NCBI GenBank assembly: GCA_030680835.1
Contig: JAUXUD010000071.1
Location: forward strand, 1-58,032
Direction: 5' to 3'
Length of the DNA stretch: 58,032 bases
Origin: Bacteroidota bacterium
Lineage (GTDB): Bacteria; Bacteroidota; Bacteroidia; UKL13-3
A model generated the notes under the pieces. It saw only the letters and a program-made list of their open reading frames with translations. It was not told where the DNA came from and did no database searches. The position numbers and the translations under genes are program-made. Shown here one piece after another: positions 1 to 58,032 of this stretch. Positions within the stretch are counted from its first letter, which is position 1. Each line of letters opens with the position of its first letter.

Positions 1-25
1 GGGACAGGTCGCGACCTGTCCCTAC
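1..25. repeat. REP-like perfect palindrome (window edge)
   Basis: The first 22 bases form a perfect palindrome: GGGACAGGTCG is followed directly by its reverse complement, and then TAC. The full element may extend left of the window, because its right flank (CCCTAC) would be expected to be mirrored as GTAGGG. It lies just past the stop codon of the sugar transporter. A related element ending in CTCTAC is found at 54214-54235, so I read both as dispersed extragenic palindromes rather than as a specific terminator. Confidence 0.6.
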
Positions 26-53
26 GACGACGACGGGCATCGTTTTTTGGAGA

Positions 54-1709
54 TCAATGCCCCGTTACAACCAAATTATCTTCATCAATACCCTGCGATT
101 TTAAAATGGATTTTACGCGTATGGCAAAGAAAGCCAGGTAGGCAAAACACAATACGGCAACAATGTATGAAGCATGGATACCGATAACATCTGCAAGCTT
201 TCCTTGTATAGGCGGAATAATGCCACCACCTAAAATCATCATGATTAAAAATGCAGAACCCTGACTGGTATATTTACCCAGGCCCGAAATTGCCAAAGCA
301 AAGATACCCGGCCACATGATACTGCATGCCAAACCGCCACTCATAAATGCGTAGATGGCAATAATTCCGGTACTCATTAATCCAACAATCATACCCAGCA
401 TTCCTAATAAACCAAAAATCATTAATGTTTGAGCCGGGCGATCTTTACCCAGAAAAAATCCTGCGATTTGAATGGCCACCACAAATGCGTATGCATACAG
501 TGGGGTAACATCCTGTCCGGATATTGCATTTACACCGATAACTACTCCAAAAGCAATATACGGGACAACAACCAGTAATACTTTTTTTAACGAAGCACCG
601 GGATTAAAAACCGAAATGGCACCTGCCCAGCGGCCAATCATTAAACTTCCCCAGTACATAGATATATAAGGGGCAAGGGCGGCACCGGTGATATTACCGA
701 AGGCATCGGTTTTTAATAGTTCGCCCAGGTTGCTTTGTATGGTTACTTCAACACCCACATAGGTAAATATGGCAAGCATCCCCAATACCATTTGCGGATA
801 TTTCATGGCTCCCCAGCCTTCGGGTTTACGCTGTGCTGCATAGTTTGAATACAATAAGCCACCCACAATAACCAGCAACGAAATGATGGTTAAACCCAAG
901 CCCAGATAATCTTTTTCTTTGTTCTCAATAAAGCGGCTTATAAACTCAGGATTTTCATAACGCGAAAAAATGTATGCGAAAATAACAATCAGTACAAGGG
1001 TAATTCCAATCAATGCCGACATGGCTTTTTTTGCCGGCTCAAAAGTAGAATCGCTTTTGCCATCGGATAATTTTTTAGAGAAAAAGAACAATGCTGCTGC
1101 CGCCAAAAACAAAGCACCAACAAATACATACAAGAGCCGCATTTTATCCAGTGAAACGGTTTTGATGGCTTCTTTTAATTTATCATCGCCCGAAACAATC
1201 ATCCCAAAAATTGCGAGTGAAACCACAATCGGACCCAATGTTGTTCCGAATGAATTTACACCTCCTGCCAGGTTTAAGCGGTTTGAGGCGGTATGCGATT
1301 CGCCCATGGATGCTACGAAAGGCTGGGCTGAAGTTTGTTGCAGGGAGAAGCCCAAAGCCAGGATAAATAATGCTCCAAGGATTAAATAATAATTGCCTGA
1401 AGTTACAGCACCTATCATCATTAAGGAGCCAAAAGCACTGATTAATAATCCATTGATAATGCCTTTTTTAAAGCCCCAGTGGTTGAGGATATCTTTTTTT
1501 GCCAGGCTGCTAAAAACAAAAAGTAATAGAGCCCCAATATAATAGGCACCATAAAAAGCAAAATCAATTAACTGACTTTGAAACTGGTCCAGACCAAATT
1601 TTATTTTGCAAAAAGGAATGAATACACCATTTGAGGCAGCGATAAATCCCCAAAAGAAAAACACTGTAATCAGGGTGTATAGTTGTGTTTGTTGTTTGTT
1701 ACTGCTCAT
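54..1709 (-). CDS. FucP-family sugar:H+ symporter (MFS)
   Basis: This encodes an inner-membrane major facilitator that probably imports a hexose, with fucose, glucose/galactose or N-acetylglucosamine as candidates. The 551-residue chain has at least twelve hydrophobic segments. Family-typical stretches are [17 protein letters not shown] in the first helix, [18 protein letters not shown] near residue 125, and [22 protein letters not shown] in the C-terminal half. I chose the start at 1709 ([11 protein letters not shown]). An in-frame Met exists at 1775, but it adds 22 residues without family resemblance that run into the promoter region shared with the divergent stress gene. The chain is longer than E. 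coli FucP (about 438 residues) because of a central loop with two extra hydrophobic segments around residues 225-290. The substrate is not predictable from the sequence. Confidence 0.88.
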
Positions 1710-1834
1710 GGTAAAATTCAATTTTGGCAGAATTAACGCATATGGCGTGCAAAAAACAATTTTTTTTTTAAACACACATTATATCTTAACAATTTTGATA
1801 TACCTTGCCACTTAATAGCTAACAAACACTACTT

Positions 1835-2662
1835 ATGATATCGAAAATTGTTGTCCCATCTGATTTTTCAGATGCTGCTAAAAACGCACTTTATTATGGG
1901 ATTGGTTTGGCAAAAAAAGCACATGCCGAATTGCAGATTTTGCATGTGAATCAGGTAGCCCTGGTAGATGCCACAATACCTGCAGAAACATACCAGTTAT
2001 TTGTAAAGGAAATTGAAGATCAAACCAAGGAAAATTATGCTAAGTTAGAGGCGGAAGTTCTTAAAAACTGTGGAGTTCCTTATACCATGCACAGCAGATA
2101 TGGTTTTGTTACAGACGAAATTTGTGACTTTTCACAGAAGCATGAATGCGATTTGATTGTGATGGGCACTACCGGGGCAAGCGGAATTGCAGAGATTCTT
2201 GTGGGATCGAATGCTGCTTCAGTGGTATCGAAATCAGTAGTACCCATAATGGTTGTACCTCCAGAGTCTGCTTATAAAGATATGAAAAGAATTGTGTATG
2301 CAACCGATTATAATGAACCTGAATTTCCGGCTCTGGTGAGATTGGTTTATTATGCCGAATTGTTTAATTGCCCCCTGGATGTGATTCATGTAAAATCAGA
2401 TGCGGACCGATATTTTAATTCGGAAAATAATTTCTTTAAAAAGAATAAAGATAAAATAAGCTATCCGCATATTCAATATGTTGAAATTGAAAAGGGAGAC
2501 ATCGTACAAAAAATTAATCAGTATGTTGAATCAACGGGTGCCGATTTAATTGTTATGGCCAAGCATAACCGCAATTTCTTCGATCGACTGTTTCACCGCA
2601 GCTTAAGCAAGAAAATGGCATTCCACACACACCTGCCGTTACTGGTGCTGGTTAAAGGGTAA
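1835..2662 (+). CDS. Tandem-domain universal stress protein
   Basis: This is a cytoplasmic UspA-superfamily protein with two tandem alpha/beta domains, at about residues 1-143 and 148-275. The N-terminal domain starts with KIVVPSDFSDAAKNALYYG and carries the nucleotide-binding-like signature VMGTTGASG...VGSNAASVV near residues 108-130. The second domain starts KRIVYATDYNEPEF and ends with an imperfect copy (VMAKHNRNFFDRLFHRS), so ATP binding there is doubtful. The usual family role is stress survival, by an unclear mechanism. It is divergent from the sugar transporter and convergent with rho, with 4 bases between the stop codons. Confidence 0.9.
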   Translation: MISKIVVPSDFSDAAKNALYYGIGLAKKAHAELQILHVNQVALVDATIPAETYQLFVKEIEDQTKENYAKLEAEVLKNCGVPYTMHSRYGFVTDEICDFSQKHECDLIVMGTTGASGIAEILVGSNAASVVSKSVVPIMVVPPESAYKDMKRIVYATDYNEPEFPALVRLVYYAELFNCPLDVIHVKSDADRYFNSENNFFKKNKDKISYPHIQYVEIEKGDIVQKINQYVESTGADLIVMAKHNRNFFDRLFHRSLSKKMAFHTHLPLLVLVKG

Positions 2663-2666
2663 TTCC

Positions 2667-4430
2667 CTATCCATTCATCGAAGCCAAAAACTCTTCGTTG
2701 CTCTTTGTTGCGCGCATGTTTTTCAGTACTACATCCATGGCTTCTTCAGGGTTCATGTCGGCAAGGTGGTTACGCAATACCCAAATTCTCTGAAGGGTCA
2801 TTTTATCGAGTAACAAATCTTCTCTGCGTGTGCTTGAAGCAACGATATCGATGGCAGGGAAAATGCGCTTGTTTGATAATTTACGATCCAGTTGTAATTC
2901 CATATTACCGGTACCTTTAAATTCTTCAAAAATAACTTCATCCATTTTTGAACCGGTTTCGGTAAGTGCAGTTGCAATGATGGTAAGTGAACCTCCGTCT
3001 TCAATTTTTCTGGCGGCACCAAAAAAGCGTTTGGGTTTGTGCAATGCATTGGCATCAACACCACCTGATAATATTTTACCGGATGCCGGCTGTGCGGTAT
3101 TAAATGCACGTGCCATACGGGTAATCGAATCGAGCAGGATCACTACATCATGTCCGCATTCAACCAAACGTTTCGCTTTTTCAAGAACGATATTGGCCAG
3201 TTTCACATGCTTTTCTGCCGGTTCATCAAAGGTAGAGGCAACCACTTCAGCACGAACGCTTCTTTGCATATCAGTAACTTCTTCAGGCCTTTCATCGATT
3301 AATAAAATAATCAGATAAACCTCAGGATGATTTTTAGCAATGGCATTGGCAATATCTTTGAGTAAAATGGTTTTACCGGTTTTGGGTTGCGCTACAATCA
3401 GGCCTCTTTGTCCTTTTCCGATGGGTGCCAATAAATCAATAATCCGGGTTGAATAGGTGGATGCATGGTCTGCCAGTCTTAATTTTTGATCCGGAAATAA
3501 TGGAGTTAAATGTTCAAAGGCAACACGGTCCCTTACATCAGCTGGTATTCTGCCATTAATGGATTCAACACGTACCAGGGCGAAATATTTTTCACCTTCT
3601 TTAGGCGGGCGTATTGTACCCAAAACGGTATCACCTGTTTTTAGTCCGAATAATTTTATTTGAGATGGGGAAACATAAACGTCATCCGGTGAAGGCATAT
3701 AATTATAATCGGATGAACGCAGGAAACCATATCCATCCTGCAACATTTCCAGAACGCCTTCAGCACTTACCAGGCTGTCAAGTTCCTGGTATTGATTGGA
3801 TGCCTGATTTGGATTGGGTCTGGGTTCGGTTCGTTGATCGTTACGGGGTTCATTTCTTTGTTCATTCTTCTCATAGCGTTCATTGCGTTCATTCCCATTT
3901 TCAAAACGTTCATTTCTGGGTTTTTGATTGGGATTATTGCGATCAGCTCTTTCATTTCGCTCACTACGTTCATTTCTCCATTTATCTTTTCTTTCAACCT
4001 GCATATTTTCTGCAGGTTTCACAAATGGAATTACTTCAATTTTTTTAGCCGATTCAATAACAGGCTCCGGCGATAAAATTTCAGGAATTTCAGTGGGTAT
4101 AATCTTATGGTTATCAACAATTATTTCGGGAGATACCGGTTCTTCTTTTTTATTTTTTACAGCATGCGCGGGTTTTGAACCTTCAGCAGGTATTTCAATC
4201 GGAAAAAGCACTTCAGTAACAGCACTTTTTAAAACTTTGGGTCTGCCTCTTTTTTTAGGTGCTGACCCCGGTTCATCTTCCGATTTTTGGGATTGGCTGT
4301 TTTGATGTTCCATAATGGCATTAACAAGTGTTTGTTTGTTATTGTCATGTAAATGGGTGATGCCATATTTTTTGGCAACTTCTTTAAGCTCTGAAACGAG
4401 CATTTCATTCAATGAGAGAAGATCGTGCAT
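2667..4430 (-). CDS. rho: Transcription termination factor Rho with expanded N-terminus
   Basis: This is the hexameric RNA-dependent ATPase that ends transcription at C-rich unstructured RNA. The order is: Rho_N SAP-like helices (residues 4-40), an AT-hook-like KKRGRPK (59-65), a disordered stretch, a very biased Arg/Asn/Glu run with repeated RNER units (148-205), the cold-shock-like RNA-binding domain (about 220-290, with DGYGFLRS and [10 protein letters not shown]), Walker A AQPKTGKT (347-354), Walker B-like [13 protein letters not shown] (429-441), the Q-loop [25 protein letters not shown] (near 456-480) and a conserved C-terminus. E. coli Rho is 419 residues, so the extra length is all N-terminal. 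Such inserts are common in Bacteroidota and some Actinobacteria, where they are thought to add RNA contacts. Transcribed alone, away from the PAS genes. Confidence 0.97.
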
Positions 4431-4674
4431 GTAAAATGTATTGAATCTTTAATTTCCGCTAACAACTGGAATCTAATTGGAACCGGTAAAACGTTAGTGA
4501 AGAATTGGTTTGATACCGCAATACTAGGTATAATTTTAAAATATACAAGCAATCACGAACTTTTTTTTATATAAATACATCAAAAAACTTAAAAAACAGT
4601 AAAACCAGTTGAGATTCTGACCTTTTAACATTATATTCCCATAGCAAAATAGACTACCTTGCCTTAATATAACA

Positions 4675-7134
4675 ATGAATTTACTTTTGTCTGATCTGGA
4701 TTTTTCACGCTGGGATGTTGTTCTTACAACCTTAATTCCGGCATGCATCAATCTGGGTATTTTTGTATATGTTTTTTTCTTTCTGCCTCAAAATGAGACC
4801 AATTATATATTTGGTTTTTTTGTTTTTCTGATCGGATTTTGGCAAATGGGGGATGGCTTGGGCAGAATGAGTATTTCTCCTGAAACGGCATTAGAATGGT
4901 ACAGAATTAGTGGTGTTTTTACCATATTTGCCATAACTTTAGGCGTACTTTTCGCAATTAGTATAACAAAAGGCATAAATAACATTTCAAACAGGTATGT
5001 GCTCATGTCTTTGTGTTTTCCTCCAATAATTTTATTGATAATCATCATCGCCAGATTAGATGAATATGACATATTTACATCCGAAAAATGGTATTGGGTA
5101 GTCAATCCCAAACCTACTTTTGTAACTTCCATCATTTACCTCTGGATTTCATTCGGATCCTTCTTAATGCTTGCTTTGTTTTGGTATAACTATTTAAGAA
5201 CAGATGTGGGAGAGAAAAAACAAATACAGCTCTTCTTACTGGCTGTTGGATTTACGATTCCGGTACTGGGTGGTTTAACAGCAGAAGTTCTTTTCCCCTT
5301 CTTTTTAAAGATGGATGTGATTCCCGTTTCATCACCTTTATTATCGATATTTTCAATTACATCTTTAATTGCCATTAAAAAATTCAATTTACTGGAATAC
5401 TCACCCAAATACAAATGGAATCAAATCCTTGAATCCATGAATGAAGGGATTCTTATCGTTGATAATGATGACAGAATTATGTATGCCAATAAAATATTTT
5501 GTGAATTGTTGGGTTATAAATTTAAGGAATTAAATGGGAAGGTGGCGAATAAATTCTTGTTTGATGGTTCGGAACTTCCACAAATAAAAAAGGAGCTTGA
5601 AGAAAGAAAGCACAACAAACAGGTGCAATATGAAATACAATTAAAATCAAAAACAGGTGAAAAAATATGGGTGGTTATAAATAGTTCGCCATTTACAGAT
5701 AAAGCAGGAAATATTATTGGTTCAATAGGAATCCAGACAAATATTAATCAGGAGAAAAAAGGAGAGGCATTGTTCAGGGCAATGGTTGAAAATGTAGAGG
5801 AGATTATTACTCTGACTGATAAAGACAACAAAGTAATTTATGTGAGTCCGGCAATTGAGAAAGTAACCGGATATACGCCGGAGGAAATAAACGGAAAGCC
5901 AATTTTTGATCTGATTCATCATGATTGTATTGAGGAAGAGAAAGTCAGTTATCAGAACCTGATAATCAGTCCGGGTATTTTCGTACCACGTGTTACCTGC
6001 ATTGTACACAAAAATGGGAATTTAGTATGGTTAGAAGGCAGTGTAACCAATTTATTGAACGATCCCAATATTCATGCCATCGTTACGAATTATCACGATA
6101 TTACAGACAGGAGGGCTGCCGAAGAAAAGCTCAGGAATAATGAAGAAAGGCTCAGAACCATTATTGACACTGAACCGGAGTGTTTAAAAATTGTTTCTGT
6201 TTCGGGCGAATTATTGGAGATGAATCCATCCGGAATTTCAATGTTGGGTATTAAAAAAAGTGAAGATATAATTGGAAAAAAAATACTAGATTATATTCAT
6301 CCCGATGATAAAAGTATATACACAGACCTGCACAAAAAAGTTTGCAAAGGCGCGTCGGGTCAGGCTGTTTTTCGTGTAATTGGAACTGAGCAATTGCCAA
6401 AATGGATGGATTCCAGTTCGGCACCACTAAGAAATTTAAACGGAGATATATACGCGGTTTTAAGTCTTACCCGTGATATTACCAAACAAAAAGAAGCGGA
6501 AGAAAAACTTAAAGCATCCGGTGAAAGGTATGATATTGTTGCCAAGGCAACCAGCGATACCATTTGGGATTGGGATATTTTAAGTAACAGAACCCAGTAC
6601 AATGAGGGTTTAACAAAAATGTTTGGATATAACCTGAGTGATATACCGGAGGTAAGCGGGTGGTGGGATGAGAAAATTCATCCTGAAGATGTAGAAAGAG
6701 TAATAAATACTGTAGAAGAATTCTATAATTCAGGCAATTCGAACCTGAAACTGGAGTATCGTTTTCTCTGTTCCGATGGATCATACAAATTTATTTTAGA
6801 CAGAGCTTTTTTAATCAGAGATGAGTCGGGTAAAGCAATAAGAATGATTGGAGCCATGCAGGACATTACTGAACGAATAAAGCAGATAAAAGAAATTGAA
6901 GAACAAAACAAAACACTTCGTGAAATAGCCTGGACGCAATCACATATTGTGCGGGCGCCACTTGCCCGAATTATGGGAATTGTTAACCTGTTCAACACAA
7001 ATGCAATCAACGAAGAAGAAACCCGGGAGTTTCTTAATTATATATTAACATCAGCCAATGAATTAGATCAGGTGATAAAAACCATCGTTTTAAAAGCCAA
7101 TTCGGAAGTAAAGAACAATCCTCCCGAAAATTGA
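4675..7134 (+). CDS. 7TM-PAS4 sensor ending in an ATPase-less DHp domain
   Basis: This is a membrane sensory protein of 819 residues. Seven hydrophobic segments (about 15-237) match the seven-helix N-terminus found on some histidine kinases. Four PAS domains follow at about 245-360, 361-482, 488-608 and 613-735; the last is of the PAS_3 type (WDWDILSNRTQYNEG...WWDEKIHPEDV). A coiled coil then leads into a HisKA-like helix pair with the H-box SHIVRAPLARIMG (His757). The protein stops 62 residues after this His, before any HATPase_c domain (no N, G1 or G2 boxes). The acidic residue normally just after the His is Ile, and the usual Thr at His+4 is Ala. I infer a signalling or phospho-relay role rather than autokinase activity. 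It is followed by two paralogs on the same strand. Confidence 0.85.
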   Translation: MNLLLSDLDFSRWDVVLTTLIPACINLGIFVYVFFFLPQNETNYIFGFFVFLIGFWQMGDGLGRMSISPETALEWYRISGVFTIFAITLGVLFAISITKGINNISNRYVLMSLCFPPIILLIIIIARLDEYDIFTSEKWYWVVNPKPTFVTSIIYLWISFGSFLMLALFWYNYLRTDVGEKKQIQLFLLAVGFTIPVLGGLTAEVLFPFFLKMDVIPVSSPLLSIFSITSLIAIKKFNLLEYSPKYKWNQILESMNEGILIVDNDDRIMYANKIFCELLGYKFKELNGKVANKFLFDGSELPQIKKELEERKHNKQVQYEIQLKSKTGEKIWVVINSSPFTDKAGNIIGSIGIQTNINQEKKGEALFRAMVENVEEIITLTDKDNKVIYVSPAIEKVTGYTPEEINGKPIFDLIHHDCIEEEKVSYQNLIISPGIFVPRVTCIVHKNGNLVWLEGSVTNLLNDPNIHAIVTNYHDITDRRAAEEKLRNNEERLRTIIDTEPECLKIVSVSGELLEMNPSGISMLGIKKSEDIIGKKILDYIHPDDKSIYTDLHKKVCKGASGQAVFRVIGTEQLPKWMDSSSAPLRNLNGDIYAVLSLTRDITKQKEAEEKLKASGERYDIVAKATSDTIWDWDILSNRTQYNEGLTKMFGYNLSDIPEVSGWWDEKIHPEDVERVINTVEEFYNSGNSNLKLEYRFLCSDGSYKFILDRAFLIRDESGKAIRMIGAMQDITERIKQIKEIEEQNKTLREIAWTQSHIVRAPLARIMGIVNLFNTNAINEEETREFLNYILTSANELDQVIKTIVLKANSEVKNNPPEN

Positions 7135-7260
7135 AGTAATTAATTTTTTACAGACAGAATTTCGTTTATTTTAGTATTGTTGTATTTTTAAAGTATTAAA
7201 TATACCTTAGATTACTTATTATCAATTGTACTTAAATATTAGGATAAAATATTCCAGGAA

Positions 7261-8352
7261 ATGAATGAAAGTGAAAATGAAAAAGCAACACAGAAAAGGT
7301 CTGAAACCGTTATTTCAATCGAAAATAAAAGACTCCTGGAAGAATTGAGTCAAAGTGCGGCAAACCTCAAGGCTATTTTTGATAATACCTCCGAAGGATT
7401 TATTCTGATTGATACATTATGTATTGTTAAAGAATTTAATGGAAAGGCAAGGGAAATTATTTCTAAAAATCACAAAGTAAAAACAGAATTGCAAATTGGG
7501 AAAAACTTTTTCGATTTTATAGAATCATCAAGAAGAGAATATTTGCACCAAATGATTTCAAAAGTATTTAACGGCGAAACCATTGTGTATAACCGCTCCT
7601 ATTGCCAGGAAAATAATCAGGTGGTTTGGTATCGTTTTTCAATAAACCCGGTTAAAACAGAAGGCTCTGTTGTGGGTGCCTGCATATCGGGACTGGATAT
7701 AACTTCACAAAAAGCAGCGGAACATGAAAAGTTAGCGGAGCAGGAAAAACTAAAAATTACCAAAGAACGATATGATGTAGTTGCCAAGGCAACTAGTGAT
7801 ACGATATGGGATTGGGACCTTGTGAACGACACAACTCAATACAATGAAGGGATTCTGAAGATGTTTGGATACAAGGAAATAGAGGTAGGTATTTCCAATA
7901 TTAGCGGATGGTGGGATGAAAAACTTCATCCGGATGATGTGAAAAGAGTAACAACTATTGTAGAAGGATTTGCAAATTCTGAAGCTACTAATCTGCAACT
8001 GGAATATCGTTTTAAATGTGCTGATGGTACATACAAGTTTATTTTGGACAGGGCTTTTGCCATTAGAAATGAATCGGGTAAAGCAATAAGAATGATTGGA
8101 GCCATGCAGGATATTACAGAACGAACCAATCATTTGAAAGCCATTGAAGAACAAAATGCCAAGTTTCGTGAGATAGCATGGACACAGTCTCATGTGGTGA
8201 GAGCGCCTTTGGCACGCATCATGGGATTGATTGATTTAATTGAAAACGAACCGCATAAAAACGGAGATACAGTAGAAATTTTAGGATATATAAAATCTTC
8301 AGCAAAAGAACTCGACAATGTAATCAGGGAAATAGTATATAAAGCAGTATAA
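7261..8352 (+). CDS. Soluble PAS2 protein ending in an ATPase-less DHp domain
   Basis: This 363-residue cytoplasmic paralog of the flanking genes has no membrane segments. A charged N-terminal helix precedes a first PAS domain (about 30-150, SNLKAIFDNTSEGFILID-like) and a PAS_3-type second one (about 165-290). That second domain is very close in sequence to the last PAS of the upstream protein (IWDWDLVNDTTQYNEG, WWDEKLHPDDV, IRMIGAMQDITERT). The C-terminus is EIAWTQSHVVRAPLARIMGL with His311, and the chain ends 52 residues later with no ATP-binding domain. It may form hetero-oligomers with its two membrane paralogs through the shared helix pair; this is inference. The gene lies 126 bases after the previous stop, so it could be co-transcribed or have its own promoter. 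Confidence 0.85.
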   Translation: MNESENEKATQKRSETVISIENKRLLEELSQSAANLKAIFDNTSEGFILIDTLCIVKEFNGKAREIISKNHKVKTELQIGKNFFDFIESSRREYLHQMISKVFNGETIVYNRSYCQENNQVVWYRFSINPVKTEGSVVGACISGLDITSQKAAEHEKLAEQEKLKITKERYDVVAKATSDTIWDWDLVNDTTQYNEGILKMFGYKEIEVGISNISGWWDEKLHPDDVKRVTTIVEGFANSEATNLQLEYRFKCADGTYKFILDRAFAIRNESGKAIRMIGAMQDITERTNHLKAIEEQNAKFREIAWTQSHVVRAPLARIMGLIDLIENEPHKNGDTVEILGYIKSSAKELDNVIREIVYKAV

Positions 8353-8413
8353 TCTAAGGTTAAGTAAAATGTGACTAATAATAACATTAAAATACCAGTG
8401 GCTAAAACTGCTT

Positions 8414-10552
8414 ATGTTTAGTCGTTATATTTTATTATTATTGAATTATATTTTGACTGCAATTTTATTCAATCTTGATTTCTCACGTTGGGATGTTGTA
8501 CTGATGACATTTGTTCCGGCATGCATTAATATTGGAATTTTCATTTATGTTTTGTTCTTCCTGCCTCAAAACGAAACCAATTATTTATTTTCCATTTTTG
8601 TTTTTCTGATTGGTTTCTGGCAATTTGGGGATGGATTGGTAAGAATGAGTGTTACCGCAGAATCTGCCTTGCTGTGGTACCGAATGAGTGGCATTTTTAC
8701 TTTGTTTACATTGCCTTTTGGAATACTTTTTATTTTCAGCATTACCCGGGGTATTGAATATATTTCGAACCGGTTCGTGCTTATCTCTTTATTTTTGCCT
8801 CCGATAATTTTCCTGCTATTTATAATAGCCGGTTTGGATACTTACAACATTATTGAATCAGAAAACTGGTACTGGATTGTTAACCCGGTACCCGATTTTT
8901 TTACAAATGTAATTTACCTTTGGATCTCACTTGGGTCTTTAATTATGCTCGCCTTATTATGGCACAATTACTTAAAAACAGTTGAAGCCAAAAAGAAACA
9001 AATTCAAATATTGATACTGGCTGTCGGGTTTACAGTTCCGGTGACAGGTGGTTTGATTGCAGAAATTTTATTTCCACTTATTTTAAAGATAAATACAATA
9101 CCACTATCCACTCCTTTATTAACCGTTTTTTCGGTAGCATCATTAATTTCTATTAAAAAATTTAATTTATTAGAGTACTCACCCAAACATAAATGGAATC
9201 AGATACTTGAATCCATGAATGAAGGAATATTGATTGTAGATAATGATGAGAGAATCATGTATGCCAATAAAATATTTTGTAAAGAATTGGGTTATGAATT
9301 TGAAGAAATAGATGGGAAAATAGCCCGTGAAATATTGATTGATGTTTCTGATTTACCGCAAATGGAAAAGATAATTGAAGAAAGAAAAAACAATATATTC
9401 TCTATATATGAAATGCCGATAAAGTCGAAATCGGGTATAAAATTGTGGATGGAAATTAATGACTCACCGTATACAGATAACGCAGGTAAAATTATCGGTT
9501 CGATTGGAATTCAGAAAAATATAACAGAGCGAAAAGAAACTGAAATAAAATTAAATGCAGCAAAAGAAAGATATGATATTGTAGCAAAAGCTACCAGCGA
9601 CACCATTTGGGATCTGGATATTGTTCACGACAGGATGCAATATAATAATGGTATTTATGCAATGTTTGGATATTCCATTCAGGAGGTTGAGCATCTGGGA
9701 GATTGGTGGAAGGAGAAATTACACCCGGAAGATTTTTCAAACGTTACCACTGCACTTTCCGAAATGTACGAAAAAGGGCTGACACACCTTCAGATTGAAT
9801 ACAGGTTTCGCTGTGCCGACGGCTCATATAAATATATTTTCGACAGAGGGTTTTTGATTAAAAATGAAAAAGGTGAACCGATAAGAATGATAGGAGCCAT
9901 GCAGGATATTACGAAACAAAAAAATGAAGAAAACAGGTTAAAATTACTTGAATCTGTGATTACAAATACAACAGATGCTATTGTGATTACCGATATTGGA
10001 GATGAAAATAATGAGATGAAAATAATTTATGTAAATAAAGCATATGAAAAAATGACGGGATACACCTTTGAAGAAGTTATAGGTAAGAATCCAAGAATAT
10101 TACAGGGGCCGGATACAGATAAAAATGAATTGAAGCGATTAAAAATTTCCATGAATAATTTTGAACCCTGTGAAATAGAAATTATCAATTATAAAAAAAA
10201 TGGAGAAGCTTTTTGGACAGATATTTCACTTGCACCTGTGTCAGATTCGAGGGGTAATTATAAGCATTGGATTGGCATAAAAAGAGATATCACAGAGAAA
10301 AGAAAGCAATTATTTGAAATTGAAGAACAAAACAGGAAACTTAAAGATATTGCCTGGACACAATCTCATATAGTAAGAGCACCTTTGGCCAGGTTGATGG
10401 GATTGATAGATTTGTTCAATACAGATGCAATTGATGCGCATGAAATCAAAGAGTATTTAAATTATATTTTGAAATCTGCAAATGAGTTGGATGAAGTTAT
10501 TAGAAGTATTGTTTTGAAAACAATAACGGAAGCTGATAAGAAAATTGAATAA
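8414..10552 (+). CDS. 7TM-PAS3 sensor ending in an ATPase-less DHp domain
   Basis: This is a 712-residue paralog of the gene at 4675. Its seven-helix N-terminus aligns almost residue for residue (LDFSRWDVVL, CINIGIFIYVLFFLPQNETN, NKFNLLEYSPKHKWNQILESM-like region). It has three PAS domains at about 262-375, 380-505 and 510-630. The third resembles LOV/PAS_9 domains, with the motif GKNPRILQGPDTD at 557-569, but Pro560 replaces the flavin-reactive Cys, so flavin-adduct photochemistry is not expected. The H-box SHIVRAPLARLMG has His652, and the protein ends 60 residues later without an ATPase domain. The start at 8414 is uncertain: the residues before NLDFSRWDVV are not matched in the paralog. 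Confidence 0.83.
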   Translation: MFSRYILLLLNYILTAILFNLDFSRWDVVLMTFVPACINIGIFIYVLFFLPQNETNYLFSIFVFLIGFWQFGDGLVRMSVTAESALLWYRMSGIFTLFTLPFGILFIFSITRGIEYISNRFVLISLFLPPIIFLLFIIAGLDTYNIIESENWYWIVNPVPDFFTNVIYLWISLGSLIMLALLWHNYLKTVEAKKKQIQILILAVGFTVPVTGGLIAEILFPLILKINTIPLSTPLLTVFSVASLISIKKFNLLEYSPKHKWNQILESMNEGILIVDNDERIMYANKIFCKELGYEFEEIDGKIAREILIDVSDLPQMEKIIEERKNNIFSIYEMPIKSKSGIKLWMEINDSPYTDNAGKIIGSIGIQKNITERKETEIKLNAAKERYDIVAKATSDTIWDLDIVHDRMQYNNGIYAMFGYSIQEVEHLGDWWKEKLHPEDFSNVTTALSEMYEKGLTHLQIEYRFRCADGSYKYIFDRGFLIKNEKGEPIRMIGAMQDITKQKNEENRLKLLESVITNTTDAIVITDIGDENNEMKIIYVNKAYEKMTGYTFEEVIGKNPRILQGPDTDKNELKRLKISMNNFEPCEIEIINYKKNGEAFWTDISLAPVSDSRGNYKHWIGIKRDITEKRKQLFEIEEQNRKLKDIAWTQSHIVRAPLARLMGLIDLFNTDAIDAHEIKEYLNYILKSANELDEVIRSIVLKTITEADKKIE

Positions 10553-11023
10553 TTTATAAAGCAATACTTTTCATTCCGTTCAAATAATGTCGCACTTAAG
10601 GTCTTTTTACTGACGATTTAGCGCAATTTCACCGCTCAGCCATTCAGATAAATATTTCAGCCACTAAAATAAGTTTTACAATTATATTAAATTAAGCTTA
10701 ACTTTTTGTTAAGGCTATTTTTTAACTTATTTAAAATGAGTCTTCAACCATAGAATTGTAGTAAAAAAAACCACAATTTTTTTTATTAATCAATTACAAA
10801 ACAAAAATATTTGTCACTATTTATTTTTTTTCCTACTGCACCTTAGTTTGTGTACATAATGCTGCTAAAATAATTATACTTCCATTCGCATAATATAATT
10901 ATCAATTCAGATTAAACTAAAATGAGGTTTCTTTTAACAATAGCGATTATTAATACACTGCTTGTGTTGAGCCAAAAGTTGGTTGTGTGTAAGGCTTATG
11001 CTAAAAAAAATGCAAAAACCAAT
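10553..11023. other. Long AT-rich intergenic region between PAS and secretion genes
   Basis: These 470 bases separate the PAS trio from the secreted-protein cluster. They hold a candidate intrinsic terminator at 10754-10784 and a weaker hairpin at 10697-10713 (CTTAAC, five T, GTTAAG) followed by a T run. There is also a partial -7-like box (TTAGTTTG at 10843-10850, one mismatch to TAnnTTTG) without a well-placed -33 TTG. The reading frame open from 10922 continues into the secreted protein, but its first 34 residues look like leader read-through. I see no RNA gene. Confidence 0.5.
10754..10784 (+). terminator. Candidate intrinsic terminator after the PAS trio
   Basis: AATTGTAGT (10754-10762) can pair with ACCACAATT (10770-10778), with one mismatch, across an all-A loop. 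A run of T follows to 10784. It is in the right place to end the PAS-gene transcript 200 bases after the last stop. The stem is AT-rich, so its efficiency is uncertain. Confidence 0.45.
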
Positions 11024-12475
11024 ATGCTGTTCAGAATATTTTTTTCGATTATTTTGATTATTAACTGTTTAATATATAATCCCTTATCCGCACAACCTTG
11101 TACAGGAAGTACTCCAAGTTATACAATTGATCTTACCGGAAATAATGACAGCATCTGGACCAGCCCCAATGTGAGCAGGGACGGTAATTGTTGCGCAACA
11201 GCCAACTGTATCGAATTTAATATCACACTGGATCCTTTATCAAGTGGTATTCAGATAGACATTATTTCGGGAGCAACGCCAGGTGGTGCCTTAGATTACC
11301 AGGTGTCATGCGGTCCTGCACAACCTTTTGGCCAGCCTGTTTGCCTTTCGGGTACAGGTCCTTTCAGAATAACTTTTTGTAAGCCGGGTAATAATCCCAA
11401 TGTTTATCAAATTACTTCAATTCCCAAACCTGAGATAAATGGTAATCTTGCGGGTTCAACCAGTTGCGGAATTTATATGAAAGCAACGGGATATGAAATA
11501 TTGGGACTTACATGGACTTCATTACCTTTTGACAGTACTATCAATAACTATTTAAGCTGCAGAAATGATTGCGATTCAGTGAGTGTAGTTCCGGGACCCG
11601 CAGTTTACCCTTTAACTCTTGTATACCAGGTATGTGGCAATGTAATTGGGGGGTGTTTTCCTGCAGCAACCTGTGATACAATTACTTTACGCCTTTCTGC
11701 AAATCCGGTTGTACGGATTACTCCTGAAAATCCAATTGTTTGTTATGGAAGTGCAACCACTGTTATTACGGCAAATCCTACCGGTGGATTTGCCCCCTAT
11801 CAATTTGTCTGGAATGATAATGACACATCCCGGGTTAAATCGGTTGGTGTGGGTACCTATCGGGTAACCATGACAGATTCGGTAGGCTGCATAACTGCGA
11901 GAGATACGGTTGTGGTTACCGGATTTAGTGCACCATTTGTAGCCAATGCCGGCACTGATACCACCATATGTGCATCAACAACATCACTAAATTTAAACGG
12001 AAGTATCCAGGTTGCCAGCGGAGGAATATGGAGTGGTGGGTCAGGAACCTATAATCCGGGAAACACTTCTTTAAATGCAACGTATTCCCCTTCTGCTGCC
12101 GAAATAAATGCAGGTGGGGTCAACCTAATTCTTACAACAACAGATAATAGTGGTTGTACAGCCGTTAGGGATACGGTTCATTTCACCATTAATCCTGTAC
12201 CTGCACCTGTAATCAGCGGGGATACACTTCCCTGTTCGGGCAGAACAAAGAGCTATCTGGTAACACCTGTTGCCGGAAGCAATTATCTGTGGACCGTAAG
12301 CGGGGGAACACTGTCAGGTTCAAATACCAATAACCTTGTTAATATTATCTGGGGAACTGCAGGAAGTGGTAATGTAACCATAAAACAGACCAACAGTTAC
12401 GGATGTGAATACACAGCACAAAGAAGTATAAACATTCTGGCATCTCCGGGGCCGGCAACACTCTATCATTATTAA
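11024..12475 (+). CDS. Secreted Ig/PKD-like repeat protein without sorting domain
   Basis: This encodes an exported surface-type protein of 483 residues. I placed the start at 11024 because MLFRIFFSIILIINCLIYNPLSAQ is a good signal peptide, whereas the upstream in-frame Met (10922) gives a second, unlikely hydrophobic leader. After a Cys-rich N-terminal region (CTGSTPSYTID...CCATANC) come SprB-like and Ig-like modules: VVRITPENPIVCYGSATTVITANPTGG, then FVANAGTDTTICAS..., then a PKD-like module from about residue 400 (SGDTLPCSGRTKSYLVTP...YLWTVSGG). The chain stops at the end of that module with ...GPATLYHY and has no type A or type B T9SS C-terminal domain. It is the first gene of a cluster with related proteins and a PorP/SprF gene, which suggests T9SS-linked surface function. 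The exact role is unknown. Confidence 0.75.
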   Translation: MLFRIFFSIILIINCLIYNPLSAQPCTGSTPSYTIDLTGNNDSIWTSPNVSRDGNCCATANCIEFNITLDPLSSGIQIDIISGATPGGALDYQVSCGPAQPFGQPVCLSGTGPFRITFCKPGNNPNVYQITSIPKPEINGNLAGSTSCGIYMKATGYEILGLTWTSLPFDSTINNYLSCRNDCDSVSVVPGPAVYPLTLVYQVCGNVIGGCFPAATCDTITLRLSANPVVRITPENPIVCYGSATTVITANPTGGFAPYQFVWNDNDTSRVKSVGVGTYRVTMTDSVGCITARDTVVVTGFSAPFVANAGTDTTICASTTSLNLNGSIQVASGGIWSGGSGTYNPGNTSLNATYSPSAAEINAGGVNLILTTTDNSGCTAVRDTVHFTINPVPAPVISGDTLPCSGRTKSYLVTPVAGSNYLWTVSGGTLSGSNTNNLVNIIWGTAGSGNVTIKQTNSYGCEYTAQRSINILASPGPATLYHY

Positions 12476-12496
12476 AACCATTAATTATAAAACAAA

Positions 12497-12658
12497 ATGA
12501 AAAGATTACTTACATCAGAAAAAATTATCGAATGGATTTCTATTAACAAGGAAATTCCAAAATGTATTCAGTGCAAGTCGAGAAGTCCGGGCAAAAATTT
12601 TATGCCGAATGAAATATGGATACAAAAACCAAATGAAACAAAAAAAATAAATAACTAA
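12497..12658 (+). CDS. Possible 53-residue small protein with a CxxC pair
   Basis: A short reading frame starts MKRLLTSEKIIEWISINKEI and contains the pair C-I-Q-C at residues 23-26. It ends with a charged Asn/Lys-rich tail and has no signal peptide. It sits between the first secreted protein (21 bases downstream of its stop) and the next one (12682), on the same strand, in a cluster of otherwise secreted products. I do not recognise the family. The length is within chance for AT-rich DNA, although the sequence looks more like a globular peptide than random translation. It may be a real small protein or a remnant. Confidence 0.35.
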   Translation: MKRLLTSEKIIEWISINKEIPKCIQCKSRSPGKNFMPNEIWIQKPNETKKINN

Positions 12659-12681
12659 ACCACAAAATAAATCAAATCATT

Positions 12682-13338
12682 ATGAAAAATTTAAACTTAA
12701 CCAATATGAAAAATTCAATTTTAAAAATTGCTGCTATGTTGCTATTAACAGGGTTAATAACAAGCACTGTAAACGCCCAAAGCACATCAACAACCGATTC
12801 AATTTGTGCAGGATCAACCGGAAAAATATATAAAATATCTGGTTTTGCAGGGAGTACGTACACATGGACCATAAGTGGTAACGGTACACAAGCCAGTGGA
12901 GGAACAAGCGACTCTATTACCATCAACTGGTCATCAACACCGGGAACAGATACCTTAACCGTTGTAGAATCCAACGTCATAGGGTGTTTGGGAGATCCGG
13001 TTCAGTTGGTTGTGGTTCGATTGGTACCACCAACAGTTGTACTCAGCGGAGCCGATTCTATTTGTATAAATTCTGCCACAACCCTGAGCAAACTGCAAAT
13101 GGATTTTACAGGTTATGCACCGTGGACAATCGGGTACACCGAAGCAGGAACAGCCAGAACCGCAACTACTTCTTCAGCTCAGTATAATTTCAACTCCCAG
13201 GTGTTCTCTACATCAGGCGTAAAAAGTTATGTAACTACAACTTTAACCGACAGATTTGGCTGTAGTGGAACCCATACAGGTACCGCATCCGTTACCGTAT
13301 TCCCGAAACCTACCACATCTGCAATAACTCATTACTAG
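12682..13338 (+). CDS. Small secreted PKD-like protein without sorting domain
   Basis: This is a 218-residue exported protein. A signal peptide (ILKIAAMLLLTGLITSTVNAQ) is cut near residue 33. A PKD/Ig-like domain follows with the signature DSICAGSTGKIYKISGFAGSTYTWTISG and ends in VIGCLGDPVQLVV. A second Ig-like unit starts PPTVVLSGADSICINSATTLS and ends VFPKPTTSAITHY, followed directly by the stop. The first module is clearly homologous to the N-terminal module of the next gene (13514). The first gene of the cluster also ends shortly after a PKD-like module with a His-Tyr terminus. There is no recognisable T9SS C-terminal domain, so if it reaches the surface it may do so in complex with the downstream type B protein. 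Met9 is an alternative start. Confidence 0.75.
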   Translation: MKNLNLTNMKNSILKIAAMLLLTGLITSTVNAQSTSTTDSICAGSTGKIYKISGFAGSTYTWTISGNGTQASGGTSDSITINWSSTPGTDTLTVVESNVIGCLGDPVQLVVVRLVPPTVVLSGADSICINSATTLSKLQMDFTGYAPWTIGYTEAGTARTATTSSAQYNFNSQVFSTSGVKSYVTTTLTDRFGCSGTHTGTASVTVFPKPTTSAITHY

Positions 13339-13466
13339 TTCTCGTATTGCTAGTTCCTGTCGAACCCCGGATGGTGCTCTGTACAGCAAGACAGACGCCA
13401 TCTGCGGGTTGACTAAAAAGTGTGCTTTACAGAATGCGCATGTTTGGGTTGTACCGGGAGTTTAAT
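13339..13466 (+). other. GC-enriched, hairpin-capable intercistronic segment
   Basis: About half of the bases at 13341-13460 are G or C (63 of 120 by hand count), clearly above the AT-rich neighbours. AACCC (13363-13367) and GATGG (13370-13374) can pair with GGGTT (13406-13410) and CCATC (13398-13402), with an inner TGCT/AGCA pairing. A frame without ATG also stays open from 13328 to 13465. The segment could be a structured RNA leader or processing element, or a decayed coding tail. I cannot decide which. Confidence 0.35.
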
Positions 13467-13513
13467 GAAATATTTTTTGAGTTTTCATACTTGTTTTCAA
13501 AAAGAATTTAACG

Positions 13514-14548
13514 TTGATCAAAAATATTACCATATCGATTATGTATTTAATTTTTATTGTGGGTGAGGTTCGTTCACAAATAATAGATACGGTATGTCCG
13601 GGTGAACCCAATGTGATGTATACAGTTGATCAGCATCCCGGTTCAAGCTATCAGTGGGATGTTTCCGGTGGAATAATAAAATCAGGCAACGGAACTGCAA
13701 CAATAAGAGTTGACTGGCTGAACCAAACAGGTTTGTACCGCATTTCGGTTATTGAGAAAAATGTTGTGAACTGTACAGGAAATCCTGTGAATGCTTATGT
13801 ACTGATAAAAGGCATCAATTTTCAAATTAATTATCCGCAGGTTGCCTGTATAAATGATACAATTATGTGCTCGGGAAATGGTGGCGACAAGTATTTATGG
13901 AGTAATGGCGACACCAGCAGTATGATAAGAATCAGGCTTATCCAGGACACATTACTTTCTTTGAAAATATCCAGTGCAGCATGTGCATTTTTAAGCGATA
14001 CGTTTATGATGAAAATAAAAGCATCAAAAGGTCCCATAGTTGCATTCACTCCGGATGATGCAGAATTTTACAAAGACCAGAACATTTACTTTAAATACCT
14101 GGGGAATTCACAAGATAAAGTTACCTGGCTGCTGGATAAATCTTCTGTAAGCAGGATTGTGGCTAACAATATAAATGTAACGTTTATGGATACCGGACAG
14201 GTTTATATCAAGCTTATCGCTGTAAACAATTTCGGTTGCAAAGATTCACTGACAAAAATAATCAATATCAAGGATGAAAATATTTTTATTCCCAATGCAT
14301 TTACTCCCAATGGTGATGGTTTAAACGATGTATTTATACCTGTTAGCCATGGAATCAAATCCGTTCATATGGTAGTATTTAACCGCTGGGGCGAAGAAAT
14401 TTATGTTTCAGATTCGATGCAGGAGGGTTGGAATGGGATTTACAAAGGTGAAGTATTGTCGCCCGATGCATATGGCTATTCAATATCGGCCGTGGGTTAT
14501 TCGGGCAGATATTATTATTTCAATGGAACGATTACCCTGTTCAGATAA
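13514..14548 (+). CDS. PKD-like protein with gliding-motility type B C-terminal domain
   Basis: This is a 344-residue T9SS cargo protein. A signal peptide (MYLIFIVGEVRSQ) is followed by a PKD-like domain (DTVCPGEPNVMYTVDQHPGSSYQWDVSGG) like that of the preceding gene. A second Cys-containing module and a third beta-sandwich (FTPDDAEFYKDQNIYFKYLG) follow. The C-terminus is the CHU_C/type B sorting domain at about residues 257-344: FIPNAFTPNGDGLNDVFIP, then VFNRWGEEIY, GWNGIYKG and a final YYYFNGTITLFR. Type B domains direct export by T9SS, usually with a partner SprF-like barrel, and one is encoded at 16766. The start is either TTG at 13514, which gives a charged signal-peptide N-terminus, or ATG at 13541. 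Confidence 0.87.
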   Translation: MIKNITISIMYLIFIVGEVRSQIIDTVCPGEPNVMYTVDQHPGSSYQWDVSGGIIKSGNGTATIRVDWLNQTGLYRISVIEKNVVNCTGNPVNAYVLIKGINFQINYPQVACINDTIMCSGNGGDKYLWSNGDTSSMIRIRLIQDTLLSLKISSAACAFLSDTFMMKIKASKGPIVAFTPDDAEFYKDQNIYFKYLGNSQDKVTWLLDKSSVSRIVANNINVTFMDTGQVYIKLIAVNNFGCKDSLTKIINIKDENIFIPNAFTPNGDGLNDVFIPVSHGIKSVHMVVFNRWGEEIYVSDSMQEGWNGIYKGEVLSPDAYGYSISAVGYSGRYYYFNGTITLFR

Positions 14549-14602
14549 ACGATTGTAAAATGATAAAGATACTATTATTTATTATTCATCACCATTAATA
14601 AA

Positions 14603-16753
14603 ATGCAGATGCGTATACTATATACAAAATTGAATGAACTAATAACAAATCCAGGAACCTGGTCATTTATGACGCTGTTCTTTTTATACGGTTTGTTAAC
14701 TGCAAAAGAACTGAAAACCCAACAGCTTACAACTCCACAGTCATTTCTATTAAAAGAAGCCGAATTACAGGATAACAAACTTTTTGTACTGGGTAAAAAC
14801 AATAATCTGTATAGTTTTAATATACACGAAAAGGCGATTGCAGAAAAAAACGAAAAACACAATATAAAAGGATTGTTTAAAGATTCTACCGGTGTATATG
14901 CATGGAACGATCATGAGTTATATATATACAATATGAAGTTGAATGACTGGAAATTAATCAGGAGTTTTAACGAACGGTATATAAAGGGAATTGTTTCTGT
15001 TAATAATGATGTAAAGGTAATATTTTATGACGGACTTTTATCAATAATGAATCATACATTTAGAAAGTCACCTTATCCGATAATGGAAACAATCAGTGGT
15101 TCATCTTATATAATATGCACAAATAAGTTTCTTTATAGAATAAACAATGAAAATGTATTTGTAAAAATAACCCGGATGGATTCTGCAGCATTTATGAAAG
15201 ACATTTTCAGTTTGAATGACCATATTTTTTACCTGATCAATAACAATCTGAAAGTGGTGGATACCGAACTATTGACAACCACCGGCCTCATATTGCCTGA
15301 TTCGGTTACAAATATTATTGGCTTTTATAAGCAGCATCTTTTTTATAAAAATTCAAAGGGCATAGCTGCATTTAATCCGCTCAATAAAGAAACTTCCCAG
15401 ATCCTCAGTTCGGATGTATTTAATGTTCAATTACTGGATAACGGAAATTTACTATACAACGATGCAGCAGGTAAATGTCTGTATTATCAAAGCGCGTCAC
15501 AAATTACAATAAAAGTTGGAGAGGGAATAAAATCATACCGCATTATTGATTTGCTGGAAGATAAAAATCAAAGTACTATAATTACCTCGGAGGGCTTTAT
15601 TTTTTATCAAAAAAATAAGAGTATTGAGTCATTTATTGACCTGCATGCAGTTTCAGGGAAAATGTACGGAGCGGTGCAAAATAATTCGGAATTGTATGTT
15701 GCCTGTGAAATGGGATTGCTCACTTTCAGCTTAAACACCTCGGAATATTATTTAAACAAGGAACTGAAAGGGATTGAATGCAATTCGATTGTGTTAGCTG
15801 ACAAATACCTTTATATAAGTTCATCGATGAATGGGGTATTTAAAATTAAACCCGGAACAATTTCAGGACGAGAACCTAAAGTATGTGCAATTAACGAAGG
15901 CTTATTGGTTTCATCTACTTACCTGATTAAAAATTACGGAGGTGTTTTATATACCGTATCCAATTCGGGGATATACCGCAAAAGCACGAAGGGAGATAAA
16001 TGGATTGAATACCATGGGAGTGGTTTTATTAAACGGATTACCGGGGTTGCTCATTTTAAAAAGCATTGTGATGCTTTGTTAATTGCCTCTGTTGAACGCG
16101 GGGTTATGAAAACAAATGATGAAGGCAAAACCTATGAATCAATGAACCTGGGCCTGATTGATTCATCCATTATTTCAATGGAAGCAGATTCAAGTGGATT
16201 TTATGTGCTCACAAAAAGCGGGGATATTTATTTTCATCCTCATGATGGGATTGAATGGACGAAAATAAATAAGGGAATGAATATTTTTAATTCGGTTTTT
16301 CTTCATTCAGGATTGCTTTACCTGGTTGATGCAGATAATAATATTAATCTTCTTGAAACGGATGATTTTAAACCGGGAATGCATTCAGACTGGGATATTA
16401 AACCAACCTATTTTCATGGAGATAAAATCAGGATTACTTATAGATTTACAGGACTTACAGGAAAAAGTAACCATGCCGTATTGCAAATTGCATCAATAAA
16501 CGAAAGTTTCAATAAGGCTTCCGTTTTAGTGCATTCAAACCTGCGTGAAGCATCCATGGAATGTGCCATACCCGATACCCTTGCTCCGGGCATTTATCAG
16601 ATAAGATTGGTTGGAACAGACCCTTTTGTACGTTCTGTGAATGCAGTAGCCACGATAGAAGTTAAACAAAAATTACCAGCGCTTGTTCCCCCAATCATAA
16701 AAGCAGAAAATGTTGTGATACCAGAAATTATTCAGGTAGCAGGTATAAAATAA
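14603..16753 (+). CDS. Large exported propeller-like protein of unknown function
   Basis: I do not recognise this 716-residue protein as a named family. A hydrophobic signal or anchor (WSFMTLFFLYGLLTAKEL, about 20-38) follows a basic N-terminus. From about 50 to 590 the chain consists of short beta-rich repeats typical of a beta-propeller (LYSFNIHEK, GVYAWNDHELYIY, GVLYTVSNSGIYRKSTKGDKWIEY). Two of these resemble BNR or photosystem-stability-factor repeats (NSGIYRKSTKGDKW, GVMKTNDEGKTY). The last 110 residues look like a beta-sandwich (HGDKIRITYRFTG...APGIYQIRLVG). It has no sorting domain. It lies between the type B cargo gene and the PorP/SprF gene and may be a periplasmic or surface component of the same system; that is inference from position. 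Confidence 0.6.
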   Translation: MQMRILYTKLNELITNPGTWSFMTLFFLYGLLTAKELKTQQLTTPQSFLLKEAELQDNKLFVLGKNNNLYSFNIHEKAIAEKNEKHNIKGLFKDSTGVYAWNDHELYIYNMKLNDWKLIRSFNERYIKGIVSVNNDVKVIFYDGLLSIMNHTFRKSPYPIMETISGSSYIICTNKFLYRINNENVFVKITRMDSAAFMKDIFSLNDHIFYLINNNLKVVDTELLTTTGLILPDSVTNIIGFYKQHLFYKNSKGIAAFNPLNKETSQILSSDVFNVQLLDNGNLLYNDAAGKCLYYQSASQITIKVGEGIKSYRIIDLLEDKNQSTIITSEGFIFYQKNKSIESFIDLHAVSGKMYGAVQNNSELYVACEMGLLTFSLNTSEYYLNKELKGIECNSIVLADKYLYISSSMNGVFKIKPGTISGREPKVCAINEGLLVSSTYLIKNYGGVLYTVSNSGIYRKSTKGDKWIEYHGSGFIKRITGVAHFKKHCDALLIASVERGVMKTNDEGKTYESMNLGLIDSSIISMEADSSGFYVLTKSGDIYFHPHDGIEWTKINKGMNIFNSVFLHSGLLYLVDADNNINLLETDDFKPGMHSDWDIKPTYFHGDKIRITYRFTGLTGKSNHAVLQIASINESFNKASVLVHSNLREASMECAIPDTLAPGIYQIRLVGTDPFVRSVNAVATIEVKQKLPALVPPIIKAENVVIPEIIQVAGIK

Positions 16754-16765
16754 TATTAAAGAATT

Positions 16766-17776
16766 ATGCAAAAGGCAATAATAAAAATAAGGATTACGGC
16801 TTATGTATTATTATACAGTGCAATTGTATCTGCACAGGAACCTCAGCTTAGCCAATTTTATGCATCCCCGGTATTTACAAATCCTGCCTTTGCCGGATCC
16901 GAAAGAAAACTTCGTATTGTTGGCTCTGTTCGAAACCAATACACAGCTTTAAAAAATAGTTTTAAAACTTCTGTTTTTTCAATTGATGGATATTCACAAA
17001 AATTTAACGGTGGGCTAGGCTTGCTCGCATGTTTTGACGTGGCGGGTGATGGTTTACTAAGAACTATTAATCTTTCAGGCATTTATTCTTACAATATGTC
17101 TGTTAACCGTGATTGGTCTGTAAATGCGTCATTGCAGGGTTCAATAATACAGCGCTCGTATGATGCAACAAAGTTAAGATTTGGAGATCAGTTAAATGAA
17201 TTTGCCGGATACACGGGATTGCCTTCCGGCGATTTGAAAAATATGAATGTTCAGGGCCGGGTATTTTCAAATTTCTCAAGCGGATTTTTAGCATATAGTG
17301 ATAACTTTTACGGAGGCATAGCGGTTCATAATTTGTTTGAACCCAACCAATCACTGATGGATAATAATTACAATAATTCGCAGGTTTTGCTTCGCCGCAG
17401 ATATACCGTACATAGCGGACTTAACCTTTACCTGAGCCGATCGCGTTATAAAATTGATAAAATGATTCTTTCTCCCAATATTCTTTTTATGCAACAGCAA
17501 AGCTTTTATCAGGTGAATTTGGGAATGTACTTTAAAAATAAAGCCCTGACTATTGGAAGCTGGCTCAGACAAACTTCCCGCAATTCGGATGCAATTATTA
17601 TCCTGGTGGGTTTAAAATTACCCGCATTCCGGGTAGGGTATAGTTATGACGCAACTATTTCAAAGTCACGTACTTCCATGGGTGGGTCACACGAATTATC
17701 AATGGCATTTCAGATAAAAATAAACACAAAAACCCCCATTCACAGAAGTAAATATATCAAATGTCCCGATTTATAG
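16766..17776 (+). CDS. PorP/SprF family T9SS outer-membrane protein
   Basis: This is an outer-membrane beta-barrel of 336 residues from the PorP/SprF family, which works with the type IX secretion apparatus and is needed for export or attachment of partner type B surface proteins. The signal peptide ends at VSAQ (about residue 24), followed by the hallmark EPQLSQFYASPVFTNPAFAGS. The rest is amphipathic beta-strands with family motifs such as NGGLGLLACFDVAGDGLL and YNNSQVLLRRRYTVHSGLNL. The gene starts 12 bases after the propeller-like gene and closes the secreted cluster, so the upstream type B protein (13514) is its likely partner. Confidence 0.9.
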   Translation: MQKAIIKIRITAYVLLYSAIVSAQEPQLSQFYASPVFTNPAFAGSERKLRIVGSVRNQYTALKNSFKTSVFSIDGYSQKFNGGLGLLACFDVAGDGLLRTINLSGIYSYNMSVNRDWSVNASLQGSIIQRSYDATKLRFGDQLNEFAGYTGLPSGDLKNMNVQGRVFSNFSSGFLAYSDNFYGGIAVHNLFEPNQSLMDNNYNNSQVLLRRRYTVHSGLNLYLSRSRYKIDKMILSPNILFMQQQSFYQVNLGMYFKNKALTIGSWLRQTSRNSDAIIILVGLKLPAFRVGYSYDATISKSRTSMGGSHELSMAFQIKINTKTPIHRSKYIKCPDL

Positions 17777-17935
17777 TTAATTTAAATAAAAAATCCATTA
17801 TAATTGTATGGTTATTTTATTAGATTTGAAAAAAGTATGATTGATTTAATTCGTTTTTAATATCAAATTTTTGGTTCGATTGCAATTATTAAATAAATGC
17901 AAGCTTGCTCATTATTCACATATAATACCGAAAAG

Positions 17936-19066
17936 ATGGAAATGGAAACAAACATATTATTGGTTGAAGACAATCCACGGGATGCTGCACAACTAAAAAG
18001 CATTCTCGAAGAAATTAATTTCCCGGAAAAGTCTTTATTGATGGCTTCATCATTAAGAGGGGCTATTACTCATGAAGTTTCGAAAAAAAAGATTACACTG
18101 ATTCTGCTGGATTTGAGTCTGCCCGATTGTGATGGAATTAACACGGTAAAATCAATTCGTAATTTTTTTCCGGACAATACGATTATAGTAATAACAACCG
18201 CCCAGGATGAAAATATAGCCATGAGTGCCTTAAGAGAAGGTGCACAGGATTACCTGATAAAGGGAACCTGTTGTGCAGTGGCGATGCGCCGGATTATTAG
18301 ATTTGCACTTGAACGACAGTTAACCTTAAAGAAACTGAATGAAGCGTCTGAATCCAGCTTAAAAGCGGATCAGAAAATAGTACAGATGAATGAACAATTG
18401 AGAAACCTGTCGGCTTATCTGCAAAACATACGCGAAAACGAACGTACAACAATCGCACGTGAAATACATGATGAACTGGGTCAACAGCTTACCGGCCTGA
18501 AAATGGATATTTCTTGGCTCAAAAAAAGATTGCAGAACGATATGCCTGCCAGTGAAAAGGTGAAAGAAATATTATCCTTAATCGATGGTACCATCAAGTC
18601 GGTTAGAAGGATTTCTACAGAGTTACGTCCCGGAATACTGGACGATATGGGATTAATCGCAGCAATCGACTGGCAGAATGTAGAGTTTGGGAAACGGGTT
18701 GGAATCAACTGCAGGTTTGAAAACAGGGTTGAAGAATTGCCTTTTCACAAAAACATTGCCACCGGAATTTTCAGGATATTTCAGGAAACTTTAACAAATA
18801 TTGCCAGGCATGCTGAGGCCAATGAAATTGTTACAACTTTTTATCGTGAAAATCAAAATCTGGTTTTAACCGTGAATGATGACGGCAAGGGATTTGACGA
18901 GTATGAAGTTTCGGAAAAAAGAACCCTGGGACTTATCGGCATGAGGGAAAGAGCTTTTATGATGGGAGGCAAACTCTACATAAACAGCGTAAAAAATAAA
19001 GGGACTACTTCTATTTTGGTGGTTCCGCTTATGACAGAACACAGGGCAAAAGTAATGTCGTTATGA
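17936..19066 (+). CDS. Receiver-HisKA_3-HATPase hybrid histidine kinase
   Basis: This is a cytosolic kinase with an N-terminal receiver domain. I start it at 17936 (MEMETNILLVEDNPRD); the 13 residues possible upstream are unlike the family. Receiver domain: acidic pair in VEDN, phospho-acceptor Asp59 (LLDLSLPD), Thr/Lys pair in TTAQD and LIKG. A coiled coil leads to the HisKA_3 box ENERTTIAREIHDELGQQL with His178, then HATPase_c with N-box FQETLTNIARHAEA, DDGKGFD and GLIGMRERA. There are no membrane segments, so its input must come through the receiver or a partner. Stop and start overlap the next gene as ATGA, so the two are translationally coupled. The kinase lies next to the T9SS cluster but 160 bases away from it. 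Confidence 0.93.
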   Translation: MEMETNILLVEDNPRDAAQLKSILEEINFPEKSLLMASSLRGAITHEVSKKKITLILLDLSLPDCDGINTVKSIRNFFPDNTIIVITTAQDENIAMSALREGAQDYLIKGTCCAVAMRRIIRFALERQLTLKKLNEASESSLKADQKIVQMNEQLRNLSAYLQNIRENERTTIAREIHDELGQQLTGLKMDISWLKKRLQNDMPASEKVKEILSLIDGTIKSVRRISTELRPGILDDMGLIAAIDWQNVEFGKRVGINCRFENRVEELPFHKNIATGIFRIFQETLTNIARHAEANEIVTTFYRENQNLVLTVNDDGKGFDEYEVSEKRTLGLIGMRERAFMMGGKLYINSVKNKGTTSILVVPLMTEHRAKVMSL

Positions 19067-19692
19067 TAAATATTTTAATTGCAGATGACCACGATGTGGT
19101 TAGAAAAGGACTGAAACAAATCATAGAAGAAGAGTTTCACAACTCCCAGATTCAGGAGGCCATTAATGGCAACGAACTATTAAAAAAAGTGCATACCGAA
19201 AAATTCGATATTGTAATCAGCGATATATCAATGCCGGGACGAAGCGGTATGGAATCGTTAAAGCAAATAAAGGAAGAATTTCCCAAATTGCCGGTTTTAA
19301 TATTAAGTATGCATCCTGATGAGGAGTATGCTGTAAGGGCCTTAAAGGCAGGAGCCTCTGGTTATCTTTCAAAGGCAAGTGCTGCCGAAGAATTAATATT
19401 GGCAATACGGCAGATATTAAGCGGCCGGCGTTATATTTCGGCAAATGTTGGCGAAAAACTTGCAGAAAATCTCGACCAGAAACATGATAAGGAACTGCAT
19501 GAAAATTTATCAAACCGGGAATTTGATGTAATGAAAATGATTGCTTCGGGAAAAACCGTTTCGGAAATTGCAAAACTATTTTCTTTAAGTGTTAATACCA
19601 TAAGTACATACAGGGCTCGTATTATGGAAAAAATGTGTTTTAAAACCAATGCTGAACTTACCCACTATGCCATAAAAAACCATTTGGTTTAA
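19063..19692 (+). CDS. NarL/LuxR-family response regulator
   Basis: This is a 209-residue DNA-binding response regulator, the likely partner of the kinase whose stop codon it overlaps (ATGA). Receiver domain (1-120): Asp8-Asp9, phospho-acceptor Asp54 (VISDISMPGRSG), Ser in LILSMHPDE, Lys in GYLSKAS. The C-terminal LuxR-type helix-turn-helix spans about 146-209 (LSNREFDVMKMIASGKTVSEIA, SVNTISTYRARIMEKM). The targets are unknown. The adjacent PorP/SprF cluster upstream and the outer-layer genes downstream are natural candidates. Confidence 0.94.
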   Translation: MINILIADDHDVVRKGLKQIIEEEFHNSQIQEAINGNELLKKVHTEKFDIVISDISMPGRSGMESLKQIKEEFPKLPVLILSMHPDEEYAVRALKAGASGYLSKASAAEELILAIRQILSGRRYISANVGEKLAENLDQKHDKELHENLSNREFDVMKMIASGKTVSEIAKLFSLSVNTISTYRARIMEKMCFKTNAELTHYAIKNHLV

Positions 19693-19778
19693 TTGAAACT
19701 CACTCAGGAGCATTTACTTCGTTTTTTTTTAGCTTTTGAAAATTGATTTTTGTTTACGTAATTGTTCGAAAATTAATT

Positions 19779-20447
19779 ATGACCCCTTCCTTTTTCAAAG
19801 TCATTTTATTTATAATTCCGATTGTTTGGGTTTCATGTGCCCCTACGCGAATTGTAAAACCATTGGCAAAAGGTGAACAAACCCTTTCATTTAATTTAGG
19901 GGGACCTTTAATCAACTTTGCCGGAGCTCCCATTCCGGTTCCGCTGTCGGCATTATCATATTCAAAAGGAATTACCGCTACTACTACTGCATTTTCGGGT
20001 TTGCATACCACCGCTTTGTTGTTTGGTGTTTTTCAAACAGATATAGGAATCTGCACCCAACTTTATTATAATCCTGCAAAGAAGTTTGGTATCAGCATAA
20101 ATCCGGTAATTAATTTTGCCATTGACCGATGGGAATGGAATGCTAAATTATGGCCCGAACTGGATATAAATGTATATAAGGATTTGGGAAAGAAATGCCT
20201 GCTGTATGGTGGTATGGCAAGCTGGTTTGAATTGAGTAAAATACGGCCACATCGTGAAATACAGCAACAATTTATCTTTATAAATCCGCATCTGGGATTC
20301 TCAATATCAACAGGTAAATGGAACTATTGTATGGAAACTAAATATTTAATGGGAGGTATTAAAAATAAGCCCAATGTGGCCGATTATATTGGAATCAACA
20401 ATCATGGAGCTATTGGCATTTATTTAAATGTGAGCAGAAAATTCTAA
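19779..20447 (+). CDS. Putative outer-membrane-associated (lipo)protein
   Basis: I do not recognise a family for this 222-residue product. I chose the start at 19779 (MTPSFFKVILFIIPIVWVSCAPTRIV). This gives a hydrophobic leader ending in V-W-V-S-C, which resembles a lipobox except for Trp at position -3. The mature part is rich in alternating hydrophobic strands with aromatic ends (FNLGGPLINFAG, FGISINPVINFAI, YLNVSRKF), as in small outer-membrane barrels or lipoprotein-like beta proteins. It is followed after 2 bases by the hydrolase gene, so the two form an operon and may act together at the cell envelope. Confidence 0.6.
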   Translation: MTPSFFKVILFIIPIVWVSCAPTRIVKPLAKGEQTLSFNLGGPLINFAGAPIPVPLSALSYSKGITATTTAFSGLHTTALLFGVFQTDIGICTQLYYNPAKKFGISINPVINFAIDRWEWNAKLWPELDINVYKDLGKKCLLYGGMASWFELSKIRPHREIQQQFIFINPHLGFSISTGKWNYCMETKYLMGGIKNKPNVADYIGINNHGAIGIYLNVSRKF

Positions 20448-20449
20448 AG

Positions 20450-21349
20450 ATGAAACCCATAAATTATATTGTATTTTTTATATTTATTTTTATCCAGATA
20501 TCATGTTTGCGATTGGATAGCAACCTTTATAATCTTTCTGAAAAAATTACTGAATATAAATACGATAATTATACCGGACTCTCAGATTTTAGACTGGATG
20601 CATCCTATAAAATACATGACAGCATGATTCATCTTTTTACCTTGGATTCAAAAGGAGTAAAAGATACCAGGTCATTTAAAATATATGCAATATATCTGGG
20701 TGATATTAACAGAATTGAAACGGATACGGTTATCATGTATTGTCATGGAAACAAGTGGCACATGGATTTTTACTGGCAACGTGCCAAGTTGCTTGCACAT
20801 GTGGGTTCAAAACATCGTTTTGGTGTATTAATGCTCGATTACCGGGGCTTTGGTTTATCGGAAGGCCCCCCCACTGAGGATGGCTTATATGCTGATGTAA
20901 CAGCATGTTTGCAATGGCTCAAACAAAAGGGTTTATCAAATGAACGATTAATGATGTATGGTTTTAGTATGGGTAGCGCAGCGGCAACTATGTTAACTGC
21001 CAATCCTGCTGTTCTTGTTCCGAACAAACTATTGCTGGAGGCTCCTTTTGCAAGTGCCGCAGTAATGGCTGCTGATGCAGCGGGGTTGAACCTGCCCGGC
21101 AGTTATGTAACAAATTTAAAAATAAACAATGCCGAAGAAATCAAAAAAGTTTCGCAGCCGCTGTTTTGGATTCATGGCGTGAATGATAATTTTTTAAATA
21201 TTAAAACCCATGGTGAAGTTGTTTTTAAAAATTATGGTGGAAGCTATAAAGAAGCATACCGCATTGAGGGTGCCGACCATGGCCAGATACCTGCGGTGTT
21301 TGGTTTTATAAATTATACCCATGCAATCGGGAAATTTTTGATGAAATAA
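20450..21349 (+). CDS. Envelope alpha/beta hydrolase
   Basis: This is an alpha/beta-hydrolase-fold enzyme of 299 residues with a leader ending in IFIQISC. That is an imperfect lipobox, so the protein may be a lipoprotein. The fold signature is VIMYCHGNKWHMDF (oxyanion-hole strand), LMLDYRGFGLSEG, the nucleophile elbow GFSMGSAAAT, the acid-side WIHGVNDNFLN and the catalytic His in GADHGQIP. Homologs are often annotated as serine aminopeptidase-like or dienelactone-hydrolase-like; the substrate is unknown. It is in an operon with the preceding outer-layer gene and ends 5 bases from the convergent dehydrogenase gene. Confidence 0.82.
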   Translation: MKPINYIVFFIFIFIQISCLRLDSNLYNLSEKITEYKYDNYTGLSDFRLDASYKIHDSMIHLFTLDSKGVKDTRSFKIYAIYLGDINRIETDTVIMYCHGNKWHMDFYWQRAKLLAHVGSKHRFGVLMLDYRGFGLSEGPPTEDGLYADVTACLQWLKQKGLSNERLMMYGFSMGSAAATMLTANPAVLVPNKLLLEAPFASAAVMAADAAGLNLPGSYVTNLKINNAEEIKKVSQPLFWIHGVNDNFLNIKTHGEVVFKNYGGSYKEAYRIEGADHGQIPAVFGFINYTHAIGKFLMK

Positions 21350-21354
21350 ATTTT

Positions 21355-23376
21355 CTAAAACTGTAGCAGTTTTTCCAGGTCGGTTTTAAATCGTTCTTTA
21401 GGTAAAAAATTTTGTTCCAGTTCAGTATTAAACGGTACCGGACTATCGAGGCTGCCGGTTCTTATTACGGGTGCATCCAGGTATTGAAAACAATGCTGGG
21501 CAATATGTGCGGCTATTTCGGCACCGATGCCCCCGGTTAAAGTATCTTCATGCAATATAATGGCCTTGCCTGTTTTCTTCACACTGGCTTCCACAGCTTC
21601 TTTATCCCAGGGCAACAGCGTTCTCAAATCAATAATATCGGCATCAATATTTTTTTCTTTTACGTAGGCATTGGCCCAGTGTACCCCTGCTCCATAAGTT
21701 ATAATACTTACATCGTTTCCGGTTTGAACCTGCTTCGCTTTTCCAATATCCAGCATATAATAATCATCATACACTTCCTCTTCCAGTTCAACCATGCGGT
21801 ATAAAACTTTGTGTTCAAAAAAGAGCACTGGATTGGGATCATTTATCGCGGCCGTTAATAAACCTTTCGCATCTGCAGGTGTTGAAGGGTAAACAATTTT
21901 TAAACCCGGAACATGAAAAAACCAGGCTTCGTTGCTTTGCGAATGGAAAGGTCCTGCACCCACTCCTGCTCCGGTAGGCATTCGCACCACCACATCGGCA
22001 GGCTGGCCCCAGCGGTAATAACTTTTGGCCAGGTTGTTTACAATCTGGTTGAACCCAACGCTTACAAAATCGGCAAACTGCATTTCAACCATAGCCTTCA
22101 TTCCTTTAATTGCCAATCCATATCCTGCCCCTAAAATCGCACTTTCACATAAGGGCGTATTGCGCACCCTGCCTTTACCAAACTCTTCTACAAAACCCTG
22201 GGTAATTTTAAAAACCCCTCCATATTCAGCAATATCCTGCCCCATTAAAACCAGGTTTTCATGTTTACGCATGGCTTGTTTTAAGCCATCACTGATGGCA
22301 TCTATATATCTTTTTTTACTTTTGTTTTCGGTTGCAGGTTTAACAATTACATGCTGCAAACTGCCGTGATTAAAAGTACTGGCAGGTAAACTTACAGGTA
22401 CAAATACATCAGCAAGTTCAAATTCTGTATTCGGAATAATATCCGGCTTGGCCAGCACTTCTTCAACACCATTATCAATCTCCTTTTTAATTTCAGCACG
22501 AAATGTTTCAATCATTTCATCTGTTAAAATTCCCTCTTGTTGAAGATAGTTTTCATAATTACTCAGAGGGTCTTTTTTGCCCCACAATTCAAACAATTCC
22601 TGCGGTACATATTTTGTTCCCGATGCCTCTTCATGTCCGCGCATTCTAAAGGTCATACATTCCAATAGCACGGGTCTGGGGTTATTACGTAACGATTCAC
22701 TCAGGTTTTTTATCGTATCATAAGCTTCAAGTATGTTGTTCCCATCAATTTTATAGGCCTCCATACCATAACCGATTCCCTTATCCGTAAAACTCTTAAA
22801 CTTAAATTGTTCATTTGATGGAGTTGATAAGCCATATCCATTATTTTCAATTAAAAAAATTACCGGCAATTGCCATACGGCAGCCGTGTTTAATGCTTCA
22901 TGAAAATCTCCTTCGCTGGCACCGCCATCACCACTGAAAACAACGGTTACCTTTTTTTCCTTATTCAGTAAATGGGCAAGTGCAATCCCGTCGGCTACAC
23001 CCAGCATGGCTCCCAAATGCGAAATCATTCCTATAATATGGTATTCATTGGTTCCAAAATGGAAAGAACGCTCTCTGCCTTTAGAAAATCCATCCATTTT
23101 TCCCTGCCATTGCGAAAATAATTTGGCAAAAGGAATTCCCCTTGCAGTAAAAACGCCCAGGTTACGGTGCAAAGGCAGAATATATTCATCGGCCTGTAAA
23201 GCCTTTGCCACACCTACACTAATAGCCTCTTGTCCGATACCACTAAACCACTTGCTCACCTGTCCCTGACGTAAAAGAATCAGCATTTTCTCTTCAATCA
23301 TACGGGGTTTTAGGATGGATTGATACAAGTCTATGAGTAATTCGTTACTATATTGTTTTCTGTAAAATGTAATCAT
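21355..23376 (-). CDS. Fused E1 alpha/beta 2-oxoacid dehydrogenase
   Basis: This is a thiamine-diphosphate-dependent E1 component with the alpha and beta chains fused in one 673-residue polypeptide. The start at 23376 (MITFYRKQYSNELLIDLYQSIL) was preferred to an in-frame Met 18 codons upstream. The alpha part (about 1-320) has GDGGASEGDFHEALNTAAVWQLPVIFLIENNG, the ThDP motif, and RMRGHEEASG. The beta part (about 360-673) begins KKRYIDAISDGLKQAMRKHENLVLMGQDIAEYGG and ends with the transketolase C-terminal domain (GKAILHEDTLTGG). The substrate is branched-chain 2-oxoacids or pyruvate; sequence alone does not settle it. No E2 or E3 gene is nearby, so the complex must be assembled from distant loci. 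Confidence 0.92.
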   Translation of the reverse strand: MITFYRKQYSNELLIDLYQSILKPRMIEEKMLILLRQGQVSKWFSGIGQEAISVGVAKALQADEYILPLHRNLGVFTARGIPFAKLFSQWQGKMDGFSKGRERSFHFGTNEYHIIGMISHLGAMLGVADGIALAHLLNKEKKVTVVFSGDGGASEGDFHEALNTAAVWQLPVIFLIENNGYGLSTPSNEQFKFKSFTDKGIGYGMEAYKIDGNNILEAYDTIKNLSESLRNNPRPVLLECMTFRMRGHEEASGTKYVPQELFELWGKKDPLSNYENYLQQEGILTDEMIETFRAEIKKEIDNGVEEVLAKPDIIPNTEFELADVFVPVSLPASTFNHGSLQHVIVKPATENKSKKRYIDAISDGLKQAMRKHENLVLMGQDIAEYGGVFKITQGFVEEFGKGRVRNTPLCESAILGAGYGLAIKGMKAMVEMQFADFVSVGFNQIVNNLAKSYYRWGQPADVVVRMPTGAGVGAGPFHSQSNEAWFFHVPGLKIVYPSTPADAKGLLTAAINDPNPVLFFEHKVLYRMVELEEEVYDDYYMLDIGKAKQVQTGNDVSIITYGAGVHWANAYVKEKNIDADIIDLRTLLPWDKEAVEASVKKTGKAIILHEDTLTGGIGAEIAAHIAQHCFQYLDAPVIRTGSLDSPVPFNTELEQNFLPKERFKTDLEKLLQF

Positions 23377-23499
23377 GGGTATAAAATGTGGCACAAAAGT
23401 AGTTTTTTTAGACAAACTGTGAGGTACCAAAATAAGCGTATTTGCATATCAAAAGATCAATCCATATAAATAGTATATTTGATTCTTATTTTCAATTAC

Positions 23500-24186
23500 A
23501 TGAAATCTATTTTATTTCTGCATGGAGCTTTAGGTTCTAAAATGCAGTTTACACAATTAATCAGGTTATTGGATGGAGTTTATGACTGCCATTCACTCAA
23601 CTTTTCGGGCCATGGAGGGGAGATGATTCCACCCAATGGGCTTACTTTTGATACCTTTGCCCAAAATATCCTTAGCTATCTGGATCAGCATAAAATAGAG
23701 AAAATAAATTTATTTGGGTTTAGTATGGGAGGTTACGCGGCTTTATATTTTGCAAAGTTACATCCCCAAAGAGTAGAGAAAATAATCACCTTTAACGTAA
23801 AATTTAACTGGGATCCCATATCTACTGCGAAAGAAACCGGTTTTTTAGACCCTGAAAAAATGCTGGAAAAGGTGCCTGCTTTTGCCAATAACTTAATGAT
23901 GCAGCATGGAATGCTTATCTGGAAAAATCTTTTAAAAAGTACCAGCGACATGATGCACAAGCTGGCGGAAACCATCGTGATGAGTGATGAGGAACTAGGC
24001 AGTATTGCAACTCCTGTTTTGCTGGGAATTGGCGACAGAGACACTACCAGCAGTATAAAGGAAACAACTGATGCGTATAAATTATTGCCAAATTCGCAAT
24101 TATTGGTATTGCCAAATACGGCACATCCTTTCGAAAAATTGGATCTGGATTATTTACAATTGGCAATAAAAAAATATTTTCTTTAA
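23500..24186 (+). CDS. Alpha/beta hydrolase
   Basis: This is a 228-residue cytosolic alpha/beta hydrolase. I start it at 23500 (MKSILFLHGALGSKMQF) because the family begins right at this strand. Motifs: LFLHGALGS (oxyanion region), LNFSGHGGE, nucleophile elbow GFSMGGYAAL, acid GIGDRDTTS, catalytic His in NTAHPFEKL. It resembles the MenH/haloperoxidase group in size and motifs, but the substrate is unknown. Divergent from the E1 gene, with about 120 bases between the two starts. Confidence 0.85.
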   Translation: MKSILFLHGALGSKMQFTQLIRLLDGVYDCHSLNFSGHGGEMIPPNGLTFDTFAQNILSYLDQHKIEKINLFGFSMGGYAALYFAKLHPQRVEKIITFNVKFNWDPISTAKETGFLDPEKMLEKVPAFANNLMMQHGMLIWKNLLKSTSDMMHKLAETIVMSDEELGSIATPVLLGIGDRDTTSSIKETTDAYKLLPNSQLLVLPNTAHPFEKLDLDYLQLAIKKYFL

Positions 24187-24269
24187 ATTTGAATTTATAT
24201 TTTATGTTTTGGTTCAATAATTGCGGTATTTAAAAGTTATTTAAAACTGAACCGGCAAAAATTAAGAAG

Positions 24270-24734
24270 ATGAAAAAATTACTCATACTGTTATTATGTT
24301 TTGTTTCATTCAGTTCATTTGCTCCTGGTGAGGGCGATGGATTAAAATGGTATAGCTGGAATGAAGGCTATCCGTTGGCGATGAAAAATAAAAAGATTAT
24401 ATTGGTTGATGCCTATACAGATTGGTGTGGCTGGTGCAAAAAAATGGACCGCGATACCTATGCCAATGCAGATGTTATCAAAAAGCTGAACCAGCATTTT
24501 ATCGTTATAAAATTTAACCCGGAGTTACGCGATTTAACCTATAATGTAGACAGCGTAACCTATACTGCAAAAGAATTTTTTACCCAGTTAACGCGTGGAG
24601 AAAATACCGGTTTTCCTACTACATACTTTATTAATCCAGTAAAAAAATCATTAATGATTGATCCCGGTTACAAAGATGCCGCTGCTTTTATGCAGGTTCT
24701 GGATCATGTAATTGCTGAAGCTAAAGGGAAATAA
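24270..24734 (+). CDS. Exported thioredoxin-fold protein (CGWC)
   Basis: This is a 154-residue periplasmic thioredoxin-like protein of the thioredoxin_7/DUF255-like type. The signal peptide MKKLLILLLCFVSFSSFA is followed by WYSWNEGYPLAMKNKKIILVDAYTDWCGWCKKMDRDTYA, with the redox pair C-G-W-C. The cis-Pro region is TGFPTTYFI. Members of this group reduce disulfides or act in cytochrome maturation; the partner is unknown here. The gene is 83 bases downstream of the hydrolase, on the same strand. Confidence 0.88.
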   Translation: MKKLLILLLCFVSFSSFAPGEGDGLKWYSWNEGYPLAMKNKKIILVDAYTDWCGWCKKMDRDTYANADVIKKLNQHFIVIKFNPELRDLTYNVDSVTYTAKEFFTQLTRGENTGFPTTYFINPVKKSLMIDPGYKDAAAFMQVLDHVIAEAKGK

Positions 24735-24763
24735 AGAGCTCCTGGTATTTTGATTCTTCAGGG

Positions 24764-25888
24764 TCAACTCACAAATGGCTGATAATTTACCCTGCTGATA
24801 ATTCCCGTTTCATTAGGTTGGTAATTTTTTGTAAAAGTAGCAGGTATCCGCGCTTTCAATTTTTCATTCCACTTAAATTCGAAGGCATTCAAAATTTGAT
24901 TTTTTTCTTCAATCAGATCAATTTCCTGTTGCATGGTTGAACGCCAAAAAAAGTGTTGGGCATATCGTAAATGATTATGATTTTGTTTCAATCGTTCGCT
25001 AATCATAAAATTCTCCCATAAGGCTCCAATGTCTGTTCTTTGTGCAACTTTGTTAAAATTGCTGATTACGGCATTTCTAACCCCATTATCCCAAAAGTAA
25101 ATCTTTTTGCTGGTGGTAATTTCACTACGGAGGTTTCTGCTAAAGGCACTTAATTTAAAAATAATAAATGTTTTTTCTAATAAGTCAATATACCTGCTAA
25201 TGGTTGTTTTATCTACTCCCAGCATTCGCGATAATTCATTGTAGGAAACTTCGCTACCAACCTGAAATGCCAGCGCCTGCAATATTTTTTGCAGGAGTTC
25301 AGGCTTCCGGATTCCCCCCAAACTTAACAAATCCTTATATAAATAGCTAGAGACTAAAGTGCGCAAAAGGCGTTCCGCTTCACCCTGATTTTGCGTAATA
25401 TCGGGGTATAAACCATATATAAGTCTTTGTTCCAATAACCTCGATTCTTCAAGCCAGGATGTATGATTGCTCATTTCTTCAATAGAAATCGGGTGAATCT
25501 GATACTCATATTTACGGCCTGTTAAGGGTTCATTAATTTCGCTCGCCATTTCCAATGCCGATGATCCGGTAGCAATTACCTGCACCGTTTTTATTTTATC
25601 AGTTATTAATTTAAGGGTTATCCCAATGTTTTTTGCCCTTTGGGCTTCATCTATAAACAGAATTTTTTTGTGGCCAATGATAGCTTTGAGTTGTGTGGAT
25701 GTTATATTTTCCATTAAGGCTCTTACATCTGGTTCATCACAATCCAACAATAAATATTCCCCCTCAAACTCTGAAGCCAGTTGTTGTGTAATGGTGGTTT
25801 TCCCAACCTGTCTGCTGCCATATAAAATAATAGCCTTTCCTTTAAACATGGCATCTTTAATAGAAGAGTAAACTGTTCGAACAATCAT
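24764..25888 (-). CDS. AAA_14/DUF4143 ATPase
   Basis: This is a 374-residue P-loop ATPase. The N-terminal AAA_14 domain has Walker A LYGSRQVGKTT and Walker B KILFIDEAQR, with VIATGSSALEM as sensor region. The winged helix and C-terminal DUF4143 domain follow (SYNELSRMLGVDKTTISRYIDLLEKTFIIFKL, then KIYFWDNGVRNAV). The start is placed at 25888 (MIVRTVYSSIKD). The longer open frame to 26002 only reads an AT-rich, iteron-containing upstream region as hydrophobic residues. The molecular role of this widespread, often solitary family is not established; some relatives resemble nucleases or toxin-like ATPases. The upstream palindromic repeats (25936-26050) suggest autoregulation. Confidence 0.87.
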   Translation of the reverse strand: MIVRTVYSSIKDAMFKGKAIILYGSRQVGKTTITQQLASEFEGEYLLLDCDEPDVRALMENITSTQLKAIIGHKKILFIDEAQRAKNIGITLKLITDKIKTVQVIATGSSALEMASEINEPLTGRKYEYQIHPISIEEMSNHTSWLEESRLLEQRLIYGLYPDITQNQGEAERLLRTLVSSYLYKDLLSLGGIRKPELLQKILQALAFQVGSEVSYNELSRMLGVDKTTISRYIDLLEKTFIIFKLSAFSRNLRSEITTSKKIYFWDNGVRNAVISNFNKVAQRTDIGALWENFMISERLKQNHNHLRYAQHFFWRSTMQQEIDLIEEKNQILNAFEFKWNEKLKARIPATFTKNYQPNETGIISRVNYQPFVS

Positions 25889-25935
25889 AACAGGATCATT
25901 TAATAGCACAAAAATAACCAAATAATTCAAAAAAT

Positions 25936-26050
25936 ATACTAATTGGGTGATTATAATCACTAAAAAACATATTAATTGGTGATTATAATCACCAAAAAAC
26001 ATATTAATTGGTGGTTATAATCACCAAAAAACATATTAATTGGGTGATTA
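25936..26050. repeat. Palindromic iterons upstream of the DUF4143 ATPase
   Basis: About three and a half tandem units of 32-34 bases each carry the same dyad. In unit 2 (25970-26001), TTGGTGATTA (25977-25986) is followed directly by its reverse complement to 25996, a perfect 20-base palindrome. Unit 3 (26002-26033) has one mismatch, unit 1 (25936-25969) has one extra G and one change, and unit 4 is cut short at 26050. A constant spacer AAAAAACATATTAA lies between dyads. The array sits in the 301-base gap between the ATPase start and the divergent PAS gene, 48-162 bases before the ATPase start. It is a good candidate for a set of operators bound by a dimeric protein. Confidence 0.8.
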
Positions 26051-26189
26051 GCAGATATAGTTTTAAATTTAATCTGCAATAAGGATTAAAATGAATTCGG
26101 CCATTTTATAAATTAATTCTTTTGGATATAAATAGCTAAATTCGTTCATATAATGATTGCTTTAAGCGTTTTATAAACAGATTATCCCT

Positions 26190-26579
26190 ATGGCCACTCA
26201 ACAAATTGAAATTATTTTAAGCAGGCAAATGGCCGATTGCTTATCCATTCCGGTTTTTATTGTTGATACCAAAGGGAATTTACTTTTCTATAATGAACCT
26301 GCCGAAGAATTGCTTGGACTCCGGTTTGAAGAAACCGGGTTTATGCCGGTTGAAGAGTGGTCGGTTATTTTTAAACCTCAGAACGAAAAAGGAGAATTAC
26401 TGCCACATGTTTCATTACCATTGGTTCAAACACTCATACATAAAATTCCTTCGCATGGCCAGTTTTGGGTGAATAACCTGAAGGGAGAAATGCATAAAAT
26501 TTCAGTAACTTCCTATCCCATTATCGGAAGGCCAAAAAGATTTATTGGAGCGGTTGCATTATTTTGGAAATCTGACTAA
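26190..26579 (+). CDS. Single PAS-domain protein
   Basis: This is a 129-residue soluble protein that is essentially one PAS domain (residues about 10-125): LSIPVFIVDTKGNLLFYNEPAEELLG, then FWVNNLKGEMHKISVTSYPI and IGAVALFWK. There is no output domain. It stops 2 bases before the metallo-beta-lactamase gene, so the two are very probably translated together and may form a sensor-enzyme pair. The ligand is unknown. It diverges from the iteron-controlled ATPase gene. Confidence 0.85.
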   Translation: MATQQIEIILSRQMADCLSIPVFIVDTKGNLLFYNEPAEELLGLRFEETGFMPVEEWSVIFKPQNEKGELLPHVSLPLVQTLIHKIPSHGQFWVNNLKGEMHKISVTSYPIIGRPKRFIGAVALFWKSD

Positions 26580-26581
26580 TC

Positions 26582-27415
26582 ATGAATATCAAGATATGGG
26601 GCTGCCGGGGTTCAATTCCATCGCCTGGCCCCGAAAAAAGTATTTATGGAAGCAATACCTCCTGTATTCAGGTAACAGACGGTAACAACTGTATCATTCT
26701 CGACGGCGGTTCGGGTATTCAACGTTTAAGTGAATCCCTGCCCAAAAATATTACACATATTGATCTGCTGCTAACACATCTGCATCTTGATCATATTATA
26801 GGTCTGGGATTTTTTCAACCTTTCTATAATCCAAAAATGACCATAAATATATGGGGTCCTGCAGCGGCTTATGTAAGTTTAAAACAACGCCTGCGCAGAT
26901 ATTTTTCACCGCCACTTTTCCCGATCCGGCTTAGTGAGTTGCCTTGTAAAGGCGAAATTTTCGAAATTCATAACAGTACATTCAGAATTGGTGATTTTAA
27001 AATAACATCCGAATACATTTGTCATCCCGGGCCTACCGTAGGTTATCGCCTGCAATTGGGGAAAGCTGTTTTTACCTATATTCCCGATCACGAACCTGCA
27101 CTCGGCTCTTCTGATTTCCCGCATAATCAAGAGTGGACAAGCGGGTTTAAGCTTGCACGGGGAGCTGATATTTTAATGCAGGATGCCCAGTATAAAAACG
27201 AAGATTATAAAAACCGGATTGGGTGGGGCCATAGTTCCATGGAAAATGCAATAGATTTTGGAGAATTGTCGGGTGTTAAGAAACTTCTGTTATTTCACCA
27301 TGATCCCATGCATACCGATGAACAATTGATGGAGCTATACAAAAAAAACACGCAAAACAGAAAGCTCAGCATTGAGGTTGAATTAGCTGAAGAAGGCAAA
27401 TCATACAATATATAG
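26582..27415 (+). CDS. Metallo-beta-lactamase-fold hydrolase
   Basis: This is a 277-residue MBL-fold enzyme with the two-metal signature LLTHLHLDHIIGLGFF (HxHxDH), then CHPGPTVGYRL, IPDHEP, MQDAQYKNEDYKNRIGWGHS and LLFHHDPMHTDEQ. It starts like RNase Z/phosphodiesterase-type members (MNIKIWGCRGSIPSPGPE), which include PhnP-like and cyclic-nucleotide phosphodiesterase-like enzymes. The substrate is not predictable. In an operon with the PAS gene just upstream, which suggests signal-dependent control of its activity. A bidirectional terminator follows at 27447. Confidence 0.87.
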   Translation: MNIKIWGCRGSIPSPGPEKSIYGSNTSCIQVTDGNNCIILDGGSGIQRLSESLPKNITHIDLLLTHLHLDHIIGLGFFQPFYNPKMTINIWGPAAAYVSLKQRLRRYFSPPLFPIRLSELPCKGEIFEIHNSTFRIGDFKITSEYICHPGPTVGYRLQLGKAVFTYIPDHEPALGSSDFPHNQEWTSGFKLARGADILMQDAQYKNEDYKNRIGWGHSSMENAIDFGELSGVKKLLLFHHDPMHTDEQLMELYKKNTQNRKLSIEVELAEEGKSYNI

Positions 27416-27446
27416 TAATGCTACAAGCATTTCTTGTTGAAAACAA

Positions 27447-27478
27447 AAAGCCGATATGAAATGAATCATATCGGCTTT
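27447..27478. terminator. Bidirectional intrinsic terminator
   Basis: A perfect 13-base stem, AAAGCCGATATGA (27447-27459) with its complement at 27466-27478, encloses a 6-base loop. It has A residues on the left and TTT on the right, so it can work in both directions. It sits between the convergent metallo-beta-lactamase and ahcY genes. Confidence 0.78.
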
Positions 27479-27493
27479 AATAAAATAATAATA

Positions 27494-28807
27494 TTAGTAT
27501 CTATACATATCCGACTTAAACGGACCGGTTTGTTTAACACCAATATAATCGGCTTGCTCCTGCGTTAACACGGTTAATTTTGCACCGATATGTGCCAAAT
27601 GCAAATTGGCAACTTTCTCATCTAAATGCTTGGGTAATACATAAACCTGGTTCTCATATTTATCGCTACTGGTCCACAATTCTATCTGAGCCAAAGTTTG
27701 GTTAGAGAATGAATTACTCATCACAAAACTTGGGTGCCCCATAGCACAACCCAGGTTTACCAAACGACCTTCGGCCAAGATGATAATTTCTTTTCCATCA
27801 ACATTGTATATATCAACCTGAGGTTTGATGGTTGCTTTTGTTGAACCATAGGTTTTGTTTAACCATGCCATATCAATTTCATTGTCGAAGTGACCGATAT
27901 TACAAACAATCGATTTATCACGCATAGCCATAAAATGGCGGTCGGTTATAATTTTATAGTTACCGGTGGCAGTTACAAAAATATTTGCACGGCCACAGGC
28001 TTCTTCCATGGTAACCACTTCAAATCCGTCCATTGCAGCCTGCAGGGCACAAATGGGGTCAATTTCGGTAACCAAAACGCGTGCACCCGCTCCACGTAAT
28101 GATTCTGCTGAACCTTTTCCAACATCACCATAACCGGCAACAACGGCAACTTTACCTGCCATCATAATATCGGTAGCTCTGCGTATGGCATCAACCAACG
28201 ACTCTTTGCAACCGTATTTGTTATCAAATTTAGATTTGGTAACCGAATCGTTTACATTGATAGCAGGCATAACCAAAGTGCCTTTTTTCATGCGCTCGTA
28301 TAAACGATGAACACCGGTAGTGGTTTCTTCGGATAATCCTTTGATACCTGCTGTTAGCTCGGGATAACGGTCGAAAACCATATTGGTTAAGTCACCGCCA
28401 TCATCCAATATCATGTTTAGGGGCTGGCCGCCCTCAAAAGCATGCAGGGTTTGTTCAATACACCAATCAAATTCCGTTTCATTCATGCCTTTCCAGGCAT
28501 AAACCGGAATACCGGCAGCAGCAATGGCAGCAGCGGCATGATCCTGGGTTGAAAATATATTACATGAACTCCAGGTAACTTCGGCACCCAGGTGTTTCAG
28601 GGTTTCAATTAATACAGCAGTTTGGATGGTCATATGTAAACAACCAGCTATACGTGCGCCTTTAAGTGGTTGTTGCGGGCCATATTCATTGCGGATTGAC
28701 ATTAAACCGGGCATTTCGGCCTCAGCTAAGCGAATTTCCTGGCGACCCCAGGCGGCAAGTGTGATGTCTTTTACTTTGTAAGGAAGTGCAGTTTTTGCGT
28801 CTGACAT
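27494..28807 (-). CDS. ahcY: S-adenosylhomocysteinase
   Basis: This enzyme splits S-adenosylhomocysteine to adenosine and homocysteine in the methyl cycle and uses tightly bound NAD. Its 437 residues match the usual length. Motifs include [23 protein letters not shown] near the N-terminus, [36 protein letters not shown] and the NAD-binding [21 protein letters not shown]. The conserved C-terminal region ends [10 protein letters not shown]. Monocistronic, with its own -7-like box upstream and a terminator shared with the convergent gene. Confidence 0.98.
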
Positions 28808-28830
28808 AGTGTGTTATTAATAATTTGCTG

Positions 28831-28838
28831 CAAAATTA
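28831..28838 (-). promoter_or_regulatory. Possible -7 box for ahcY
   Basis: On the minus strand this reads TAATTTTG, an exact match to the Bacteroidota -7 consensus TAnnTTTG, 24 bases before the ahcY ATG. I do not find a well-spaced -33 TTG, so the call is tentative. Confidence 0.3.
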
Positions 28839-28977
28839 AGCCTAAGTACCTGATAATAAAAATAAAATTTGGGTAAACTTTTTTAAGCAATCATTGTTAA
28901 TCTGACAATTGTGCTGCATAACATATTTGGCTCAACATTTGAAAGTTGATGGTTTTATCCGAAATTCGCAGAAAAAA

Positions 28978-29064
28978 AATAGAAAATAGAAAGAAGTAAA
29001 TAGAAAATAGAAAATAACTTTTTACATCGTACATCGTAAATCGTACATCGTAACTCGTAACTCG
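28978..29064. repeat. Two adjacent heptanucleotide tandem-repeat arrays
   Basis: From 28978 to 29019 there are six 7-base units close to AATAGAA (units 3 and 6 are diverged). After TTT, positions 29023-29064 hold six more 7-base units: TACATCG, TACATCG, TAAATCG, TACATCG, TAACTCG, TAACTCG. The arrays fill most of the non-coding region between ahcY and the bacilliredoxin gene and end 19 bases before its ATG. Slippage could change the spacing of any promoter placed here. Confidence 0.8.
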
Positions 29065-29083
29065 TAAATTAAATAATAAATAT

Positions 29084-29503
29084 ATGCCATATCCAGAAAT
29101 GTTGGTTGCTCCCATGAGACAACAATTAGAAAATGTAGGTTTCAAATCGTTAATGAATGCCGCTGAGGTTGAGTCGTCGCTGCAAAACGCAAGCGGCACC
29201 CAGTTATTGGTGTTTAACTCCGTTTGTGGTTGTGCTGCCGGAACTGCGCGCCCGGGTGTAATTGCAGCCGTGAGCGGAACCAGCAAAAAACCATCAGAAT
29301 TATTAACCGTTTTTGCAGGTCAGGAGTCCGACGCGGTTGCCAAAGCCAGAGAGTTTACTTTGCCTTATCCGCCTTCATCACCTTCAATTGCCTTATTTAA
29401 AGATGGCAACCTGGTTCATTTTGTTGAACGCCATAACATAGAAGGCCGCAGTGCAGAAATGATTGCGGAGAATTTGAAAGCGGCTTTTGAAGAATTCTGT
29501 TAG
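29084..29503 (+). CDS. BrxA/BrxB family bacilliredoxin
   Basis: This is a 139-residue thioredoxin-like protein of the YphP/YqiW (bacilliredoxin) family, thought to remove bacillithiol from S-bacillithiolated proteins. The N-terminus MPYPEMLVAPMRQQLENVGFK and the active-site segment VFNSVCGCAAGTARPG (C-G-C) are characteristic, as is LPYPPSSPSIALF, which contains the cis-Pro region. Its presence suggests that this organism uses bacillithiol. The start is fixed by MPYPE, which is conserved in the family. The upstream region is taken up by heptamer repeats. Confidence 0.93.
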   Translation: MPYPEMLVAPMRQQLENVGFKSLMNAAEVESSLQNASGTQLLVFNSVCGCAAGTARPGVIAAVSGTSKKPSELLTVFAGQESDAVAKAREFTLPYPPSSPSIALFKDGNLVHFVERHNIEGRSAEMIAENLKAAFEEFC

Positions 29504-29512
29504 CAAATCCCT

Positions 29513-30907
29513 TCAAGGTTCAACCCCTTCCAAACTGATTGCTTCATCACCTTTTTGATAGGGCACATAGGTTACAATGAATTGAAACATTTCATCGGTG
29601 GTTCGCATGCTGCCATTTTTTTCCATGATGAGCCGGGGAGGATTAAATGGATTGTTTGGATTTCCGGCTGTGTTATCATAAACACCTTCAACGTAAATAA
29701 TGCTTCCTCTGGGAATTTTTAGCAGTGTTTTTGGCTGATAAAAATATTGCCATCTAAAATCCCAGCGGGGTATGCGAATGAGCCTGATGGTATCTCCGCT
29801 GGGTTTAATGGCGTAAGCCCAATAGCTTTTACCAATTAAGTGCATATGAGGTACCATACTGATTACAGAAATATCCTGTGGTACAGTAAACTGAATGTGA
29901 AAGGTCTTTATTTCATTTGCAGGTACAATCAGTTTGGGCTCAACCTGAGCAATACCCAATGTACCTATCTGAAATTCTGAAACCGGCCTTTTGGGTGGTA
30001 TTGCACTATAATAAATTTTAAAATACGATGAATCCAATGCCTCATAAGGTGATGGTCCAAAATGTAAATCGTTTAAATAAAATGCGCCTTTGCGGGTTAT
30101 TTTATAACCGCCAATTTCCTTTGGGTAAAAACTAAATTGCGCACCGGGTAAATAATTGCATACGCTGGGTGTCATGGCTGGATAGCTGCCGTCATCCTGC
30201 ATCAGGTTAAGTTGCTGATGTAACTTCAAACTATTGCTTTGATCCTGGTTTACAAAATAATTTCCATCAAATAAATTTGCTTTATTATGTGCATCATATT
30301 GCAGTAAATGTGCATTCATATGATGAACCAGTCTTTTATTCCCTGGTACAAATTCAATGGCTCTTACAAAAGTATCGTTTGGAATTTCATAAGGAATTTT
30401 TACCACCAAAAATAAATCAACATTATTACCGGGTAGTTTAAAAGGTTTTGGAAGCTTAACTATTAAATCGGGTTTTCCCAGTCTCAGTTCCTTTTTCAAT
30501 TGTTCGGGGGGCATTAAATGCGCGGTATCTCCGGGTAATAAGCCATCTGCTACCCAACTTTTAATCAATTTAATTTCATCATCACTTAAAACCGTTTCAT
30601 TGGTAAAGTGGGTATAGTTTGCGTCGGCGGGCCAGGGAGGCATTATTTTATTTGATGTCACGTATTCTATTAATTTCGCTTTTCGTGCAACATCATTATA
30701 AGTAATCAGGTTAAACGGACCGGCTTCACCATCTATATGGCACATGCTGCAATTTTTGTGAATGATGGGTGCAATATGTTCTGCAAAAAGTACTTTTCCT
30801 GCTTCATTTTTTGTTGCTGTATTTTGAACACAACCTTGAACCATACACAAGATTAAGCAAAGCGTGAAAATGCATACATTGAATATTTTATTAAAGATAA
30901 ATTGCAT
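29513..30907 (-). CDS. Cytochrome c-copper monooxygenase-like lipoprotein
   Basis: This exported 464-residue protein starts at 30907 (MQFIFNKIFNVCIF) with a lipobox M-V-Q-G-C, so it is probably a lipoprotein. A c-type haem site C-S-M-C-H lies at 53-57 (HIAPIIHKNCSMCHIDGEAGPF), with MPPWP as likely distal-ligand region. The C-terminal two thirds match the ascorbate-dependent type II copper monooxygenase core: HHMNAHL (His195-His196) and LHFGP (His282) as the CuH site, HMHLIG (His354, His356) and DEMFQF (Met440) as the CuM site. I infer an electron-transfer-coupled copper oxidase or monooxygenase; the substrate is unknown. The redoxin gene ends 5 bases upstream of this start and is read first in the same operon. 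Confidence 0.8.
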   Translation of the reverse strand: MQFIFNKIFNVCIFTLCLILCMVQGCVQNTATKNEAGKVLFAEHIAPIIHKNCSMCHIDGEAGPFNLITYNDVARKAKLIEYVTSNKIMPPWPADANYTHFTNETVLSDDEIKLIKSWVADGLLPGDTAHLMPPEQLKKELRLGKPDLIVKLPKPFKLPGNNVDLFLVVKIPYEIPNDTFVRAIEFVPGNKRLVHHMNAHLLQYDAHNKANLFDGNYFVNQDQSNSLKLHQQLNLMQDDGSYPAMTPSVCNYLPGAQFSFYPKEIGGYKITRKGAFYLNDLHFGPSPYEALDSSYFKIYYSAIPPKRPVSEFQIGTLGIAQVEPKLIVPANEIKTFHIQFTVPQDISVISMVPHMHLIGKSYWAYAIKPSGDTIRLIRIPRWDFRWQYFYQPKTLLKIPRGSIIYVEGVYDNTAGNPNNPFNPPRLIMEKNGSMRTTDEMFQFIVTYVPYQKGDEAISLEGVEP

Positions 30908-30912
30908 ACTTA

Positions 30913-31467
30913 TTATTCGATAAAACAACCAACTGCTTTTGTTTTGCGGTATTTAATTTTCGCATTCATATCAACTGCTGCCAAAACATTTTCCAGATCA
31001 TGTTCTGTAATCACTTTTCTTTTCCGGCTTAATTCGTATGCCCAATTGTCAATACGGCCGCTATATATCAGGTTCTCGTTTTGATCCAATACAAATACTT
31101 CGGGAGTTATGCTTGCTTTTAACAAATGCACCATTTCCAGTTTAGGGTCAATATAAAATGAGATGCTTTGCAGTTTGTATTTAATGCGGAATAATAAAAT
31201 TTCATTCGCGTTGAAATCGGTACCGGGCACGATGGCAATAAAACGGATTCCCTTGTTTTGATATTTGGCGGCAAGCGACTTTATGTTTACCGAGTAGCTC
31301 TGACACAGCGGACATTCGGGCGATAAAAAATAAATTACGGTTGCTTTTAATTTTTTATCGCGCTCAATATAGCCGGGTTTCCCATCGAGTTTAGTAAGTA
31401 GTACTGAACCCATTTTGGGTTGAACCAAACCTTGAATTAATATAATTAACAAGAATAATATTTTCAT
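30913..31467 (-). CDS. Exported redoxin (AhpC/TSA-like, CPLC)
   Basis: This is a 184-residue thioredoxin-fold protein with a signal peptide (MKILFLLIILIQGLVQ). It has the redox pair C-P-L-C in VIYFLSPECPLCQSYSVNIKSLAAKYQ, then FIAIVPGTDFNANEI and the cis-Pro segment SITPEVFVLDQNENLIYSGRIDNWA. It is first in an operon with the cytochrome c/copper protein, a pairing that fits delivery of electrons to, or maturation of, that protein. Its start is 42 bases from that of the divergent esterase, leaving little room for two full promoters. Confidence 0.85.
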   Translation of the reverse strand: MKILFLLIILIQGLVQPKMGSVLLTKLDGKPGYIERDKKLKATVIYFLSPECPLCQSYSVNIKSLAAKYQNKGIRFIAIVPGTDFNANEILLFRIKYKLQSISFYIDPKLEMVHLLKASITPEVFVLDQNENLIYSGRIDNWAYELSRKRKVITEHDLENVLAAVDMNAKIKYRKTKAVGCFIE

Positions 31468-31509
31468 TTGTCACTCACGAAAATAAGAAGGATAAGTATA
31501 TGTTTGTAT

Positions 31510-32637
31510 ATGCGAAATTTAATGTGCATCATATTATTATTACTTGTTTGCAAAATACAAGCTCAGGAAGTGCAAAATAATAAATTACCATTGGATTCAT
31601 TTTCTACTGCTTTACCCAATGTAAAAATACTTAACGATAGTATATGGATTCCTCAATTAAACCGATATAGATGCATTCGGGTTTATTTACCCAATGATTA
31701 TGAGAAAGCCATTACCAAACGATATCCTGTTATGTATATGATGGATGGACAGAACCTGTTTGACAAACAAACTTCCTTTGCCGGTGAATGGGGTATAGAT
31801 GAGACCATGAGCAAACTTGAAAAGAAAGGTGAACCGGGTTGTATTGTTGTGGGTATTGATCATGGGGGTGCAAAGCGGATTGATGAGTTATCACCATTTG
31901 TAAATACAAAATATGGTGGGGGGGAAGGCAAAACATTTGCATTATTTATAGTAAAAACCTTAAAGCCATTTATTGATTCTGTTTTTCGAACTTACCCGGA
32001 TCGCTTACATACTGCAATTGGTGGCAGTTCGCTGGGTGCAAATTTATCAATGTATGCAGCGGCTGCTTACCCGGATATTTTTAGCAAGGCAGCTTTGATT
32101 TCTCCAGCATTTTGGTTCAGCGATTCACTGTATGAATTTGTTAAGTTGGCTGCAGAATTTGATGAAAGCAGATTTTATTTTATTGCAGGATATAATGAAA
32201 GCAACACGATGGCTTCAGAGATAAAGAGCATGGATTCATTAATAGTAGTGAGAGGTTGTAAGCCTGATTTACATATTGCCCGAATCATTCACGATGGCGA
32301 ACATAAGGAATGGTTTTGGCAGCGGGAATTTGCAAATGCATATTTGTGGCTATTTATGGATATCAATTATCCCGGGCTGGAAACTTCTGTAAAGAGAATG
32401 CAGAAACATACTACAATAACTCCAAACCCGGCTTCTACTTTTTTTGAAATCAGGTGTTTCCCAATGAAATCTCTGCAGGTATTAAATGATCAAGGAATAA
32501 CCATTATTGAACAAGCTCTTAATGATGTTTACGTCAAAGTTGATGTTTCAAAACTTGAAAACGGAATTTATACCGTAGTAATAAATTTAAGTGCAGGCGG
32601 CAGCTTTACCAAAAAACTTGAGGTTGAACACCATTAA
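31510..32637 (+). CDS. T9SS-exported esterase (enterochelin esterase-like)
   Basis: This is a secreted esterase of 375 residues. The start at 31510 (MRNLMCIILLLLVCKIQAQ) gives a signal peptide; the frame is open from a TTG at 31468, but that adds a poor leader. The catalytic domain (about 40-290) is of the esterase D/Fes type: RYPVMYMMDGQNLFD, VVGIDHGG, nucleophile region GGSSLGANLSMYAAAAYP and a His in HDGEHKEWFW. The last 80 residues form a type A T9SS sorting domain: TITPNPASTFFEI, then VDVSKLENGIYTVVI and a Lys-containing final strand. Substrates could be siderophore esters or acylated sugars. It ends 1 base before the convergent accC stop. Confidence 0.87.
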   Translation: MRNLMCIILLLLVCKIQAQEVQNNKLPLDSFSTALPNVKILNDSIWIPQLNRYRCIRVYLPNDYEKAITKRYPVMYMMDGQNLFDKQTSFAGEWGIDETMSKLEKKGEPGCIVVGIDHGGAKRIDELSPFVNTKYGGGEGKTFALFIVKTLKPFIDSVFRTYPDRLHTAIGGSSLGANLSMYAAAAYPDIFSKAALISPAFWFSDSLYEFVKLAAEFDESRFYFIAGYNESNTMASEIKSMDSLIVVRGCKPDLHIARIIHDGEHKEWFWQREFANAYLWLFMDINYPGLETSVKRMQKHTTITPNPASTFFEIRCFPMKSLQVLNDQGITIIEQALNDVYVKVDVSKLENGIYTVVINLSAGGSFTKKLEVEHH

Positions 32638-32638
32638 T

Positions 32639-33985
32639 TTATTTATTAATATCAAAAGTATTCATAAAAGAAGTGGTGAAGTTTCCTTTCTTGAAATCTT
32701 CGTTTTGCATTAATTTAATTTGAAGGGGAATGGTGGTTTTTAAACCGGGTCCTTCTATAATAAATTCTCCCAACGCTCTTTCCATTTTAATGATTGCTTC
32801 CTCACGTGTTTGCGCGCTAACAATCATTTTTGCGATCATGCTGTCGTAATTGCTGGGTATGGTATAACCTGCATAGATATGCGTGTCAACTCTTACACCA
32901 TGTCCGCCCGGTTTGTGCAGGTATTCAATTTTACCCGGTGTTGGCCTGAAATTATTATAGGGATCTTCTGCGTTTATTCGCACTTCAATCGAATGACGCA
33001 AGGGAAGGTAATTTCTGCCGCTAATGGGAACACCGGCTGCTATTAGAATTTGTTCTTTAACCAGGTCGAAATTAATTACTTCTTCAGTTACGGGATGTTC
33101 AACCTGTATCCGTGTATTCATTTCCATAAAGTAGAAATTCCGGTGTTTGTCAACCAAAAATTCTATCGTTCCCAGTCCCTCATAACTTATAGCCGAGGCA
33201 CCTGCAATGGCTGCTGCACCCATACGTTCCCTGAGGTCATCTGTCATAAATGGAGAAGGACTTTCTTCAACCAGTTTCTGATGCCTGCGTTGTATGGAGC
33301 AATCGCGTTCCGACAAATGGCATACTTTGCCGTACTGATCTCCGGCTAACTGTATTTCTATATGGCGGGGATCTTCCACATATTTTTCCATATAAAGTCC
33401 GTCATTGCCAAATGCGGCTGCTGATTCCTGACGTGCACTGTCCCAGTTTTTCTCAAAGTCTTCCGATTTCCAAATTACACGCATGCCCCGTCCGCCACCC
33501 CCTGCAGTTGCTTTAATAATTACCGGGTATCCAATTTCTTCTGCCAATTGAATGCCTTCTTCAAAGCTGCTTAACAATCCATCAGAACCCGGAATTACAG
33601 GAACACCGGCTTTCTTCATGGTATCTTTTGCACTGGCTTTATCACCCATTGCATTAATCATTTCGGGACTGGCACCAATAAATTTGATGCCATGGTCGCG
33701 GCAAACCTGCGAGAATTTGGCATTCTCAGAAAGAAAACCATAACCCGGATGAATGGCATCGGCATTGGTAATTTCGGCTGCCGCCATAATATTGGGAATG
33801 CTTAAGTATGATTGTGCTGAGGGGGGCGGACCGATACAAACGGCTTCATCGGCAAAACGAACATGAAGGCTTTCTTTATCTGCAGTTGAGTATACGGCTA
33901 CCGTTTTGATACCCATTTCACGGGCAGTTCGAAAAATACGTAATGCGATTTCACCCCTGTTTGCAATGAGAATTTTTTTAAACAT
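32639..33985 (-). CDS. accC: Acetyl-CoA carboxylase, biotin carboxylase
   Basis: This enzyme carboxylates biotin on AccB with ATP and bicarbonate, the first half-reaction of acetyl-CoA carboxylase. All family marks are present in the 448 residues: [31 protein letters not shown]-grasp glycine loop [38 protein letters not shown] (substrate loop) and RINAEDP. It is the last gene of the DUF177-rpmF-plsX-fabH-accB-accC run, 64 bases after accB. Confidence 0.97.
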
Positions 33986-34049
33986 GTTTCATCATTAAAT
34001 AATTATAAAAACTAACCTTTTGCGATAAAAGGTATCCGACAGGCTAAAT

Positions 34050-34535
34050 TTAAATCGGTTCAACCAGGAATAAGGGTTGATCGTATTCAATTGGAGATGC
34101 ATTTTCAACCAATATTTTTACAATCCGTCCCGAAACTTCCGATTCAATTTCATTAAATAATTTCATTGCTTCTACGATACATAAAACCTGGCCAGGCTTT
34201 ATTTCGTCACCTACCTGTACAAATGCAGGTTTATCCGGAGATTGTGACTTGTAGTACGTTCCAATCATTGGCGATTTTATGGTGATAAAATTACCGCTTA
34301 TGGAATCGGTTTTTACAGTTGGTGCTTCCAGTTTTTCAGTAACTATTGTTGCCGGAGCATGTGCATGTGACTCGAATGTATGATGTTGTGTTGACGGTGC
34401 CTGATGGTGCACAACGGTGGTTCTGCCTTCTGTTTTTTTAATGGATATTTTAAAATCGCCACGTTCAACTTCCACCTCTGTAACTCCTGCCTCAGAAACT
34501 AATTTGATTAGCTCTTTTATTTCTTTTAATTCCAT
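34050..34535 (-). CDS. accB: Biotin carboxyl carrier protein of acetyl-CoA carboxylase
   Basis: This is the 161-residue biotin carrier. An N-terminal helix (ELKEIKELIKLVSEAGVTEVEVERGDFKI) is followed by a His/Ala/Pro-rich linker (about 47-80). The biotinyl domain has SPMIGTYYKSQSPDKPAFVQVGDEI and the acceptor site C-I-V-E-A-M-K-L, whose Lys is biotinylated by BirA. Co-transcribed with accC. The Met in EAMK is kept, and the residue after the Lys is Leu rather than Met, as in many homologs. Confidence 0.97.
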   Translation of the reverse strand: MELKEIKELIKLVSEAGVTEVEVERGDFKISIKKTEGRTTVVHHQAPSTQHHTFESHAHAPATIVTEKLEAPTVKTDSISGNFITIKSPMIGTYYKSQSPDKPAFVQVGDEIKPGQVLCIVEAMKLFNEIESEVSGRIVKILVENASPIEYDQPLFLVEPI

Positions 34536-34612
34536 AATTTATTTTATAAGGAAAATCAAAATTATTCAAAAAAATGATATGCCAAAGGCATTTTGTCAAA
34601 TCCATCTCATAA

Positions 34613-35620
34613 TCAGGCTACTTTACTGCCGTCATATGCCCATTTAAGATAAATGGCCCCCCAGGTAAATCCGCCTCCAAAGGCTGCTAAAACCAAATTA
34701 TCTCCTTTTTTCAGTTTCTTTTCCCATTCCCACAGGCATAAAGGAAGCGTTCCATTTGTAGTATTTCCAAAATGATCGATATTAATCATCACTTTTTCTT
34801 TCGAAATGCCCATTCGATCGGCAGTGGCATCAATAATACGCAAATTGGCCTGATGCGGAACAAGCCAATCCACATCTTCGGCAGTTAAATGATTTTGTTC
34901 CATAATCTGTGCCGAAACATCTGCCATTCCATTTACAGCAAACTTAAAAACGGTTTTACCATCCTGATAAACGTAGTGTTCTTTGGCATCTACTGTTTGA
35001 TGGGTAGGTGGCTTTAATGAACCACCGGCTTTCTGATGCAAATAATGCCGGCCAGAACCGTCAATTTTTAAAACCGAATCAATAATTCCAAGTCCCTCGT
35101 AATTGGGTTCAAGCAAAACACATCCGCCACCGTCTCCAAAAATAATACAGGTGTTTCTATCGGTATAATCAATAATTGCCGACATTTTATCGGCTCCAAT
35201 TACCAAAACTTTTTTGTATTTGCCCGATTCGATAAAGCGGGCCCCGGTTTCGAGCGAAAAAAGAAAACCGGAACAGGCAGCACCCAAATCGTAAGCCAGT
35301 GCATTTTTAGCGCCTATTTTATCAGCCAAAATACAGGCAGTCGACGGAAAAATCATATCACCGGTTACGGTTGCGAAAATAATCAGGTCAATTTCATCCG
35401 GGCCGATTCCCCTTTTTTTAAGCAAACCATTAACAGCCTCAACGGCCATATCTGATGTTGCCAAACCGGGTTCTTTGAGTATTCGCCTTTCTTTTACTCC
35501 TGTACGGCTTGTTATCCATTCATCAGAAGTATCAACCATCATTTCAAGATCTTTGTTACTTAAAATGCTGGGCGGAACATAACCGTTCACAGCTGTAATA
35601 GCGGCAGTTATTTTATTCAT
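34613..35620 (-). CDS. fabH: 3-oxoacyl-ACP synthase III
   Basis: FabH condenses acetyl-CoA or branched acyl-CoA primers with malonyl-ACP to start fatty acid chains. The 335 residues carry the Cys-His-Asn triad: ALAYDLGAACSGFLFSLETG, DWLVPHQANLRIID and NIDHFGNTTNGTLP, plus the C-terminal GGGFTWGA. Its start overlaps the plsX stop as TAATG, so the two are translationally coupled. In this phylum iso-branched primers are common, but the sequence does not settle the preference. Confidence 0.97.
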   Translation of the reverse strand: MNKITAAITAVNGYVPPSILSNKDLEMMVDTSDEWITSRTGVKERRILKEPGLATSDMAVEAVNGLLKKRGIGPDEIDLIIFATVTGDMIFPSTACILADKIGAKNALAYDLGAACSGFLFSLETGARFIESGKYKKVLVIGADKMSAIIDYTDRNTCIIFGDGGGCVLLEPNYEGLGIIDSVLKIDGSGRHYLHQKAGGSLKPPTHQTVDAKEHYVYQDGKTVFKFAVNGMADVSAQIMEQNHLTAEDVDWLVPHQANLRIIDATADRMGISKEKVMINIDHFGNTTNGTLPLCLWEWEKKLKKGDNLVLAAFGGGFTWGAIYLKWAYDGSKVA

Positions 35621-36582
35621 TATTGTGTAGTAGGTGGAACTATATTTTGAAATGCATCGTGGATGATGGTAACCAGATTTGAATTTACAACATCACGGGC
35701 AGATAGAATCATGTTTTTAAAAGCTTTAGAGTTGGATATGCCATGTCCGATGATTACAGGAGCATTTACGCCCAATATGGGAGTACCTCCGTAATTTTCG
35801 TAATTAAAACTTTCCAGGTATTCGTCGTTGATCCCGCGTTTTTTCATCACAAAATACATCGACTCGAGCGCTTTCAATACCACATTTCCGGTAAAGCCCT
35901 CGCAAACTACAACATCAACCTTATCGGAAATCAGGTCCCTTCCTTCTACATTTCCAATAAAATGAAACAAAGTAGAGTCTTCCATAATATGATGCGCTGA
36001 AATGGTAACCAGATTTCCCTTTTCTTTCTCTTCGCCAATACTTAACAGTCCAACCTTGGGATCAGAAATGCCGTAAACATGTTTCATCATTAATGAACCC
36101 AATATGGCAAATTGGTATAGTACGTCAGGTTTACAATCGGCATTTGCACCTACATCGAGTATAATGCCAATTCCGCCCTTTGGTTTAGGAACGATGGCCG
36201 TTAAACAAGGGCGTATAACACCTTCGATCGGTTTTACCGAAAACATGGAACCTACCAACATAGCTCCTGTATTTCCGGCACTTACAAATGCATTAATTTT
36301 TTTGGTAGCCAGCATGTTAAAACCAACAGAAATACCCGAGTCTTTCTTTTGAGAAATGGCCCTGGTTGGATGTTCACTCATACCGATTATTTCTGTGGTA
36401 TGCACGATGTCAAAATCCTCTGTTTTAGCTCCGCCATTGTTCAGGTGGTGAATAGCCATGTCCTTGTCGCCAATTAAAACGATTCGAACATGTTCACCTA
36501 ACTCCTTTTGTGCAATAATTGCACCTTCAATGGCTTCTTTTGGGGCATAGTCACCCCCCATTATATCAAAACCTATCTTCAT
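35620..36582 (-). CDS. plsX: Phosphate acyltransferase PlsX
   Basis: PlsX converts acyl-ACP to acyl-phosphate for the first acylation of glycerol-3-phosphate. The 320 residues begin MKIGFDIMGGDYAPKEAIEGA and contain FVSAGNTGAMLVGSM, LDVGANADCKPDVLYQFA, GLLSIGEEKEKGN and VCEGFTGNVVLKALE, all typical. It sits between rpmF and fabH as in most bacteria, linking membrane lipid synthesis with a ribosomal protein gene. Confidence 0.97.
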   Translation of the reverse strand: MKIGFDIMGGDYAPKEAIEGAIIAQKELGEHVRIVLIGDKDMAIHHLNNGGAKTEDFDIVHTTEIIGMSEHPTRAISQKKDSGISVGFNMLATKKINAFVSAGNTGAMLVGSMFSVKPIEGVIRPCLTAIVPKPKGGIGIILDVGANADCKPDVLYQFAILGSLMMKHVYGISDPKVGLLSIGEEKEKGNLVTISAHHIMEDSTLFHFIGNVEGRDLISDKVDVVVCEGFTGNVVLKALESMYFVMKKRGINDEYLESFNYENYGGTPILGVNAPVIIGHGISNSKAFKNMILSARDVVNSNLVTIIHDAFQNIVPPTTQ

Positions 36583-36614
36583 TTATTGCGTATATTGCCT
36601 GTTAAAGCAACCTG

Positions 36615-36800
36615 CTAAATGTCTTTTTTCATGTCTGGGAAGGCCAGTTTGCCTTTGTAATAACCATTGGCGGTTACCCGGTGGCGTAAATGGGTTTCAC
36701 CCGAAGTTACGTCTACTGACAGCGTAGGTACGGCTCCTTTATAATGGGTTCTGCGCTTATCGCGTCTTGAATTAGAGATTTTCCTTTTTGGATGTGGCAT
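36615..36800 (-). CDS. rpmF: 50S ribosomal protein L32
   Basis: This is the small basic large-subunit protein L32, 61 residues. It begins [21 protein letters not shown] and continues [18 protein letters not shown]. It lacks the zinc-binding Cys pairs found in some L32 proteins, as is common in this phylum. It sits between DUF177 and plsX, 20 bases after the DUF177 stop. Confidence 0.97.
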
Positions 36801-36820
36801 TTTATCGTTCTCCTTTTAAT

Positions 36821-37369
36821 TTAGTTTAATAAGTCTTTCAGTTTATTCCAACGTGGGTCGTCATTTTCTGGCTCGTCATCGTCGTCGTCATCATCTTCTT
36901 CAATTTTTTCAACTGTTGCCAGCTTTTTCAAAACCTCTTCATTACAGGGTTTTGGGTCAGGCAGGTCGTCGCAGCTTTTACGCTGGGGAACTGCCAGTAA
37001 CATGCTTTCATACAGATATTGCTTTAAGTCATATTCAATCTCTGTGCGTGCGATGTAAATAATTTCACTGTCTTCAAAATTATTTGCCTCGCTTAATCTC
37101 ATGATTAAACCAAATTTTTCATCAATCGGTAAATCAATATCTTCAGTACAGGTATCACATACAACCTTTACAAGGCCCTTAAAATGAAATTTTAAATCGT
37201 ATAAAGTTTCTGTTTTGGTAAGTTTTAATGCAACTTCAATATTTGCACTTTCAAAAGGCGAATATTCAAAATCCTGCAAAAACTTATCATCCAGTACAAA
37301 TGAAAATTCGTTAAGTCCTGTTTTTAACTTATTGAATTCAACCAAATATGCCTTCGACTTTGCTCCCAT
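36821..37369 (-). CDS. DUF177/YceD family protein
   Basis: This is a 182-residue YceD-like protein that precedes rpmF in most bacteria; in plants and E. coli, relatives take part in 23S rRNA accumulation. The core has KLTKTETLYDLKFHFKGLVKVVCDTCTEDIDLPI, with a C-x-x-C pair, and KQYLYESMLLAVPQRKSC. The C-terminus carries an unbroken acidic run (EEDDDDDDDEPENDD) before the conserved DPRWNKLKDLL ending. First gene of the lipid operon. Confidence 0.9.
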   Translation of the reverse strand: MGAKSKAYLVEFNKLKTGLNEFSFVLDDKFLQDFEYSPFESANIEVALKLTKTETLYDLKFHFKGLVKVVCDTCTEDIDLPIDEKFGLIMRLSEANNFEDSEIIYIARTEIEYDLKQYLYESMLLAVPQRKSCDDLPDPKPCNEEVLKKLATVEKIEEDDDDDDDEPENDDPRWNKLKDLLN

Positions 37370-37400
37370 TATTAAAGCCCACGAAGATATGTGATAACTA

Positions 37401-37408
37401 CAAAATTA
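37401..37408 (-). promoter_or_regulatory. Possible -7 box for the DUF177-accC operon
   Basis: On the minus strand this reads TAATTTTG, a full match to TAnnTTTG, 32 bases before the DUF177 ATG in the 164-base gap behind pdxA. No convincing -33 TTG is seen at the usual distance. Confidence 0.3.
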
Positions 37409-37533
37409 TCGAATTTTTTTGAAAACTCATTTATAACCAATGCGTTAAAGTAAATTAAAGCCTCTATGAGTCCATTATCTGCCCTGCCAATCAATGGTAA
37501 TTTCACTAAAATCTTCATGAAAAACCTGCTTTT

Positions 37534-38601
37534 TTAAAAATCTATCCTGAATCGCTCCCTTTTTCCGGGTGTTAGCGGTAATGGATTGTGGTTCATATCG
37601 GTAAAATGATTCCGCTGAGCCCAAATATCAACTGCCATAAATAAAGCATTTCGCATCGATTGCTCACTGGCTTCGTTTTTTCCAACCAGGCTATAACCCG
37701 TCCCGTGGTCGGGTGAAGTGCGCACAAAAGGTAAACCTGCGGTGTAATTTACCCCTGTTTCAAATGCCATGTATTTAAACGGAATCAGGCCCTGGTCGTG
37801 GTACATAGCCAAAACTGCATCGAACTTGGTATGCTGGTTTGAACCAAAAAAACCATCAGCAGGGTAGGGTCCGTAAACCAAAACCTGGTGTTCGTTTCTG
37901 GCTTTTTCAACCGCAGGAATAATTATTTCCTTTTCCTCCATACCCAGCAATCCACCCTCGCCTCCATGCGGATTTAAGGCCAAAACAGCAATTTGTGGCT
38001 TTACAATTCCAAAATCCTTTTTCAGACTCTCATTCAATAACTTGATTTTCCGAATGATGAGCTCCTGATTAATATTACCTGAAACCTCTTTTAAAGGCAC
38101 ATGTCCGGTTACCATCGCCACCTTAAAGTCATCGGATGTGAGCAGCATCAGGTACTCTGAATTGGCCTGCTGGGCAAGGTATTCGGTATGACCTTTAAAC
38201 GGCAGCAACTGGTTATTCACCATGTTTTTGTTCAGGGGTCCTGTAACCAGCGCCTGAATTTTGCCTTCAAGTGCATCTTTGGTAGCCATTTCAAGTGCTT
38301 TAAAGGCATATTTTCCTGCCAGTTCAGTAGCTTCTCCGGGTTTAATTTCCACTTCTTCTTCCCAGCATACCAATATATTGGAGCGCTTGTGGTTAACCTG
38401 ATCAATACTTTTGATAATATTCAGTTGAAAATCAGGAAGTCCAATTATTTTTTTCCAATACGAAATAATTCTGGGAGAACCGTAAACAACGGGAACGCAA
38501 TAGTCGTTAATCCGGTTATCGCTCAGGGTTTTTATGATTACCTCGGCCGAAATGCTGTTCATATCGCCAATGGTAATGCCTATAACGGGTAATTTGCTCA
38601 T
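37534..38601 (-). CDS. pdxA: 4-hydroxythreonine-4-phosphate dehydrogenase
   Basis: PdxA oxidises 4-phosphohydroxythreonine in the DXP-dependent pathway to pyridoxal 5'-phosphate. The 355 residues show IGITIGDMNSISAEVIIKTL (the usual GDPxGIGPE-type start is here GDMNSISAE), VTGPLNKNMV, GHTEYLAQ (metal-binding His), ALNPHGGEGG, YPADGFFG, AMYHDQGLIPFKYMAFETGVNYTAGLPFVRTSPDHGTGY. The altered N-terminal loop is also seen in other Bacteroidota homologs as far as I recall. Upstream of the lipid operon on the same strand, but separated by 164 bases. Confidence 0.93.
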   Translation of the reverse strand: MSKLPVIGITIGDMNSISAEVIIKTLSDNRINDYCVPVVYGSPRIISYWKKIIGLPDFQLNIIKSIDQVNHKRSNILVCWEEEVEIKPGEATELAGKYAFKALEMATKDALEGKIQALVTGPLNKNMVNNQLLPFKGHTEYLAQQANSEYLMLLTSDDFKVAMVTGHVPLKEVSGNINQELIIRKIKLLNESLKKDFGIVKPQIAVLALNPHGGEGGLLGMEEKEIIIPAVEKARNEHQVLVYGPYPADGFFGSNQHTKFDAVLAMYHDQGLIPFKYMAFETGVNYTAGLPFVRTSPDHGTGYSLVGKNEASEQSMRNALFMAVDIWAQRNHFTDMNHNPLPLTPGKRERFRIDF

Positions 38602-38689
38602 ATATTTATTTAATAACTTTGCCTCAATATTCTTGAATCATCAATTTAATATTTTATCTAAAAACGAATTCCTTTTTTGTTTTCCTTCG

Positions 38690-38746
38690 TTTCTTAGTTT
38701 CTTTGTAGCATCTGGAATTCCTATGGGCTACAAAGAAACAAAGAAA
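38690..38746. repeat. 20-base inverted repeat between pdxA and pepA
   Basis: The arm TTTCTTAGTTTCTTTGTAGC (38690-38709) is repeated inverted at 38727-38746 with a single mismatch, around a 17-base loop that itself contains GGAATTCC. Neither side has a T run suited to intrinsic termination, so it may be an extragenic palindrome or a small mobile-element remnant. An RNA-processing or Rho-insulating role for pepA mRNA is also possible. Confidence 0.7.
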
Positions 38747-38759
38747 CAAATTGTAACTG

Positions 38760-40202
38760 TTAGTTACATAAACTTTTTACGAAGTTAAATAATAAACGAA
38801 CTCCAACACCCGTTCCCTGCTTCCCGCGGTAGCTATCGGCGGTAGTTAAATAAGCCGGACCCGCAATATCAAAATGCATCCAGGGGTAATCAACATATTT
38901 CTCCAGAAATTTACCCGCTGTAATGGCGCCCCCAACCGGACCTCCAATATTTTTCATGTCGGCCAGGTCGCTTTTAATCAGTTTGGCATAATCATCCCAA
39001 AAAGGAAATTCCACCAATCTTTCGTGCACATGGTTTCCGCAATCTTTAAGCTGGTTTTTTGTTTTTTCGGATGCTGTTCCCATGCATACAGTACCGTAAG
39101 ATCCAATTGCCGCAGCCGCCGCGCCGGTTAGCGTTGCAAAATCCAAAACCAGTTCGGGTTTGTATTTTTTTGCATAAGCCAGAGCGTCTGCCAAAAGCAT
39201 TCTGCCTTCGGCATCGGTATTTAAAACTTCCACGGTTTGCCCGTCAAACATGGTAACCACATCACCGGGAGTGTATGCATTTTCACCGGGGCGGTTATCG
39301 GTGGCCGGAATTAAAGCCACAACATAATAGGGTAAATTTGCTTTCGCAATGGCGCAAATGGCTGCTGCAACCGCTGCTCCTCCGGCCATATCGCACTTCA
39401 TGGTATCCATACTGTTTGGCGTTGGTTTTAAACTTAAACCACCGGTATCGTAAACAACGCCTTTGCCCACCAAAACCAATGGTTGCTTGTTTTTTGCATT
39501 TTTGGGTTTGTATTCTAAAATGGTAAATGTTGGGGGTGTTTTACTTCCCAGGTTCACAGCCAATAAGCCACCCATTTTAAGGGCTTCAATTTGTTTTTTG
39601 GCAAGCACTTCTGCTTTAACATTGCTGGAACCAGCCAATGCTTTTATTTCTTTAGAAAAAGATACAGCGGTTAAATACGACTGCGGCTCGTTTACCCAGG
39701 TTCTGGCTGTATAAACGGCATCAATAACAATTTGTAATTCTTCTATTTTTTGGGTGTTTTCTTTTTCGGTATGAACCAAAATATTTTCTAAAGTATGTTT
39801 CTTTTTGGTGTCACTCTTATACTTCAAAAATTCATAATTTGCCAATGCACATCCTTCTGCCACGGCCAGAATTTGTTCATTATTATTTTTATCTGTGTTG
39901 AGTACAACTTCCTTGTATCGGTGTGTATTCAATGCCACACACATTTTCTGACCCAAAACCCGGTATGCTTCCAGTTTTTCGGCACTTGTTTTTTTAGTAA
40001 AATCATCGGTAAACTGAATAAAAATCAATGAACTCAGGCGGTTGATTAAAATATAATGTTCATCGGCTTTTAATTTCTTTTGGATATATGCCTCTTCATT
40101 TTTATCGAAACCCAATGAGGCAAGTTTATCCTTTTTGGTGCATAGATATAAAGTTGATTTGCCGCTGAGGGCTTTGTTTTGTAGCTGAATGGTGGTTTGC
40201 AT
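38760..40202 (-). CDS. pepA: Leucyl aminopeptidase (M17)
   Basis: This is a two-metal cytosolic aminopeptidase of 480 residues, one of the oligomeric M17 enzymes. The catalytic C-terminal domain has VGKGVVYDTGGLSLKPTPNSMDTMKCDMAGGAAVAAA, NRPGENAYTPGDVV, the signature NTDAEGRMLLADAL and DFATLTGAAAAAIGSYGT, ending in WMHFDIAGPAYLT. The N-terminal domain is diverged as usual. Own -7-like box at 40222; the preceding terminator isolates it from the cargo gene at 40319. Confidence 0.95.
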   Translation of the reverse strand: MQTTIQLQNKALSGKSTLYLCTKKDKLASLGFDKNEEAYIQKKLKADEHYILINRLSSLIFIQFTDDFTKKTSAEKLEAYRVLGQKMCVALNTHRYKEVVLNTDKNNNEQILAVAEGCALANYEFLKYKSDTKKKHTLENILVHTEKENTQKIEELQIVIDAVYTARTWVNEPQSYLTAVSFSKEIKALAGSSNVKAEVLAKKQIEALKMGGLLAVNLGSKTPPTFTILEYKPKNAKNKQPLVLVGKGVVYDTGGLSLKPTPNSMDTMKCDMAGGAAVAAAICAIAKANLPYYVVALIPATDNRPGENAYTPGDVVTMFDGQTVEVLNTDAEGRMLLADALAYAKKYKPELVLDFATLTGAAAAAIGSYGTVCMGTASEKTKNQLKDCGNHVHERLVEFPFWDDYAKLIKSDLADMKNIGGPVGGAITAGKFLEKYVDYPWMHFDIAGPAYLTTADSYRGKQGTGVGVRLLFNFVKSLCN

Positions 40203-40221
40203 AAGGTTAACAATAATCCCG

Positions 40222-40229
40222 CAAAAATA
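40222..40229 (-). promoter_or_regulatory. Possible -7 box for pepA
   Basis: On the minus strand this reads TATTTTTG, matching TAnnTTTG, 20 bases before the pepA ATG. It would give a very short leader. No -33 TTG is seen at the ideal distance. Confidence 0.3.
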
Positions 40230-40254
40230 GGAATTTAAACCACATTTCTATTAA

Positions 40255-40290
40255 ACAACAAAGGCCCGTTATTAATCAGGCCTTTGTTGT
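40255..40290 (-). terminator. Intrinsic terminator of the T9SS cargo gene
   Basis: A perfect 12-base stem (ACAACAAAGGCC at 40255-40266 with its complement at 40279-40290) with a 12-base loop, followed on the minus strand by TTTAAT. It is 29 bases beyond the stop codon of the gene at 40319-41932. Confidence 0.72.
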
Positions 40291-40318
40291 GGTTATGAAT
40301 ACTAAAATGTTTTTGAAA

Positions 40319-41932
40319 TTATTCCTTTATCCATTTGCATGAATACCGTTTGTTTTTTGAACTCAATTCAATAAAATATAAACCATTGTTAAAAGTTGAA
40401 ATATCAATTTCATTTTCTTGTGAAAAGTCTTTTTGTTCAAAAACGCTTTTTCCTGTTAAATCAAAAATTCTCAATTTAAAATTTTCTTCAAAATTTTGAT
40501 CAGGGATTTGTATTTTGATTTTATTTGATGCCGGGTTAGGGTAAACAAGGATAGATTTCTTGTTTAAATGGTTTTCAAAAATGCCGCTTGCCTGGCTGGT
40601 ATCTGAATTATATCTCATAAATAAATAATTATGAATTTTATCACCTCTGATGCTGCTAATATAAGTTGTTCCGTTAATAACAACCGAATCGTAACCAAAG
40701 CTGATATAACTAATATTTTCTTTTGCTGGCACGTATGATGGTTCGAGGATTAACTTATCATTATATTTTATAGGGTAATGTTTGATATAACTACCATCGG
40801 CATTTAAAAATATCCGGTTCCAGTAATAACAATTTTGTAATTGGGTTCCATCCCAGATAAAATTAAAGAAAGAGAGTACTTCTAATGAGAAATTAATTTT
40901 ACCATTATCAATCCTTAAATTAGTAAGAGAACTTGAGCCATTTCCAAATTTATACCATTTTATGGTACCATCTTCATTTAAAGATAATAACATCCTTTTG
41001 GTTAAATAATTGGAATCAACTTTTATGGTTTTGTTGTTAACAACAATGCTATCGCTAAATTGAAAATAGGTAAGAAAATTAGGATAAACGGCCAGGGCCG
41101 TATTTTCACCCTTTGATTTAATTACAGTTGTTCCCAAATACTTTTTTTGGTTGAGATCATAAACACCATATATATTATCTGCCAGAAATCTATCGGTTGT
41201 TCCATTTCTAATATAAACTGTATTATTCAGCTTATATGTTGTATTTGTTTTTGAAGTGCTTGCCGATAAGTAAAATCGATTATTTGAGACTGAAAAATTG
41301 GTAAAAATGCTATCTACTTTCCATTTTTGGGTAATATTATAATTTGCATCTAATTTTAAAATTGAAGTTTTACTTTTATCAAAAACCGAGGTATCATATA
41401 GGGTGCTATCAAATTTGCTAATTCTACTAAACATAATATACAATGAATTTGTTGATGGATCGGTTGCTATAACCGGAAGTGCGAGGAATTTAACGTAAAA
41501 AGTACGAAGAATAGAAAAATTACCCGTTAGTAAATTCAGCCGCATTAATACATAACGATAAGCATTTATATTAATACTATCCAACACTTGTATATTATCA
41601 ATATATGATTTATAATTACCGTAGTTGAAGAGATATGCATCATCAGAATGTTCTGAAAAAATGGTATTTATTCCGTTCAAAACATACTTTTTGATTAACT
41701 TTCCATTCGAATCACAAACTGCTAACAATTTGTTACCATTCCCATAAGGTGCTTTTGTGGTATCGTATTTAAGAGTATCACCTATATTAACATTAGAAAT
41801 AAGTAGATTGATTTTTGTTTTAGAAGGGTAGGTCTTACTCATGCCATACATTTTATTGAGCACTTCGATTTTTTGCGCCCATGCTGCTGTAGTAAGAAAA
41901 AGAGCAACCAAGAATATTGACACTATTTTCAT
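40319..41932 (-). CDS. T9SS type A cargo protein, function unknown
   Basis: This is a secreted protein of 537 residues. The signal peptide MKIVSIFLVALFLTTAAWAQ is followed by about 430 residues of beta-rich, Asn/Ser/Thr-rich sequence with repeated strands (LLAVCDSNGKLIKKYVLNG, TTYKLNNTVYIRNGT, WYKFGNGSSSLTNLRIDNG). These resemble bacterial PQQ/WD-like propeller repeats in which values are reported along a path; no catalytic motif is visible. The last 80 residues are a type A sorting domain: SILVYPNPASNKIKI, LRIFDLTGKSVFEQ, EIDISTFNNGLYFIELSS, SCKWIKE. Expected location is the cell surface. Isolated transcript, divergent from rsmA. Confidence 0.82.
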   Translation of the reverse strand: MKIVSIFLVALFLTTAAWAQKIEVLNKMYGMSKTYPSKTKINLLISNVNIGDTLKYDTTKAPYGNGNKLLAVCDSNGKLIKKYVLNGINTIFSEHSDDAYLFNYGNYKSYIDNIQVLDSININAYRYVLMRLNLLTGNFSILRTFYVKFLALPVIATDPSTNSLYIMFSRISKFDSTLYDTSVFDKSKTSILKLDANYNITQKWKVDSIFTNFSVSNNRFYLSASTSKTNTTYKLNNTVYIRNGTTDRFLADNIYGVYDLNQKKYLGTTVIKSKGENTALAVYPNFLTYFQFSDSIVVNNKTIKVDSNYLTKRMLLSLNEDGTIKWYKFGNGSSSLTNLRIDNGKINFSLEVLSFFNFIWDGTQLQNCYYWNRIFLNADGSYIKHYPIKYNDKLILEPSYVPAKENISYISFGYDSVVINGTTYISSIRGDKIHNYLFMRYNSDTSQASGIFENHLNKKSILVYPNPASNKIKIQIPDQNFEENFKLRIFDLTGKSVFEQKDFSQENEIDISTFNNGLYFIELSSKNKRYSCKWIKE

Positions 41933-42033
41933 TATAGGGTTTATTTAATTATCGAGGAAGCTAAACATTAAAAAATCGTTTTTTAAATAAAATTGGCATT
42001 CTTCGACTTATTAATAAGAAATTAAGAAGATAC

Positions 42034-42061
42034 TTTCTCGCTTCTCGCGTCTCGTTTCTCG
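42034..42061. repeat. Heptanucleotide tandem repeat upstream of rsmA
   Basis: Four 7-base units in a row, TTTCTCG, CTTCTCG, CGTCTCG and TTTCTCG, end 61 bases before the rsmA start at 42123. Period, TCG ending and position before a plus-strand gene resemble the array at 29023-29064, though the sequences differ. Confidence 0.65.
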
Positions 42062-42122
42062 AAATCTGTTTTTGTTTAAAATAGCATTTCCGCTTTCTGT
42101 AAATATATTTGCAAAAAAAAAC

Positions 42123-42896
42123 ATGTTACAGGTAAAGGCAAAAAAGTTTTTGGGTCAGCATTTTTTAAAGGATCAAAATATTGCCCAAAATATTGTTGCC
42201 GCATTAACCGATGTTTACCCCGAGGGAAATGTTTTGGAAGTAGGGCCGGGAATGGGCGTGCTTACCCAATTTTTACTGGCTGAACCTAAGTTAAAAACAT
42301 GGGCGGTTGAAGTGGACCGGGAATCTATTAGTTATTTGCTGGCTAAATTCCCCTTAATGAGCGAACGCTTGTTGAACGAAGATTTTTTGAAAATGAACTT
42401 TGGCAAATATTTTCCAAGGGAGTTTAGTATAATTGGCAATTTTCCCTATAACATTTCATCCCAGATTGTTTTTGCCATGATTGATCATAAAAAGCAGATT
42501 CCATTTATGGTTGGCATGTTTCAAAAAGAGGTGGCTGAGCGGATTTGCTCGCTGCATGGAAGCAAGGTTTACGGCATTTTATCGGTAATCACCCAGGCAT
42601 TTTTTAAGGTGGAGTATTTATTTACGGTTTCAGAAACGGTTTTTGATCCGCCACCCAAAGTGAAATCAGCCATTGTTCGGTTCAGCCGAAAAAATGAAGC
42701 ACTGGCTTGCGATGAAAAACTATTCAGAACTGTGGTAAAAGTAGCGTTCAACCAGCGCCGTAAAAAACTAAGAAACAGTATTGGTATTTTTGGATTGAGC
42801 GATGAACAATTAGGTTCATTTGCCGCCAAACGTGCCGAAGAGTTGAGTGTAGCAGACTTTGTGAGTCTTACTTTAATGGTTTCTGCCAGCAGATAG
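42123..42896 (+). CDS. rsmA: 16S rRNA (adenine1518/1519-N6)-dimethyltransferase
   Basis: RsmA (KsgA) dimethylates two adjacent adenines in helix 45 of 16S rRNA late in 30S assembly. I start it at 42123 (MLQVKAKKFLGQHFLKDQNIAQNIV); an earlier in-frame Met adds 17 residues outside the family pattern. The 257 residues show the SAM motif VLEVGPGMGVLTQFLL, AVEVDRESISYL, motif IV NFPYNISSQIVF, VAERICSLHGSKVYGILSV and the C-terminal FNQRRKKLRNSI. The stop is followed by the dehydrogenase gene. Confidence 0.97.
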   Translation: MLQVKAKKFLGQHFLKDQNIAQNIVAALTDVYPEGNVLEVGPGMGVLTQFLLAEPKLKTWAVEVDRESISYLLAKFPLMSERLLNEDFLKMNFGKYFPREFSIIGNFPYNISSQIVFAMIDHKKQIPFMVGMFQKEVAERICSLHGSKVYGILSVITQAFFKVEYLFTVSETVFDPPPKVKSAIVRFSRKNEALACDEKLFRTVVKVAFNQRRKKLRNSIGIFGLSDEQLGSFAAKRAEELSVADFVSLTLMVSASR

Positions 42897-42959
42897 TTAG
42901 GTTTGCAACACATATTTGAACCCAATGCAACCCAAATTAAATTTTTGATTACTAATAAA

Positions 42960-43928
42960 ATGAAAGCGAACCGGAACACAACAACAGGGGGCTTGAACAT
43001 ACTGATAGCAGACGATGTTCATGAGTTGTTGCCAAATGGTTTAACAAAAGCGGGATTTAATGTTCTTTATTTACCAGATGCAAAAAGGGAAGACATTCTG
43101 TTCAAAATTGCCGAAATTCATATTTTGGTGATCAGAACCAAAACTCAGGTTGACCGGGAGCTGATTGATGCTGGACAAAAATTATGCTGTATTGCACGAG
43201 CAGGAGCGGGGTTGGATAATGTAGATGAAGCCTATGCAAAAACACGCAATATTGTTTGTTTGAATGCCGGTGAAGCCAATGCAGATGCAGTAGGCGAGCA
43301 TACTTTGGGTATGTTACTAATGCTAATGAATAATTTGGGAAGGGCTGATCGGGAGGTGAGGCAAAAAATATGGCGGCGTGAGGCAAACAGGGGTTTTGAG
43401 CTTTCGGGAAAAACGGTAGGAATTATAGGATTTGGAAATACCGGAAAGGCAGTTGCCCAAAAACTCAGTGGTTTTAATGTAAAAGTGCTGGCTTATGATA
43501 AGTATTTACTTGATTACAGCAATGATTTTGCAAATGAGAGCAGCATGTACCAGATTTTTGAAGAAACAGACATACTTACCTTGCATATTCCTTTAACCGA
43601 AGAAACAAATGAACTGGTTTGTGAGAATTATTTAAACAGATTTAAAAAAAGCATTTATTTGCTCAATTTAAGTCGGGGAAAAATTTTGAAGACAAGGGAT
43701 TTGATAGGTTCAATAAAAAGTGGAAAAGTTTTAGGAGCGGCTCTTGATGTTTTGGAAAATGAAGATTTAAAAATGTTTGATATGGATCAGGAAAATGACT
43801 TTCAATTTTTAATTACCAGTGAAAAGGTGGTTCTTGCACCTCATATTGGTGGTTGGACGGTGGAGAGTTACAGAAAAATTTCGCAGGTTTTGCTGGATAA
43901 GTTACTCACTTTTAGGGTAGGTAGCTAA
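42960..43928 (+). CDS. D-isomer 2-hydroxyacid dehydrogenase (SerA-like)
   Basis: This is an NAD-dependent dehydrogenase of 322 residues, most like D-3-phosphoglycerate dehydrogenase without an ACT domain. The start is at ATG 42960 (MKANRNTTTGGLNILIADDVHE); the frame is open from a TTG at 42903. Substrate-binding domain: CIARAGAGLDNVDEAYAKTR, NADAVGEHTLGMLLMLMNN. NAD domain: VGIIGFGNTGKAVAQKLSGF, LHIPLTEETNELV, LLNLSRGKI, ALDVLENEDL, and catalytic His in LAPHIGGWTVESYRKI. It sits 63 bases after rsmA and could share its transcript. Confidence 0.88.
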   Translation: MKANRNTTTGGLNILIADDVHELLPNGLTKAGFNVLYLPDAKREDILFKIAEIHILVIRTKTQVDRELIDAGQKLCCIARAGAGLDNVDEAYAKTRNIVCLNAGEANADAVGEHTLGMLLMLMNNLGRADREVRQKIWRREANRGFELSGKTVGIIGFGNTGKAVAQKLSGFNVKVLAYDKYLLDYSNDFANESSMYQIFEETDILTLHIPLTEETNELVCENYLNRFKKSIYLLNLSRGKILKTRDLIGSIKSGKVLGAALDVLENEDLKMFDMDQENDFQFLITSEKVVLAPHIGGWTVESYRKISQVLLDKLLTFRVGS

Positions 43929-44030
43929 TTGTGCAAAAGAAAAGGTTTAGTGAATAGTTGTTATTTTCGATTTAACTACTTTATTTTACCGCTTATAAAT
44001 ATTTGTTTACAAATTGTAAATCATACATAA

Positions 44031-47000
44031 ATGAAGAAAATATACGCTTTAATGCTTATTTTATTTAGCATTCAGTTTGCAGGCTTCGCACAAGGACTCG
44101 GTACCATTCGGGGTACCATTAAAGAGTCCAAAACCAAAAAGCCAATGGACTATGTAACGGTTATTGTGCAGTTAAACGGAATAACAAAAGGCTCAACGCA
44201 TACCGACGATGATGGTGGATTTCAATTAAATGCACTTCAACCCGGCAGATACACTTTAATTGCCATATACTCGGGTTACGGCCAGGTAAGAATCGATGAT
44301 ATTGCATTATCAGCTGATGAAGACCGGTTTATTGAGTTTGTGATGAACAATACAACCCTTGAAGAGGTTGTTATTAAAAATACGCGTTCTATTATTGATA
44401 AAGGAGGAATCAAGGGTTCAAATACCTCGGGAGATGCTGTTCTGAAAATGGGTACCCGAAGTGTCGCCAAAATTGCCGGGCAAACGCTCGGGGTGGAATC
44501 CAGAAATGGGGGTACTCCAAATTTCCGTGGTGCACGGGCCGATGCCACTGCCTATTTTATTGATGGTGTTCGCGTTCAGGCGGGAGCTTCGAATATACCT
44601 GCAAATGCCATTGAAAACATTCAGGTAATAACCGGGGGAACACCGGCACAGTATGGCGACTTTATTGGAGGAGCCATTGCAATTACCACCAAATCACCTA
44701 CCAAATATTTCCAGAGAAGTTTTGAATATACCACATCAACACCCTTCTACGGTTATCTGGACAACAGTCATTACAATTCGTTTCAATCGAGCATTTCGGG
44801 TCCGGTAAAAACAATTAATAAAGGCAGGGGTAATGAAGAAAGAGTTTTGTTGGGATTCCTGTTTGCAGGGGCTGTTAGATATGATCTTGATGGAAATTTG
44901 CCTGCAGTTGATATTTACAAAGTGAAAAATGATAAATTAAAAGAGATCCAAAAAACTCCTTTAATACCCGGTGCTACAGGTACTTTGTTTCCGGCAGCAG
45001 AATATTTAACAAAAAACGATCTGGAAAAAGTAGGCTACAAACAAAATGTTGCAGGTTACAGTGCAGATATAAACGGAAATTTTAACTTTCAACCAACTAC
45101 AAATATTAATGTACGCCTGGGTTATTATGGTAACTTTAGCCAGGGTCGCGGGTTCAGCTATTACAATTCATTGTTGAATTCAGATAATAACTCACTGAGC
45201 AGGTCGTATACACTAAGAACCTTTTTACAGTTTACCCAAACATTTAAAAAAGAAGAAGCAGACAAGGATAATAAAGAAGCGCCAAAAACCGAATCTACGA
45301 TTAGTAACGCGTATTATACTGTGAGGCTTTCTTATGAGAGAGGTGCGGGTGAATCCATGGATGCAGAACATCAAAGAGATTTATTTTCTTATGGGTACCT
45401 GGGCACTTTTAAAACTTACACAGCTCCGGTATACCAAAGAGTTGTAAAATCTTTTAACGAAAAACCGGATTCCTTTTTGTATGACAAGGCAAATAAAAAA
45501 TACATATATTTAACAGATTATTACAGGCAATCCGGAAATTCGGATACCCTTTTTACTTTTGAACAGGATAAAAATTATAACGAAATCCGTGGTAATTATA
45601 CCCGTGCAGTTTATGATTTTTTTGGACAAAGCAACCTGAGAAATATCAATACCGTGCGCGGCAGGGGCGGTTTGGTTAACGGGGATAATCCAAGTGGTAT
45701 TTATTCTAATATGTGGGGTAATGTAGGGGGCCTGCAGGCAAACTACTCAAAATCGATGGCTGAGATTTTCAATCTTTATGTGATGAGTGAGTTCTCCATT
45801 GCGCCTAAAAGTAATCCCAAGGCAAAACACGAATTTCAAATGGGAATTAACGTTGAGCAACAATTCAGGAGAAGTTATGGAGTAGGAGCGGCAGGTTTAT
45901 GGAGTTTAATGCGTTTAAGTGCCAACCAGCAGTTTGAGGGTTTGGCTACCCATCCGGATTCGGCAACATTAAAATTTGATGGAAACGGAGTTTTTCAGGA
46001 TACCGTTTCATTTGACCGTAGAATTGTTCTTGACCGTCAATCTAATTTTGACAATAACCTGAGAAGCAAATTAATTTCACAAGGGGCTGTGGATGTTTAT
46101 GGAAAACCGATAGACCAACACTCCTATATAGATATTAATTCATACAAACCGGGTGATTACTCATTAGATATGTTTAACGCCGATGAGTTGCTGAATAATG
46201 GTAATTCATATGTAAGTTACAGTGGTTATGACCACTTGGGAAATATTAAAAGGAAAAAAACCAGTATTGACGATTTTCTGAATAATCCGGCAACGCGTGC
46301 TATACCTGCTTATCAACCCATATATATGGCGGCATGGTTGCAGGATAAATTTGTATTTAAGGATTTAATTGTAAGGGTAGGGGTACGTTTGGAGCGATTT
46401 GATGCCAATCAACCCGTTTTAAAAGATCCGTATTCCATGGTTCCCATCATTAATGCTGGCCAGATTAAAGGAGATTCAAAATATGATGCCAGCTTAAAAT
46501 CGCAGATACCTACAAACATCGGAGATAATTTTGTTGTTTATATTAACAGGGATGCAGACCAGCAGGCGGGCAACGACAAACTTTCGAATGCAACGATTGT
46601 TGGCTATAGAAACGGTAACAACTGGTTTGATAAAAACGGAAATCCAATTACCGATCCGCAACAAATTGCCCGCGATGGTAAAACCAACAGAAATATTCCC
46701 GTATTTGTTGATCCAAAAAATGCCAATTTACCTAAAGCCAGTTCCTTTACCGATTATGTGCCCGATGTAAAAGTATTGCCACGTATATGGTTTTCTTTTC
46801 CCATTTCAACAACCTCACAATTCTTTGGTACTTACGATATCCTAACACAAAGACCCAATACCAATGTTGGACAAATTGACGATTATTATTTTCTGCAAAA
46901 CCGTTTAAGTGGCGGTGCATTGGCGAATCCCGATTTAAAAATGCAACAGACTACAGATTATGAAATCGGTTTCCGCCAGCAAATTGGAACCGATGCTGCT

Positions 47001-47855
47001 CTGGGAATTATTGCATCATACCGCGAATCCCGTAATATGATTCAACTATACCGGTATGTGCAAGCCTGGCCAAATGATTATACTACGTTTGGCAATCTTG
47101 ACTTTTCAACGGTAAAAAGTATTGGCCTGGAATATGAAATAAGGGAATTGGGTAATATAACCTTAAAGTCAAATTATCAAATGCAGTTTGCTGATGGAAC
47201 AGGTTCAAACTCAACTTCAAGTAATGCTTTAATCCAGGTAGGATTGCCTTCTTTACGTACCATCTATCCAATGGATATAGATACACGTCATACTTTTAAA
47301 GCAGTATTTGATTATCATTATAAGGTGGAAAATTCAAAAACTACAGCTATGGAGTATAATGGCCCGGTAGTGAATGGTAAACGAATTTTTGAAAATGCAG
47401 GTTTCAATGTTATTTTCACAACCTATTCCGGTCGTCCTTATACCCAAAATTTGAATCCAACTCCTGATGGTGTTCAATCAGGTGTGGTAGTAAGAAGTCC
47501 TATTAAAGGATCAAGAAATGGAGCCAACTTGCCTCCGCAGTATAATGTGGATTTGCAATTTGATAAATCATTCCTGTTTAAAAGAAAGGAAATCAGCGGC
47601 ACCCAAACCTTTTATACTTTACGTCTGTTCGTAATGGTTCAAAACCTGTTTAACACAGCCAACGTAACTTCGGTTTTCCCTTATAGTGGTTCGGCTTATA
47701 ATGATGGTTTTATAGCTTCCCCGGCTGCAAAAGAACAAATTAATTCTGCAACCAGTCAACAGGCTTATATTGACTTATACAATATCAGAATGGTTAACCC
47801 CGACAGATTCTCTTATCCACGTTTGACCCGTTTGGGTATGGCTCTTTATTTCTAA
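44031..47855 (+). CDS. TonB-dependent receptor with carboxypeptidase-like domain
   Basis: This is an outer-membrane receptor of 1274 residues. A signal peptide (MKKIYALMLILFSIQFAGFAQ) precedes a carboxypeptidase-regulatory-like beta domain (about 25-110: GTIRGTIKESKTKKPMDYVTVIVQ, HTDDDGGFQLNALQPGRYTL). The plug follows (about 115-230: TPNFRGARADATAYFIDGVRV, ANAIENIQVITGGTPAQYGDFIGGAIAITTK), then a large barrel ending in a terminal aromatic strand (PRLTRLGMALYF). No SusD-like partner is adjacent. The next two genes encode a 1338-residue secreted protein and a PorV-family protein, so the substrate may be handled by that set rather than a polysaccharide-uptake pair. Confidence 0.93.
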   Translation: MKKIYALMLILFSIQFAGFAQGLGTIRGTIKESKTKKPMDYVTVIVQLNGITKGSTHTDDDGGFQLNALQPGRYTLIAIYSGYGQVRIDDIALSADEDRFIEFVMNNTTLEEVVIKNTRSIIDKGGIKGSNTSGDAVLKMGTRSVAKIAGQTLGVESRNGGTPNFRGARADATAYFIDGVRVQAGASNIPANAIENIQVITGGTPAQYGDFIGGAIAITTKSPTKYFQRSFEYTTSTPFYGYLDNSHYNSFQSSISGPVKTINKGRGNEERVLLGFLFAGAVRYDLDGNLPAVDIYKVKNDKLKEIQKTPLIPGATGTLFPAAEYLTKNDLEKVGYKQNVAGYSADINGNFNFQPTTNINVRLGYYGNFSQGRGFSYYNSLLNSDNNSLSRSYTLRTFLQFTQTFKKEEADKDNKEAPKTESTISNAYYTVRLSYERGAGESMDAEHQRDLFSYGYLGTFKTYTAPVYQRVVKSFNEKPDSFLYDKANKKYIYLTDYYRQSGNSDTLFTFEQDKNYNEIRGNYTRAVYDFFGQSNLRNINTVRGRGGLVNGDNPSGIYSNMWGNVGGLQANYSKSMAEIFNLYVMSEFSIAPKSNPKAKHEFQMGINVEQQFRRSYGVGAAGLWSLMRLSANQQFEGLATHPDSATLKFDGNGVFQDTVSFDRRIVLDRQSNFDNNLRSKLISQGAVDVYGKPIDQHSYIDINSYKPGDYSLDMFNADELLNNGNSYVSYSGYDHLGNIKRKKTSIDDFLNNPATRAIPAYQPIYMAAWLQDKFVFKDLIVRVGVRLERFDANQPVLKDPYSMVPIINAGQIKGDSKYDASLKSQIPTNIGDNFVVYINRDADQQAGNDKLSNATIVGYRNGNNWFDKNGNPITDPQQIARDGKTNRNIPVFVDPKNANLPKASSFTDYVPDVKVLPRIWFSFPISTTSQFFGTYDILTQRPNTNVGQIDDYYFLQNRLSGGALANPDLKMQQTTDYEIGFRQQIGTDAALGIIASYRESRNMIQLYRYVQAWPNDYTTFGNLDFSTVKSIGLEYEIRELGNITLKSNYQMQFADGTGSNSTSSNALIQVGLPSLRTIYPMDIDTRHTFKAVFDYHYKVENSKTTAMEYNGPVVNGKRIFENAGFNVIFTTYSGRPYTQNLNPTPDGVQSGVVVRSPIKGSRNGANLPPQYNVDLQFDKSFLFKRKEISGTQTFYTLRLFVMVQNLFNTANVTSVFPYSGSAYNDGFIASPAAKEQINSATSQQAYIDLYNIRMVNPDRFSYPRLTRLGMALYF

Positions 47856-47878
47856 TTCAATTATTTATTGAAAAAAAC

Positions 47879-50800
47879 ATGATTATGAATACAATATATA
47901 GAAAGCTTGTTTTAAAAGCTTTAACTGTAATAGCTCTTGTTTTATTTGCCGGTCAGATTGAGGCAAAGGAAAACATTGGCCTGGGTAAAAAACAGACCCG
48001 TACCACGAACATGAACAAGGGTGCCGGTTGTGCACAGGCTACCCAACAAAAAGACCTGGATGTAAACAATGTAAGAACGACAATATTAAATGGGGGGGAT
48101 ATGTGGTGGAACCTGAGCAATGCCCGCTATGAAATTCCTAAGGTAGAGCCAGGCAATGTTTCAAAACACTCTCTGTTTTCGGGAGCATTATGGATTGGTG
48201 GTGTAACCTCAGGTAATCTGCGCATCGCAGCTCAAACATATCGTCAGAGCGGTGCGGATTATTATCCGGGTCCGCTGCAAATTGACGGCTCTGCTGCTAT
48301 TACAGCATCCCGTTGCAAAGAATATGATAAAATCTGGAAAATTACCCTGAGTGAAATTGATGCTTTCAGGACAGACTGGAGTTCGACAACGAGTATTCCG
48401 GAATCCATAGAAAACTGGCCGGGAAATCCAATCGGAACAATATACGGACCCACACCGAATTATCAGGGCGAATTTAAAAAGATGGCTCCGTTTTATGATG
48501 TGAATGACGACGGAAATTATAGACCTTCAGAAGGAGATTACCCATCATTCGATGAAAATAACGCAGATAATATCCCTGATATGATGCTGTATACCATTTA
48601 TAATGATAAGGGAAATATTCATTCTGAGACTGATGGATTACCGATAGGTCTTGAATTACATACCCAAAGTTTTGGTTATACAACCAATGATGAAATAAAC
48701 AACATGACTTTTTATCGTACCACAATTTACAACAGAGGTACTGAAACCATTGACAGTTGTATTTTTGGCCAGTGGGTAGATGCAGATTTGGGAAACTACT
48801 CGGATGATTATGTGGAGTGTGATGTGAAGAGAAACCTTGGAATTTGTTATAATGGCGATGATAACGACGAAGGTATTTTAGGTTACGGTCTGAACCCACC
48901 CAGCGTTGGGGTAAACTTTTTTGAGGGGCCTTTACGTCCGGACAAAACTGAAATTGGACTCTCTAAATTTATTTATTACAATAACGACTGGTCGGTAACC
49001 GGCAACCCTCAAAGACCTGAACATTACTGGAATTATTTAAACGGTCGCTGGAAAGACGGATTGAATATTACTTATGGTGGAAATGGCAGGGGTGGATCCG
49101 ACACTGCCAGTTATATGTTTCCGGGTGGAACCGATCCGGGTAACCGGTCTGACTGGACTGAAAGAATTGCAGGCAATACACCCGGCGACAGAAGATTTCT
49201 TCAAACCGCAGGTCCGTTTACTTTGCTACCGGGTGCGGTAAACAAAGTTACTGTTGCCGTTGTTTGGGCAAGAGGAACTACCGGAGGCGCAACGGGTTCT
49301 TTTAATTTATTGAAAGAGGCAAGCGATAAAGCATACGTTTTATATAAAAATAATTTTAATATTATTGATGGACCGGGTATACCAGACCTTGAAATTGTAG
49401 AACTTGACAGAGAATTAATTTTGAATATCACCAACTACGGCAAGACTGAAAATTATATAGATTCATCTGCAGGACTATGCAGTTCAAAAACCATTTACAA
49501 ATTTCAGGGATACCAGATTTTTCAGCTAAAGAAAAGTTCAGTTCCCAGCGATTTGTATAACCTGGATGAAGCCAAGCTGGTGGCACAATGTGACATAGCC
49601 GATGGGGCTTCATTATTGGTAAATATTGTTAATGATGCGGATTTGGGTACAGTAAAAAAAATAATGGTAAATGGTGAAGATAAAGGAGTAAAACACAGCT
49701 TTAAAATTACTAAAGATTATTTCTCTACATTTTCTGATCCAACCCTTGTTAATTTCCAGTCATACAATTACCTGCTGGTTGCGTATTCAAATGTTCAAAA
49801 TTGTGTAGATGATGATGCTCAATATCTGGCAGGACGTAAAATGGCAAATATTGACCCGAATGCAATAGAACAGGGTGTAAAAGTGTATACTGCAGTACCT
49901 CATAAATCAACACCGCATAACCAGGGAACTGTTTTGGGTTCAAGTTATTCAGATGGACCTGAAATAACCAAGGTTGAAGGAATTGGCAATAGCGGATTGG
50001 CCATTAACTTATCAAAGGAATCAATTGAAAAAGCATTGATTGCTCCATACTACGTTCCCACTCCAACTTATCAAAAAGGTAAGGGACCTGTTATCGTAAA
50101 AGTTATTGATCCATTTAAAGTACCTATGGCCGACTTTGAATTGAGAATTAATGATACTTCCACTTCAGCCGTTAAAGACGATACATTGTCAGAAAACAGC
50201 ACTAGCTGGATGCTGATTAATTTATCCCCGGTTGCTTCAGGAAATTTAAAAATAGGGAAATATTATAAAGTAAATACAGGTTCAATCACTATTGAAGGTG
50301 AAACCTTTAATGCTCCCATGGTTTTTAAAGCAAAAGACACCAAGTTTACCGGTTCAGGTACAGTTATCGGAGAAGTAGTTCTGAGTGAAACAAAAATAGG
50401 TAAACCCAATGAACAGGTTTTTGCACAATGGGGCTTGAGCATAACCATTATACAGGTTCAAAAACCGGGCAATCCTACAGATCCTTATGATGATTCCAAT
50501 GGATTCATTTCCGCATCTATAGAATATGCCAATAAGACCAATATCTGGTTACCCGGTGTACCCGATGAGCTGGCTTCTTTGGTTCCATTAAACTGGATCA
50601 GGGCGGGCACCAGTGGCACACCTGCTTTCAAGAGTGCCTATGACAATGATTTTGCGATTCCGCAACCATCGCCATTTCCTGCAATTCCTGTTGATCCGAG
50701 AAGACAATACAATAAAGTATTAGGGGGCACCTGGGCTCCATACAGTTTGGCAGCAAGGGCTATTACACCTCAGCCAACTTTTGGTCCGGCATGGGCTCCG

Positions 50801-51895
50801 GGTGGAGCAGGTGGATATTCAAGCGATAATCCGCTTTCAGATTTGCAAAGTATCCAGGTAGTGTTAACCCAGGATCAAACCAAATGGAGCAGATGCATTG
50901 TACTGGAGGCAGGAGAAAACACTGCGACCAATATTGGCGGGGCCGAAAAATTAAACCGTCGCAAATCACCCTCAGTGGGGAAAGATGGCAAACCCGATGG
51001 AACTGGAAACGGCAAAGGCTGGTTCCCGGGATACGCAGTTAACCATGAAACCGGAGAACGTTTGAATATTTTATTTGCAGAAGACTCATCCATTCCTTCA
51101 GAAAACGGAACCGATATGATCTGGAATCCAACCAGCAACCTGGTTAAACAAACACCTGCCGGACTGGATTATTTGTTTGGAGGAAAACACCATATTTATG
51201 TGATGGGTTCTAAAGCATTTAAACTGGGTGGAACGGTTAAATACAACGGTCCCAGATATGATGAATGTAAAAGCTACGACAGCTTGTTTAATTTAATCGA
51301 AAGTGGTACTGCCAGTGTTTTAAACAAGCGTTACTTTTTTTCACAGGCAATGTGGGTAAGTGTGACTCTGGTTGATGCAAAAACAAAAATTGGTGCACCC
51401 AATGACGGATTGATTCCCTGCGATGTAAAAATCAACATTAATGTGAAACGTCCTTATGCAAGTTATACAAAAACCTCAGACGTTTTGTATAATGAAGGTC
51501 AGCCTCTATACCAGTTCTCAACTACAAATTTATCGGATGTAAGAGAAACCAAAGAAGCCGGTAAAACAGCTTTGGATATGGTATCTATTACTCCTAACCC
51601 TTATTATGCCTACGCAGGTTATGAAGATCCGGGCAATCAGCTGGACACAAAAGTTAAAATTATTAACCTACCAACCAAATGTGTGGTTTCTATTTACACC
51701 CAGGGTGGATTTTTGGTTCGACGCATTAAAAAGGATGACAATTCCAGAACTTATCTGGATTGGAATTTAAAGAATGACGTAAATGTACCAATTGCAAGTG
51801 GTGTTTATCTGATTCATATTTATGCAGATGGTATAGGTGAACGGGTAATAAAATGGTTCGGAATTATGAGACCTGCAGATTTTGACACATTCTAA
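47879..51895 (+). CDS. Giant secreted T9SS-type surface protein
   Basis: This is a 1338-residue exported protein of unknown activity, with a signal peptide VLKALTVIALVLFAGQIEA (Met1 or Met3 as start). After NNVRTTILNGGDMWWNLSNARYEIPK and FSGALWIGGV come several hundred residues of Asp/Asn/Gly-rich beta modules. Calcium-loop-like runs such as YDVNDDGNYRPSEGDYP occur near residue 205. The last 100 residues (VSITPNPYYAYAGYEDPG, KVKIINLPTKCVVSIYTQGGFLVRRI, WNLKNDVNVPIASGVYLIHIYAD) look like a diverged type A sorting or FlgD-like Ig domain. It starts 23 bases after the TonB receptor stop. Homologs, as I recall, are found beside TonB-receptor and PorV genes in other Bacteroidota. Confidence 0.75.
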   Translation: MIMNTIYRKLVLKALTVIALVLFAGQIEAKENIGLGKKQTRTTNMNKGAGCAQATQQKDLDVNNVRTTILNGGDMWWNLSNARYEIPKVEPGNVSKHSLFSGALWIGGVTSGNLRIAAQTYRQSGADYYPGPLQIDGSAAITASRCKEYDKIWKITLSEIDAFRTDWSSTTSIPESIENWPGNPIGTIYGPTPNYQGEFKKMAPFYDVNDDGNYRPSEGDYPSFDENNADNIPDMMLYTIYNDKGNIHSETDGLPIGLELHTQSFGYTTNDEINNMTFYRTTIYNRGTETIDSCIFGQWVDADLGNYSDDYVECDVKRNLGICYNGDDNDEGILGYGLNPPSVGVNFFEGPLRPDKTEIGLSKFIYYNNDWSVTGNPQRPEHYWNYLNGRWKDGLNITYGGNGRGGSDTASYMFPGGTDPGNRSDWTERIAGNTPGDRRFLQTAGPFTLLPGAVNKVTVAVVWARGTTGGATGSFNLLKEASDKAYVLYKNNFNIIDGPGIPDLEIVELDRELILNITNYGKTENYIDSSAGLCSSKTIYKFQGYQIFQLKKSSVPSDLYNLDEAKLVAQCDIADGASLLVNIVNDADLGTVKKIMVNGEDKGVKHSFKITKDYFSTFSDPTLVNFQSYNYLLVAYSNVQNCVDDDAQYLAGRKMANIDPNAIEQGVKVYTAVPHKSTPHNQGTVLGSSYSDGPEITKVEGIGNSGLAINLSKESIEKALIAPYYVPTPTYQKGKGPVIVKVIDPFKVPMADFELRINDTSTSAVKDDTLSENSTSWMLINLSPVASGNLKIGKYYKVNTGSITIEGETFNAPMVFKAKDTKFTGSGTVIGEVVLSETKIGKPNEQVFAQWGLSITIIQVQKPGNPTDPYDDSNGFISASIEYANKTNIWLPGVPDELASLVPLNWIRAGTSGTPAFKSAYDNDFAIPQPSPFPAIPVDPRRQYNKVLGGTWAPYSLAARAITPQPTFGPAWAPGGAGGYSSDNPLSDLQSIQVVLTQDQTKWSRCIVLEAGENTATNIGGAEKLNRRKSPSVGKDGKPDGTGNGKGWFPGYAVNHETGERLNILFAEDSSIPSENGTDMIWNPTSNLVKQTPAGLDYLFGGKHHIYVMGSKAFKLGGTVKYNGPRYDECKSYDSLFNLIESGTASVLNKRYFFSQAMWVSVTLVDAKTKIGAPNDGLIPCDVKININVKRPYASYTKTSDVLYNEGQPLYQFSTTNLSDVRETKEAGKTALDMVSITPNPYYAYAGYEDPGNQLDTKVKIINLPTKCVVSIYTQGGFLVRRIKKDDNSRTYLDWNLKNDVNVPIASGVYLIHIYADGIGERVIKWFGIMRPADFDTF

Positions 51896-51912
51896 ACAAA
51901 GTATAAACCCTT

Positions 51913-51953
51913 GAAATTAGTTGGAGTAAAAAGCTTTTTCTTCAACTAATTTC
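51913..51953 (+). terminator. Intercistronic hairpin before the PorV-like gene
   Basis: GAAATTAGTTG (51913-51923) pairs perfectly with its complement at 51943-51953 around a loop that contains AAAAAGCTTTTT. Only a short T run (TACTTTT) follows. It could be a partial terminator or an mRNA-stabilising element that sets the ratio of the giant protein to the PorV-like barrel. Confidence 0.5.
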
Positions 51954-51980
51954 TACTTTTAAACAAAAAATTATTTACAG

Positions 51981-53111
51981 ATGAAAAATTATATTTTTAG
52001 TTTCGGATTGTTTAGCCTTTTGGTTTATTCTATCGGGGCATATGCAGGTAATCCCGATCGTTCGGGTGGAGCAGGGGCTACACAATTAACAATAAATCCC
52101 TACGCCAGAACCTCGGGTTATGGTGGCGCAAACTCTGCTTCTGTAAGGGGTATTGAATCTTTTAACCTGAATATAGCCGGTTTGGCGTATGCAAAAAATA
52201 CGGAAGTTTGTTTTTCCCGGGTAGGTTACCTGGTTGGGGCGGGTGTTTCAATCAATAACCTCGGTATTGCCCAGGCAATTGGCGAAGATGGTGAAGGCGG
52301 AGTTATTGGATTGGGCGTTGCTTCCTGGGATTTTGGCAGCATCCCGATAACTACGTTTGATAACCCGGATGGAACACTGCCTACTTTCAGCCCCCAGGTT
52401 ATCAATCTCGGTGTATCATATGCCCGTAAATTTTCAAACAGTATTACCGGTGGCTTTTTAATCCGCCTGATATCTGAAGGTTTGCATGATGTAAGGGCAC
52501 AAGGTATAGCTTTTGATTTTGGTGTTCAATACCAAACAAGTTTAAGACCCCGCAAAAACAAGATTAAAAAAGATGACTTTAAACTGGGTATCGCAGTAAG
52601 AAACATTGGTCCCGATATGCAGTATGGGGGTGATGGACTTTCATTCAGGGCAATTAACTCAAGTACCGGTGCCGACCGTAAAGCATTTTTTGCAGCCGAT
52701 AAATTTAATTTGCCAACACTGGTAAATATTGGACTGGGTTACGATATGCGTTTAGACCAAAGTGGCGATGCATTTCATCACAGGCTAACAGCTTCGGGTA
52801 ATTTTAATTACAATGCATTTCAATCAAATGTGTATGGTTTGGGTTTGGAGTATGCATTTAAGGAAATGTTTATGTTACGGGGAGCCTATAATATAAGCGG
52901 CGATAAGCAGCTTTTCAGCAAAAATCAAAGCGATCCGCAATATCTTAATCCTGTTTATGGATTCTGGTCGGGAGTAACTTTTCAGGTTCCGGTTTCTAAA
53001 TCGGGAACTTCATTTGCCCTGGATTACTCATATGCACCTACCCGTATATTTAATGGAATGCATACTATTGGAATTCGTTTGATAGTAGGAGGAGGAAGCA
53101 AAAAAGGTTAA
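51981..53111 (+). CDS. PorV/PorQ-family outer-membrane protein
   Basis: This is a 376-residue outer-membrane barrel of the PorV/PorQ type, the T9SS shuttle/attachment family. After the signal peptide (FGLFSLLVYSIGAYA) the N-terminal hallmark is GAGATQLTINPYARTSGYGGANSASVRGIESFNLNIAGLAY. Barrel strands follow, with NLGVSYARKFSNSITGGFLIRLISEG, LGIAVRNIGPDMQYGGDGLSF and a C-terminal HTIGIRLIVGGGSKKG. In characterised systems PorV collects cargo from the translocon; here the cargo would be the giant protein just upstream. The gene closes the unit. Confidence 0.85.
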   Translation: MKNYIFSFGLFSLLVYSIGAYAGNPDRSGGAGATQLTINPYARTSGYGGANSASVRGIESFNLNIAGLAYAKNTEVCFSRVGYLVGAGVSINNLGIAQAIGEDGEGGVIGLGVASWDFGSIPITTFDNPDGTLPTFSPQVINLGVSYARKFSNSITGGFLIRLISEGLHDVRAQGIAFDFGVQYQTSLRPRKNKIKKDDFKLGIAVRNIGPDMQYGGDGLSFRAINSSTGADRKAFFAADKFNLPTLVNIGLGYDMRLDQSGDAFHHRLTASGNFNYNAFQSNVYGLGLEYAFKEMFMLRGAYNISGDKQLFSKNQSDPQYLNPVYGFWSGVTFQVPVSKSGTSFALDYSYAPTRIFNGMHTIGIRLIVGGGSKKG

Positions 53112-53195
53112 ATTTTACACACCTGGCAGCTGCAACCACGTGAGTGTTTGCTTTTAATGCCAAATATGTATATTAAAATTTGATATAATTCATAC

Positions 53196-53224
53196 TTGAT
53201 TAAATCAAAAGTTTAATATATTTG
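53196..53224 (+). promoter_or_regulatory. Canonical Bacteroidota promoter of greA
   Basis: TTG at 53196-53198, an 18-base spacer and TATATTTG at 53217-53224 match the -33 TTG and -7 TAnnTTTG elements used by the primary sigma factor in this phylum. Transcription would start near 53230, some 75 bases before the greA ATG and just before the leader hairpin. Confidence 0.6.
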
Positions 53225-53236
53225 TATTCGATAAAT

Positions 53237-53277
53237 AAGAAACGTTTCGCCATTGTGCGGAACGTTTCTTTTGTTTT
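53237..53277 (+). terminator. Terminator-like hairpin in the greA leader
   Basis: AAGAAACGTTTCGC (53237-53250) pairs with GCGGAACGTTTCTT (53257-53270), with one G-U pair, across a 6-base loop, and is followed by TTGTTTT. This is a good intrinsic terminator. It lies downstream of the canonical promoter at 53196-53224 and upstream of greA, so it may act as an attenuator for greA. It could also end read-through from the PorV-like gene. Confidence 0.65.
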
Positions 53278-53304
53278 AAAAACCAAGTAAATAACAAAAT
53301 TGCT

Positions 53305-53778
53305 ATGGAAGAATTTAATTATGTTACAAAAGAAGGTTTAGAAAAATTACAGGCCGAACTGAACGATTTAAAATTTGTTCAACGCCCTTTTATTACAAGG
53401 CAAATAGCTGATGCACGTGATAAAGGTGATTTAAGTGAAAATGCAGAATATCATGCTGCAAAGGAAGATCAGGGAATTATAGAAACTAAAATAGTTAAAC
53501 TAAATAATCTGATTACCATGTCGCGCATTATTGATGAAAGTAAGCTTAGTACCAAACAAGTGATGATGCTTACCAAGGTGAGGTTGCTCAACCATAACAT
53601 TAACAAGGAAATTTTGTATATGCTGGTGAATGAAAAAGAAGCCGACCTGAAAACCGGTAAAATATCATTTAAATCTCCTATTGGGTTAGGCCTGATGAAT
53701 AAAAAAGTTGGAGATATAGTTGAAGTTACGGTTCCTGCAGGCAAAATTAAATTAGAGATTCTGGAAATTACCTTATAG
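53305..53778 (+). CDS. greA: Transcription elongation factor GreA
   Basis: GreA enters the RNA polymerase secondary channel and triggers cleavage of backtracked RNA. The 157 residues have the standard layout: coiled-coil N-terminus (YVTKEGLEKLQAELNDLK), acidic tip ARDKGDLSENAEYHAAKEDQG and a C-terminal FKBP-like domain (SFKSPIGLGLMNKKVGDIVEVTVPAGKIKLEILEI). The basic patch is modest. The HIT gene starts 2 bases after its stop, so they form an operon under the promoter at 53196. Confidence 0.97.
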   Translation: MEEFNYVTKEGLEKLQAELNDLKFVQRPFITRQIADARDKGDLSENAEYHAAKEDQGIIETKIVKLNNLITMSRIIDESKLSTKQVMMLTKVRLLNHNINKEILYMLVNEKEADLKTGKISFKSPIGLGLMNKKVGDIVEVTVPAGKIKLEILEITL

Positions 53779-53780
53779 AA

Positions 53781-54176
53781 ATGACAACCTTGTTTTCTAA
53801 AATTGTAAGGGGCGAAATACCTTCATTTAAAGTAGCTGAAACAAAAGACTTTTATGCTTTTTTAGATATCCACCCGTTAACAAAAGGCCATACATTAGTT
53901 ATACCTAAAAAAGAGGTTGATTATATTTTTGACCTGGATAATGAGACCTACGCGGGTTTGCAGCTATTTGCAAAAATTGTTGCCGAAGCTATAAAAAAGG
54001 CTATTCCCTGTGCCCGTGTGGGCGTTTGTGTTTTAGGTCTTGAAGTTCCACACGCCCATATTCACCTCATCCCGTTCAATACCATGGATCAAATGAATTT
54101 TGCAAACCCAAAATTAAAATTGGGAAAAGCAGAAATGGAAGAAATTGCAAAATCAATTAATGCCTGTTTGGTTTGA
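53781..54176 (+). CDS. HIT-family nucleotide-binding protein
   Basis: This is a 131-residue histidine-triad protein of the Hint branch, a nucleoside phosphoramidase or AMP-lysine hydrolase. It begins TLFSKIVRGEIPSFKVAETKDFYAFLDIHPLTKGHTLVIPK and carries the triad VPHAHIHLIPFN (HxHxH). It is translated from the same message as greA, a pairing seen in many Bacteroidota. No partner substrate can be named. Confidence 0.93.
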   Translation: MTTLFSKIVRGEIPSFKVAETKDFYAFLDIHPLTKGHTLVIPKKEVDYIFDLDNETYAGLQLFAKIVAEAIKKAIPCARVGVCVLGLEVPHAHIHLIPFNTMDQMNFANPKLKLGKAEMEEIAKSINACLV

Positions 54177-54213
54177 TATAAAATAATATTTGGGTATCGG
54201 TTATTTTGCAAAA

Positions 54214-54235
54214 ACGCGATGAATCGCGTCTCTAC
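54214..54235. repeat. Second REP-like palindrome
   Basis: ACGCGAT (54214-54220), GA, then ATCGCGT (54223-54229) form a near-perfect dyad followed by CTCTAC. The left flank is degenerate. Together with 1-25, which ends in CCCTAC, this is a second copy type of a dispersed extragenic palindrome. It lies between the convergent HIT and ruvC genes. Confidence 0.55.
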
Positions 54236-54245
54236 CAATTACCAA

Positions 54246-54851
54246 TTATTTCTTAACACGTGCAGGATTTTGACATGCAAACGCTCCCCAGGAAGCTGCT
54301 TTCTTTTTAGCAGGGATTTTAGATTTGGCAGACTCCGGCTTTATATGCAATTCTATATTTTTTTGCATGAAATGACAATATGCGGCTGCCAGCCCATCTG
54401 TTGCATCAAAAAATTTACTGTCGGAGGTAAACTTGAGCTGCCTTTGCAACATCGCAGCAACCATTTCCTTGGAGGCATTTCCATTTCCGGTTATCGACTT
54501 TTTAATTTGTTTCGGAGCATATTCAACCACCGAAAGTTCACGGCTCATGGCCGCTGCAATGGCAACACCCTGCGCCCTTCCGAGTTTTAGCATACTTTGT
54601 ACGTTTTTTCCATAAAAAGGGGCTTCAATAGCCAGTTCGTCTGGTTTGTATTCTTCTATCAGGCCTATGGTTCTTTCAAAAATTTTCTTAAGCTTCATGG
54701 CATAATCTTCATATTTTTCAAGTTTTAATACCCCAAGTGTTAAAACTTCCGCTATATTTCCCCTCGTAAAAATTACACCATATCCCATAACAGTTGTGCC
54801 CGGATCAATGCCAAGAATCACTCTTTCCTTAATGTTTTTTATCTTGCTCAA
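54246..54851 (-). CDS. ruvC: Crossover junction endodeoxyribonuclease RuvC
   Basis: RuvC resolves Holliday junctions with RuvAB. The acidic active-site residues are visible in VILGIDPGTTVMGYGVI, LAIEAPFYGKNVQSMLKLGRAQGVAIAAA and DATDGLAAAYCH. At 201 residues it is slightly longer than the E. coli protein because of a Lys/Pro-rich tail (SAKSKIPAKKKAASWGAFACQNPARVKK), typical of homologs in this phylum. Convergent with the HIT gene; divergent from the UPF0104 gene. Confidence 0.96.
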   Translation of the reverse strand: MSKIKNIKERVILGIDPGTTVMGYGVIFTRGNIAEVLTLGVLKLEKYEDYAMKLKKIFERTIGLIEEYKPDELAIEAPFYGKNVQSMLKLGRAQGVAIAAAMSRELSVVEYAPKQIKKSITGNGNASKEMVAAMLQRQLKFTSDSKFFDATDGLAAAYCHFMQKNIELHIKPESAKSKIPAKKKAASWGAFACQNPARVKK

Positions 54852-54912
54852 TTTACGGCTTGTTTTAGGTTCATTCTTTTGTTAATTTGTCAAACTTAGT
54901 TAAACCATCGGC

Positions 54913-55923
54913 TTGTTACAAACCCATCAATACCAAAAACTTATTAAAGCGGCAAAATTCGCACTTCTGCTGGTAACTTCGCTGTTTATTATTTATAAGC
55001 TGGTTTACCGGTATAAAATTAATAAGCTTTTTCAGCAATTTTCTGCCGGTGAGCAACTAAACTCTTATTTGTTTTTAATGGCAGCATTGATTCTGGTGCT
55101 GCTAAACTGGGGCCTGGAATCTGTAAAATGGCAAAGGCTGATTAATAAATACGAACCACTAACTTTATCCGGTTCTTTTAAAGCCGTATTATCCGGTGTT
55201 TGTTTGAGCATAATAACCCCCAATCAAATTGGCGATTTTGCCGGAAGGGTAATCCATCTCCAAATTCTGAATAAAATTAAAGGCTCACTGGTTACAGTTA
55301 TTGGCCATACGGCACAAGTTCTGATAACCTGTTTTTTTGGCCTGTTTGCTTTGTGGAACCTGGTTTTTATCGTCCAAAACAAAGGAATTAAATTTTCTGA
55401 AAATAATGATTGGAGTATTCATTTAATAGAAACTGCAAATCCATTTTATACTTATTTTATTCCCATACTTTTTATCGTGCTGGTGGTTTTATCCACTTGG
55501 ATATACCTCAATATGCAAACTGTATATGTTTATTTTAAGAAATTTACATGGGTAATGAAACTGGAAAAATATGTGCAGGTTTTTGAAGCGTATTCTCCCC
55601 GGGAACTTTTTGTTATACTTGGGATTTCACTGGTGCGGTATCTGGTTTTTTTGATGCAATATTATTTGTTACTTGTTTTTTTTAATGTTCAAATAGAACC
55701 TTTAAATGCCGTGTGTTGTATTATAGCCACATTTTGTGTTCAGTCTGTTGTGCCTTCATTTTTCCTGCTCGAAATAGGTTTAAGAGGGGCAAGTGCTTTG
55801 TGGTTTTTTGGAATGTTCAGCAGTCAAACTCCGGGTATATTAATGGCGGCATACAGCTTATGGATCATTAACATGATGCTGCCTGCTTTACTGGGTATGT
55901 GGTTTATTTATAAAGTTAAATAA
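54913..55923 (+). CDS. UPF0104/AglD-type integral membrane protein
   Basis: This is a polytopic inner-membrane protein of 336 residues with about eight hydrophobic segments, from the lysylphosphatidylglycerol synthase transmembrane/UPF0104 family. Motifs include NWGLESVKWQRLI, GVCLSIITPNQIGDFAGRV and a C-terminal FFLLEIGLRGASALWFFG. The frame opens at 54904 just after a stop and has no ATG for the first 54 codons, so TTG at 54913 is the most plausible start. The family is proposed to move lipids or lipid-linked sugars. Its stop overlaps the glycosyltransferase start as TAATG, supporting joint action on a lipid-linked substrate. Confidence 0.83.
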   Translation: MLQTHQYQKLIKAAKFALLLVTSLFIIYKLVYRYKINKLFQQFSAGEQLNSYLFLMAALILVLLNWGLESVKWQRLINKYEPLTLSGSFKAVLSGVCLSIITPNQIGDFAGRVIHLQILNKIKGSLVTVIGHTAQVLITCFFGLFALWNLVFIVQNKGIKFSENNDWSIHLIETANPFYTYFIPILFIVLVVLSTWIYLNMQTVYVYFKKFTWVMKLEKYVQVFEAYSPRELFVILGISLVRYLVFLMQYYLLLVFFNVQIEPLNAVCCIIATFCVQSVVPSFFLLEIGLRGASALWFFGMFSSQTPGILMAAYSLWIINMMLPALLGMWFIYKVK

Positions 55924-57059
55924 TGAATACCTGGATCATCATTTCGTACGCATTACTGGCAGGTTATTGTATCCTTATTTTATCCTATTTCATCGCCTGG
56001 TTATTTATCAAACCTTATAAACTTCCTATACAAACAATTGCCCAAAATAAATTTTCTGTATTGATTCCGGTACGTAATGAAGTGCTGAGCATCATCAATT
56101 GTTTAAATAGTTTGATGAAGCAGGATTTCCCCGCTTCAAACTATGAAGTTATTATACTCAATGACCACTCTACAGATGAAACCCTGAGCCTGGTTCAAAC
56201 CTTTATTGACAAGCAGGAGCTAACTCATTTTAAACTGGTTAACCTGAGTGAGCATATTCGCGAAGGTGCCAAAAAGGAATCGATTACCTATGGTGTTTCA
56301 ATTGCACAAAATCCTTTTATCATACTTACCGATGCGGATTGCAGCAGCGGGAAAAACTGGATAAAAGCAATTGATGCATTTATCAGTGAGAATGATGCCA
56401 AATTTATTTATGCCCCGGTACTTTTTCAGGCCGAAACTATTTTCGAAAAAATTCAGTCACTGGAGTTTGCCGGACTGGTTGGTATTGGTGCAGCAGCCAT
56501 TCAGCTTAAAAATCCAAATATGTGCAGTGCGGCTAACCTCATTTTTAAAAAAGATGTTTTCAAAGAAATAGGCGGATATCTGAACAATACCAATATAGCT
56601 TCGGGAGATGATGAATTTTTATTGCACAAAGTTTCTAAAAAATATCCAAACCAGGTGTTCTTTCTTAAAAGTTATGATGCTATTGTTCAGACCTCACCCA
56701 ATGGAACCCTGCAACAATTAACACAACAAAGAAGAAGGTGGGTATCGAAAAGTACAAAATACGAAGACCGGTTTATTACCGCAATATTGGTGGGTGCATA
56801 CTTGTTTAACTTCAGCATATTATTCAATATTTGTTATGGGCTTTACAATCCAGTTTTTTTATGGGTCGGTTTGAACCAACTGCTTGTAAAATCAGCAACA
56901 GAAGGGATGTTTCTGTTTTCTATTTTAAAGTTCTTCAAAAAGAGTTTTTTAATTTTATTTTTGCCATTGGCCGAACCCTTTCATATTTTGTATGTTTTGA
57001 TTATTGGCATATGGGCAAACGTTACCACTTATAAATGGAAAGGAAGGGAATTAACATAA
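55923..57059 (+). CDS. Membrane glycosyltransferase family 2
   Basis: This is a 378-residue inverting GT-A enzyme anchored by one N-terminal and about two C-terminal membrane segments. Catalytic features are FSVLIPVRNEVLSIINCLNSL, the nucleotide-binding VIILNDHSTDETL, metal site LTDADCSSGKNWI, acceptor-side GDDEFLLHKV and QQRRRWVSK. This is the layout of polyprenyl-glycosyl or cellulose-synthase-like transferases. Translationally coupled to the UPF0104 gene. Donor and acceptor are unknown; a surface glycan or glycolipid is likely. Confidence 0.88.
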   Translation: MNTWIIISYALLAGYCILILSYFIAWLFIKPYKLPIQTIAQNKFSVLIPVRNEVLSIINCLNSLMKQDFPASNYEVIILNDHSTDETLSLVQTFIDKQELTHFKLVNLSEHIREGAKKESITYGVSIAQNPFIILTDADCSSGKNWIKAIDAFISENDAKFIYAPVLFQAETIFEKIQSLEFAGLVGIGAAAIQLKNPNMCSAANLIFKKDVFKEIGGYLNNTNIASGDDEFLLHKVSKKYPNQVFFLKSYDAIVQTSPNGTLQQLTQQRRRWVSKSTKYEDRFITAILVGAYLFNFSILFNICYGLYNPVFLWVGLNQLLVKSATEGMFLFSILKFFKKSFLILFLPLAEPFHILYVLIIGIWANVTTYKWKGRELT

Positions 57060-57062
57060 ATT

Positions 57063-57335
57063 ATGAATACCGAATTAGACGCACTGGAATACGAAATATT
57101 AAACTGCCTGTATTTTGTTGAACCCTTTGATAAAATCCTCGAAGAAGTTGCTGAATCTCCTGCCGTTATAGCAGATGGATTGAAAACACTCATCCACAAA
57201 AAGTTTGTGGTGGCCATGAAATGGGATGAGGCATTGCAGGAATATACACGCAGCTTTATGTACGATTCCGACAATATGAAAGCCTATTCTTATATGGCTA
57301 CGAAAGATGGATTAACTGCACATAACTCACGTTAG
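57063..57335 (+). CDS. Small conserved-looking hypothetical protein
   Basis: This 90-residue soluble product has no family that I recognise. It begins MNTELDALEYEILNCLYFVEPFDKILEEV and continues PAVIADGLKTLIHKKFVVAMKWDEALQEY. The alternation of helices and a short wing-like hairpin resembles a winged-helix fold, perhaps a small regulator. It starts 3 bases after the glycosyltransferase stop and is followed 14 bases later by recO, so it is embedded in the operon. Confidence 0.7.
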   Translation: MNTELDALEYEILNCLYFVEPFDKILEEVAESPAVIADGLKTLIHKKFVVAMKWDEALQEYTRSFMYDSDNMKAYSYMATKDGLTAHNSR

Positions 57336-57349
57336 CTTTTTACACAGTC

Positions 57350-58032
57350 ATGTTAAAAAAGTGTAGCGCCATTGTATTGGGTACGGTAAATTATTCCGAA
57401 AGCAGTGTAATTCTCAAATGCTTTACCGACCTGTATGGTTTGCAAAGTTACATGATTAGCGGGGTTAAGGGTAAGAAGGCAGCCATAAAACCTTCACAGC
57501 TCCAGCCCTTAACATTGCTTGAAATGGATGTTTATTACCAACAGGGTAAAAGTCTGCAACGCATTAAGGATTTAAAATGTACCCCCATTTTAAATGAACT
57601 CCATTTCGAGCTTTTAAAAAGTGCTGTTGGTATGTTTGTTGCCGAACTTGTGGGTAAATGTTTAAGGGAGGAAAATGAGGAAGATAATAACTTGTTTGCC
57701 TTTCTGCACAGCGCTATTCAGATATTGGATATTACCAAAGAATCTGTTGCAAACTATCCCTTGTTTTTCATGATTCAATTGAGCAAATATCTTGGCTTTT
57801 CGCCAAAACCAAATTATAGCCCGGAGCGCAATTCGTTTAGTTTACATGAAGGTTTTTTTGTGCCTTATGAACCTACCCATACCGAATGTTGCAACCCCGA
57901 ATTAAGTGCCAAACTGTTTGAACTGATTTTAGCCCGCTTTGAAAATTTCAGTGCTGTTCAGATATCACATCCAAACCGCATGCAATTACTCGACAAACTA
58001 ATCCGTTATTATCAATTGCATCTCATGGTTTT
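57350..58032 (+). CDS. recO: DNA repair protein RecO (3'-truncated by window)
   Basis: RecO helps load RecA onto SSB-coated single-stranded DNA. The first 227 codons are present and no stop is reached before the window ends. The N-terminal OB fold reads CSAIVLGTVNYSESSVILKCFTDLYGLQSYMISGVKGKK, then LQPLTLLEMDVYYQQGKSLQRIKDLK. The helical part follows, with FVAELVGKCLREENEEDNNLFAFLHSAIQ and NYPLFFMIQLSKYLGFSPKP. The zinc-like Cys set of some RecO proteins may be partly represented by ECCNPELSA. Last gene seen in the UPF0104-GT2 run. Confidence 0.93.
   Translation, partial: MLKKCSAIVLGTVNYSESSVILKCFTDLYGLQSYMISGVKGKKAAIKPSQLQPLTLLEMDVYYQQGKSLQRIKDLKCTPILNELHFELLKSAVGMFVAELVGKCLREENEEDNNLFAFLHSAIQILDITKESVANYPLFFMIQLSKYLGFSPKPNYSPERNSFSLHEGFFVPYEPTHTECCNPELSAKLFELILARFENFSAVQISHPNRMQLLDKLIRYYQLHLMV

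Follow-up and report, generated by a model that had tools for sequence, protein, structure and literature searches.

What does a sensor protein do when it has the phosphoacceptor histidine of a histidine kinase but ends before any kinase domain begins? We examined this question for three neighboring genes in a 58,032-nucleotide stretch of DNA from a Bacteroidota bacterium (here, the window). A sequence-only reading had claimed that the three proteins end 52 to 62 residues after their H-box histidines (His757, His311, and His652) and have no kinase domain, and this was borne out exactly. The open reading frames are intact at the coordinates in Table 1, the C termini lie 62, 52, and 60 residues beyond the His in genes 1, 2, and 3, respectively, and no HATPase domain was found among the Pfam matches of the three proteins.

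Table 1. Positions of the three genes, their sensor regions and DHp-only modules, and other genes of the window discussed in the text.
Feature	Position	Strand	Description
Rho factor	2667-4430		
Gene 1	4675-7134	+	819 aa; 7TM, four PAS, C-terminal kinase-less DHp module
HisKA_7TM sensor region of gene 1	4732-5406	+	PF16927, residues 20-244; 3.9e-11, above cut-off
DHp-only module of gene 1	6892-7110	+	His757 codon 6943-6945; helix-2 Asp798 codon 7066-7068; AlphaFold2 helix hairpin
Gene 2	7261-8352	+	363 aa; two PAS, DHp-only module; no membrane region
DHp-only module of gene 2	8140-8349	+	His311 codon 8191-8193; Asp352 codon 8314-8316
Gene 3	8414-10552	+	712 aa; 7TM, three PAS, DHp-only module
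HisKA_7TM sensor region of gene 3	8507-9184	+	Residues 32-257; 1.3e-10, above cut-off
DHp-only module of gene 3	10316-10531	+	His652 codon 10367-10369; Asp693 codon 10490-10492
Receiver-HisKA_3-HATPase protein	17897-19066	+	Sole HATPase in the window; candidate phosphate source
LuxR-type response regulator	19063-19692	+	52% identical to the regulator beside the second-cluster module genes

The three tails are HisKA-type DHp modules with a phosphoacceptor His, and a profile of the module matched kinase chains in the PDB (best match, 4.1e-9). Pfam HisKA (PF00512) scored 20.2, 24.6, and 20.0 bits on the whole proteins of genes 1, 2, and 3 and 26.6 to 26.9 bits on the isolated tail of gene 1, against a cut-off of 26.9. 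Membership of the modules in the HPt family was rejected: Pfam HPt (PF01627) was absent among matches up to an E value of 10 for the three proteins and the isolated tail, in a search whose filters drop most weak matches. The proteins of genes 1 and 3 are 64% identical over an alignment that includes the 7TM region; gene 2 lacks that region, and what it has in common with genes 1 and 3 is chiefly the last PAS domain and the module. The last PAS domain of gene 3 (residues 511 to 646) has a LOV-like score (NCBIfam YtvA family, 1.6e-43) and reads GKNPRILQG, with Pro at what we take to be the position of the photoactive Cys of LOV domains.

An AlphaFold2 monomer of the module was a hairpin of two helices (residues 2 to 42 and 48 to 81; pLDDT, 92.5; pTM, 0.73), in which the His (residue 25) and an Asp 41 positions further on (Asp+41, residue 66) are predicted to lie roughly level with each other across the turn. 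A Foldseek search with this model gave no match at an E value of ≤0.001; its top rows were the DHp of HK853 (E value, 0.052) and the Caulobacter pseudokinase DivL. Structure comparison (VIA) did not discriminate, because the DHp domains of HK853 and PhoR (Z, 9.2 to 9.6) could not be separated from unrelated hairpins, CHMP4B (Z, 9.7) among them.

Next, we considered whether the missing ATPase domain reflects truncated pseudogenes or sequencing errors; the sequence-only reading had itself allowed for an ATPase domain in a nearby frame behind such an error. A six-frame search of the genome yielded 65 HATPase_c matches, of which one was on the window's contig (18761-19030, inside the gene at 17897-19066) and none, in any frame, followed genes 1 to 3. 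The gaps from genes 1, 2, and 3 to the next gene are small (126, 61, and 369 nt), and since the contig's sole HATPase_c sits in another gene, the domain is not restorable from a neighboring frame. The same search found a tandem array of similar kinases on contig C69 (about 25 to 41 kb): seven consecutive HATPase matches on one strand, of which six lie in open frames of 833 to 866 aa and the seventh in a frame of 143 aa. A broken kinase gene does sit among the module genes of a second cluster in this genome (remnants of a PAS-histidine kinase on contig C104, locus L199, 1605-2102), as decay might lead one to expect. However, 81 copies of the module at 79 named loci all terminate 53 to 74 residues past the His, in stop-free open frames in which the His and the Asp are conserved. 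This conserved end point rules out a pseudogene or frameshift, an explanation to which we assign practically no weight.

We then looked into how the module is distributed and conserved. A scan of one genome per species returned 431 relatives, and the best 80 of these (79 loci, L011 to L089) were analyzed; judged by their titles, they come from Bacteroidetes or Balneolia groups, and 18 of the 79 loci are from Arenibacter, so the counts are not independent events. At the profile level, the module was matched in 32 of 58 genomes sampled from the window's family (1e-8) and in 41 of 296 genomes of the phylum that were at least 90% complete (1e-10). The search patterns of the species-wide scan partly select for the His, while profile searches do not; among 132 distinct kinase-less copies pooled from these searches (closed, short), the His was present in 131, and in 46 of the 47 copies found by profile only. 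Arg at H+3, Pro at H+5, and Asp+41 in helix 2 were present in all 132. The remaining kinase-less relative, L145, carries Tyr instead of His. Conservation of the His and the Asp among distinct kinase-less copies indicates that the module is not a product of decay.

A second set comprised all 94 profile matches in the other genomes of the family sample, with the profile built from kinase-less copies. In this set, 66 proteins had no catalytic domain, 5 had a C-terminal receiver instead, and 23 were full kinases, so that 71 proteins lacked the catalytic domain, a preponderance to be read with the origin of the profile in mind. The number of residues after the His was 52 to 71 in the short class and 207 to 213 in the full kinases, with only the receiver fusions in between. 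The His and the Arg at H+3 were kept in 94/94 matches, including all 71 without a catalytic domain, and Pro at H+5 was kept in 91/94 (64/66 of the kinase-less proteins). Asp+41 was present in 66/66 kinase-less, 3/5 receiver-fused, and 13/23 full proteins; some of the kinases thus share it, whereas every kinase-less protein has it. Loss of the His in orthologs, another outcome that the sequence-only reading had entertained, is contrary to what both sets contain, and retention of the His without a kinase domain indicates that the module is under selection. With IAW-x-QSH-x-VRAPLAR plus Asp+41, the family has a motif of its own.

The residues next to the His formed the chemical argument of the earlier reading. 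In the tested HisKA proteins, mutants showed that an acidic residue at H+1 is required for autokinase activity and Thr or Asn at H+4 for phosphatase activity (PMC3510030). Genes 1, 2, and 3 have nonacidic residues at H+1 (Ile, Val, and Ile) and Ala at H+4 in all three, as had been claimed, which fits a loss of both activities. Across the family, this pattern is no rule. A hydrophobic H+1 (Val, Ile, Leu, or Met) was found in 116 of the 132 distinct copies and in 49 of the 71 family-sample copies without a catalytic domain and is therefore typical only. At H+4, Ala occurred in 117/132 and Thr or Asn in none, but this position is not diagnostic, because the closest full kinases also have no Thr or Asn there (0/23; Ala in 12, Ser in 9, and Leu in 2). 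Their H+1 residue was Asn in 21 cases, Ser in 1, and Asp in 1. Thus, only the shift to a mostly hydrophobic H+1 tracks the loss of the catalytic domain.

These residues also bear on the idea that the proteins are sensor-controlled receiver phosphatases, a role suggested by Galperin et al. in 2018 for archaeal HisKA-only proteins (PMC5847659). The H+1 acid is dispensable for phosphatase activity in the tested HisKA proteins, so that its absence would be compatible with such a role, but the Thr or Asn needed at H+4 is absent, and the His, which is not strictly needed for the phosphatase activity of EnvZ and CrdS (PMC3510030), is nearly invariant in the modules. We consider this role very improbable.

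The partners of the module were assessed in the 81 kinase-less genes of the 79 loci. A receiver was fused in front of the module or encoded adjacent to it in 48 genes, and 33 had neither; by position, 31 genes had an N-terminal receiver, 31 had an upstream single receiver, and 16 had a downstream receiver. The upstream and downstream receivers were of two distinct types, each confined to its own side in every case. Among adjacent same-strand ORFs of <260 aa, 48/74 were receivers, compared with 18/273 ORFs of that size elsewhere in the same loci (5/58 two genes away, 12/192 further away, and 1/23 adjacent on the other strand); the difference between adjacent same-strand ORFs and those three or more genes away was significant (Fisher test, P value = 9e-23), although the receiver profiles (A4 and A5) were built from some of the neighbors that were later counted. 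The other ORF positions of the same loci served as the control here; receivers near signaling genes are common generally, a caveat to this comparison. In the complete genome of Marivirga arenosa (L032), the order is a kinase, a 144-aa Rcp1-like receiver, a 339-aa receiver-PAS-module protein, and a 124-aa receiver.

The upstream single receiver matched RcpA/RCP1 structures (3e-48 to 9e-46) and resembles Rcp1-type receivers, here leading to a kinase-less module gene. The downstream set was distinct, with 13/13 matching PF00072, and this type was found in 45 of the 58 family genomes (1e-20), compared with 32 for the modules. Elsewhere in the family sample (57 genomes), the downstream type started 24 to 44 nt past a module in at least 15 cases, all without a catalytic domain, was fused to at least 2 modules, and trailed at least 8 full kinases by 503 to 526 nt. 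This pattern of spacing and fusion indicates that the kinase-less module replaces the kinase in kinase-receiver pairs. The five modules with a C-terminal receiver in place of the ATPase domain are those of L105, L212, L220, L241, and L250; the fused receiver of L220 looks degenerate.

The acceptor Asp was intact in 22/31 upstream, 30/31 N-terminal, and 16/16 downstream receivers. The nine exceptions upstream are the Arenibacter receivers (9/9; L014, L016, L018, L025, L039, L040, L044, L049, and L070), which carry Asn both in place of the acceptor Asp and at the second acidic position and are pseudo-receivers, and a simple relay leaves them unexplained. They would suit a docking role without phosphorylation, in which the helix pair would serve to dimerize PAS sensors and to bind or sequester receivers, with the His as a binding surface and not a phosphate carrier. 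The Tyr of L145 points the same way, and PhyT also sequesters its regulator (PMC5898713). Nevertheless, a His that is this constant in both sets, together with the intact acceptor Asp in nearly all fused and all downstream receivers, goes beyond what a docking surface needs, and we regard docking alone as unlikely.

The earlier reading had offered phosphotransfer, decoy, or dimerization as roles of the module. Of these, the receiver partnerships, as fusions and operons, make phosphotransfer the best-backed reading. The three proteins of the window are probably DHp-only sensory phosphotransferases in a relay, akin to Spo0B, ChpT, or PhyT minus the C-terminal domain. The basis for this is their domain anatomy, the absence of the ATPase domain, the conservation of the His, and the linkage of their relatives, by fusion or operon, to receivers with an intact acceptor Asp. 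We infer the dimerization, phosphorylation, direction of transfer, and gating of the module proteins. In such a relay, PAS (and 7TM) inputs would be joined to a DHp hairpin that dimerizes and bears a phosphorylatable His, and with the ATP-binding domain lost, the module proteins cannot autophosphorylate from ATP. A receiver domain would first be phosphorylated by a full kinase and would then donate its phosphoryl group to the module His, from which the group would move on to another receiver, a single-domain one, or the reverse could occur as a drain. The PAS domains would gate the phosphotransfer step. Counting against a relay, besides the Arenibacter receivers, are the 33/81 module genes without a fused or adjacent receiver, the window's three among them, as well as the Tyr of L145 and the unspecific H+4 position.

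Since no receiver is adjacent or fused to any of the window's three genes, their partners would act in trans. At 1e-20, the downstream receiver type has seven strong matches in the window's genome. Three of these, single-domain receivers on contigs C10, C3, and C78, had no kinase in the surroundings examined, and their contigs gave no HATPase match; these lone receivers are candidate partners of the three modules.

A full kinase lay upstream, directly or past a single receiver, in 28 of the 81 module genes, and full kinases with a related DHp occur in the same genomes (the 23 among the 94 matches). Both observations would also suit a split or mixed-dimer kinase, in which a full kinase, for instance as the partner in a heterodimer, would use its ATPase domain to phosphorylate the module in trans. 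Such mixed pairs are known, as in the case of RetS-GacS (PMC12148439), and RetS is also a weak sequence match. Against this, the H+1 acid needed for autokinase activity (PMC3510030) is replaced mostly by hydrophobic residues here, a point that the Asn of 21/23 full relatives makes not conclusive, and no ATPase-only gene adjoining the modules was noted in a locus listing based on a few kinase seeds. We judge a mixed dimer to be improbable.

In the window itself, the kinase at 17897 and the regulator at 19063 are about 7 kb from the three genes. Between the three genes and this pair, at 10922-17776, genes with PKD-like, SprB, CHU_C, and PorP/SprF domains make up a surface cluster of the type IX secretion or gliding type. 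A search of the genome with the module of gene 1 found six strong copies and one fragment: five are complete and short-ending (three in the window and two on contigs C53 and C104), the sixth is cut by a contig end, and the fragment is on C73. Weaker matches included full kinases (L008 to L010). Five complete copies in one genome, together with the 71 of 94 matches elsewhere that lack the ATPase domain, indicate that the short-ending form is more than chance. The second cluster spans C53 and C104, two contigs with a 141-nt overlap at their ends, and encodes a 1,127-aa PAS protein with a module, a GAF-PAS protein with a module, the broken kinase, a PAS-HisKA_3-HATPase kinase, a LuxR regulator, a single receiver, and, truncated where the contig stops, a PAS-module protein. 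Locus L087 has the same order of HisKA_3 kinase, LuxR regulator, receiver, and module protein. The paralogous HisKA_3 kinase/LuxR pair amid the second-cluster module genes and beside the module gene of L087 is a hint, and only a hint, of a link to the modules. The tandem arrangement noted earlier is real in the window and is seen again in the second cluster, but among the 58 family genomes the 7TM versions are confined to this one. The 7TM part of gene 1 had no match in any other of them at an E value of 1e-5; we therefore rejected a conserved tandem of three, and the window's triple looks lineage specific.

Several known systems resemble these proteins in part. Spo0B has a C-terminal domain after its DHp, and neither Spo0B nor ChpT is known to have PAS or 7TM inputs. 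In both, a helical hairpin pairs with a second one to form a His-bearing four-helix bundle that transfers phosphate from receiver to receiver without autophosphorylation; ChpT has a Bergerat-like C-terminal domain (PMC3433190), whereas the window's proteins stop shortly after the His. In the Pak-SdrG-PhyT-PhyR relay, a single-domain receiver passes phosphate to a DHp phosphotransferase and on to a regulator (PMC5898713). As is proposed here for the modules, PhyT is a membrane sensor with a DHp His that accepts phosphate from a single-domain receiver and relays it further, and its origin is suspected to be a kinase; its catalytic domain is thought to be degenerated (PMC5898713), while in the window's proteins it is absent. 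Compared with sensor histidine kinases, the three proteins share the HisKA-type DHp and lack HATPase_c and the H+1 acid. Clostridial Ptp proteins were rejected as a counterpart, as rows of a review table give HisKA plus HATPase for them.

HisKA proteins without HATPase are already known as a class. Galperin et al. described archaeal "nonenzymatic HK-like proteins" with PAS/GAF sensors and HisKA but no HATPase, including AF_1472 (receiver-PAS-HisKA), and suggested phosphoacceptor, phosphotransfer, or phosphatase roles with unknown partners (PMC5847659); P2CS classes HisKA-only proteins as "phosphotransfer proteins" (PMC2716373). As these two sources describe the class (PAS/GAF domains, a C-terminal HisKA-like domain with a conserved His, and no HATPase), the window's three proteins belong to it. 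The known cases are archaeal or database categories whose partners are unknown; the present family, in contrast, is from Bacteroidota, has a distinctive motif and recurrent receiver partners, and is likened to the archaeal proteins by description. Searches of an open-access library turned up no paper on the family or on its receivers and none with the motif VRAPLAR. Because the modules score under the Pfam HisKA cut-off or resemble broken kinases, annotation passes over them.

It is possible, if still tentative, that the Bacteroidota have a large and as yet undescribed class of PAS-DHp sensory phosphotransferases that take their input mid-phosphorelay, have dedicated single-domain receivers, and do without the H+1 acid, perhaps with Asp+41 of helix 2 substituting for it. 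The role and partners of HisKA-only proteins were left open by Galperin et al. (PMC5847659); the operons and fusions described here name concrete partner pairs and therefore open the question to in vitro tests. Should the modules indeed work in a relay, input at the phosphotransferase step would be a design of general use, one that counts of kinases and regulators in these bacteria would miss.
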